NCBI GenBank assembly: GCA_019233415.1
Contig: JAFAMK010000203.1
Coordinates: 1 to 34,088, forward strand
Origin: Vulcanimicrobiota bacterium
GTDB taxonomy: Bacteria > Vulcanimicrobiota > Vulcanimicrobiia > Vulcanimicrobiales > Vulcanimicrobiaceae
Length of the DNA stretch: 34,088 bases
Reading direction: 5' to 3'
The position numbers were made by a program, and so were the translations under genes. This document shows positions 1 through 34,088 of this stretch, in pieces. Within the stretch, counting starts at the first letter, position 1; the number at the start of each line of letters is the position of its first letter. Under the pieces are notes generated by a model. The model was not told where the DNA came from, made no database searches, and saw only the letters and a program-made list of their open reading frames with translations.

Positions 1-240
1 ACGAACGATTGCGCTCTGATCGTGGTCGAACAGTTCGAGAAGACGCTCGCGAGCCGGGAGATACACAAGAGCACCCATTGCCTCTGCCGCATCATTTCGG
101 ACAAGGTCATTGGGGTCGAAGAGCAACGGTGCGATCATCGAACCGACATCCATCCCGCTACCGATGCGTCCGAGCTTTTGTACGGACGGCCCTAGAAATC
201 TCGTCGACGAGTCCGGCATCACTTTGGCTTGCGGAAACAT
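1..240 (-). CDS. HEAT-repeat-like protein fragment, runs off the left edge
   Basis: An open frame on the minus strand is in phase with position 1 and continues off the window; it is absent from the ORF track, probably because it has no stop inside. The last 50 residues look like a HEAT repeat pair: a helix ending DPNDLVRNDAAEAMGALVYL, then PARERLLELFDHDQ. Its codons are less GC-rich at third positions than those of the pst genes. The start is unclear: ATG at 240 is used here, ATG at 294 is possible, and neither is followed by a signal peptide. A signal-peptide-like stretch (AGIAIGALALLLSTAHVSAS) sits just upstream in a different frame (158 to about 325), so the gene may be frameshifted. The HEAT assignment rests on pattern only. 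Confidence 0.45.
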   Translation of the reverse strand, partial: MFPQAKVMPDSSTRFLGPSVQKLGRIGSGMDVGSMIAPLLFDPNDLVRNDAAEAMGALVYLPARERLLELFDHDQSAIVR

Positions 241-321
241 GCGCCGTGGAAAGCAACAATGCAAGTGCGCCGATTGCGATACCGGCGACAGCATTGGGGC
301 GCCGGCGGTGGACGATGATCG

Positions 322-1110
322 TTAGCCGAACCGGCCCGTGATGTAGTCTTCGGTTCGTTTTTCTTTGGGGTGGGTGAAGATTTGGTTGGTGGGGCCGACT
401 TCGACGATTTCGCCGAGGTGGAAGAAGGCGGTGAAGTCGGAGATGCGGGCGGCTTGCTGCATCGAGTGCGTGACGATGACGACGGTGAACTGTTCCGTCA
501 GCTGGCCGATCAGGTCTTCGATCTTCGAGGTGGCGATCGGGTCGAGCGCGGAGGCCGGCTCGTCCATCAGGATCACTTCGGGGTCGAGCGCGACGGCGCG
601 CGCAATGCACAGGCGCTGCTGCTGGCCGCCCGAGAGGTCGAGCGCGGAGCGCTGCATGCGGTCCTTGACTTCGTCCCAGAGCGCGGCTTGGCGCAGCGCG
701 CGTTCCGCGATCTCGTCGAGCTTCGCCTTGCTGTGCTCGCCGTGGATGCGCGGGCCGTAGACGACGTTCTCGTAGATCGTCTTGGGGAACGGGTTCGGGC
801 GCTGGAAGACCATCCCGATGCGGTGTCGGATGACGACCGGGTCGGCATCGGCGCCGTAGATGTCCTCGCCGTCGAGCAGGATCGTCCCTTCGACGCGCGC
901 GCCGGGCGTGAGGTCGTGCATGCGGTCGAGCGCGCGCAGGAACGTCGACTTGCCGCAGCCCGACGGGCCGATCAGCGCCGTCACGTGCTCGCTCTTCATC
1001 GAGAGCGTCGCCTTCTTGATCGCGTGGAACGACCCGTAGAAGATGTCGACGTCTTTCGCGACGATCTTGTCGGCGGTCGTGGCGCCCGACGACTGCGGCG
1101 TCTCGATCAC
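322..1110 (-). CDS. pstB: Phosphate ABC transporter ATP-binding protein PstB
   Basis: This is the cytoplasmic ATPase that powers high-affinity phosphate uptake through PstC and PstA. The 262-residue product has the full ABC set: Walker [10 protein letters not shown] at about 48-56, a Q-loop in [11 protein letters not shown], signature LSGGQQQR, Walker B VILMDEP followed by ASALDP, and the switch histidine in VIVTHSM. Length and order match the PstB family closely. The ORF track extends it to 1929, but that extension is the antisense-like shadow of pstA. The chosen GTG overlaps the pstA stop as GTGA, implying translational coupling. It is the last gene of the pst run. No phoU follows, which is unusual for this operon type. 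Confidence 0.96.
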
Positions 1111-2024
1111 GAATATCTCCCGGTGAAGCGTTTGGTCAGCTGGCGACCCAGCACGCGAGCGGACACGTTGAAGAGCAGGACCATGAGCAGCAGAACCAGC
1201 GCCGACCCGTTGCCGATGCGGTCGACGTCGGGGACGATCGACTCGGAGTGGGTGTACCAGAGGTGCACCGCCAGCGTCTCGGCCGGGCGCATCGGATTCA
1301 AATCGTAGGGGTTGTTGAACGGCACGCTGAGCCCGGCGGTGAAGATCAGCGCGGCGGTTTCGCCGAAGATGCGCCCCGCGATCAGGACGACGCCGGTCGT
1401 CATGCGGCCGATCGCGCTCGGCAGGACGACGCGCGTGATCGTCTGCCACTTCGTCCCGCCCAGCCCCATCGACGCTTCGCGCAGCGTGTCGGGAACACTG
1501 GACAATGCTTCCTGCGTCACGCGCATCAGCGCCGGCAAATTCAGCAGCGTCAATGTCAACGCGCCGCCGAGCGCGGTGAACTTCCACTTGAACAGATAGA
1601 CGAACACGAGCAGGCCGAACAGCCCCATCACGACCGACGGAACGGTCGCGAGCGACTCGGCGCTGAACTGCACGACGTTGCGGAAGGTGCCCGGGCGCGC
1701 GTACTCCTGGAGGTACACGCCCGCGGCGACCGCGATCGGGACCGTGAACGCCAGCGTCATCAGCAGGATGTAGAACGAGTTGTAGATCTCGGGCCCGATC
1801 CCGCCGCCGGCCGTCGTCTCCTTCGGCACGCCGAACAGGAACGAGAGCGAGAGCGCCGACCCGCCCAGGTAGATCATGTAGACGATGAACGCCGCGAGCA
1901 TCACGATGATGCTGCACGCCATCGCCCACAGCACCACGGTCGCCACGTTGTCGGTGACCTTGCGGGCGCGGACGCTGCCGGTCGCCTTCACCTTGCCCCG
2001 CGGCGGGACTGCGGTCATCTCCAC
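1107..2024 (-). CDS. pstA: Phosphate ABC transporter permease PstA
   Basis: Inner-membrane permease subunit that forms the phosphate channel together with PstC. The 305-residue product has a hydrophobic helix near residues 30-55 and further helices through the BPD_transp_1 domain. The EAA-type coupling loop is visible as [20 protein letters not shown], the segment that contacts PstB. The GTG at 2024 lies 1 nt after the pstC stop and has a weak purine-rich stretch (AAGAGAAG) upstream. An ATG at 2018 would remove only two residues. The gene overlaps pstB by 4 nt. Confidence 0.95.
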
Positions 2025-2025
2025 G

Positions 2026-2910
2026 TCAGCTTCTCTTCCGCAGCGCGAACCGCACCAGCACGATCAGTACCATCGCGATCAGCAGCAAGAGGAACGCCAT
2101 CGAGAACAGCACGTGTTCGAGCAGCGAGCCTTCGGTGGCGCCCGGCATGTCGGTGACGATCTCGGTCGTCAGCGCGGCGGTCGGCGCGAACAGCCCATTC
2201 GCGAACTGCGCCGAGTTGCCGATTACCATTTGAATCGCCAGCGTCTCGCCGATCGCGCGCGCGATGCCGAGGATCAGAGCGACCGCAAGACCGCTCGAGG
2301 CGCTCGGCAAGAGCACGCGCGTGATCGTCTGCCAGCGCGTCGCACCGAGGGCGAGCGAGCCCTCCTTCAGCGCCCCAGGCAGCGAGCGGAACGCGTCCTC
2401 GCTCAGCGTGATGACGGTCGGCAAAATCATGATGGCGAGGACGATCCCCGCCGCCGCCAGACCAAAACCGCTCGGCGAGCTGGTGTGCGTGCGAATGATC
2501 GGGACCAGCAGGGTGAGCCCGAGCCAGCCGTAGACGACCGACGGGATCCCGACCATGACCTCGATCGCGGGCTTGAGAATCTGCGTCATGCGCAGCGGCG
2601 CGATCTCGGCGAGGAAGACGCCGACCGCGATTCCGAACGGGCCGCCGATCAGGATTGCGCAGAGCGTGACCGCCAGCGTGCCGGCGATGAAGACCGCGGC
2701 GCCCGGCTTGCCGCTGTCGATCGCGAAGTCGGGCGAAAACAGAAACTGCCAGAGCGGGAACTTGTCGACGTAGAACGTCTTCGTCCCCTCGAACGCCAGG
2801 TACCCCAGCAACGCGAGCATTGCCAGGATCACGAATCCGGCGGCGACGCGCAGGCCGAAGACGGCGATGCGCTCGGCGCGGTGCGAACGGCGGGCTTGTA
2901 CGGCGATCAC
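2026..2910 (-). CDS. pstC: Phosphate ABC transporter permease PstC
   Basis: Inner-membrane permease partner of PstA. With the GTG start at 2910 it is 294 residues, the usual family size. It begins with an Arg/His-rich cytoplasmic N-terminus and a helix (FGLRVAAGFVILAMLALLGYL), followed by a periplasmic loop and the BPD_transp_1 core. Landmarks are VMVGIPSVVYGWLGL and the coupling loop EGSLALGATRWQTITRVLLP. The ORF track starts further upstream inside pstS, but that N-terminal part reads as low-complexity shadow sequence. It lies 77 nt downstream of pstS with no obvious terminator between them, and is followed by pstA after a 1 nt gap. Confidence 0.94.
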   Translation of the reverse strand: MIAVQARRSHRAERIAVFGLRVAAGFVILAMLALLGYLAFEGTKTFYVDKFPLWQFLFSPDFAIDSGKPGAAVFIAGTLAVTLCAILIGGPFGIAVGVFLAEIAPLRMTQILKPAIEVMVGIPSVVYGWLGLTLLVPIIRTHTSSPSGFGLAAAGIVLAIMILPTVITLSEDAFRSLPGALKEGSLALGATRWQTITRVLLPSASSGLAVALILGIARAIGETLAIQMVIGNSAQFANGLFAPTAALTTEIVTDMPGATEGSLLEHVLFSMAFLLLLIAMVLIVLVRFALRKRS

Positions 2911-2987
2911 TCGTCGACGGTGCTCCGGAGGAAAGAGCGGAAGGGCGACTGCGGCAGCCGCCCCTCCGATGCCTTCACGCGCAGGTG

Positions 2988-3806
2988 TTAGCGGTCGGTC
3001 TCGTTGACCTTCATGTCGCGGATCAGGATGAAGCCATCCTTGCGCACGAGGTCCGAGTTGCTCTGTACGAAGGCGATGAAGCGCGAGATCTCGCCGGTCG
3101 CCGGGCCGTTCGTGAACATGTGCTCGTACGACCAAACGGGGTACTTACCGGTGATGATGTTGTCGTCGGTCGGCGCGACGCCGTCGACCGAGAGCTCATT
3201 CAGGCCGCCGCCTCGCGTGCCGCTCAGCGCAGCGTACGAGATGGCGCCGGGCGTCTGCTTGACGACACTGACGACCGTTCCGGTCGCGTCCTCGGTGAGC
3301 CCGCTCTCGCTGATCGCGACGCTGCCCATGACCGTCTTCGTGAAGACGGCGCGCGTGCCCGAGCTGCGCGGGCGGTTGATCACGACGATCTTCTGATCGG
3401 CACCGCCGACCTCTTTCCAGTTCGTGACCTTGGCCGAGAAGATGTCCTGGAGCTGCTTCTTGGTGAGGCTCTTCACACCGGTGGCCGGGTGCGTGACGAT
3501 CGCGAAGCCGATGACGGCGACGCGGTTGTCCTTCAGCTCGGGATGGGTCGGCGCTTGGATATCGGAGTCGCCGATGTCGATCGCCTTGGCCGCGACCTGG
3601 TTGATCCCCGTGCCCGAACCGCCGCCGGAGACGCTGATCTTGACGTCGCCGTGAGCCTGCTGATAGGCGGCGGCAGCGTCCTTCACCAGCGGCAGGAGCG
3701 CGGTCGAGCCGGCGATGGTGATGTTCGTGTCCGCGAAGACCGGCGTCGAGCTGGCGACGACCGAGAGCCCGAGGAGAAGAGCCGCGAGCGCAGCGTTCTT
3801 CTTCAC
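2988..3806 (-). CDS. pstS: Periplasmic phosphate-binding protein PstS
   Basis: Substrate-binding protein that captures phosphate outside the inner membrane and delivers it to PstCA. The 272-residue product starts with a clear signal peptide (KK, a hydrophobic core around LAALLLGLSVVA, then a cleavage-like VFA-DT). Phosphate-contact loops are recognisable: AGSTALLP, GGGSGTGI and NRPRSSGTR. The GTG start at 3806 is preferred over the longer ORF because a strong GGAGGA ribosome site lies 8 nt upstream and the signal peptide begins there. It is first in the pstSCAB order and directly follows the Pho-box-like repeats. Confidence 0.95.
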   Translation of the reverse strand: MKKNAALAALLLGLSVVASSTPVFADTNITIAGSTALLPLVKDAAAAYQQAHGDVKISVSGGGSGTGINQVAAKAIDIGDSDIQAPTHPELKDNRVAVIGFAIVTHPATGVKSLTKKQLQDIFSAKVTNWKEVGGADQKIVVINRPRSSGTRAVFTKTVMGSVAISESGLTEDATGTVVSVVKQTPGAISYAALSGTRGGGLNELSVDGVAPTDDNIITGKYPVWSYEHMFTNGPATGEISRFIAFVQSNSDLVRKDGFILIRDMKVNETDR

Positions 3807-3814
3807 TATGAAAA

Positions 3815-3820
3815 TCCTCC
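3815..3820 (-). promoter_or_regulatory. Strong ribosome binding site of pstS
   Basis: GGAGGA on the minus strand lies 8 nt before the GTG at 3806. It decides the pstS start against the upstream in-frame ATG of the ORF track. Confidence 0.8.
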
Positions 3821-3898
3821 AACAAAAACGCATGACGTGGTAGCCGAGTACGGGAACGGCCGGCCGTGGTGCATCGTCGCAAGCGAAGCGTAACGGCA

Positions 3899-3925
3899 CT
3901 TTAAATTTACCTTAACGTTCCTTAA
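3899..3925 (-). promoter_or_regulatory. Candidate Pho box (PhoB operator) upstream of pstS
   Basis: Three A/T-rich hexamers stand out in otherwise GC-rich DNA: TTAAGG, TTAAGG and TTAAAG on the minus strand, spaced 10 and 11 nt apart, about one helical turn. Direct repeats with this spacing are how PhoB/PhoP-type regulators bind, and the sequence resembles the CTTAA-type Pho boxes of some non-enteric bacteria. The element lies about 93 nt upstream of pstS and overlaps the last codons of phoR. The position supports phosphate-starvation control of pstSCAB by the PhoB encoded next door. The identification is by eye. Confidence 0.65.
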
Positions 3926-5033
3926 TATCAGGGGAGACGCTGAGTCCCGCCGGCGCAGGGACCCGCATCGTGAAGGTCGAGCCGGTCCCGTAGACCGACT
4001 CTGCGACCAGCGAGCCCCCGTGGGACTCGACCAAGTGCTTGGCGATCGCGAGGCCGAGCCCGGTTCCGCCGTGCTCGCGCGAGCGCGAGCGGTCGACGAC
4101 GTAGAAGCGCTCGAAGACGCGCGGCAGGTCGGCGTACGGAATCCCGGCCCCCGTGTCGCGCACGCGCAGCACCGCGTCGGCGCCCTCGCGGCCGACCTCG
4201 ACGGCGACGTTCCCGCCGGCCGGCGTGTGGCGCAGCGCATTGTCGACCAGGTTCACCAGCACTTGGGTCAGCGCGCCGCGGTCGGCGTCGACCGGAACGG
4301 CGGCCGGCGCGTCCAGCTCCAGCTCGACCCCGAGGCCGTCGGCGCGGTGCGCGAAGGTGTTGACCGTCGACGCCGCCATGTCGCCGAGATCGAACCGCTC
4401 GACGCGCAGCTGCAGGGTCCCCGACTCCGAGCGCGCGAGGTCGAGCAAATCTTCGACGAGCCGGATCATCCGCTCGACTTCGCCCTGAATTTGCGGCAGG
4501 AAGAGCGCGCGCGCCTCGGCATCGTCCTCGGAGATCAGCACCGTCTCGAGCATCAGCTTCATCGCCGAGAGCGGCGTGCGCAGCTCGTGCGAGACGTTGC
4601 CGATGAACTCGCTGCGCATCCGCTCGGCCGCGAGCAGCGCGGTGCGATCGCTGGCGATCGCCATCGCGCCGCTCTCGTACGGCTGCGCGGTCACGCCGAA
4701 GTAGCGCTGGCGCGCGACCGCGCCCAGCACGATGTCGCGCGTGCGCGTCTCGCCGGCGAGCGCGGCCTGCAGCATCCGCTCGAGGTCGACCGACGGGATC
4801 ACCTCGATGATCGCGCGGCCGACCGCGCGCGCACGGTCGACGCCGAACAGCGCCGCCGCCGCCGTGTTGAAGACGCGCACGCGACCGTCGGGCCCGAGCG
4901 TGAACGCGGCGAACGGAAGCCCTTCGACGAGCCGCGCCGCGCGGTCCTGATCTCGCTCGACCGGTTCGGGCGCCGCTGCGTGCATCGCCGCGCTGTCGCG
5001 GTCCGCGGCGCGCAGCGCGGTGTAGGTGAGCAC
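3912..5033 (-). CDS. phoR: Phosphate regulon sensor histidine kinase PhoR
   Basis: Sensor kinase that phosphorylates PhoB. The 373-residue frame contains a PAS domain (about 35-130, starting LVEGLPFAAFTLGPDG), a HisKA domain with the phosphorylated His at about 149 in VSHELRTPL, and a HATPase_c domain with the N-box LVNLVDNALRHTP, G1 DTGAGIP and G2 GGTGLGLAIAKHL. The annotated GTG start leaves only half a membrane helix. In the same frame upstream the sequence reads DLVSASLGVLAGVV without any start codon. A GTG at 5100, overlapping the phoB stop, lies in another frame. A 1-nt frameshift near 5070 would join the two into a normal membrane-anchored N-terminus. Confidence 0.9.
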   Translation of the reverse strand: MLTYTALRAADRDSAAMHAAAPEPVERDQDRAARLVEGLPFAAFTLGPDGRVRVFNTAAAALFGVDRARAVGRAIIEVIPSVDLERMLQAALAGETRTRDIVLGAVARQRYFGVTAQPYESGAMAIASDRTALLAAERMRSEFIGNVSHELRTPLSAMKLMLETVLISEDDAEARALFLPQIQGEVERMIRLVEDLLDLARSESGTLQLRVERFDLGDMAASTVNTFAHRADGLGVELELDAPAAVPVDADRGALTQVLVNLVDNALRHTPAGGNVAVEVGREGADAVLRVRDTGAGIPYADLPRVFERFYVVDRSRSREHGGTGLGLAIAKHLVESHGGSLVAESVYGTGSTFTMRVPAPAGLSVSPDIKER

Positions 5034-5092
5034 GACCCCGGCGAGGACGCCGAGCGAGGCCGAGACGAGGTCAGCCGTCGGAGGCGGCCCCG

Positions 5093-5797
5093 CTACTCAC
5101 GGAACATGTAGCCGCGGCTGCGCACCGTGATGATGTGCCGCGGGTTGTTCGGGTCGACTTCGATCTTCTCGCGCAGCCAGCGAATGTGCACGCTGATCGT
5201 CTGGTGCTCGCCCTCGAAGTCGTAGCCCCACACCTTTTCGAGCAGCATCTGGCGGGTGACGATCCGGCCGCGGTTCTCCATCAGCACGTGGAGCAGCCGG
5301 AACTCCTTGGGCGCGAGCTGCACGTCGCGGCCGCGCACGACGAGGCGCTGGCGTGCCGGGTCGATCGTGATCTCGCCGGCGGTGATCGACTCGTCGCGCT
5401 CCTCGGCGTCGACCTCGACACGGCGCAGCCGCGCCTTGATGCGCGCCATGATCTCGCCCAGCGAGAACGGCTTGGTGACGTAGTCGTCGGCGCCGAGCTC
5501 CAGCGCAAGGACCTTGTCGAACTCCTGGTCCTTCGCGGTCAGCATGATGATCGGGACGCTGGAGGTCTTGCGAATCTCCTTGCAGGCCTCGATCCCGTCG
5601 AGCAGCGGCAGCATGATGTCGAGCACGACCAGGTCCGGGTGCTCGGTCTGCGCCAGCGTCACCGCGGTGCGGCCGTCGCCAGCCGTCGTGACGGCGTAGC
5701 CGTTCTTTTCGAGATTGTAGCGCAGCGAGTGAACGATCGCGGCCTCGTCGTCGACGAGGAGGATCTTCTTCTTCGTCGCGACCGCGGCGGTCGTCAT
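5093..5797 (-). CDS. phoB: Phosphate regulon response regulator PhoB (OmpR family)
   Basis: DNA-binding response regulator of phosphate starvation genes. The 234-residue product has a receiver domain (about 10-125) with acidic pocket DDE, phospho-accepting Asp at about 60 in LVVLDIMLP and conserved Lys at about 109 in YVTKPF. A winged-helix Trans_reg_C domain follows, with APKEFRLLHVLMENRGRIVT and the C-terminal RSRGYMFRE. Its ATG overlaps the ppx stop (ATGA), and phoR follows immediately. The likely target is the repeat set ahead of pstS. PhoP or ResD naming is possible from sequence alone; the pst and phoR context favours PhoB. Confidence 0.93.
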   Translation of the reverse strand: MTTAAVATKKKILLVDDEAAIVHSLRYNLEKNGYAVTTAGDGRTAVTLAQTEHPDLVVLDIMLPLLDGIEACKEIRKTSSVPIIMLTAKDQEFDKVLALELGADDYVTKPFSLGEIMARIKARLRRVEVDAEERDESITAGEITIDPARQRLVVRGRDVQLAPKEFRLLHVLMENRGRIVTRQMLLEKVWGYDFEGEHQTISVHIRWLREKIEVDPNNPRHIITVRSRGYMFRE

Positions 5798-7359
5798 GAC
5801 GCGTGTACTCCGTCCAGCCTGTCCAGCACGTGCCGCAGGGCGACCCGAACGCCGAAGGTGCGCTCGAAGAGGTCCGCTTTGAGCATCGCCGCGTCGAGTT
5901 CGCCCGAGGCGTCACCGTCGGCCTGCGCGGTCACGACGACCAGGCCGTCCTCGGGGACGGCCGCGACGTCCGTCACGACCCCGAGGTGGCGGACGTCGAG
6001 CCCGTCGGCGATGCGCAGGAGCGAGGCGAGCACGTCGACCCGGCGCCGGTCGCCCGGGCTCAGGGCCGCGTAGTCCGCGTGCGACGGCTTCGGCATCGCC
6101 CGGCGGTAGTAGCGGCAGATCAGCGCGATCAGGTCGCGTTCGTCGTCGCTCCAGCCCTCGAACGGCGTGTTGCGGATCAGGTACGCGGCGTGCTTGTGGT
6201 GCCCGCTCTCCGCGACGAAACGACCGATCCCGTGGAGCATCGCCGCGGCCCAGAGGAGATCGCGGTCGGTCGGGGCGAGCCCGTGCAGGGGCGCGAGGCG
6301 CTCGAACAGCACGAGGGCCAGCCGCGCGACGTGCCGCTGGTGGCCGCCCAGGTGTTCGTAGCGGCGCGCGACCGCCTCGACCGCCTCGACCCGGCGCGCG
6401 CGCGCGTCGCCGAGCCGCTGCGCGAGGGCGCGGTCCCGGTGGGCCAGATCGACGACGACCCCGTCGCGCAGCGCGCGCTCGCAGACGACGATCTCGTCGC
6501 GCCCCAGCAGCCCGAGCGCGCCGATCAGCACTGCGTTGCCGGCGACGATGATGTCGGCGCGGCGCGGGTTCATCCCCGGCATCCGGCGCCGCTCGGCCTC
6601 GCTCAGCAGCAGCATCTGGCGCTGCAGCGACTCGAGCCGCGCGCGCGCGAGCGTGTAGCCGTGCACGCGCTTGAGCGTCAGCCCGCGCTGCGCGGCGTCG
6701 AGCGCGGCGAGCCCCATGATCGTCCCGGAGGTTCCGATCGTGAGGTCGAGCCGGTAGTGCCGCACGCGCTCGGCGAGCGGGCCGAGCACCTCGGTCACGT
6801 ACGCATCGAGGCGCCGCGCCGCGCGCAGCTGATCGGCCTTGCCGCGCAGAAACGCGTCGTACAGCCGCAGGCTGCCGAGCTTCACCGAGTCGACCAGGTA
6901 CGGCCGTTCGCCGTCGGCGACGATCAGTTCCGTCGAGCCGCCGCCGATGTCGACGATGCACGCGACGCGGTCGTAGAGCGGGAAGCCGTTCGCGACACCG
7001 AGGTGGATCAGCCGCGCCTCTTCGTTGCCGTCGAGAATTTCCAGCCGCAGCCCGGTGCGCGCCTCGACCATGGCGCGGAACTCCTCGCCGTTCTCGGTCT
7101 CGCGCACCGCCGACGTGGCGACGGCGCGCATCCGTTCCGCGCCGCGCGCGTGCGCGGCGTCGGCAAAGCGCGCGATCGCGTCGACGCCGCGTTCCATCGC
7201 CTTGCGCGCGAGCCGTCCGCGTTCGAGCGCGTCGTCGCTGCCCAGGCGCACCATCTCGCGCGCCTTGTAGACGACGCGCGAGGTGTCGAATGCCGCGTCC
7301 AGCTCGACCACGATCAGGTGGATCGAGTTCGTACCGACGTCGATCGCACCGAACAGCAT
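5794..7359 (-). CDS. ppx: Exopolyphosphatase / guanosine pentaphosphatase (Ppx/GppA)
   Basis: Hydrolyses terminal phosphate from polyphosphate, or converts pppGpp to ppGpp. The 521-residue product begins with the ASKHA phosphate-binding loop (FGAIDVGTNSIHLIV). It continues with VRETENGEEF, the second nucleotide-binding motif CIVDIGGGSTELIV and GTSGTIMGLAAL. A C-terminal HD-like helical domain (about 330-500) carries MLHGIGRF and SGHHKHAAYLI, as in long Ppx/GppA enzymes. The ATG at 7359 has GGAG 9 nt upstream; the longer ORF is shadow of the upstream gene. The stop overlaps phoB, so polyphosphate turnover is translationally tied to the phosphate regulator. Confidence 0.92.
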   Translation of the reverse strand: MLFGAIDVGTNSIHLIVVELDAAFDTSRVVYKAREMVRLGSDDALERGRLARKAMERGVDAIARFADAAHARGAERMRAVATSAVRETENGEEFRAMVEARTGLRLEILDGNEEARLIHLGVANGFPLYDRVACIVDIGGGSTELIVADGERPYLVDSVKLGSLRLYDAFLRGKADQLRAARRLDAYVTEVLGPLAERVRHYRLDLTIGTSGTIMGLAALDAAQRGLTLKRVHGYTLARARLESLQRQMLLLSEAERRRMPGMNPRRADIIVAGNAVLIGALGLLGRDEIVVCERALRDGVVVDLAHRDRALAQRLGDARARRVEAVEAVARRYEHLGGHQRHVARLALVLFERLAPLHGLAPTDRDLLWAAAMLHGIGRFVAESGHHKHAAYLIRNTPFEGWSDDERDLIALICRYYRRAMPKPSHADYAALSPGDRRRVDVLASLLRIADGLDVRHLGVVTDVAAVPEDGLVVVTAQADGDASGELDAAMLKADLFERTFGVRVALRHVLDRLDGVHAS

Positions 7360-7373
7360 GCGCCCTGCTCCGG

Positions 7374-8276
7374 CTAGGTCGTCTTTTTGCGCACGCGCAC
7401 GCCCGCCGCGCGCTCGTAGAACGTCGCGACCGACGTGTAGTCGTCGCGGCCGTGTCCTTCGCCCGAGGCCGCGGTGTACATTTGGTACGCGAGCGCGCTG
7501 GCCGGCATCGGGACGCCCATCGTGCGCGCGGAGTCGAGCGCCGCGGCGAGGTCCTTGCGCAGCAGGTCGAGCGCGAAGCCCGGCGCGTGCGAGCCGGCGA
7601 GCCAGCTGTTCGGAATCCAGTTCTGCAGCAGGTAGTTCGAACCGGTCGCGCTCGCAATGACCGCGAGAACCGCGTCGACGTCGGCGCCGGCCTTCGCGGC
7701 GAACGTCAGCGCCTCGGCGTTGGCGAGCATCACGCTCGAGATGATGACCTGGTTGACGAGCTTGACGACTTCGCCCATCCCGACGCCGCCGACGTGGTTC
7801 GGCGTCCCCATCGCTTCGAGCACCGGTTTCGCGGCGATGAAGTCGTCGTCGGACGCGCCGACGATGATCGTGAGCGTCCCGCTCTTCGCGCGCGCCGGCC
7901 CGCCGGAAACCGGCGCATCGACGAACCGGAAGCCTCCGGCGCGCAGGCGCTCGTCGAAGCCGCGCGTCGCGACCGGCGAGATCGTCGACATGTCGATGAA
8001 GAGCGTGCCCGGTTTCGCGCCGTGCGCGGCACCGTGCTCGCCGAACAGTGCCTCTTCGACCTGCGGCGCGTCGGGGACGACCGTGATGACGAACGCGCTC
8101 GCGCGCGCGACTCCGGCCGGATCGCCGCCGTCGTGCGCGCCGGCCGCGACGAGCCGTTCGACCGGCGCGCGGTCGCGGTGCGCGCACACGCTCACGGTGC
8201 AGCCGGCCCGCAGCAACGCCGCGGCCATCGGCTCGCCCATCGCGCCGACGCCGATCACCCCGACTTCGTATGCCAT
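7374..8276 (-). CDS. NAD(P)-dependent beta-hydroxyacid dehydrogenase (HIBADH/GarR family)
   Basis: A 300-residue cytoplasmic oxidoreductase of the 3-hydroxyisobutyrate / tartronate-semialdehyde reductase superfamily. The N-terminal Rossmann fold opens with VGVIGVGAMGEPMA. The substrate-binding motif is DAPVSGGPARAKSGTLTIIV, and the likely catalytic lysine lies in GMGEVVKLVNQ. The C-terminal all-helical domain includes FALDLLRKDLAAAL. The ATG at 8276 removes an Arg-rich upstream extension. It precedes ppx by 14 nt on the same strand, so it may head the phosphate transcript, although a metabolic link is not evident. The exact substrate cannot be read from sequence. Confidence 0.88.
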   Translation of the reverse strand: MAYEVGVIGVGAMGEPMAAALLRAGCTVSVCAHRDRAPVERLVAAGAHDGGDPAGVARASAFVITVVPDAPQVEEALFGEHGAAHGAKPGTLFIDMSTISPVATRGFDERLRAGGFRFVDAPVSGGPARAKSGTLTIIVGASDDDFIAAKPVLEAMGTPNHVGGVGMGEVVKLVNQVIISSVMLANAEALTFAAKAGADVDAVLAVIASATGSNYLLQNWIPNSWLAGSHAPGFALDLLRKDLAAALDSARTMGVPMPASALAYQMYTAASGEGHGRDDYTSVATFYERAAGVRVRKKTT

Positions 8277-8311
8277 ACGACCCGCACGCGTACGGCGCGC
8301 GGTCACGTGCG

Positions 8312-8360
8312 CCCTTCGCCCCTTCGCCCTTCGCCCTTCGACAAGCTCAGGATGACAGGG
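8312..8360 (+). repeat. Dispersed repeat copy 1 with tandem cccttcg heptamers
   Basis: The core cccttcgacaagctcaggat plus gacaggg ends at 8360. It is preceded by extra tandem copies of its own 5' heptamer (cccttcg, ccccttcg, cccttcg), giving four copies in total. It fills the divergent gap between the dehydrogenase and the UbiA gene, and its last bases (aggggctt) form the likely ribosome site of the UbiA gene. It is one of four copies in the window. Confidence 0.85.
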
Positions 8361-8364
8361 GCTT

Positions 8365-9291
8365 GTGAAGAACGCGGGTGGGGTGCGCGCGTTCGTGGCG
8401 TTCGTCCGGTTGTCGCGGCTGCTCTTCCTCTATGGCGGGTTCGCGGGGGTCGCGTTCGGCGCGGCCGTGGCGGTGCACGGGGGGATGCCGTTCGACGTTG
8501 CGACCTATGTCTGGGCGCAGGTCCTCGTCACGGCGTTTCACCTGATGGTGCACTACGCGAACGAGTACTTCGACGCGGCCGGCGACGCGCTCGCGCGGCG
8601 CGACGCGCGGACCGCGTGGTCGGGCGGAAGCGGCATCCTCGTCGACGGCGCGCTGCCGGCGCGGGTCGCGCTCGTCGCCGCGCTCTTCTGCGCCGCGGTC
8701 GGGCTCGTCGCGACGGCGCGCTTCGCGCTCGCCGGGAACGCCGTCGTCGCGGCGCTCGGCGTCGCGATCCTCGCGTTCGCGTGGTTCTACTCGGCGCCGC
8801 CGCTGCGCTTCGCGGCGCGCGGGCTCGGCGAGGCGGACGCGGCACTCGTCGTCGCGGTCCTCGTGCCGGCCGTCGGCTACGCGGCGTTCGCACACGGGCT
8901 CGACGTGCACATGCTCGCGGCGACGATTCCGACCGCCGCGGCGATGTTCGCGATGATGCTGTCGGTCGAGCTGCCCGACGCCGGCGCCGACCACCTCGCC
9001 GGAAAGCGCACGCTCGTCGTGCGCTGGGGCCCGTCGCGCACCTGGCCGTTCCTCGCCGGCGCCGCCTGGACCGCCGCCGTGACGGCCCTCGCAACCGCAT
9101 TCCGCGTCGCGCCGCCCCCGTTCGTCGCCGCGCTCGTCCCTTCGGTCGTCGCCGCGGCGGCCATCGTCTGGCTCACGGTGCGCGACCCCCGCCCGGCGAC
9201 GCTCGCGTTCTGGGGCGTCGCGCTCTACGCAACGACAGTCACCGGACTAGCGGTCGTCTTCGCCCTAGCCCCCTCGACAGGCTCAGGATGA
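8365..9291 (+). CDS. UbiA-family prenyltransferase (MenA-like)
   Basis: Integral membrane enzyme that attaches a polyprenyl chain to an aromatic acceptor; MenA acts on 1,4-dihydroxy-2-naphthoate in menaquinone synthesis. The 308-residue product is rich in transmembrane helices. It shows the first Asp-rich motif as NEYFDAAGD (about 66-74) and the second as ELPDAGADHLAGKRTL (about 202-217), which together bind the Mg-prenyl diphosphate. The start is the GTG at 8365, with AGGGG from the repeat 4 nt before it. The C-terminal APSTGSG and the stop come from a second repeat copy. UbiA, HepT-linked or chlorophyll-synthase-like roles cannot be excluded. Confidence 0.85.
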   Translation: MKNAGGVRAFVAFVRLSRLLFLYGGFAGVAFGAAVAVHGGMPFDVATYVWAQVLVTAFHLMVHYANEYFDAAGDALARRDARTAWSGGSGILVDGALPARVALVAALFCAAVGLVATARFALAGNAVVAALGVAILAFAWFYSAPPLRFAARGLGEADAALVVAVLVPAVGYAAFAHGLDVHMLAATIPTAAAMFAMMLSVELPDAGADHLAGKRTLVVRWGPSRTWPFLAGAAWTAAVTALATAFRVAPPPFVAALVPSVVAAAAIVWLTVRDPRPATLAFWGVALYATTVTGLAVVFALAPSTGSG

Positions 9292-9296
9292 CGGGG
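9271..9296 (+). repeat. Dispersed repeat copy 2, overlapping the 3' end of the prenyltransferase gene
   Basis: ccctcgacaggctcaggatg followed by acgggg differs slightly from the other copies. It supplies the last codons and the TGA stop (9289-9291) of the UbiA-family gene. Confidence 0.8.
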
Positions 9297-9393
9297 ACGT
9301 CGTTGCGCGGGCCTCCGGAACGGGAGCACAATGGTCGCGATGGGCCGCGGGCGAAGCCGACGGGCCACGAACTCACCAAGGGGAACCGACAGG

Positions 9394-10299
9394 ATGCTTG
9401 CTTCGATCCGCCGGCCGACGTTCGAAGACCTCAACCTCTCCACCGGGAAGCGCGCCCACCTCTGGAACCTGATGCACGGGCACGGCCCGGGCAACGGGAC
9501 GCTGATGATGCTCCCGATCGACCAGGGGCTGGAGCACGGCCCGGTCGACTTCTTCGACAATCCCGACGCGATCGACACGGACTGGGTGCTGCGGCTCGCG
9601 GTCGAGGGGAACTTCTCCGGGATCGCCTACCACGTCGGGCTCGCCGAAAAGTACCACAAGCAGTACGCCGGCCGCGTTCCGCTGGTGCTGAAGGTCAACG
9701 GGAAGACGAACGTTCCTCCCGACGACGAGTCGTTCAGCCCGCTCACGTCGAGCGTCGAAGACGCGGTGCGGCTCGGCGCCGACGCCGTCGGCTACACGGT
9801 CTACGTCGGCTCGCCGGCGCAAGACCGCGACCTTCGCCAAGCCAACGACGTCCGCCGCGACTGCGAAAAATACGGAATGCCGCTGATCGTGTGGGCGTAT
9901 CCGCGCGGCTCCGCGGTCAAGGCGAAGGGCGGTCAGGACTCGCTCTACGCGGTCGACTACGCGGCGCGCGTCGCGTGCGAGATCGGCGCCGACATCGTGA
10001 AGCTCAACGTGCCGAAGGCCGAAGAGGCCGCAGCGGCGTCGCCCAAACCCTACAACACGCTGACGATGTCGGAACTGGACGGGCTGCGCAAGGTCGTGAA
10101 GTCGGCGGGGCGCACGCTCGTGCTCGTCTCGGGCGGCTCGAAGCTCAGCGACGACGACACCGTGCACAAGGCGCGGCTCGCGATGGAAGCCGGCTGCGTG
10201 GGGCTGATCTTCGGGCGCAATATGTGGCAGCGGCACTGGGACGACGCCCGCGCGATGGCCGGCCGCATGCACGACCTCATGAAGGAGTTCGGGCAGTAG
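9394..10299 (+). CDS. Class I fructose-bisphosphate aldolase, DhnA/FbaB type
   Basis: Schiff-base aldolase cleaving fructose 1,6-bisphosphate in glycolysis/gluconeogenesis, of the DhnA/archaeal-type (DeoC/LacD superfamily) TIM barrel. The 301-residue product has MLPIDQGLEHGP near the N-terminus, a likely Schiff-base lysine at about 203 in ADIVKLNVP, and the C-terminal phosphate-binding loops VLVSGGSK and GLIFGRNMWQ. The ATG at 9394 is chosen because AAGGGG precedes it and the N-terminus then matches the family; the ORF track start at 9331 adds an Arg-rich leader. Related 2-amino-3,7-dideoxy-heptulosonate synthases share the fold, but the length and motifs favour aldolase. Confidence 0.88.
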   Translation: MLASIRRPTFEDLNLSTGKRAHLWNLMHGHGPGNGTLMMLPIDQGLEHGPVDFFDNPDAIDTDWVLRLAVEGNFSGIAYHVGLAEKYHKQYAGRVPLVLKVNGKTNVPPDDESFSPLTSSVEDAVRLGADAVGYTVYVGSPAQDRDLRQANDVRRDCEKYGMPLIVWAYPRGSAVKAKGGQDSLYAVDYAARVACEIGADIVKLNVPKAEEAAAASPKPYNTLTMSELDGLRKVVKSAGRTLVLVSGGSKLSDDDTVHKARLAMEAGCVGLIFGRNMWQRHWDDARAMAGRMHDLMKEFGQ

Positions 10300-10300
10300 C

Positions 10301-10534
10301 ATGACCACCGCGACGGTCGAAGGCCGCATCGAAGCGGCCCTCGACCGGATTCGCCCGGCGATCCGCCGCGACGGCGGCGACGTCTGGCTGGTGAAGGTCG
10401 ACGCGGACGTCGCCTACGTGCAGATGATCGGTGCCTGCGGCGGCTGCCCCGCCTCGCACGCGACGCTCAAAGGCGGAATCGAAGCGGTCGTCCGCGAGGA
10501 CGTCCCCGAAATCCGCGCCGTCGAGCAGCTCTAA
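10301..10534 (+). CDS. NifU C-terminal-domain protein (Fe-S scaffold/carrier)
   Basis: A 77-residue stand-alone NifU-like domain that assembles or carries an iron-sulfur cluster for transfer to apo-proteins. The defining CxxC is at about 46-49 in GACGGCPASHATLKGGIE, after a helix (EAALDRIRPAIRRDGGDV) typical of this family. The ATG starts 1 nt after the aldolase stop, so both are probably on one transcript. It lacks the NifU N-terminal and ferredoxin-like domains, as in Nfu-type proteins. Confidence 0.92.
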   Translation: MTTATVEGRIEAALDRIRPAIRRDGGDVWLVKVDADVAYVQMIGACGGCPASHATLKGGIEAVVREDVPEIRAVEQL

Positions 10535-10538
10535 CTCG

Positions 10539-10565
10539 CCCTTCGACAAGCTCAGGGTGACGGGG
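10539..10565 (+). repeat. Dispersed repeat copy 3 between convergent genes
   Basis: cccttcgacaagctcagggt followed by gacgggg occupies practically the whole 32-nt space between the NifU-like gene (plus) and the CoxM-like gene (minus). Ending there, it could be part of a bidirectional terminator, but no long perfect stem is visible. Confidence 0.85.
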
Positions 10566-10566
10566 A

Positions 10567-11400
10567 CTAGCTGAACCAGCCGCGCTTCTTCTTCGGTGAG
10601 GGCTGCGGACGCATGCGCACGGCGGTGCGTTGCGGTGCATCGGCTGCGGCGCCGTTGGTGTCGTTCGACGGCGGCTTTGCGCGTGCGGCTTCGAAGGCGT
10701 CGCGCAGCGTCGCGAGCGCGAGCGGAACGAGGGCGCGCGCAGCGGCGCTCGAACGCGCGTCGTTCGCGGGGATCGCGGTCGCCGCGAGTCGCGCCGCTTC
10801 GGCGAACATGTCGCGGTCGCAGCGCTGCTTCTCGAGCTTCGCCTCGGCGTCGGCCGCGCGGCGCATGTCACCGTCGAGGTCGATGAAGAAGCGCACGTTC
10901 TCGAAGCGCGCGAGCGGCGTGACGCGCAGGCCGACGGTGACGCCGAGGCTGAGCGGCGTCGCGCCGTCGTTCGTCGTGATGCGGCGTTCCGCGACGCCGA
11001 GCAGCGCGTTGCCGGCGGGCAATTCGATGGAGACCGGCAGTTCGTGCGCGGCGAGGGTCAACTCGTCGAGCGGCGCGATGCGCGTGCGGCCGAGGCCGAA
11101 GACGGTCACGCGCGCGTCGTGCAGCGCGAGGCGCATGCGCGCGTTGGCGAGCGACGCATCGGGCGGAATCACCGCCGGGAGCGACTCCTGCACCTTCGCG
11201 AGCGGAACGAATGCGCCGATCAGCGTGCTCCCGTTCGGCGCGACGGTGATCGCGCGCAGCTCGGGCAGCTCGCGCACGTCGACCGCGAAGTTCGTCGCGC
11301 CGCCGGCCGGTTCGAGCGCGACGCCGAGCAGCTCGCTCGCGCCGGCGTCGAACCGCGTGCGCTCGCGGTGGAGAAAGGCGAGGTTGTTGACGTCGCGCAT
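10567..11400 (-). CDS. CoxM-like FAD-binding domain protein, orphan
   Basis: The 277-residue product resembles the FAD-binding medium subunit of molybdopterin dehydrogenases (CoxM/XdhB type). It shows ELLGVALEPAGGATNF in place of the usual GGQSL loop, then VRELPELRAITVAP and GSTLIGAFVPLAKVQ, and the late motif GLGRTRIAPLDEL. A family-typical CO_deh_flav_C-like segment follows, then a basic, Pro-rich tail ending KKKRGWFS. The FAD loop is divergent, so cofactor binding is uncertain. Partner large (Mo) and small (2Fe-2S) subunits are absent from the window. The ATG at 11400 fits the family N-terminus; an ATG at 11438 is possible. Confidence 0.6.
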   Translation of the reverse strand: MRDVNNLAFLHRERTRFDAGASELLGVALEPAGGATNFAVDVRELPELRAITVAPNGSTLIGAFVPLAKVQESLPAVIPPDASLANARMRLALHDARVTVFGLGRTRIAPLDELTLAAHELPVSIELPAGNALLGVAERRITTNDGATPLSLGVTVGLRVTPLARFENVRFFIDLDGDMRRAADAEAKLEKQRCDRDMFAEAARLAATAIPANDARSSAAARALVPLALATLRDAFEAARAKPPSNDTNGAAADAPQRTAVRMRPQPSPKKKRGWFS

Positions 11401-11493
11401 CGTCGCCGCGACTTGCCGTCCATCCCTGGGCTGCATCACGCGCCATGTTCGCCGTCGTGGCACGCGAGACCGTCGCAAACTGACGGATGCTCG

Positions 11494-11521
11494 GTTAGAA
11501 AATGGTCAGGTCGCGATTCAA
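11494..11521 (-). promoter_or_regulatory. Possible promoter of the CoxM-like gene
   Basis: On the minus strand TTGAAT is followed after 16 nt by TCTAAC, in the only AT-richer part of the 165-nt gap between the membrane protein stop and the CoxM-like start. The match to the sigma-70 consensus is partial. Confidence 0.3.
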
Positions 11522-11565
11522 CCGGCCTTTGGAACGCAAAGTCTCCGCGCCACGGGCCGGGGCCT

Positions 11566-13005
11566 TCATGACGAGCGCGCGGCGCGCGCGAGCAAGGACG
11601 GCCGCACGTAGACGCGCGCGCGGCCGTCGGCGGCGATCAAAGACCATCCCTCGGGGCGCTCGGCGAGAAGACTGTCGAGCGCCCCGTCGCGTCGCACGAT
11701 CACCGCGTCGACGTGGTGCGCATCGAGGACGTGCCGCCAGCCGGTGTTTCCGTTCAGCACGGTCAGGTACTCACGCCATAGGCGCGGCGGATACGGGTCG
11801 CAGCGGCCGTCCATGAAGAAGCGCGCCGGACGCCGCTCTTCGAGGAAGAGGCTGCACCAGGCGAAGTCCTCGCAGAAGACGCGCGGCGGCGCTGTGCTGC
11901 GCGCGAGCAGTTCGCGCACGGGACCGACCGGCAACGCCGACGCGGCGCTCGGCGCACTGCGCCACGACGCGATCGGGATGATGACCGCGACGAGCGTGGC
12001 CGCTGCGGCCGTGACCCACGCGGCAGCGCGCACGCTGCGCGTCGGCTGTTCGCGACGCGTGGCGGCGCGCGGCAGCGCCGCGAGCGCGATCGGCGCGACC
12101 GCGAACGCGAACAGCGGGACGTTGCGGACCGCGGTGAAGAGCAGCACGCCGAACGCGAGCGCGACGAGCCGGTCGCGGAGCGGTGCGCGCACGCCGAAGG
12201 CGACGAGTGCGAGGACGAGCGGGAGCGCGCCGAGCGTGAACGCCACGCTGTTCAGGCTCGTCGCGCCCCACTCGCTGATGGCGTGGCGGATGGGGCTCGC
12301 CAAGAGCCCGACGGCATAGCGCGGCAAGTCGAGGCCGAGCGGCGTCAGCGTCGTCGCGAACGCGCATGCGCCGGCGATCATCGCGTAGCGGCGCACCGCC
12401 GGCGAGAACCCACGGTCGCGCAGCGCCGCGGCGACCGCGACGAGCAGTACCACGAGCGGTGCGAGGAACACGCTCGCGTGCAGGTTCGCCCATACCAGCG
12501 TCAGCGGAATTGCGGCCCACGCGAGCGGACCCTCACGTTCGAGCAGCCACAGCAGCAGCGCAACGCCCGCCCAGCCGACGACCTGCACGCGTGTCCCGAA
12601 CGATTGGATCGTCGCGAGGCCGCAGAGCAGCACCGCGGCCGACGTCGCCGCCGCGGAGACCCCGCGCCGCGCGCAGCGTAACACGACCGCGACGAGCGCG
12701 ACGCCGACCAGCAGCGCGCACGCGAGCGGCACGAGCCACGCCAGACCGTGATCGATGCTCGCGGCGAGCGCGGTCGAGAAGAGCCACTCCTGCGGCGTCC
12801 ACGGCGCGCCGGCGGCGGCGAACGTCTCGGGGCCGAGCGCACGTGGGATCGCGTGTTCGTGCAGGATGCGCTCGCCGAGCCAGCGCTGCCAGATGCGGTC
12901 GCCGTCTTGCGGCGGAAACGCGATCGCGACCGCGATCAGCCGGCCGACGACCGCGGCGACGCACAGCCACGGCAGCAATCGGTCCGGGTTCAGGCGTGCG
13001 CTCAC
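11566..13005 (-). CDS. Polytopic membrane protein with C-terminal extracytoplasmic domain
   Basis: The 479-residue product has about ten hydrophobic helices followed by a soluble tail of about 130 residues. The tail contains FCEDFAWCSLFLEE, ARFFMDGRCDPYP and GWRHVLDAHHVDAVIVRRD. This layout, with an FxDGR-D motif and a 'VD-V-V' loop, recurs in uncharacterised GT-C-like membrane proteins. It suggests a lipid-linked sugar transferase or similar, but no catalytic residues can be assigned. The GTG at 13005 overlaps the stop of the GT87 gene (GTGA). The longer ORF in the track is a shadow. It is last in the leftward Tad transcript. Confidence 0.75.
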   Translation of the reverse strand: MSARLNPDRLLPWLCVAAVVGRLIAVAIAFPPQDGDRIWQRWLGERILHEHAIPRALGPETFAAAGAPWTPQEWLFSTALAASIDHGLAWLVPLACALLVGVALVAVVLRCARRGVSAAATSAAVLLCGLATIQSFGTRVQVVGWAGVALLLWLLEREGPLAWAAIPLTLVWANLHASVFLAPLVVLLVAVAAALRDRGFSPAVRRYAMIAGACAFATTLTPLGLDLPRYAVGLLASPIRHAISEWGATSLNSVAFTLGALPLVLALVAFGVRAPLRDRLVALAFGVLLFTAVRNVPLFAFAVAPIALAALPRAATRREQPTRSVRAAAWVTAAAATLVAVIIPIASWRSAPSAASALPVGPVRELLARSTAPPRVFCEDFAWCSLFLEERRPARFFMDGRCDPYPPRLWREYLTVLNGNTGWRHVLDAHHVDAVIVRRDGALDSLLAERPEGWSLIAADGRARVYVRPSLLARAARSS

Positions 13006-14429
13006 GCGACCACCGGCACGACGCGCAGCGACGCGTTCCGCGCGCGACGCGCAAGCGGCGTCATGAACGCGGCGCGCACGACGGCAACGAGACCACAGGC
13101 GAGACCGGTCAGCGTCACCATGCGCAGCCACTGCGTCAGCAGCGACGGGCGCGCGAGCACCGCGCGCGAGAACTCGCCCCAGCTGCGCTCGGCGAGCGAG
13201 TCGGCCGGAAATGCGTGCGGGACGAAGGTGACGTCGGCCGGGCCGAGTCCGGCGAGCGCGAACCCGAGCAGCGAGAGCGAGAAGACCGCGGAAAGTGCGG
13301 CGAGCACGAGCCCGGCGCGGCGACCGATCGCCGCCGCCCCGAACGCGCCGACGAGCAGCGGCGCGAACCCGGCCAGTACGGTCGAGCAGAGCACGTTCCA
13401 CGGGATCATCGCGACGGCGAGGCCGCTCGCGGCCAGCGAGCGCACCTGCGGGAACCGCGCGCAGACGTAGAGGATCGCCGGAAACGCGATCGCGAGCTGC
13501 TGGAAGTGGACGTGCACCCCGCCGAAGACGGCAAACGCGGGCGGGATCAGGACGATCGGCGCCCGGTCGCCGCACACGCGCGCGAGCCGGTGCGCGACGA
13601 CGATCCCGATCGCAACCATGCCAGCGAACATCGCCTCGCCGAGGCGAACCGCGAGCGGCGCGGCGACGCCGAACGACGTCAGCACCGAGGTGAGGCTGTA
13701 CTGCCATTCGTACGCGTTGGCGAGCGCGTGCGCGGGAATGACCTCGCGCACGTACTGCACGGTCGTCGGAACGCCGACCGCCGCGACGCTGATCGCTCCA
13801 AGCGCGAGCCCGAAGCCGACCAGCGGCAACCGCGTCCGCGGAGCCAGCACGAACATCGCGGCGAGCGCAGGAAGCGCCAAGTGCGGCTCGATCGCTGCCG
13901 CTGCCGCGCATGCGCTCGCCGCGGTCCAGCGGCCGTTGCGCAGCAGCAGCGCGGCACCGGCGAGTGCGACGAACACCAGCGGCGTCGGCTGGCCGACGTA
14001 CCACGTGACGGTCGCGGTGATCGCGGCGAAGACGACGTTCAGCAGCGCGCTCGACGTGCCGGTGACGCGCGCCCACAGCGACGTCGCGGCGACCATCGCG
14101 GCGATCAGCACCGCGAGCCACGCCGCCGCGGCGAGCGGGAACGGCAGCAGCGCGAACGGCACGAAGAAGGCCAGCGCGTACGGCGGAAGCGGCGCGGGGA
14201 GCGCGACGCGCAGCAGCGAGCGCGGCGGCGCCGGCGGCCCCGCGTGCTGCTCGCAACTCCGCAGCGGCTCTTCGAGGTACGGGTTGGCGTGCTGGGCGAC
14301 GGCCGCGCTCGCGCAGTAGAACGCGCGGAAGTCGCCTTCGAGGTACGACGGGCGCGAGAGCGGGTTGAGCAGGACCATCGCGGCAAGAATCGTTGGCGCG
14401 AGGAACCATGCGAGCCGGCGCGCGGTCAC
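13002..14429 (-). CDS. GT87 family glycosyltransferase (DUF2029)
   Basis: The 475-residue polytopic membrane protein is of the DUF2029/GT-C type; such enzymes use polyprenyl-phosphate sugars outside the membrane. After the first helix comes a loop with GDFRAFYCASAAVAQHANPY, the usual position of the catalytic Asp in this family (D-F/Y-x-x-Y-like). Further on are LPPYALAFFVPFALLP and WYVGQPTPLVFVALA, both typical of GT87. The GTG at 14429 overlaps the TadE-like stop (GTGA). Its position within the pilus transcript suggests glycosylation of a pilus or surface component; this is inference. Confidence 0.78.
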   Translation of the reverse strand: MTARRLAWFLAPTILAAMVLLNPLSRPSYLEGDFRAFYCASAAVAQHANPYLEEPLRSCEQHAGPPAPPRSLLRVALPAPLPPYALAFFVPFALLPFPLAAAAWLAVLIAAMVAATSLWARVTGTSSALLNVVFAAITATVTWYVGQPTPLVFVALAGAALLLRNGRWTAASACAAAAAIEPHLALPALAAMFVLAPRTRLPLVGFGLALGAISVAAVGVPTTVQYVREVIPAHALANAYEWQYSLTSVLTSFGVAAPLAVRLGEAMFAGMVAIGIVVAHRLARVCGDRAPIVLIPPAFAVFGGVHVHFQQLAIAFPAILYVCARFPQVRSLAASGLAVAMIPWNVLCSTVLAGFAPLLVGAFGAAAIGRRAGLVLAALSAVFSLSLLGFALAGLGPADVTFVPHAFPADSLAERSWGEFSRAVLARPSLLTQWLRMVTLTGLACGLVAVVRAAFMTPLARRARNASLRVVPVVA

Positions 14430-14869
14430 TGCGAGATCACCATCTGCGAGCTGCCGCGCATCGTCATCGTGAAGTTCGGGAGCAGCGAGACGATGAACGT
14501 GAACGGATAGCTGGTCTGCACGTTCACCGTGCAGCCGGCGCTCTGGAAGGGCGAGCCCGCGCAGGCCGTCCCGGTCGACCAGGTCGTCGTGACGGTCAGA
14601 TGCGTCGCGTCGATCCCGGGGACGAGGCCGCGCACGTAGGTCCGAATCTGCGCCGCCGTCGCCGGGCAGCCACTGAGCGTGCACGACGATCCGTGGACCA
14701 CCGCGTAGCGCGCGCCTTCCTTCGCCGCGTTCGCGACGAGGTGGTTGGCGTACATCGCGCGCCCGACGTCGACGATTCCGACGATCATCGTCATCAGCGC
14801 CGCGACGGCGAGCGCGAACTCGGCGATCGTGCTCCCGCGTTCGCCCTCGCGCGACGGCGCGGCGATCAC
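14426..14869 (-). CDS. TadE-like pseudopilin 1
   Basis: The 147-residue product has a short basic N-terminus and then GSTIAEFALAVAALMTMIVGIVDVGRAMYA, a TadE signature in which the Glu follows the prepilin processing site and precedes one membrane helix. The rest is extracytoplasmic with four cysteines (CTLSGC, TACAGS, AGCTVN), likely disulfide-bonded. TadE-like proteins are minor pseudopilins of Tad pili, processed by the prepilin peptidase. The GTG at 14869 overlaps the preceding stop (GTGA). Confidence 0.85.
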   Translation of the reverse strand: MIAAPSREGERGSTIAEFALAVAALMTMIVGIVDVGRAMYANHLVANAAKEGARYAVVHGSSCTLSGCPATAAQIRTYVRGLVPGIDATHLTVTTTWSTGTACAGSPFQSAGCTVNVQTSYPFTFIVSLLPNFTMTMRGSSQMVISQ

Positions 14870-15315
14870 TGCGGCACCCGCATGACCGCGGTCGCACTGA
14901 CCGGAAACGACGACTGAATCCCCGGGTAGTGCAGCACCGTGGTGTACGAGCCGTTCACGCGCACCTGGACATAGACGAGGCGGTGGCTGCTCGCGCAATC
15001 GCTCGCCAGGCACGTGGAGGTGCTCCCGTCGGCGCACTGGCAGAACTGCGAGGCGGTCGCCGTGACGCCGGTGATCCCGGACGCGTCGGCGGTCGCCGCG
15101 TTCTGCATCCCCGTCGTGTCGGAGGCGGTGGCGAGGTTCTGCGCGCCGTACTGGACGCCGGCGCGCGCCGCGCCCGCGACGCCGACGCCGTAGGTGGAGA
15201 AGCGGCCCAGCTCGACCGTGCCGGCGAGTAGGAACAACAGCAGCGGCGTTACGACCGCCATTTCGGCGAGCGCAGAGCCGCGCTCGTCGCGGCGCAGTCG
15301 GTCGAGATCGATCAT
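14866..15315 (-). CDS. TadE-like pseudopilin 2
   Basis: The 149-residue product has an N-terminus DERGSALAEMAVVTPLLLFL, again the TadE Glu plus a single helix. A secreted part follows with several cysteines (FCQCADG, TCLASDCASS). The ATG at 15315 has GGAG 8 nt upstream. It lies 13 nt downstream of the TadG-like gene and overlaps the next pseudopilin gene. TadE and TadF cannot be told apart confidently. Confidence 0.85.
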   Translation of the reverse strand: MIDLDRLRRDERGSALAEMAVVTPLLLFLLAGTVELGRFSTYGVGVAGAARAGVQYGAQNLATASDTTGMQNAATADASGITGVTATASQFCQCADGSTSTCLASDCASSHRLVYVQVRVNGSYTTVLHYPGIQSSFPVSATAVMRVPQ

Positions 15316-15328
15316 CGGTGGTCTCCGG

Positions 15329-16495
15329 TCACTCGCCGAGCGCCGCATGTTGCAGTCCCGGGAAGCTCTGGTTGGCAGGGATGGTGGCGTTGGCCGCGTT
15401 CATGTTGAGGCTGCTGGCGATGATGAACAACCACGACCCGAACGACGCATTCGCGTTGACGAGCGCAGCTGGGAAGTAGAGCGCGCCCGCGAGGCCGGTC
15501 CCGCCGCTCCCATTCAGGTTCGGGTTGTTGCTGTTGCTCGGCGGTTGGTAGAAAAGCATCCCCGCGGTATTGCCGCTCGCCGGAGCGGTCAGGTTGAACG
15601 TCGTCGCGTTCGCGTTGACCGAGTTGTTCGGCAGGTCGAACGTGACGCCGGTGCCGGTCATTGTGCTGCCGTTCACGTTGAGGCTGCCGCCGGTTATCAC
15701 GTAGACGCCTGCGTTGAACGTGACGTTCGCGCCGTTGAGGGTGAGTCCACCGCAGTAGACGCCGGGGCTCAGCGTGGTGGTCGACCCGTTCAGCGCAAGG
15801 TTCGAGAAGCTGCACGGCGAGGTCGCCGGCGGATGGGCGGCCAGGTAGGCGCAGCCTGCGATCTGCGGACACGGATCCGTCACCGGCACGACCGTCGTCG
15901 GCTGCGCCTCGGGGAACGTCGACGCGTTCACGGTGACGCCGCCGACCGTGCCCACCTCGGCCGCGGTGACCGTGGAGCCGTTCATGGTGATGCCGCCGTT
16001 CGAGACGACGCCGCAGCTCGGCGCGTTGATCGTCGAGCTGTTCATGTTGCTCACGCCGTTTCCGAGCATGTAGACGCAGGCATGCGGGACGTTGGCGAAC
16101 GCTGCGACGGCGCGCGCCTGTACCCACGCGTACGACGTTCCGAAGACGTGTTCGAAGAACGTCGCGTGCTTCGCGGCGACGATCACCTCGACGGCGTTCG
16201 CGTTCCCGGCGTATGCACCGGAAACGGGCGGATGGTTCACCGTGACGGTCACCGTCGCGCCGTTGTCGTCGGTGAAGCCGTTCAGCGCGGCGTCGTGTTT
16301 GGCGGCCGCGGTCACGTCGGCCGAGGCGGGATAGTTGAGCTCGGTCGCGCCCGCCAGCGCGGCGCCGTCGGCGGCGGTCTGCTGCAGCCGCTGCTGGTAG
16401 TGCAGCGTGCCCACGTCGACGGCGAGCGCGGCGGCGCCGCACAGGGCGGCGAGCGCGAGCGCGGCGACCGGCAGGACCTGTCCCCGGTTCTCCAT
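15329..16495 (-). CDS. TadG-like pilus-associated protein
   Basis: The 388-residue product begins MENRGQVLPVAALALAALCG, the TadG/Flp-like N-terminus with one membrane anchor, and VDVGTLHYQQRLQQTAADGAALAGA. The extracytoplasmic part carries many short repeats of type LNGSTTT, VNGSTMTG, MNGSTVTA and VNASTFP, together with PGVYCGGLTLNGANVTF. This pattern is expected for a repetitive beta-solenoid-like surface. TadG-like proteins probably anchor the pilus machinery to the envelope. It starts 2 nt after the secretin stop. The ORF track's 788-residue version is a shadow extension. Confidence 0.82.
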   Translation of the reverse strand: MENRGQVLPVAALALAALCGAAALAVDVGTLHYQQRLQQTAADGAALAGATELNYPASADVTAAAKHDAALNGFTDDNGATVTVTVNHPPVSGAYAGNANAVEVIVAAKHATFFEHVFGTSYAWVQARAVAAFANVPHACVYMLGNGVSNMNSSTINAPSCGVVSNGGITMNGSTVTAAEVGTVGGVTVNASTFPEAQPTTVVPVTDPCPQIAGCAYLAAHPPATSPCSFSNLALNGSTTTLSPGVYCGGLTLNGANVTFNAGVYVITGGSLNVNGSTMTGTGVTFDLPNNSVNANATTFNLTAPASGNTAGMLFYQPPSNSNNPNLNGSGGTGLAGALYFPAALVNANASFGSWLFIIASSLNMNAANATIPANQSFPGLQHAALGE

Positions 16496-16497
16496 CG

Positions 16498-17940
16498 TCA
16501 GCGCGTGAGCACTTGCGGCGTCATCACGAAGACGACATCGGTCTGCTGGCTCTGGTAGCGCGTCGAGCGGAACAGTTTCCCGAGTACCGGCAGGTCGCCG
16601 AGCAGCGGGATCTTGTCGATGTTGCGCTGCTCGATGCGGCGCAACAGGCCGCCCATCACGATCGACTCGCCGGACTTCGTGATCACGTCGGTCGAGAGCC
16701 GGCTCGTCTTGAGCGCGGGGATCGTGAACCCGCTCAGCGTCACGCCGTCCTGGAAGTCGAGGTCGGAGACTTCCGGCGCGATCACCGTCTCGACGCCGCC
16801 GTCGCCGAGGATCGTCGGCGTGACCTTCAGCGACACGCCGAAGTCCTTGTACGAGACGGCGATCTGCTGCGGGCCCGAGGCGTACGGAATCGGAATCTGT
16901 CCGCCGACGAGGAAGTTCGCCTCGCGGCCGGGGAGCGTGACGAGATCGGGCGACGAGAGCAGCTTCGCGTGACCGCTCTGCAGCACGAGGTTCAGCGTCG
17001 GCGCGAGCGTGATCGAGCGGAAGAACCCGCCGATGTTCAGCGCGCGGCCGGGGATCCCGGGAGCCCCCGAACTCGACGAGCCGGCCGTCGGCGATTCGAC
17101 CACCGGGAACTGCGGCTGGCCGAGCGCGTACGTGCCGTCGGGGTTGAACGTCGCCGACTGCAGGTTGATGCCGAGGTTGCGCAGCGCCGTGTCGTCGACT
17201 TCGAGGATATAGACTTTCACGTCGACTTGGCTGACGGTCGCGGACTCCAGCCGGTCGATCACTTTCCCGTCGGTCGCGAGATACGGACCCGCGAGTGCGC
17301 GGATGCGCGCGAGCACGCGTTCCGCGGTCGTGCGGTCGGGAACCGGACCGCTCGCGATCAGGTTCCCCTTCAGGTCGCGGTCGATGCGCACGCCCGCGGT
17401 CGACGGATCGGCGGCGAGCTCGCTCTGCAGCGGCCCGAGCGGGTGCGCGACGGTGACGGCGTTGACGATCGTGTACTTGTCGCTCGTCGCGAGCGGCTCG
17501 AACCGCGCGGCGACGTCGTTCAGGCGTGCGAGACGGTCGCCGTTCGCGACGCTGCCGCTGACGACGACGGAGTGTTCGAACGCGTCGACGTGCACGTCGG
17601 GATCGGCGATCGCGGCCTGCAGCATCTTCTGCAAACCGACGAGGCTCTGTTCGTTGACCGCGACGTCGTAGGCGCGCCGGCCGGTGGTCGTCCACACGAA
17701 CAGCGTCGTGTGTCCCGACGTTTTGCCGTTGAGCACGACGTCGGTGTTGCCGAGCGGGACGACGCCGACGATCTTCGCATCGCCCACGGCGACGCGCGTG
17801 AGGCCCGGTGCGTGGATCACCGTCGACTGTCCGGTTTGCAGAGTTATTACATTCGGAGCGTCGGCGCCCGCGGCGAGCGGCGCCGCCGCGAGTGCGGCGA
17901 GGGCAGCCGCGGCGAGCGTCCTGCGAAGGTTCGTGAACAT
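16498..17940 (-). CDS. Tad pilus outer-membrane secretin RcpA/CpaC
   Basis: Outer-membrane channel through which the Flp pilus exits, implying a diderm envelope. The 480-residue product has a signal peptide (LAAAALAALAAAPLAAGADA), an N-terminal pilus-secretin domain (ITLQTGQSTVIHAPGLTRVAVGD) and a BON-like domain (HVDAFEHSVVVSGSVANGD). The C-terminal secretin core has VKVYILEVDD, VTLPGREANFLVGGQIPIP, VTPTILGDGGVETVIAPEVS and MGGLLRRIEQRNIDKIPLLG. It is first in the leftward half of the locus, divergent from a small secreted-protein gene. The ATG at 17940 has only a weak ribosome site. Confidence 0.93.
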   Translation of the reverse strand: MFTNLRRTLAAAALAALAAAPLAAGADAPNVITLQTGQSTVIHAPGLTRVAVGDAKIVGVVPLGNTDVVLNGKTSGHTTLFVWTTTGRRAYDVAVNEQSLVGLQKMLQAAIADPDVHVDAFEHSVVVSGSVANGDRLARLNDVAARFEPLATSDKYTIVNAVTVAHPLGPLQSELAADPSTAGVRIDRDLKGNLIASGPVPDRTTAERVLARIRALAGPYLATDGKVIDRLESATVSQVDVKVYILEVDDTALRNLGINLQSATFNPDGTYALGQPQFPVVESPTAGSSSSGAPGIPGRALNIGGFFRSITLAPTLNLVLQSGHAKLLSSPDLVTLPGREANFLVGGQIPIPYASGPQQIAVSYKDFGVSLKVTPTILGDGGVETVIAPEVSDLDFQDGVTLSGFTIPALKTSRLSTDVITKSGESIVMGGLLRRIEQRNIDKIPLLGDLPVLGKLFRSTRYQSQQTDVVFVMTPQVLTR

Positions 17941-18007
17941 GGTCCGAGTATGCACCGTGTGAGCGTTGTCACGGCGTTGTCGCACCATCAAGTGTTCCGC
18001 GACGGTC

Positions 18008-18036
18008 TTTTCAGCGCGGTTCGGACCCGTTACGAT
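18008..18036 (+). promoter_or_regulatory. Possible promoter of the small secreted-protein gene
   Basis: TTTTCA and TACGAT are separated by 17 nt, with the -10 only 9 nt before the ATG at 18046. If used, transcription would start almost at the ATG, giving a leaderless mRNA. No Shine-Dalgarno is seen before that ATG. Confidence 0.35.
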
Positions 18037-18045
18037 GCGGCCACG

Positions 18046-18477
18046 ATGCACGTCAACACCTGGCCCGCTCTGATCCTCGGCACGACGCTCCTCACCGGCG
18101 CAGCGTTCACGACGCCCGCCGATGCGCAACCGTCGCCCGCCACGACTGCGCCGGTCACGCTCACGCTGACGCGCGACGGCGGCCACGAAGCCGTCGTCGC
18201 GACCGGGAACGCTCCCGCCGCACGTCCCGTCGAGCTCGCCGCGTACGCAACGTACTCGCGCGATCTTCCGACGGTGCTCCTCAGCCGCCGCGTCGTCACC
18301 AGCGACGCGAACGGCCGATTCACCACGACGCTCGCGCTCGCACCCGCCTACTTCCGCGGCGCGCTCGTGACCGTCGTCGCGCGGTCCGTGCCGGACGGGC
18401 CGAGCGCAACGGCGCGCATCAGCGTGACCGCTCCCAACGATCCGGCAGCCGCGGACGCGGATCCATCCGATCACTAG
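18046..18477 (+). CDS. Small secreted protein of unknown function
   Basis: The 143-residue product has a signal peptide (ALILGTTLLTGAAFTTPADA) and then a Thr/Ala-rich beta-type domain with TLTRDGGHEAVVATGNAP, RRVVTSDANGRFTTTLAL and VARSVPDGPSATARISVTAP. It looks like a single Ig-like or carboxypeptidase-regulatory-like fold, but no family is recognised. It lies between the divergent secretin gene and the first pilin gene and may be a pilus accessory factor. No ribosome site is evident. Confidence 0.7.
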   Translation: MHVNTWPALILGTTLLTGAAFTTPADAQPSPATTAPVTLTLTRDGGHEAVVATGNAPAARPVELAAYATYSRDLPTVLLSRRVVTSDANGRFTTTLALAPAYFRGALVTVVARSVPDGPSATARISVTAPNDPAAADADPSDH

Positions 18478-18540
18478 CCACCCGAAAACACAAAGTTAAC
18501 TCGACGTCACCCCACCTTCCCACCTTGTTCGCATCCCCCA

Positions 18541-18546
18541 AGGAGA
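18541..18546 (+). promoter_or_regulatory. Ribosome binding site of the first Flp pilin gene
   Basis: AGGAGA lies 8 nt before the ATG at 18555 and rules out the upstream in-frame start of the ORF track at 18525. It is among the strongest ribosome sites of the locus, as expected for a major pilin. Confidence 0.75.
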
Positions 18547-18554
18547 ATCATCAC

Positions 18555-18716
18555 ATGATCAAGTCGTTTCGTTCCATCCTCACCGACGAGAGCGGCCAGG
18601 GCCTCGCGGAATACGGTCTCATCCTGGGTCTCATCGCAGTCGTCTGCGTCGCCGCGGTGGTCTTCCTCAGCGGTCGTATCCAGGGTCTGCTCAGCAACGT
18701 CGGATCGAGCATCTGA
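18555..18716 (+). CDS. Flp family type IVb pilin 1
   Basis: A 53-residue major-pilin candidate. The leader MIKSFRSILTDESG ends at the Flp cleavage motif G|QGLAEY; Glu-5 and Tyr-6 of the mature protein are hallmark residues. The mature form is 39 residues, mainly one helix (GLILGLIAVVCVAAVVFLSG), and polymerises into the pilus. It is followed after 1 nt by a second, nearly identical pilin gene. Confidence 0.95.
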   Translation: MIKSFRSILTDESGQGLAEYGLILGLIAVVCVAAVVFLSGRIQGLLSNVGSSI

Positions 18717-18717
18717 C

Positions 18718-18900
18718 ATGACCGAACCCGAAGCGGCGCCGGTCGCGGCGCTCCGCGCCCTGACCGTCGCCGATTCGGGTCAAGGACTTGCCGAGTACGG
18801 CCTCATTCTCGGCCTGATCGCCGTCGTCTGTGTCGTGGCGGTCGCATTCCTCAGCGGGCACATCCGCTCGCTCCTCAGCAGCGTCGGGACGAGCATCTGA
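18718..18900 (+). CDS. Flp family type IVb pilin 2
   Basis: A 60-residue paralogue of the preceding pilin. The leader is longer and Pro/Ala-rich (MTEPEAAPVAALRALTVADSG), but the processing site and first 17 mature residues (QGLAEYGLILGLIAVVC) are identical. Differences are confined to the late helix and C-terminus (HIRSLLSSVGTSI). It starts 1 nt after the first pilin stop, with no strong ribosome site, so it may be made at lower level as a minor subunit. Confidence 0.93.
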   Translation: MTEPEAAPVAALRALTVADSGQGLAEYGLILGLIAVVCVVAVAFLSGHIRSLLSSVGTSI

Positions 18901-18901
18901 C

Positions 18902-19396
18902 GTGCTCGTGCTCGTCCTCGTCGCGTTCGCCGCGGTTGCCGCCGTCATCGACGTGCGCTCGCGCCGCATCCCCAACGTTCTCACCGGCGCGCTAGCGCTG
19001 AGCGGGCTCGCCATCCACCTAACGCAAGGTGCCGTTCCCACGCTCATTGCGCTCGCGACGATGCTCGCCGCGTTCGTCCTCGGCACGCTGGCGTTTCAAG
19101 CCGGCTGGTTCGGCGGCGGCGACGTCAAGCTGATCGCCGGTGCCTGCGGCCTCGTCTCCTATCCCGACTGTCTTCCGCTGCTCGCTTACATTCTCGCCGC
19201 CGGCGCCGCGCTGGCGCTCGCCTCCGCCGCGCGCGAAGGCCGGCTCGTCGAGCTGATCCGCAGCACGGCGATCATCGCCGCGCACGGCGGCGGCCCTTCA
19301 CGTCGCAGCCCCCTGCCGTACGGCGTCGCGATCGCCGCGGGCAGCGCCGGCTACGCGCTTGCGACCTTCCTTCCGCTCACCTGGACCACACCATGA
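18902..19396 (+). CDS. Prepilin peptidase 1 (CpaA/TadV, A24 family)
   Basis: Membrane aspartic protease that trims Flp and TadE leaders. The 164-residue product is the short form without the N-terminal methylase domain. The two catalytic aspartates lie in AAVIDVRSRRIPN (the first) and GGGDVKL (the GxGD motif). The GTG at 18902 follows the pilin stop by 1 nt; the longer ORF in the track reads through the pilin in another frame. Its stop overlaps cpaB (ATGA). Confidence 0.92.
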   Translation: MLVLVLVAFAAVAAVIDVRSRRIPNVLTGALALSGLAIHLTQGAVPTLIALATMLAAFVLGTLAFQAGWFGGGDVKLIAGACGLVSYPDCLPLLAYILAAGAALALASAAREGRLVELIRSTAIIAAHGGGPSRRSPLPYGVAIAAGSAGYALATFLPLTWTTP

Positions 19397-20265
19397 ACAT
19401 CCGCCGCATCCCGCTGATCATCGGCCTGCTGCTCGCAGCCGGCACGGGCGTTCTTCTCCTGAACTATCTGGCGTCCGTGCGCGGAAGCGCCGAGCCGAGC
19501 CGCACCGTTCTGGTCGCGGCCGCGGCGCTCACGCCCGGGATGCACGTCACGGACGCCATGGTCACGACGTCGAGCCGGCCCACGAACGTGGTCGATCCCG
19601 ACGCGCTGACCGACCGCCGGCTCGTCGTCGGCAAAGTCGCGCTCATCGGCATCCCCGAAGGCGGCGTCTTCACGCAGGACAAGGTCGGCGCCGACGCAGC
19701 CGCGGCGGTGCCCGGCGATCTCCCCGTCGGGATGCGTGCGGTCAGCATCGCGATCGACCGCGTCAAGGGCGTCTCGGGACTCGTCGCTCCCGGCGACCGC
19801 GTCGACGTCATCGCCGTCCCGCCGCGCGTCGGCAACGAGACGCCCGTCGCCTCGACGATCTTGCGCGGCGTGCTGATCGTCGCCCTCGGCGGCTCCACCG
19901 GCGCGGCGGCCGCGGAGGCGACGCCGAACCCCGATGCGCAGAGCCTCACCACCGTCACGCTTGCGGTCACGCCGCAACAGGCCGACCTGCTCGCTGCGGC
20001 CGACGTCAGCACGACGCTCCGGCTCGCGCTGCGCCCGAAGAGCGAACCGGTCCGCGCCGAGCGCGGCGAACCGCTTCACCTCCCGACCGCGCCGCCGCTG
20101 CCGCAGCAGGCGCCGCCGCTCACGCAGCAGATGCCGCCGGCCATGCCGCAGACGGTCGCCGCCGTGCCGCCGCCGGCGCCGCAGCCCTCGCCGCGCCACC
20201 GCGCCCGGCGCGGCTCGACCGTCATGGTGATCGACGGCGACCAGGTCGAGGACACCCAGCCGTGA
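19393..20265 (+). CDS. Flp pilus assembly protein CpaB/RcpC
   Basis: Periplasmic, membrane-anchored protein required for Tad pilus assembly. The 290-residue product has an N-terminal helix (LIIGLLLAAGTGVLLLNYL) and a SAF domain (about 38-100: RTVLVAAAALTPGMHVTDAM). The RcpC core follows with GMRAVSIAIDRVKGVSGLVAPGDRVDVIAV. The C-terminus is an unusual Pro/Gln-rich tail (PLPQQAPPLTQQMPP) ending in a basic stretch. Both ends overlap neighbours by 4 nt. Confidence 0.92.
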   Translation: MNIRRIPLIIGLLLAAGTGVLLLNYLASVRGSAEPSRTVLVAAAALTPGMHVTDAMVTTSSRPTNVVDPDALTDRRLVVGKVALIGIPEGGVFTQDKVGADAAAAVPGDLPVGMRAVSIAIDRVKGVSGLVAPGDRVDVIAVPPRVGNETPVASTILRGVLIVALGGSTGAAAAEATPNPDAQSLTTVTLAVTPQQADLLAAADVSTTLRLALRPKSEPVRAERGEPLHLPTAPPLPQQAPPLTQQMPPAMPQTVAAVPPPAPQPSPRHRARRGSTVMVIDGDQVEDTQP

Positions 20266-22409
20266 TCGACGAGGCCCGCGTCTATCTCGTCGTCGGCGCC
20301 AAGGGCGGCGTCGGCGCAACGACGATCGCGCTCGGGCTGGCCGAGCAGCTCGAGACGACGCGCCCGCGCGTCGTCGTCGACGCCGACTTGGCCGGCCGGC
20401 GCAGCGTCGCGGTCCTCCACGATCTCACCGCCGAGCTGGACACCGGCCGCGTTCGCGGGGACGTGGCGTTCGCGAAGGCGCACGGTTTCACGCTGCTCGA
20501 GCTGGCCCGCACGTACGAAGAAGCGTTTCTGCTCCAAGCCGCCGACGTCGAAGAGGCGACGACGCGGCTGCCGGGCAGCCCCCTCGTCGTCGTCGACGCG
20601 CCGCAGCCGTTCGCGGCGGTCGTCCGCCCGTTCATCTCGCGCGCGGCGCAGATCGTGATCGTCACCGAGCCGACGCTGCTCGGCGTCGCCTCGGCGCGCG
20701 CGATGCTCGCCGCGATGGAGCGCTTCGGCATCCCGACGCAGCGCATCGCCTTCGTTCTCAACAACCCGCACGGCGTCAACGAGCTGCGCCGCAACGAGAT
20801 TCAGCAGGCGCTGAAGATCCCGATCGCGGCCGAGCTGCCGCCCTCGCGCGACCGTGGCTACGGCCGCGCCTTCAAGCAGCTGTGTGCGCACCTGAGCGAG
20901 GCGCCCGACGCGGTGAAGCTGACGACGCTGCGCCAGTCGACCGGCAAGCCGATCGGCGACCGCCGCGAGGAGAAGCGCGACTTCAACGCCGGCCCACCCC
21001 CGCCGAACGCCGCGAACGCCGGAAAAGTCATCCCGATCAACGGCGCGGCGCAGCAGCCGGCGCCGTCGCAGTCGCGGAGCGAACCGCGCCTGGCGACCGC
21101 CGACCGCGAGAAGCTCAAGACCGAGATTCACGCCGTGATGATGCGGCGCATCGACTTCTTCTCGGCGGCGCGCGCGCACAGCGGCACCGCGCAGCTCGCC
21201 GAGCTGCGCACGCAGGTCGACGCGATCGCCGACGAATACCTCGCCGCGCACCGCGGCGTCGCGACGGCTGAGGAGGCCGCGCGCATCCGCGCCGAGGTCG
21301 CCGAAGAGGCGCTCGGTCTCGGCCCGATCGAGAGCCTGCTGGACGATCCCAGCGTCAGCGAAATCATGGTCAACGGCCACGCGAACATCTTCGTCGAGAA
21401 GGGCGGCCACATCGAGCGGACCGTCAAGCAGTTCGCCGACGACCGCCAGGTGCGGCTCGTCATCGAGCGCATCATCGCACCGCTCGGGCGCCGGCTCGAC
21501 GAGTCGAGCCCGATGGTCGACGCGCGCCTCCCCGACGGCTCGCGCGTCAACGCGGTCATCGAACCGCTGGCGATCGACGGGCCGTCGCTGACGATCCGCC
21601 GCTTCGGCAAGACGCGCCTCGACATGAACGGCCTGGTCGAACGCGGCGCGCTGACGCCGGCGATGGCCGACTTCCTGCGCGCCGCCGTCGAAGCGCGGCT
21701 CAACGTCATCGTCTCCGGCGGCACGGGTTCCGGGAAGACGACGCTGCTGAATTCGCTCTCGTCCTTCATCCCGAAGTCCGACCGCATCGTCACCGTCGAA
21801 GACGCCGCCGAGCTGAAGCTCGACCAGCCGCACGTCGTGCGGCTCGAGTCGCGGCCGGCGAACCTCGAAGGAAAGGGCGCGATCTCGATTCGCGACCTCG
21901 TGCGCAACTCGCTGCGCATGCGTCCCGACCGCATCGTCGTCGGCGAGTGCCGCAGCGGCGAGGCGCTCGACATGCTGCAGGCGATGAACACCGGCCACGA
22001 CGGCTCGATGACGACGATCCACGCCAACACGCCGCGCGACGCCTGCGCCCGCGTCGAGACGCTGGTCCTGATGGCCGGCTTCGACCTGCCGGTGCGCGCG
22101 ATCCGCGAGCAGATCGCCGGCGCGATCGACGTGATCGTGCAGGTCGCGCGCCTGCGCGACGGCTCGCGCAAGGTGACGGCGATCAGCGAGCTGGTCGGGA
22201 TGGAAGGCGAGGTCGTCACGATGCAAGAGCTGGTGCGCTTCGAGCAGCAGGGCCTCGACGCGCAGGGCACCGTCAAGGGCGAGTTCGTGATGAGCGGCGT
22301 CCAGCCGGCCTGCCTGCGGCGCTTCGAAGAAGTCGGCGTCGCATTCGACGCGGGCCTCTTCAGCACGGCGCCCGGCCGCAAGGCCGTGGGGACGACATGG
22401 CTGCGCTAA
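20262..22409 (+). CDS. CpaE-CpaF fusion: MinD-like ATPase plus Tad secretion ATPase
   Basis: A single 715-residue chain joins two proteins that are normally separate. Residues about 1-225 are a CpaE/TadZ-type MinD-like ATPase with deviant Walker A GAKGGVGATT, VVVDADLAGRR and VLNNPHGVNELRRNEI; the CpaE receiver domain is missing. A Pro/Ala/Gln linker (about 226-275) follows. Residues 280-715 are a full CpaF/TadA hexameric ATPase with GPIESLLDDPSVSEIMVNG, Walker A GGTGSGKTT at about 486-494, VTVEDAAELKL, VGECRSGEALDMLQAMNTGH and the Thr-Thr-His motif MTTIHAN. CpaF powers pilus polymerisation and TadZ localises it. The GTG overlaps cpaB (GTGA); the longer ORF start is a shadow. No frame change is seen across the joint. 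Confidence 0.93.
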   Translation: MIDEARVYLVVGAKGGVGATTIALGLAEQLETTRPRVVVDADLAGRRSVAVLHDLTAELDTGRVRGDVAFAKAHGFTLLELARTYEEAFLLQAADVEEATTRLPGSPLVVVDAPQPFAAVVRPFISRAAQIVIVTEPTLLGVASARAMLAAMERFGIPTQRIAFVLNNPHGVNELRRNEIQQALKIPIAAELPPSRDRGYGRAFKQLCAHLSEAPDAVKLTTLRQSTGKPIGDRREEKRDFNAGPPPPNAANAGKVIPINGAAQQPAPSQSRSEPRLATADREKLKTEIHAVMMRRIDFFSAARAHSGTAQLAELRTQVDAIADEYLAAHRGVATAEEAARIRAEVAEEALGLGPIESLLDDPSVSEIMVNGHANIFVEKGGHIERTVKQFADDRQVRLVIERIIAPLGRRLDESSPMVDARLPDGSRVNAVIEPLAIDGPSLTIRRFGKTRLDMNGLVERGALTPAMADFLRAAVEARLNVIVSGGTGSGKTTLLNSLSSFIPKSDRIVTVEDAAELKLDQPHVVRLESRPANLEGKGAISIRDLVRNSLRMRPDRIVVGECRSGEALDMLQAMNTGHDGSMTTIHANTPRDACARVETLVLMAGFDLPVRAIREQIAGAIDVIVQVARLRDGSRKVTAISELVGMEGEVVTMQELVRFEQQGLDAQGTVKGEFVMSGVQPACLRRFEEVGVAFDAGLFSTAPGRKAVGTTWLR

Positions 22410-23260
22410 TCACCCCGTTCGCGATCATCGCCGGCGGGATCGGCGCGATCGCCCTCGTCTTCTATTCGTTCCGCCGCGCGATCACCGCGCGCGCCGAGAA
22501 GTTCGGCGCGCGCTTCGCGGCCGACCTCGAGGTCGCCGGGATGACGATCTCGCCGCAGACCTTCACCTTCGCGCTCGTCGGCGCCGGAGCCGGCCTCTGG
22601 GTCGCGCTGCTGCTGATGCTGAGCCCGCCGCCGCTGGTCGCGCTCCCCGCGCTCGTGGTGTGCGTCGCGCTCGTCGTCCACGTCGGCGGCACCTTCGTCA
22701 AAGCGCGCCGCGGGAAGCGCGTCGCCGCGTTCCACGACCAACTCGAAACCGTGCTGCGCACGATCTCGGGCGGCGTGCGCGTCGGCCTCGGCCTGCGCCA
22801 GGCGCTGATCCTCGTCGGCGAGCAGTGCCAGGATCCGGCGCGCTACGAGTTTCTGCGCGTCGTCGGCTTGACCAACATCGGCGTCTCGATGCTCGACGCG
22901 CTCGACGACCTCGCGCGCCGCATGACCAACCCGGAGACGGCGATGCTGACCCGCGTGATTCGCGTGCAGGCGCAGACCGGCGGCGACCTCGCCGGCGTCC
23001 TCGAAAGCCTCGCCGCGACGATCCGCGACCGCCGCCGGCTGCGCCGCCGCATCGGCGCGATCACCGCGCAGGGGCGCGCGACGGGCTGGCTGCTCGGGCT
23101 CATGCCGATCGGCGTCGGCGGCTTCGTCTTCCTCACGCAGCCGAATCTGCGCGACGCCATGCTGCACACCATCATCGGAAACATCGCGCTCGCCGTCGCG
23201 CTCCTGCTCGACGGTCTGGCGGTGTTCTGCCTGATGAAGATCGTGAAGATCGACCCGTGA
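22397..23260 (+). CDS. Tad inner-membrane platform protein TadB
   Basis: One of two type II secretion F-domain proteins forming the inner-membrane platform on which CpaF works. The 287-residue product has N-terminal helices, a cytoplasmic F domain (FHDQLETVLRTISGGVRVGLGLRQAL, ETAMLTRVIRVQAQTGGDLAGVLESLA) and two C-terminal helices (WLLGLMPIGVGGFVFL and IALAVALLLDGLAVFCLM). The ATG overlaps the CpaE-CpaF stop by 13 nt. The GTG of tadC overlaps its own stop. Confidence 0.92.
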   Translation: MAALITPFAIIAGGIGAIALVFYSFRRAITARAEKFGARFAADLEVAGMTISPQTFTFALVGAGAGLWVALLLMLSPPPLVALPALVVCVALVVHVGGTFVKARRGKRVAAFHDQLETVLRTISGGVRVGLGLRQALILVGEQCQDPARYEFLRVVGLTNIGVSMLDALDDLARRMTNPETAMLTRVIRVQAQTGGDLAGVLESLAATIRDRRRLRRRIGAITAQGRATGWLLGLMPIGVGGFVFLTQPNLRDAMLHTIIGNIALAVALLLDGLAVFCLMKIVKIDP

Positions 23261-24117
23261 CGCACACGCCGTTCACGCAGTTCGTGCCCTACGCGATCGT
23301 CGCGATGGGCGTCGGCGCGGTCTTCCTGCTCACGACCGCGGCGATGCCGCACCGGACGGCGCTGACCCGCCGCATCGAGAAGCTCGACGCGCCGTCGGAC
23401 CGCCGCGAGCTGATCATCCAGCAGATCGTCAACAGCAAGGCGTCCTCGACGCTCGCGCAGCGGCTCGCCGAGGCGGGCTGGTACGGCGTCACGCCGGCGG
23501 CGATGAAGATTCGTGGCTTCGTCGCGATGGGCGTCGGCGCCGTGCTCGGCCTGATCCTCGCGATGCTCGTGCACGGCGGCATCCTCGGGCTCATCCTGGG
23601 CGGGTTCTTCACGCTCGTCGCGTGGCGGTTCCCGGCGATCGGACTCTCCCGCGCGATCAAGCTGCGCAAGGAAGAGCTGGGCCGCGAGTTGCCCGACTTC
23701 CTCGACCTGCTCTCGACGACCGTGCAGGCCGGTCTTGCCCTGAACGCCGCGATGCTGCAGGCCGCCGACGCGACGTTCGGCGCGCTGCGCGAAGAGCTGT
23801 ACGCCACGCTGACCGAGGTCAAGCTCGGCCGCTCGCGCAGCGAGGCGCTCACCGCGCTGGCGGACCGCGTCAACGAACCGGCGGTTCGCACGATGGTCAC
23901 CGCGATCGTGCAGGCCGAAAAGCTCGGCTCGAACCTCGGCGGCGCGCTGCAAGAGCTGGCGAAAGACACCCGCGACCGGCGCTGGATCCTCGCGGAAGAG
24001 CGCGCCGCCAAGCTGCCCGTCACGATGATCATCCCGATGGCGCTGTTCATGCTGCCCTCGCTGTACCTGATGATCTTCGGTCCCGTCGCCGCGCTGCTGC
24101 TGAGGCCGCACACGTGA
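23257..24117 (+). CDS. Tad inner-membrane platform protein TadC
   Basis: Partner of TadB. The 286-residue product has helices near residues 10-28 and 85-125, and an F domain with LGRELPDFLDLLSTTVQAGLAL, VKLGRSRSEALTALADRV and AIVQAEKLGSNLGGALQELA. A final hydrophobic helix is MIIPMALFMLPSLYLMIFGP. The GTG start at 23257 overlaps the tadB stop (GTGA). The 485-residue ORF in the track is a shadow extension through tadB. Confidence 0.92.
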   Translation: MTHTPFTQFVPYAIVAMGVGAVFLLTTAAMPHRTALTRRIEKLDAPSDRRELIIQQIVNSKASSTLAQRLAEAGWYGVTPAAMKIRGFVAMGVGAVLGLILAMLVHGGILGLILGGFFTLVAWRFPAIGLSRAIKLRKEELGRELPDFLDLLSTTVQAGLALNAAMLQAADATFGALREELYATLTEVKLGRSRSEALTALADRVNEPAVRTMVTAIVQAEKLGSNLGGALQELAKDTRDRRWILAEERAAKLPVTMIIPMALFMLPSLYLMIFGPVAALLLRPHT

Positions 24118-24722
24118 ACCTGCTGATCGTCTGCGCTCCCGTGCTCGGCGCGTTCGCCGCGTGGTCCGGCGCGATTCTGGGCGAACTCGCCTGCGAAGGG
24201 CGCGCGCCGTTCGCCGACGGCCCCGCGCCGGTCGCGTACGCGCGCGGTCATTTCGCGCTCGGCGGCCTGGTCGCGGGCGTGCTCGCGAACGCGCTGGGCG
24301 CCGACGTCGCGCAGCTCGCCTTGCTCACGCTCGCGATCCTCGCGCTCGCGGCGTGCTCGGCCGCCGACCTGCGCTGCGGGCAGATTCCGGACGCGTGCTC
24401 GCTCGGCGGCCTCGTGCTCGTCGTCGGCCTGGGCGCGTTCGCGAACGACGCCGCGCCGGCGCTCGGCGCACTCGTGATCGGCATTCCGTTCGCGCTCGCC
24501 GCGGCGGCGACGCGCGGCCGCGCGATCGGCTGGGGCGACGTCAAGGTCGCCGCGCTCGGCGGCGCGCTGCTGGGCGCGGGCAACGCAACGCTCGCGTTCG
24601 CGCTCGCCGCTGCCGCCGCGTACCTCGTCGCACGCCGCGTGCGCGCGCTGCGCCGGCCGATCGCGTTCGGGCCGTTCCTCGCGGCGTCGATCCTGCTCGT
24701 CGCGCTCGGCGGGACGGTATGA
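24114..24722 (+). CDS. Prepilin peptidase 2 (A24 family)
   Basis: A second membrane aspartic prepilin peptidase in the same transcript, 202 residues and clearly different from the first. The catalytic Asp pair lies in CSAADLRCGQIPDACSL and AIGWGDVKVAALGGALLG. Additional N-terminal sequence (ILGELACEGRAPFADGPAP) resembles a degenerate remnant of the PilD-type cytoplasmic domain. Both ends overlap neighbours (GTGA with tadC, ATGA with the DUF192 gene). One peptidase may serve the Flp pilins and the other the TadE/TadG pseudopilins; the sequence does not decide. Confidence 0.88.
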   Translation: MNLLIVCAPVLGAFAAWSGAILGELACEGRAPFADGPAPVAYARGHFALGGLVAGVLANALGADVAQLALLTLAILALAACSAADLRCGQIPDACSLGGLVLVVGLGAFANDAAPALGALVIGIPFALAAAATRGRAIGWGDVKVAALGGALLGAGNATLAFALAAAAAYLVARRVRALRRPIAFGPFLAASILLVALGGTV

Positions 24723-25081
24723 CGATGGCCGCACTCAAGAACCACAGCACGCGCACGATCGTCGCGACGCGGATCGGTCGGCCGATGAACTTCCTCGCGC
24801 GACTCGTCGGGCTGATCGGCCGCCGCGACATCGAGCCCGACGAAGGGCTCTGGTTCGAGCGCTGCACGTCGATCCACACGTTCGGGATGCGCTCGGCGAT
24901 CGACGTCGTCTTCGCGGACGCGCGCGGCCGCGTCCTCGCCTTGAAGAACCGCCTCGTACCGGGCCGGATCGCGTTCGCGCCGCCTGGCGCGACGACCATC
25001 GTCGAGCTGGGCCCGGGTGCGCTCGACCGCCTGACGATCCTCGTCGGCGACCAGCTCGAGTTGGTCGACCCGCTCGGATGA
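24719..25081 (+). CDS. DUF192 family protein
   Basis: The 120-residue product has the DUF192 core: FLARLVGLIGRR, then GLWFERCTSIHTFGMRSAIDVVF, ALKNRLVPGRIAFAPPGATTIVELGPG. The compact beta-barrel family has no firmly established biochemical role; members occur near Tad loci and as secreted halophilic proteins. This one has no signal peptide. The ATG overlaps the preceding stop, and its own stop overlaps the hybrid kinase start, so it is embedded in the pilus/signalling transcript. Confidence 0.88.
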   Translation: MTMAALKNHSTRTIVATRIGRPMNFLARLVGLIGRRDIEPDEGLWFERCTSIHTFGMRSAIDVVFADARGRVLALKNRLVPGRIAFAPPGATTIVELGPGALDRLTILVGDQLELVDPLG

Positions 25082-27681
25082 GAACGGTCGACGGCGTGAT
25101 CGCGCGCATTTGCCTGGGGCTGCTGTTCGGCGTCCTCGCCGCGATCGGGCTGTTCAACCTGTACGCGCTCGCGTCTGCGTTCGAAAACACCGAGCTGCTC
25201 AGCTCGAGCCTCGGCCGCGCCGATCAGTACCGGCAACTCGCCTACGCCGCCGACGAAGAGTACGTCGCGCTCCTGATGGACCACGCCCGCCTGCCGGGTG
25301 CCGCCGAGCGCTTTCACCGCGGCAACGCGCTGTTCGCCATCGCGGTGCACGACATGTGGCAGGAACACTTCATGGACGACGCGATCCGGCTGCACGACAT
25401 CGAGACGCGGCACGCCACGGTCGTCGTCGCGGGCGACGTCACGATCAACTTGCGCGCACGCGGCGCGGTGGCCGCGGCCGACCGCTACGAAGCCACGGCC
25501 GTCACACCGGCGGCCACGTCGCTGCGTGACATCCTCGACGAGCTCGCGCGCATCTCCTACAAGGAGAGCAAGGACAAGCAGCGCCGCGCCGGCGCAACCT
25601 CGATCCGCGTCCAGGAGGGAAGCGGGCTCATGACACTGTTCGGCATCATGCTGATGGGCGCGCTTGCGTTCATGCTGATCGAGTACGTCCGGCGGCTGAC
25701 CGAGGCGCGGCAAGCCGCGCTCGCCGCCAGCGCCTCGAAGGGCCAGTTCCTGGCGAAGATGAGCCACGAGATTCGCACGCCGCTGCACGGGATCATCAGC
25801 ACGACGCAGCTGCTGCTCACCTCGGCGCTCGGCCCGCGGCAGCGCCGCCTCGCAACGATCATCGGCCGCTCGGGGCGCACGCTGCTCGAGATCATCGACG
25901 AGATCCTCGACCTCTCGAAGCTCGAAGCCGGCAAGCTGAAGCTCGAAGCGATCGACTTCAACCTGTGCGACGTCATCGAAGAGGTCATCGACACGTTCGC
26001 CGAGCAGGCCGCGAAGAAAGGGCTCACGCTGCGCGCGAAGATCACGCAGACACCGCAGGCGTGCGTCGTCGGCGACCCGGTCCGCGTCCGCCAGATCGTC
26101 ACCAACCTCGTCTCCAACGCGGTCAAGTTCACCGAGCGCGGCGACGTCTCGGTCGAGCTGCGCTTCCCGCACGACGACGGCGCGCACGTCGTGAGCGAGA
26201 TCGTCGTGCGCGACACCGGCATCGGGATCGCCGACGCCTTCAAGGACCGCCTGTTCGAGTCGTTCTCGCAGGCCGACGACGCGACGACGCGGCGCTTCGG
26301 CGGGACGGGCCTCGGCCTGGCGATCGTCAAGCAGATCGTCGACCTGCTGGGCGGCGAGATCCACGCCGAGAGCACGCTCGGCAAAGGCACCGTCTTCTCG
26401 CTCTTCGTGCCGTTCGACAAGGGAGACCCGTGCGGCGCGGCCAGCTGCCAGCCGCCCCAGCAGCTGAACGGATTGCGCTGCCTGGTCGTCGAGGGCGACG
26501 TCTGGAGCCGCGAGTCGCTGCGCGAACAGCTCGAGCGCTGGCACGCGCACTGCAGCGTCGCGAGCAGCGGCGAAGAGGCGCTCGCGATCCTGCATTCCGA
26601 CGACACGTTCAGCGCGGCGTTCGTCGCCTCGTCGCTGAGCGACATGACGGCGCTCGAGCTGATCGAGCGCGTGCGTTCGGCGGAGGTCGCGACGGCGACG
26701 TCGTTCGCCGTGATGGGCAGCCTGCGCGAGCACCGCGACGACGACGCGATCGCGCGCCTGCGGATCGACGACTGGCTGTATGCGCCGATCCGCTCTTCCG
26801 ACGTCTACAACGTCCTCGTTCGCATGATCGAGACGCCGGTCGCCGTGCACGAGGCGGCGCCGGAGCCAGCATCCGCGCCGGCTTCGGAAACGCCGCCGCC
26901 GGCCGCGCACCAGAGCGCGCGTATCCTGCTCGCCGAGGACAACCTCGTCAACCAGGAAGTCATGTACGAGACGGCCGCGTACCTGGGCTACCGCATCACG
27001 GTCGTCGCGAACGGCGCCGAGGCGGTCGAGGCGGTGCGCAACGGCGAGTTCGATCTCGTGCTGATGGACTGCCACATGCCGGTGCTGGACGGCTACGCCG
27101 CGACCGCGGCGATCCGCGATCTCGAGCGGGCGAACCCCGCGCGCCGGCGGACCCCCATCGTCGCGCTCAGTGCGAACGCGATGGACGACGACAAACGACG
27201 CTGCCTGGAGGCCGGGATGGACGATCATTTGGCAAAGCCGTTCGCGCTGCAAGACCTGCGCGCGACGATCGAGCAGTGGGCCGGCGCACCGCCGCCCGTC
27301 CCGGAGGAACGCGAGCCCGCCATCGACCCGCGCGCGCTCGAACGGATCGCCGCGCTGCGGCGCCCCGGCCGTCCCGATCCCGTCGCGCGAATCGTCGCCA
27401 GCTTCCTGAACGACATGCCCGTGCAGCTCGACGCGCTCTCCGAGGCCATCAACGAGGGCGCGTTCGGCGCGCTGCGCGACGGCGCGCACAGCCTCAAGTC
27501 CAGCAGCGCGAACGTCGGGGCGACGAAGCTCGCCGCGCTCTTCCGCGAGCTCGAACGCCAGGGCACCGAGCGCGACGGCGTCGCCGCACCCGCCACGCTG
27601 CGCGCGATCCACGCCGAGTACGCGATCGTCACCGAGCAGCTCACCACCTACCTCGCGCCCGGCGAACCCGGCGCCGTCTGA
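25078..27681 (+). CDS. Hybrid histidine kinase: sensor-HisKA-HATPase-pseudoREC-REC-HPt
   Basis: An 867-residue BarA-like membrane sensor kinase. Two helices (about 8-32 and 184-204) flank a periplasmic helical sensor. HisKA has His at about 230 in MSHEIRTPLHG. HATPase_c has LVSNAVKFTERG, DTGIGIAD and GGTGLGLAIVKQI. A first receiver-like domain (about 462-585) is degenerate: the acidic pocket is VVEGD, and the phospho-site region reads FVASSLSD with no aligned Asp. The second receiver is canonical: LLAEDN, Asp at about 664 in LMDCHMP, Lys in LAKPF. A C-terminal HPt domain has His at about 804 in HSLKSSSANVGA. It overlaps the DUF192 gene (ATGA), and the likely phosphotransfer partner is the receiver protein 19 nt downstream. 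Confidence 0.92.
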   Translation: MRTVDGVIARICLGLLFGVLAAIGLFNLYALASAFENTELLSSSLGRADQYRQLAYAADEEYVALLMDHARLPGAAERFHRGNALFAIAVHDMWQEHFMDDAIRLHDIETRHATVVVAGDVTINLRARGAVAAADRYEATAVTPAATSLRDILDELARISYKESKDKQRRAGATSIRVQEGSGLMTLFGIMLMGALAFMLIEYVRRLTEARQAALAASASKGQFLAKMSHEIRTPLHGIISTTQLLLTSALGPRQRRLATIIGRSGRTLLEIIDEILDLSKLEAGKLKLEAIDFNLCDVIEEVIDTFAEQAAKKGLTLRAKITQTPQACVVGDPVRVRQIVTNLVSNAVKFTERGDVSVELRFPHDDGAHVVSEIVVRDTGIGIADAFKDRLFESFSQADDATTRRFGGTGLGLAIVKQIVDLLGGEIHAESTLGKGTVFSLFVPFDKGDPCGAASCQPPQQLNGLRCLVVEGDVWSRESLREQLERWHAHCSVASSGEEALAILHSDDTFSAAFVASSLSDMTALELIERVRSAEVATATSFAVMGSLREHRDDDAIARLRIDDWLYAPIRSSDVYNVLVRMIETPVAVHEAAPEPASAPASETPPPAAHQSARILLAEDNLVNQEVMYETAAYLGYRITVVANGAEAVEAVRNGEFDLVLMDCHMPVLDGYAATAAIRDLERANPARRRTPIVALSANAMDDDKRRCLEAGMDDHLAKPFALQDLRATIEQWAGAPPPVPEEREPAIDPRALERIAALRRPGRPDPVARIVASFLNDMPVQLDALSEAINEGAFGALRDGAHSLKSSSANVGATKLAALFRELERQGTERDGVAAPATLRAIHAEYAIVTEQLTTYLAPGEPGAV

Positions 27682-27700
27682 CCGAAAAGGCCCCCGAACC

Positions 27701-29887
27701 ATGGACTACGACAGCTCGAAGAAGCAGACCGTCCTCGTCGTCGACGACGACGCGGTGATCCGGCTCCTCGCGCGCGAGGCCCTCGAACCCGAAGGGTTCA
27801 CGATCGAGGAGGCAATCGACGGCGTGACGGCGCTCGCGACCGCGCGGCGCATCGTGCCCGACCTGATCCTGCTCGATGTCCAGATGCCGGCGAAGAACGG
27901 GTTCGACGTCTGCGCCGACGTGCGCGCCGATCCTCTGCTGGCGCACGTCCCGATCCTGATCGCGACGGGGCTCGACGACGTCGAGTCGATCGAGCGTGCG
28001 TACCGGCTCGGCGCGACGAACTTCATCGAGAAGCCGATCTCGTGGAACACGCTCGCCTACGACGTGCGCTACGCGATCCGTAACGCCGAGCTCGAAGCGG
28101 AGCTGCGCGTCGCGCACGCGAGCGCTCAAGAACGGCTCGAGCAGCTCAAGAGCGAGAACGCCGAGCGGCGCCGCGCCGAAGGCGCGCTGCGCGAGTCCGA
28201 GGTGCGCTTCCGCCGCCTGTTCGAGACCGCGAAGGACGGGATTCTGCTGCTCGACTACGCCACGGAGCGCATCGCCGACGTCAACCCCGCGTTACTCGAG
28301 ATGATCGGCTACCAGCGCAGCGACCTGCTCGGCGAGCGGCTCGTCGACGTTGCGCCGTTCAACGACGTGCCGGACTGCCGTACCGTGCTCGACGAGTTGC
28401 GCGCCGAGAAGCGCGTGCGCGCGGACCAGTGGCGGCTCGCGACGCGCGACGGCTTCACGCTCGACGTCGAGTTCATCGGCAACGTCTACGAAGCCGACGG
28501 CGGTGCGCGCGTGATGCAGTGCAACGTGCGCGACATCACCGAGCGCATCGAGACCGAGGCGCGCATGCGCTACATGGCGCTGCACGACGCCCTGACCGGG
28601 CTGCCGAACCGCGCGCTGCTGCAGGACCACCTGAGCCAGGCGATCACCGCGGCGCGCCGCAACAAGCAGAAGATCGCCGTCCTCATGCTCGACCTCGACA
28701 ACTTCAAGGAAGTCAACGACTCGCTCGGGCACCACGTCGGCGACGACCTGCTCGAAACGACCGCGAAGCGGCTGCGCAAGTGCCTGCGCGAGAGCGACAT
28801 CGTCGCGCGCCTGGGCGGCGACGAGTTCGTCGTCACGCTGATGGACGTCGCCGACGCGCGCCACGTCGAAGTCGTCGCGCACAAGATTCTGAAGGCGCTG
28901 GCCCAGCCGTACGACCTCGAAGGCCGGGAAGTCCAGGTCGGCACCAGCATCGGGATCAGCCTCTATCCCAACGACGGCGAAGACGCCGGCGCGCTGCTGC
29001 GCGCGGCCGACACCGCAATGTACGACGCGAAGGGCAGCGGCCGCGGAACGTTCCGCTGCTTCACCCCCGCGCTCAACGACGCGGCGCAGCGGCGGCTCGT
29101 CCTCGCCAACGACATCCGCCACGCCTGCACGCGCGGCGAGTTCGTCGTGTTCTACCAGCCGCAGGTCTCGCTCGAGAGCGGGAACATCGTCGGCGTCGAG
29201 GCGCTGCTGCGCTGGCGCCACCCGGAGCAAGGACTCGTCGCGCCCAGCACCTTCATCCCGCTGCTCGAAGAGACGGGACTGATCGTCGAGATCGGCGAGT
29301 GGGTCCTGCGCACCGCGTGCGCCCAGAGCGTGGCGTGGCAGAACGAAGGGCTGCCGCCGATGCGCGTCGCCGTGAACCTCTCCGCGCGCCAGTTCTACCG
29401 CGGCGACATCGTGCGAACCGTCGCGCAGGCGCTGGAGGAGTCGGGACTCGAGCCGCACCTGCTCGAACTGGAGCTGACCGAGAGCCTGACGCTCGACGAC
29501 ACCGACGCGACGATCCGGATCATGCACGACCTCAAGATGCTGGGCGTGAGCCTCTCGCTCGACGACTTCGGCACCGGCTGGTCGTCGCTCTCGTACTTGC
29601 GGCGCTTCCCGCTCGACCGGATCAAGATCGACCGCTCGTTCATGCGCGACGTCGCGACCCACACCGGCGCCTCGACGATCGTCCAGAGCATCATGCACCT
29701 GGCCCAGAAGCTCGGCATCCAGTGCATCGCCGAGGGGCTCGAGACCCCCGACCAGCTCGGCTACCTCGACGACCAGATGTGCCCCGAGGTCCAGGGCTTT
29801 CTGTTCGCCCCGGCCCTCCCGGCAAGCGAGCTGGCGGCGATGCTTCAGTCGCCTCAGCCCCTCGAAACCTGGCAGGGCGCGGCCTGA
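27701..29887 (+). CDS. Response regulator REC-PAS-GGDEF-EAL (c-di-GMP turnover)
   Basis: A 728-residue cytoplasmic c-di-GMP enzyme. The receiver has pocket VVDDD, Asp at about 59 in LILLDVQMP and Lys in FIEKPI. A coiled-coil-like linker (about 135-165) leads to a PAS domain (about 165-285, FRRLFETAKDGILLLD). The diguanylate cyclase domain has an intact GGDEF in VARLGGDEFVV and an RxxD inhibitory site (RESD) five residues before it. The phosphodiesterase domain keeps EALLRW, NLSARQF, ELTES, DDFGTGWSSL and KIDRSF. Both catalytic domains look active. Position behind the hybrid kinase and pilus genes suggests control of Tad pilus function or surface attachment. Confidence 0.94.
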   Translation: MDYDSSKKQTVLVVDDDAVIRLLAREALEPEGFTIEEAIDGVTALATARRIVPDLILLDVQMPAKNGFDVCADVRADPLLAHVPILIATGLDDVESIERAYRLGATNFIEKPISWNTLAYDVRYAIRNAELEAELRVAHASAQERLEQLKSENAERRRAEGALRESEVRFRRLFETAKDGILLLDYATERIADVNPALLEMIGYQRSDLLGERLVDVAPFNDVPDCRTVLDELRAEKRVRADQWRLATRDGFTLDVEFIGNVYEADGGARVMQCNVRDITERIETEARMRYMALHDALTGLPNRALLQDHLSQAITAARRNKQKIAVLMLDLDNFKEVNDSLGHHVGDDLLETTAKRLRKCLRESDIVARLGGDEFVVTLMDVADARHVEVVAHKILKALAQPYDLEGREVQVGTSIGISLYPNDGEDAGALLRAADTAMYDAKGSGRGTFRCFTPALNDAAQRRLVLANDIRHACTRGEFVVFYQPQVSLESGNIVGVEALLRWRHPEQGLVAPSTFIPLLEETGLIVEIGEWVLRTACAQSVAWQNEGLPPMRVAVNLSARQFYRGDIVRTVAQALEESGLEPHLLELELTESLTLDDTDATIRIMHDLKMLGVSLSLDDFGTGWSSLSYLRRFPLDRIKIDRSFMRDVATHTGASTIVQSIMHLAQKLGIQCIAEGLETPDQLGYLDDQMCPEVQGFLFAPALPASELAAMLQSPQPLETWQGAA

Positions 29888-29967
29888 CCTCTTCCCGGGG
29901 ATTTCTTCCGCCGTTCAATAGTCATTCGTAGTTAATTCCTACCGGTCAGCGATCATCGGGGCAGTGA

Positions 29968-29974
29968 GAGGAGG
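29968..29974 (+). promoter_or_regulatory. Strong ribosome binding site of the BTAD regulator gene
   Basis: GAGGAGG lies 7 nt before the GTG at 29982 and argues against the ORF-track start at 29964, whose first codons it would occupy. The 94-nt gap before it is AT-richer around 29915-29940 and may hold a promoter; no clear -35/-10 pair can be chosen. Confidence 0.75.
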
Positions 29975-29981
29975 CTCCGAC

Positions 29982-31529
29982 GTGGTTAAGCTGCCCCCGC
30001 CTAGTGACGTGCTCCCGAACCGGCCGACCCGGCCGACCCTCGTCGTGGCCGAGCCACAGGCTCAGGTCCGCATCGAGCGGCCGCGTCTGCTGCAAGCACT
30101 CGCCGCGCGGGCCGAGATGCCGATCCGGTTCCTCTGCGCGCCGACCGGCTCCGGAAAGACGACGCTGCTCCGGCAGTACGTCGCCGCGAGGCCGGGTGCC
30201 GCCTACATCGCCACCCCGCTCCGCTTCTCGTCCAGTGCGCTGCGCGAGATCCTCGACGGCACGACCGAGGTCGTCCTCGACGACTTCGATCTCGCCGACC
30301 CGCGCACGGTCGAAGGGCTCATGCGCGCGATCGCCTCGGCCGACTCCGGTCTGCCCCGGCTGATCGTCGCCGGCCGCTCCCGCCGGCTGCTCTACGTCCA
30401 AAGCCTCGTCGCACGCGGTCACGGCGCCGTCCTCGGCGCCCGCGACCTCGCCTTCGACCGCGCCGACGTCGGGCAGCTCGGCACCGCGCTCGGCCTGCGC
30501 CTGACCCGCGACGACGTCACGCAGCTGCTACACGTCACCGAAGGCTGGACGCTGCCGCTGACCTGGATGCTCCGCGCGACCGCGAACGCCGGCTGGACCG
30601 CGCGCGAAGGCGTCGAGCGCTGGCTGAACGACGCCGGCGGCGCACTCCTCGAGCTGGTCGACGAGGCCGGCTCCATCGACGACGACGCGCGCCGCAGCTT
30701 CAACGCCGTCCTGGCCGGCAACGCCGTCGCCGACAACGTCACCGCGACGCAGCTCGAAGCCGCCGGCTGCCCGGTCGTCCGCGACCGCGACGGCGTGCGC
30801 CCCTACCGCATCCTGACCAGCGTCGCCGCCCGCGGCGGCGCGCACCCCGCGACGGTCGCAGCGCCGGAGGACGGCGTGTTCAACGGGTCCGGCCCGGTCG
30901 GCGCGAGCGCGACCGGCGAACGGATGACGATGAAGCTGCTCGGCCGGTTCGTCTGCGAGGTCGGCGGAAACCCCGTCGCGTTCGCACGCCGCCGCGACCG
31001 TAACGTCCTCGCCTACATCGCGCTCGCACCCGGCGCGCGCGTCTCGCGCGACGAACTGCTGGCCGCGTTCTGGCCCGGCGTCACGCACGCCGTCGCCTGC
31101 CAGGGGCTGCGCACCACGCTGTGCCGCCTGCGCCGCGCGATCGCCGACGCCGCGAACGGCGCCGACGCGCAGCGCTACCTGCACGTCGACGCGCACGCCG
31201 CGCTCGACCTCGCCAACGTCGACGTCGACGCGCGCACCTTCGCCGACCTGGCCGACGGCGCCGAACGCGCCGACCGCCGCGGCGACGCCGACCAGGCGCA
31301 GACCGGCTACGTCGAAGCCGAACGCGCGTACGTCGGCCACCTGCTCGAGTCCGACGCCGTCGAAGACCCGCTCACCGCGCGCGTCGCCGAATATGCCGCG
31401 CGCTTCGAACAGGTGCTCGCGCGCCTCGTCGACTTCTCGCTCCGCGAGCACCGCTTCGACGCCGTCCGCACCTACGAGCGCCGCGCCCTCGCCCTGAGCC
31501 TTCCGCCCGTCGCAGGCCGCACCGCGTGA
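29982..31529 (+). CDS. NTPase-winged helix-BTAD transcriptional regulator
   Basis: A 515-residue regulator. Residues about 30-290 form a MalT/STAND-like NTPase with Walker A CAPTGSGKTTLLRQ (about 52-65) and Walker B-like VVLDDFDLAD. A winged-helix DNA-binding domain follows, starting MKLLGRFVCEVGGNPVAF with RRDRNVLAYIALAPGARVSRDELLAAFWPG. The C-terminal BTAD (SARP-type) helical domain includes VDVDARTFADLADGAE and RFEQVLARLVDFSLRE. Such proteins activate adjacent operons when an effector is bound. The order differs from classical SARPs, with the NTPase first. It overlaps the next gene by GTGA and may regulate it, the Tad locus, or the MNIO cassette. Confidence 0.82.
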   Translation: MVKLPPPSDVLPNRPTRPTLVVAEPQAQVRIERPRLLQALAARAEMPIRFLCAPTGSGKTTLLRQYVAARPGAAYIATPLRFSSSALREILDGTTEVVLDDFDLADPRTVEGLMRAIASADSGLPRLIVAGRSRRLLYVQSLVARGHGAVLGARDLAFDRADVGQLGTALGLRLTRDDVTQLLHVTEGWTLPLTWMLRATANAGWTAREGVERWLNDAGGALLELVDEAGSIDDDARRSFNAVLAGNAVADNVTATQLEAAGCPVVRDRDGVRPYRILTSVAARGGAHPATVAAPEDGVFNGSGPVGASATGERMTMKLLGRFVCEVGGNPVAFARRRDRNVLAYIALAPGARVSRDELLAAFWPGVTHAVACQGLRTTLCRLRRAIADAANGADAQRYLHVDAHAALDLANVDVDARTFADLADGAERADRRGDADQAQTGYVEAERAYVGHLLESDAVEDPLTARVAEYAARFEQVLARLVDFSLREHRFDAVRTYERRALALSLPPVAGRTA

Positions 31530-32701
31530 ACCCGATCCGGCCGGTCCACACGAGCCGGCCGGCGCCCGCGAACGGTACGGCGCTCGTCGAATACGTCGGC
31601 GACGGCCTCGCCGCCGACGTGCGCGTCGACGCGGTCGATCACCGCGACGGCGCGGCGTGGTACGTGATCCGTCTCGCCGGTACGTACGAGTCCGCCTCGG
31701 GCCGCATCGTCGGCACCACCGCGCGCGGAACCAAAACGGAACTCGGCACGGTCGACGTCGCGCCCGGCGCGATGGGCACCGCGCGCTTCGCCGTCCCCCT
31801 CGCCAAGACGCGCCGCGCGTTCGACGCGGTCCGCCTCGAACTGCGCTGCGGCGAACGCCACCTCCACGTCGCCGTCCCGCCACCGCCGCCGCGCAAACGC
31901 GGCGGCTTCCGCACCGGCGTTGCCTTGCTCGCCACCGGTCTCGCTGCAACGACCTTGGGTGGCGCAACCTACGCCGCATCCGCGATGCGCCCGCCCGCCA
32001 CGACGGCGCTCCCAATGCTTGCCGCGCCGCACGCACCCGCCGCCGTTCATGCGCCGAGCGCCGCGCGCATCGCCGCCTTCTCGGCGCACCGCGACCTCAT
32101 CGCCGGCGGCGAGAGCGTCCTCGTCTCCTACCTCGCCGTCGCAACGACGGGAACCGCCACGGTCACCGACCCGCAAGGGAACGCGGTCGCGCGCGCCAGC
32201 TTCAGCCGCGAAGGAACGACCCGCATCCCGATCCCGCACGGCCTCGAAACGCGCATGCTCACCGTCCGCCTCGACGTCCGACGCGCCGCATCGCACGCCT
32301 ACGCCACGCTCGACCTCCAGCCGCTCGCCGTCCCCGCAGCTGTCGTGCCGCCGGCGACGGTGAACGCAGCCTCCGCGGCAACCGCGACGATGCGCACGAC
32401 AAGCACGGTTCCTCCCGCGGATGCCGGCACCGAACCATTCGCCGTGGTCGGCGCGCCGCTCGCGGGGCGTCCGCTGACGATCGCGATTCGCGGTCAGGTC
32501 GCCCGGATGCACCTGCGGCTGGAAGACAGCACCGGCCTGGCGCTCGACGAAGTCGACGTTCCCCCGACCGCCACCGCGATCGCACTGCGCACGCCGCCCG
32601 CCGCAGCGCCGCGCATCTACTACCTGACCTGCACCTACGACACCGGCGCCGGCGAGGAAGTCCTCGTTCGCGCGGTCAGCGTCGCATCGTCTCCCACGTA
32701 G
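31526..32701 (+). CDS. Single-pass membrane protein of unknown function
   Basis: The 391-residue product is not recognised. A beta-type cytoplasmic N-terminal domain (about 1-120, with WYVIRLAGTYESASGRIVG and RLELRCGERHLHVAVP) ends in a Pro/Arg stretch (PPPPPRKRGGF). One transmembrane helix follows (VALLATGLAATTLGGATYAA). The outer part is Ala/Thr/Pro-rich with two beta domains (FSAHRDLIAGGESVLVSYLA; GAPLAGRPLTIAIRGQVARM). It resembles an anti-sigma or sensor layout, inside domain-TM-outside Ig-like domains, and could pass an envelope signal to the overlapping BTAD regulator. Its stop lies 7 nt from the stop of the convergent partner gene of the MNIO cassette. Confidence 0.7.
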   Translation: MNPIRPVHTSRPAPANGTALVEYVGDGLAADVRVDAVDHRDGAAWYVIRLAGTYESASGRIVGTTARGTKTELGTVDVAPGAMGTARFAVPLAKTRRAFDAVRLELRCGERHLHVAVPPPPPRKRGGFRTGVALLATGLAATTLGGATYAASAMRPPATTALPMLAAPHAPAAVHAPSAARIAAFSAHRDLIAGGESVLVSYLAVATTGTATVTDPQGNAVARASFSREGTTRIPIPHGLETRMLTVRLDVRRAASHAYATLDLQPLAVPAAVVPPATVNAASAATATMRTTSTVPPADAGTEPFAVVGAPLAGRPLTIAIRGQVARMHLRLEDSTGLALDEVDVPPTATAIALRTPPAAAPRIYYLTCTYDTGAGEEVLVRAVSVASSPT

Positions 32702-32708
32702 CTCGCTG

Positions 32709-33128
32709 CTAGCGGTCGATTCCGAGGCGTACGACGCGCAGCCGGCCCGCGCGCCGGAGTCGCACGTACACCGTGAATCGCCACCCTTCGCGCAACAGCG
32801 TGAACACCGAACCCGGTCCGTTCGCCGCGACGATGCGAGCCTCGACGCGCGCGACTGGAAATCCGACCGAGCGCGCAAACGCGACCGCTTCGTCGCGATA
32901 GCCCTCAGGGCCAACCGACTCGCGCCCGTGCGCGAACGCCCGGTAACGCGCCTCGAACGACGCGCGACCGCACGCGGCGAGCGTGCGCGGCAAAAGCGCG
33001 CGAAGCGCCGTTAGCCGCTTGCGAAACACGATTTCGACGTAGTGCGCGACGTCCGCCTCGTCCACGCCGGGAACGGTCAGTCGCTCACCGGTCAGTGCCC
33101 GAGCGAGCGCGCGCTGATAGGCGATCAT
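32709..33128 (-). CDS. DUF2063/HvfC-like partner of the MNIO enzyme
   Basis: The 139-residue product starts MIAYQRALARALTG, followed by HYVEIVFRKRLTALRALLPRTLAACGRASFEARYRAF. This resembles the N-terminal part of DUF2063 proteins (HvfC/MbnC-like), where a YR-N-(5)-L-EAL--TFP---LLG--FF pattern is usual. The C-terminal half (ARIVAANGPGSVFTLLREGWRFTVYVRLR) is beta-rich and could form an RRE-like leader-binding fold. It is much shorter than typical DUF2063 proteins (about 250 residues). The ATG overlaps the MNIO stop (ATGA). Known partners of this class deliver the precursor to the MNIO enzyme. The 277-residue ORF of the track is a shadow extension. Confidence 0.62.
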   Translation of the reverse strand: MIAYQRALARALTGERLTVPGVDEADVAHYVEIVFRKRLTALRALLPRTLAACGRASFEARYRAFAHGRESVGPEGYRDEAVAFARSVGFPVARVEARIVAANGPGSVFTLLREGWRFTVYVRLRRAGRLRVVRLGIDR

Positions 33129-34018
33129 GCGACGATACGGCCGTGCTGCGCCACACCCGTCATCCTGAGCTTGTCGAAGGACGGCGCGGACTCCGCCGCC
33201 GCGGACTCGACAACCGCGCGTCGCGCCACCGCGCGTGCGGCGTCGAGTTCGGCGAGCAGGGTCTCGAACGGCGGCAGCCCCGTTTCGCGTTCGATCAGCG
33301 TCAGCGGCGGGATGCGGCGCGCGCACAGCGCGGCGTAGAGGCGCCACGTCGCATCGGGAACCGGGGCATCGTGTGAGTCCGCGTACTCGCTGCCGATGCG
33401 GCGACCACCGGCGAGATGCACCTCGACGATGCGTTCGACCGGCACGGCGGCCACGACCGCGTCGGCGTCGCACCCGAGGTTCCAGGCGTCGGCGTGCAGG
33501 TTCTCCACGTCGAGGATCAACCCGCAGTCCGCCGCCGCGCAAACCCCTGCGAGGAATTCCGCCGGCGCAAGCTCCGCGCCGTCGACTGCAAACGGCGCCG
33601 CGGGGTTTTCCAGCGCGAACGGCGCGGTGACGATCGCCCGCACGCGCGCTGCATTGCGCGCGACCACATCCACGGCTTCGTGCGTGTGCGGGAGTGGCGC
33701 GAAGGCGCCGAGCTGCGTCGTTCCGACGCGGGTGAAGGCGAGATGGTCACTCCACCACAGCGGGCGCACGTAGTCGAGCAGACGCGCGATCCGTTCGAGG
33801 TGGCGTTCGTCGACGCCGTCGGCGCTGCCGATCGACGTCCCGAGCGCGTGCACGGTGAGCGGAAAGTGCGCGCGCAGCACCTCCAGCTCGTCGCGCTGCT
33901 CGGCGGTCAGGTCGAGGAAGTGCTCGGCGACGATCTCGAGCGCTTCCACGCGCGGCCGCGTCGCGAAGAGCGCCGCACGCTGCTCGGCGCGGTAGAGCAG
34001 CCCGAAGCGCGGCGTCAC
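33125..34018 (-). CDS. MNIO (DUF692) multinuclear iron oxidative enzyme
   Basis: A 297-residue TIM-barrel protein of the DUF692 family, related to MbnB and TglH, which use two or three iron ions and O2 to modify cysteines in peptides. Likely metal ligands are present: E28 (EIVAEHFLD), H57 (VHALG), D91-H92 (WSDHLAF), E137 (LENP), D170/E172/N173 (DVENLHADA), H201 (EVHLAGG), H216-D217 (SHDAPVP) and E243 (ERE). The GTG at 34018 overlaps the upstream stop (GTGA), matching the family N-terminus RFGLLYRAE. The last 20 residues (from SFDKLRMTG) are encoded by a dispersed repeat plus flanking DNA. Together with the Cys-rich upstream protein and the partner it forms a RiPP-type cassette. Confidence 0.92.
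   Translation of the reverse strand: MTPRFGLLYRAEQRAALFATRPRVEALEIVAEHFLDLTAEQRDELEVLRAHFPLTVHALGTSIGSADGVDERHLERIARLLDYVRPLWWSDHLAFTRVGTTQLGAFAPLPHTHEAVDVVARNAARVRAIVTAPFALENPAAPFAVDGAELAPAEFLAGVCAAADCGLILDVENLHADAWNLGCDADAVVAAVPVERIVEVHLAGGRRIGSEYADSHDAPVPDATWRLYAALCARRIPPLTLIERETGLPPFETLLAELDAARAVARRAVVESAAAESAPSFDKLRMTGVAQHGRIVA
33156..33181 (-). repeat. Dispersed repeat copy 4, inside the 3' end of the MNIO gene
   Basis: cccgtcatcctgagcttgtcgaagga on the plus strand is the reverse complement of the repeat core. It is read in frame as SFDKLRMTG near the C-terminus of the MNIO enzyme, beyond all conserved residues. Confidence 0.85.
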
Positions 34019-34088
34019 CCGCCGCCGCAGCCTCCGCCGCAGCCGCTGCTGCACCCACTGCTGCTGCAGCTGCCGCTGCCGTCGCCGC
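34015..34088 (-). CDS. C-terminal tail of a Cys/Gly/Ser-rich putative MNIO substrate (partial)
   Basis: The minus strand is open from the window edge to a TGA at 34015-34017 and reads GDGSGS then CSSSGCSSGCGGGCGGG-stop: four cysteines separated by three or four small residues. The frame is not in the ORF track because its start lies outside; the track's overlapping Ala-rich frames are shadows. The TGA overlaps the GTG of the MNIO gene. As I recall, proteins of the TIGR04222 family, with hydrophobic N-terminal domains, end in such low-complexity Cys/Gly tails and occur beside DUF692 genes, so the missing part may be that domain. Only 23 full codons are visible, so the assignment rests on composition, frame and coupling. 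Confidence 0.75.
   Translation of the reverse strand, partial: GDGSGSCSSSGCSSGCGGGCGGG

Follow-up and report, generated by a model that had tools for sequence, protein, structure and literature searches.

A CGTC-tagged hairpin repeat of 29 bp, patchily spread in the Vulcanimicrobiaceae and with a core found in several bacterial phyla, placed mainly between genes and at gene ends

What are the four near-identical short repeats that lie next to genes in a 34,088-nucleotide stretch of a Vulcanimicrobiota bacterium (GenBank assembly GCA_019233415.1, contig JAFAMK010000203.1, positions 1 to 34,088 of the forward strand; the whole stretch is called the window here), and how did they come to be there? 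The initial annotation described an element of roughly 26 nt, present three times forward and once reversed, and proposed a mobile, REP-like or regulatory role. All four copies were found and their 20-mer cores located at 8337-8356 (plus strand, exact), 9273-9292 (plus, two mismatches), 10542-10561 (plus, one mismatch) and 33159-33178 (minus, exact). The conserved repeat is thus real, but its unit is longer than was thought: 129 aligned copies, taken from roughly 660 kb of this genome, gave a 29-bp consensus, CGYCC-TTCGACARGCTCAGGRTGAC-GGGG, with unconserved flanks. An Rfam scan of the window matched no family. A 127-bp direct repeat at 18594-18904 (76% identity, start-to-start spacing 184 bp) is unrelated to the element.

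Each copy sits differently with respect to its neighbours. Copy 1 (CGCCC-TTCGACAAGCTCAGGATGAC-AGGG, 8332-8360, plus) lies in the divergent gap between a dehydrogenase gene (7374-8276, minus) and a UbiA-family gene (8365-9291, plus; Pfam PF01040). It had been read as the donor of a ribosome site for the latter, a claim that fails because the UbiA start codons of congeners align with GTG 8383, the likely start; the earliest start codon in this frame, GTG 8365, lies 18 nt upstream of it. Copy 1 therefore probably supplies no such site. The tandem heptamers noted at its 5' side do exist, as three extra head units (CGCCCTT, CGCCCCTT and CGCCCTT; 8310-8331, plus), and shorter 5' head repeats were seen in three other sampled copies. 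The slippage or repeated insertion suggested for them fits the tandem partial 5' and 3' halves that are common in this genome. Copy 2 (GCCCC-CTCGACAGGCTCAGGATGAC-GGGG, 9268-9296, plus) contains the stop codon of the UbiA-family gene (TGA, 9289-9291), as had been proposed. Equally, copy 3 (CGCCC-TTCGACAAGCTCAGGGTGAC-GGGG, 10537-10565, plus) does occupy a convergent gap, of 32 bp (10535-10566), between a NifU-domain gene (10301-10534, plus; PF01106; stop codon 10532-10534) and an opposite gene that ends at 10567. Copy 4 (CGTCC-TTCGACAAGCTCAGGATGAC-GGGT, 33155-33183, minus) lies in frame near the 3' end of an MbnB/TglH/ChrH-family gene (33125-34018, minus; PF05114) and does extend its product, by the C-terminal PSFDKLRMTG.

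These four copies belong to a large family. In the window's own genome assembly (3,303,154 bases, about 75% complete), 188 matches to the 20-mer core were found at up to three mismatches (100 forward, 88 reverse), against a single match, in reverse orientation, for the reversed-pattern control, and the count is therefore far beyond chance. About 86 of the 188 are exact over all 20 bases, so the expansion looks recent. Exact matches occur in 65 of 149 genomes of the phylum, nearly all in the window's own family, with 0-235 per genome overall and 0-145 across the species of the window's genus. The exact 20-mer also occurs in at least 113 stretches of genome records; among the matches listed are Bacteroidota, Verrucomicrobiota, Neomarinimicrobiota, Chloroflexi, Nitrospinaceae and Leptospiraceae, the names of metagenome bins being given as deposited and some of them doubtful. 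With a looser pattern, TTCGACARGCTCANNNTGAC, several genomes of other phyla contain 50-230 copies and the controls none. The 13-nt core of the element is thus common to several bacterial phyla, including Bacteroidota and Verrucomicrobiota. The element was also seen in 33 stretches of IMG/VR contigs, six exact copies lying in IMGVR_UViG_3300035388_000083; these may be viruses, or prophage or host contamination. Our literature searches for the repeat's sequence found no paper describing it.

The conserved unit is a hairpin. Read from its tag, the element takes the form (C/T)GTC-A-NNN-TGAGCYTGTCGAA-N'N'N', in which an invariant apical module of 13 nt is closed by a short stem; TTCGACARGCTCA stays fixed while the stem pairs covary, the constancy of the 13-nt module in the sample from other genomes being set by the search pattern. 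The tag is GACG in 85% of the own-genome copies and GACA in 15%, that is, CGTC or TGTC on the other strand, and TGTC is the commonest form elsewhere. Outside the genus the flanks are mostly ATCC-TTCGACAAGCTCAGGAT-GAC, which on the other strand reads as a GTC tag followed by the hairpin ATCCT-GA-G-CTTGT-C-GA-AGGAT, with mismatches at the two GA positions. A perfect 3-bp complement was present in 173 of 212 non-redundant elements from other genomes, compared with a mean of 101 after shuffling. Most of these elements had been fetched with the exact 20-mer, so a fairer subset was formed from the 50 whose 3' triplet is other than GGA and whose stem is thus free of the search pattern; here 46 stems are perfect, and they fall into 15 types (CCC/GGG, TGC/GCA, TCT/AGA, GTC/GAC, CAT/ATG and others). 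Within the own genome, T(-3) is never paired with G(15) (0 of 29; Fisher p = 0.007). T-A and C-G also occur at this third pair and T-G is absent; the commonest combination is C opposite A (80 of 132), for which reason we regard the stem as partly decayed in this genome. The contiguous Watson-Crick stem is 3-5 bp long and reaches eight positions only if the two G-A mismatches are counted. The predicted fold of a single element is no more stable than that of its shuffled versions (z about 0 to 0.9), and the hairpin therefore rests on covariation, not on folding energy.

The proposal that the element has moved over evolutionary time is supported by congeners, which differ at all four sites. At site 1, the congener G128 has an element at the same place, G122 has a different variant, and the other congeners compared have none. 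The element is missing from site 2 in all five alignable congeners; the insertion there also replaced flanking bases, and a related inverted copy lies elsewhere in the gap in G128 and G120. All the congeneric loci displayed lack the element after the orthologous NifU-domain gene (site 3), and the G122 orthologue of the MbnB/TglH/ChrH-family gene lacks the stretch contributed by copy 4. No clean empty site with a target duplication was found in this comparison. Further, G128 contains five nested copies, in which a forward copy occupies the loop position of a reverse copy (GTCAYCCTGA, CCCTTCGACAAGCTCAGGRTGAC, then (G)TCGAAGGG, or nearly so). These nested sites are at positions 870817, 1152396, 1268998 and 1272267 of contig C4 and 267502 of contig C6 (loci L292, L296, L300, L301 and L306); each runs from one half of a reverse copy through a complete forward copy to the remaining half, an a-b-a'-b' order that could fold as a pseudoknot.

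Paired copies show that dimer topology is lineage-specific. The own genome has 33 close pairs: 27 are inverted, their tags lying inside (TT), two have their tags outside (HH) and four are head-to-tail (HT); the looser pattern gave tags inside in 18 of 20. By that same pattern the tags are outside in seven of eight pairs in Verrucomicrobiota and 12 of 16 in Bacteroidota, and 25 of 32 pairs in the relative G042 are head-to-tail. On contig C1 of G042 (L276, L280), head-to-tail arrays comprise three to six elements with a period of 26-40 bp, oriented independently of gene direction. A single-orientation run along G042 was considered and rejected; minus copies lie at 2231680 and 2231706. On contig C4 of G128, 11 plus copies and one minus copy lie between 1.01 and 1.205 Mb and five plus and 25 minus copies between 1.227 and 1.93 Mb, with the switch near 1.21 Mb; GC skew in samples of G042 and G128 gave no clear replication-linked pattern and, in the stretches sampled, does not explain the orientation runs of G128. 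In the own genome, the paralogous places L052:268-321 and L215:121-194 share the outer flanks of an inverted pair and differ inside it by a partial element of about 20 bp, so that the spacer has changed and the ends have stayed. Two further pairs of places (L232:290 and L237:6198; L056:142 and L216:5555) have near-identical flanks and heads that differ by three or six bases directly 5' of TTCGAC; the 5' head therefore looks unstable.

Placement relative to genes was assessed in 60 own-genome contigs (about 660 kb) with a simple in-house gene caller. The 132 copies comprise 43 in tandem gaps, 27 in convergent gaps, eight in divergent gaps, 16 at gene 3' ends, five at gene 5' ends, 25 inside predicted genes and eight at contig edges. 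Per base, convergent gaps hold 18 times, and gene interiors 0.2 times, the number expected; as these contigs had been selected because they contain copies, absolute fractions are inflated, but the comparison between gap types should be unaffected. A copy is present at 19 of 72 convergent, 37 of 441 tandem and eight of 62 divergent junctions (convergent versus the rest, p = 8e-5), and 12 of the 132 copies supply a stop codon. Copies thus favour intergenic DNA and convergent gaps, and purifying selection alone could explain their intergenic placement. The statement that the repeats sit exactly at gene ends holds as an enrichment; it does not hold for copy 1, between two gene starts, or for the copies inside predicted genes.

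Such placement could also be read as that of a terminator or mRNA 3'-end protector under selection, its copies spread by duplication and its mobility incidental. The excess in convergent gaps would suit this, as would the median distance of 37 nt between element and upstream stop codon in tandem gaps, and the inverted dimer folds strongly (-47.7 kcal/mol, z = -9.4). However, the single copies, as noted, fold like shuffled sequences, an inverted dimer is present in only about one-third of the occupied tandem or convergent junctions, the two orientations are about equally frequent beside tandem genes (20 and 23 copies), and many close relatives have few copies or none; we therefore consider this explanation unlikely. 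The predominance of inverted pairs, 28-173 bp apart with their tags inside, might instead recall a small DDE-type transposon, a MITE or insertion sequence whose terminal repeats are the 29-bp units. This is highly improbable, as the spacers are of unequal length and have no conserved sequence in common, copies often occur singly, other lineages arrange the unit in the opposite sense or head-to-tail, and among 1,366 predicted proteins sampled there was no multi-copy gene family beside or between elements. Only four genes in the sample have elements on both sides within 400 bp, and these four do not make up a single family; no transposase gene bounded by element ends was seen in the sampled contigs. 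Short, highly conserved cores in many copies, with inverted pairs at gene ends, are also typical of the DNA uptake sequences of Neisseria, and enrichment through uptake bias during natural transformation would give a similar picture. We reject that idea, as extremely improbable, because the stem covaries: compensatory changes around a fixed loop point to a hairpin and not to a linear recognition word. Copy numbers from none to more than 100 among species of one genus, and the same core in unrelated phyla, also argue against it.

A further candidate model is the RAYT-mobilized REP or REPIN, in which a single-copy domesticated Y1 transposase recognizes hairpin and tag and acts in trans, and a link to such an enzyme had been suggested for this element. 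The hairpin with its tetranucleotide tag, the dimers and the high copy number resemble GTAG REPs and REPINs (E. coli BIMEs, Pseudomonas REPINs), as does the intergenic and convergent placement, and Y1 genes are present in ten of 17 core-carrying genomes of other phyla that were searched. However, the tag is CGTC or TGTC instead of GTAG, and a profile search for Y1_Tnp (PF01797) found none in the own genome (G000) or in its relatives G128, G042, G126, G123, G087, G099 and G097, while control genomes gave matches; several of these Y1-free genomes are 96-100% complete and have more than 100 copies each. Moreover, none of the 40 Y1 loci inspected (30 in other phyla, ten in this phylum), each read for about 1.5 kb on either side where the contig allowed, contains the 13-nt core. 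Copy-rich genomes that lack Y1, Y1 loci that lack the core and the lack of a recurrent neighbouring gene family together leave the involvement of RAYT unsupported, and these searches yielded no candidate mover. For this family the RAYT reading is largely refuted and, in our view, very improbable. The initial annotation was therefore partly right in both its observation and its interpretation: the element is REP-like in copy number, covarying hairpin, tetranucleotide tag, dimers and gene-adjacent location, and the RAYT link is not supported.

A better match is the superfamily of CGTC-tagged REPs, which were described as having no dedicated transposase and an unpaired CGTC, or TGTC or CCTC, at one end (Di Nocera, De Gregorio and Rocco, 2013; PMC3733652). 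According to the text of that report, on which this comparison is based and which divides them into four families, these REPs sit between convergent and unidirectional genes and sometimes inside genes, have a stem of 8-9 bp, a loop of 4-5 nt and an unpaired 3-nt tail that is mostly CCA, form dimers that are mainly HH, rarely TT and negligibly head-to-tail, and occur in Proteobacteria, Chlorobi, Bacteroidetes, Spirochaetes and Thermotogae. Our element shares with them the CGTC or TGTC tag beside a hairpin, complementary stem changes, an A-T pair at the stem base (here, in genera other than the window's own), a location downstream of genes, the supply of stop codons, the presence of some copies inside genes, an uneven distribution and the lack of a dedicated transposase (Y1 being the type searched for here). 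It differs from them, as described there, in the end opposite the tag (GGRCG in the own genome, not a mostly-CCA tail), in the own-genome dimers with tags inside, in the tandem head-to-tail arrays of G042 and in its hosts, Eremiobacterota, Verrucomicrobiota and others not being among the phyla listed. Its contiguous stem of 3-5 bp, followed by two G-A mismatches, appears shorter than theirs, though counting the mismatches would bring it to eight positions. Rickettsia RPE-4 and RPE-6 and Neisseria dRS3, classed in that report as CGTC-4/CGTC-1, are likewise CGTC-tagged palindromes, and some of the Rickettsia repeats, like copy 4 here, form in-frame parts of genes; these likenesses are by description. 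The element most likely belongs to the CGTC-tagged REPs, being likened to them by the features given in the text of that report. These REPs had no known mobilizer when that report described them in 2013 (PMC3733652), and the literature searched yielded no later account of such a mobilizer.

Taken together, we judge it probable that a CGTC-tagged REP has expanded in this lineage, as a miniature hairpin element of DNA moved by an enzyme other than a Y1 transposase and tolerated at gene 3' ends. A protein acting on single-stranded DNA hairpins would copy and insert the element; in these bacteria it would be something other than RAYT or another Y1 transposase, either not identified so far or now lost. 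Inverted dimers, tandem arrays, and partial and nested copies would arise as by-products of insertion and slippage, and insertions would be tolerated chiefly between genes and at gene 3' ends, where the element can provide a stop codon or a C-terminal tail. In transcripts, the inverted dimer is predicted to form a strong hairpin that may protect or end them. A more tentative and rather doubtful extension is that the fixed TTCGACARGCTCA module, the freely covarying stem and the GTC tag, found across many phyla, are the signature of one ancient class of enzyme, distinct from RAYT/Y1, that moves hairpin elements without being encoded next to them.

In predicted proteins of genomes that carry it, the element accounts for odd C-terminal tails, such as PSFDKLRMTG, or an STGSG ending whose stop codon falls within the repeat. 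More broadly, an expanded family in Y1-free genomes, its apical module precisely delimited, its stem covarying and its dimer topology particular to each lineage, provides a search image for the enzyme, and the copy-rich genomes among them are good places to look for the mobilizer.

Follow-up and report, generated by a model that had tools for sequence, protein, structure and literature searches.

At the end of a 34,088-nucleotide contig, 23 codons on the minus strand encode four regularly spaced cysteines embedded in serine and glycine, and their stop codon runs into the start of an MNIO gene. What are these codons, and does the adjacent enzyme act on them? The contig, which we call the window, is C388 of a 3.3-Mb MAG of 456 contigs. 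A preliminary description of the sequence had suggested that the spacers suit repeated modification by one enzyme or a multi-cysteine metal site, and that the Gly codons might also serve the MNIO gene as a ribosome site. We consider it probable that the 23 codons encode the C-terminal tail at which a precursor protein is modified by the MNIO, the genes lying in the order precursor, MNIO and partner (Table 1). The type of tail is already known from the literature, and the first interpretation was largely right.

Table 1. Features at the contig end
Feature	Position	Strand	Basis or remark
MNIO (MbnB_TglH_ChrH family) oxidative enzyme, 297 aa	33125..34018	-	PF05114; alignment to relatives, 3BWW and TglH 8HCI
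MNIO partner, 139 aa, DUF2063-like helical domain and short three-stranded end (PME-type-2-like)	32709..33128	-	overlaps MNIO end
Precursor gene, C-terminal tail GDGSGSCSSSGCSSGCGGGCGGG	34018..34086	-	gene cut at contig end; homologous tails in relatives
Precursor stop TGA	34015..34017	-	overlaps MNIO GTG start (GTGA, 4-nt overlap, 34015-34018)
GGAGG in tail Gly codons	34031..34035	-	12 nt before MNIO GTG; weak as ribosome site

Results

A truncated gene ends in a cysteine tail

The tail and its stop occupy the third frame of the minus strand (34086-34015) and read GDGSGS-C-SSSG-C-SSG-C-GGG-C-GGG-TGA. The precursor gene is truncated, with 23 codons and the stop visible and the contig ending 2 bases before the first visible codon. 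Translation of the minus strand bore out the Cys distances of 5, 4 and 4 with spacers of Ser and Gly only, as well as the described shift of the spacers from Ser to pure Gly toward the stop (permutation p = 0.003 for the order within the window tail). Codon choice, for which a comparison had been proposed, agreed for Gly (8 GGC, 2 GGG and 1 GGA in the tail, against fractions of 0.67, 0.18 and 0.08 in the window's genes); the Ser codons were all AGC or AGT, which have frequencies of 0.40 and 0.02 in the other genes. Third positions deviated from C in AGT, GGG, GGA and GGG codons. This third-position variation, together with the overlap with the MNIO start and the homologous tails that relatives have in this position, indicates that the frame is real.

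The C-GGG-C-GG coding pattern (CGGGCGG) had a single match in the window and none in 100 dinucleotide shuffles. Across the 3.3-Mb MAG, two matches were found versus one for the reversed control pattern; the second match, on contig C97, proved to be an unrelated 21-codon frame beside a CvpA-like frame. The 7-residue motif by itself is thus not improbable across the genome, and the tail is more than chance because similar tails directly precede the MNIO gene in relatives. When the MAG was searched for the missing N-terminal part of the precursor with the precursor of a related genome (G007) and with TIGR04222-type and G007/G005 alignments, no match was obtained. The TIGR04222 model (cut-off, 43 bits) likewise matched nowhere else in the MAG, the N-terminal part of the window precursor lying beyond the contig end.

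The neighbouring genes encode an MNIO and a short partner

The window MNIO scored 246.1 bits against PF05114, for which the gathering cut-off is 25. Residues H57, H92, E137, N173, H201, D214, H216 and E243 were invariant among relatives and lined up with conserved positions in 3BWW; going by MNIO structures generally, we take these positions to be the iron ligands. The best NCBIfam model was BufB (NF050167; 214.7 bits, below the equivalog cut-off of 310), followed by HvfB (154.9 bits; cut-off, 360), and the ChrH model gave 46.6 bits (cut-off, 600). Identity to the MNIOs of related genomes was 78% for G007, 67% for G005 and 43% for G017.

The partner gene directly follows the MNIO gene in the window and at most related loci. 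Its product matched PF09836 (DUF2063) with E = 1.7e-4 and 22.2 bits, below the gathering cut-off of 27.2; a PME-type 1 assignment, which takes a DUF2063 domain above the gathering score plus an RRE domain, does not apply, and 139 residues are too few for both domains. An AlphaFold2 model (pLDDT, 88.9) contained six helices and three strands, and a PDB fold search with this model returned no significant match. Profile matches of the partner to TAL effectors among PDB sequences were set aside, as no stretch passed alone and they look like compositional artefacts. The N-terminal helices of the MNIO partners in relatives weakly resembled LigA in four cases and a Nif11 leader in one. A plasmid search with the MNIO-partner region yielded no match. 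In TIGR04222 gene clusters, no DUF2063 genes were found and the partners were assigned to PME-type 2 (PMC12452194); the sequence of the window partner may provide a weak connection between DUF2063 and PME-type 2.

Cysteine tails accompany this MNIO subgroup in many phyla

Genome contigs were scanned with a five-sequence MNIO alignment, which gave 55 loci, 54 of which were examined. A frame with a Cys/Gly/Ser tail lay upstream of the MNIO gene on the same strand at 47 of the 54 loci and was mostly about 290-430 residues long, whereas 7 loci had no such frame by this criterion. The tailed precursors span Cyanobacteria, Planctomycetota, Armatimonadota, Acidobacteriota, Alphaproteobacteria, Eremiobacterota and others; in Cyanobacteria, two or three precursor genes often stand in tandem. 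The usual precursor at these loci is a TIGR04222 membrane protein, a class assignment made with the model itself in Eremiobacterota members, where the G025 and G017 precursors exceeded the NCBIfam cut-off, and by alignment with these members in other phyla.

TIGR04222 (near_uncomplex) membrane proteins have been proposed as MNIO substrates by Antoine et al. 2025 (PMC12452194), who already described their C-terminal Ser/Gly regions with interspersed Cys and who report no modification for any TIGR04222 protein. In the same study, protein sizes ranged from 70 to 643 residues, more than one-quarter of TIGR04222 proteins overall had no Cys tail and one-third of the genomes with TIGR04222 genes had no MNIO. 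A full-length homologue without tail cysteines, which the preliminary description had named as evidence against its reading, therefore does occur in TIGR04222 proteins generally, but the TIGR04222-type proteins found directly beside this MNIO subgroup were Cys-tailed.

The gene neighbourhoods varied. In G007, G005 and G017 (loci L097, L098 and L099, respectively), the precursor-MNIO-partner trio comes after a ketosynthase-like gene and lies between genes for an ABC ATPase and an FtsX-type permease; in G017, a CrtC/lipocalin-type gene follows, in an AttEFGH-like arrangement. The window has no permease gene beside the trio, and two genes (29964-32701), one of them for a STAND/BTAD-like regulator, converge on it; a similar pair is found beside the G005 operon (L098:1-2370). 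At six other loci of the same phylum (L072, L074, L076, L078, L079 and L082), MNIOs stand beside GKxxCKG-repeat precursors (bufferin/EGKCG-like), a different type of substrate.

Cysteine spacing follows a rule rather than a fixed register

To quantify spacing, distances between consecutive cysteines in 58 tails (distinct in the last 20 residues) were compared with those in within-tail shuffles; the tails share descent, so the counts that follow overstate the number of independent observations. CC and CxC were nearly missing (gap 1, 2 seen versus 58 expected; gap 2, 2 versus 49). Gaps of 4 and 6 were about three- to fourfold in excess (96 versus 34 and 91 versus 24), and gaps of 3 and 5 were seen 59 and 34 times (41 and 29 expected). 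The 25 tails from outside Cyanobacteria likewise avoided gaps 1 and 2 and had an excess of gap 4. Cysteine was followed by Gly in 263 and by Ser in 115 of 388 cases, 378 together. Toward the C-terminus, the final two cysteines were separated by GG in 36 and by GGG in 11 of the 58 tails, 2-4 residues followed the last Cys in 51, and the Ser fraction fell from 0.70 in the seventh spacer from the end to 0.03 in the last.

The expectation that Cys spacing would be conserved while Ser and Gly vary thus held as a rule, with gaps 3, 4 and 6 favoured and gaps 1 and 2 avoided, and failed as a fixed register across phyla: exact spacing was not conserved between phyla, and end-anchored alignment slipped register in most pairs. 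Four close alphaproteobacterial tails kept three cysteines fixed while their spacers varied (GSS, GMS and GTS; GGS and SGS). We set aside a codon-level comparison of constraint on Cys versus Ser/Gly in end-anchored pairs, because in most pairs indels displace the register and thereby raise the number of Cys replacements; its raw outcome was more Cys than Ser/Gly replacements, and the four alphaproteobacterial tails alone aligned cleanly. The avoidance of adjacent cysteines would be consistent with a modification for which the backbone must be free on either side.

The tail is carried by proteins of different architecture

Among 11 genomes of the genus examined, an MNIO was present in the window genome, G005 and G007 only. 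The G007 precursor is intact, with 224 residues, and had no match to NCBIfam TIGR04222 up to E = 10 (model cut-off, 43 bits). When compared with a profile of 20 membrane-type TIGR04222-type precursors, the G007 carrier gave an hhalign probability of 97.4 and an E-value of 1.4e-11. The TM2-TM3 hairpin region is deleted in this carrier and in that of G005, no 19-residue window of the G007 precursor reached 1.6 on the Kyte-Doolittle scale, i.e. it has no hydrophobic segment, and its stretch matching the fourth segment of the membrane-type proteins (LALALHGPRALDGTRY) is soluble. Residues 11-160 of its predicted structure were confident (pLDDT mostly 81-96) and the tail was of low confidence; a PDB fold search with the G007 carrier found no significant match. 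The carrier of this closest intact relative, judged by its sequence, is a TIGR04222 derivative that has no transmembrane segments. Because the window MNIO is most similar to that of G007, followed by those of G005 and G017, the window carrier is probably an anchor-less TIGR04222 derivative as well. Both the G007 and the G005 tail also carry several His. The G005 precursor frame is broken (L006/G005:C1:2255011-2255660) beside an intact MNIO and partner, owing to either a pseudogene or a sequencing error.

At three of the seven loci without a long precursor (L059, L060 and L065; Akkermansiaceae and Opitutia), frames of 41-75 residues begin at a plausible ATG. These mini-precursors of Verrucomicrobiota consist of one hydrophobic segment and a Cys-Gly tail (e.g. 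MEIVIFLLIILCLGALIGWIASKASGSSRGGGGSGCSGGCSSCSSGDSGGSSCGSSCGGGCGGGE), and two or three occur per locus near the MNIO gene (L059:7322-7817, L060:2869-3304 and L065:4402-5139), downstream on the opposite strand in L059 and L060 and upstream on the same strand in L065. Since the published size range of TIGR04222 proteins begins at 70 residues, some of these short forms may fall within that description (PMC12452194).

We also counted Lys plus Arg per flank in the 18 membrane-type precursors for which four segments were predicted. The averages were 0.4 before TM1, 2.1 after TM1, 2.3 before TM2, 0.9 in the TM2-TM3 loop and 4.6 after TM3, with 1.7 both before and after the fourth segment. The conserved domain of the membrane-type precursors is predicted by the positive-inside rule to be cytoplasmic; the tail would then lie on one side or the other according to whether the fourth segment spans the membrane. 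The tail of TIGR04222 proteins was predicted to be periplasmic by Antoine et al. (PMC12452194). In most mini-precursors, the positive charges after the helix would put the tail inside. It is conceivable, if somewhat short of an even chance, that the Cys-Gly tail is a movable substrate unit which has become attached to at least three carriers, namely the multi-TM TIGR04222 protein, the soluble anchor-less derivative and the 41-75-residue single-helix protein. In the window's genus, the modified tail would then belong to a soluble product, possibly exported by the ABC transporter whose ATPase and permease genes flank the trio in three relatives.

Discussion

Gene linkage and the family-wide spacing rule give good support to the suggestion of the preliminary description that one enzyme, here the adjacent MNIO, modifies a flexible Cys tail repeatedly. 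The N-terminal part of the window precursor would most likely be a TIGR04222-derived carrier domain. In the cytoplasm, the MNIO and its partner would act on the tail and oxidise several spaced cysteines, and the uncharged, flexible Gly/Ser spacers would let successive cysteines enter a single active site. The most likely products would be Cys-derived 5-thiooxazoles (or oxazolone/thioamide groups), and the modified groups could bind a soft metal such as copper.

FonB, a related MNIO, forms 5-thiooxazoles in repeats (PMC13097082). Only Gly or Ala is allowed after Cys in its core repeat and Pro is rejected; Ala, Arg or Thr is tolerated before Cys, and the FonBC product is found in Lys-Cys repeats. 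The text consulted neither mentions Gly before Cys nor names Ser among the tolerated replacements after Cys. FonB is described there as needing a small residue behind Cys and a substrate that is flexible and free of Pro; the present tails, with Gly or Ser after nearly every Cys, would fit this. What speaks against the analogy is that FonBC uses a PME-type 1 partner, whereas the window partner is shorter and distantly DUF2063-like. Repeated oxidation of spaced cysteines appears to be the most economical reading.

TglH acts on a C-terminal Cys. That the MNIO modifies the tail by another chemistry of this kind, such as TglH-type beta-carbon excision, or by crosslinking, is rather unlikely: MNIOs catalyse many reactions and the cysteines are near the C-terminus, but the residues that usually follow the last Cys distinguish these tails from the terminal Cys of the TglH substrate, and the enzyme is nearer in sequence to the BufB and HvfB models than to MbnB or ChrH. 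We hold it to be quite improbable that the tail stays unmodified, as a metallothionein-like or redox (disulfide) segment, while the MNIO acts on another protein. Regular CxxC/CxxxC spacing would suit thiolate metal sites, as would the His residues in the G007 and G005 tails, and the TIGR04222 genomes that have no MNIO (PMC12452194) also favour this view; yet in the window and in relatives precursor, MNIO and partner follow one another tightly and their frames overlap, and the loci at which Cys tails were so prevalent had been picked solely by MNIO similarity.

There is little to recommend the idea that the Gly codons are retained for a second role as the MNIO ribosome site, which we regard as very unlikely. 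The GGAGG of the window and the AGGAGG or GGAGG at 6-8 nt in or beside the last codons of L041, L046 and L062 favour it, in a survey in which start codons were assigned automatically and are noisy; because the latter three sites are good ones, incidental use by ribosomes is possible. In the window, however, the spacing to the GTG is 12 nt, no such site is kept in G007, G005 or G017, and chance alone would fairly often place a GGA ahead of a Gly codon. Moreover, cyanobacteria with a separate MNIO start retain the Gly end, and the Ser-to-Gly gradient was as strong in precursors distant from the MNIO start, with a Ser fraction in the last spacer of 0.00 in the 18 precursors whose end lies more than ~115 nt upstream of the MNIO versus 0.05 in 37 adjacent ones. 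The double function is thereby weakened, since the Gly end is independent of overlap with the MNIO start. Finally, a chance reading of a GC-rich trinucleotide repeat, to which the poly-Ala and poly-Arg/Gln of the remaining frames and the second occurrence of the motif in the MAG might point, can practically be dismissed in view of the third-position variation, the GTGA junction and the tails found at the same place in relatives from many phyla.

When compared with known systems, the substrate oxidation by MNIO and partner that we favour comes closest to TIGR04222 (PMC12452194), with which the window shares a Ser/Gly C-terminus with interspersed Cys, encoded beside an MNIO. The G007 and G005 carriers differ in missing the model cut-off, in being devoid of transmembrane segments and in having His in the tail. 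The captophorins/bufferins (BufA, FonA and HvfA with BufB, FonB and HvfB) likewise combine an MNIO, a DUF2063-related partner and multi-Cys precursors, and BufB gave the best model score for the window MNIO. Unlike in the bufferins, the enzyme is below the equivalog cut-offs, the partner is short and weakly DUF2063-like, there is no signal-peptide precursor of DUF2282 or EGKCG type, and the spacers are of Gly/Ser rather than Lys-containing. TglA/TglH/TglI and ChrA/ChrH share an MNIO, a partner and a Cys substrate, but the window tail is multi-Cys and of low complexity, and its MNIO is distantly similar to theirs.

Beyond what PMC12452194 and PMC13097082 describe, this analysis adds numbers for the spacing rule and for the Ser-to-Gly trend, a carrier devoid of anchors in the window's genus and, in Verrucomicrobiota, carriers with a single helix. 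Among candidate MNIO substrates, TIGR04222 proteins form a large class, and multi-TM proteins make it hard to test their chemistry. The anchor-less or single-helix precursors offer small, expressible substrates with which that chemistry could be tested directly.
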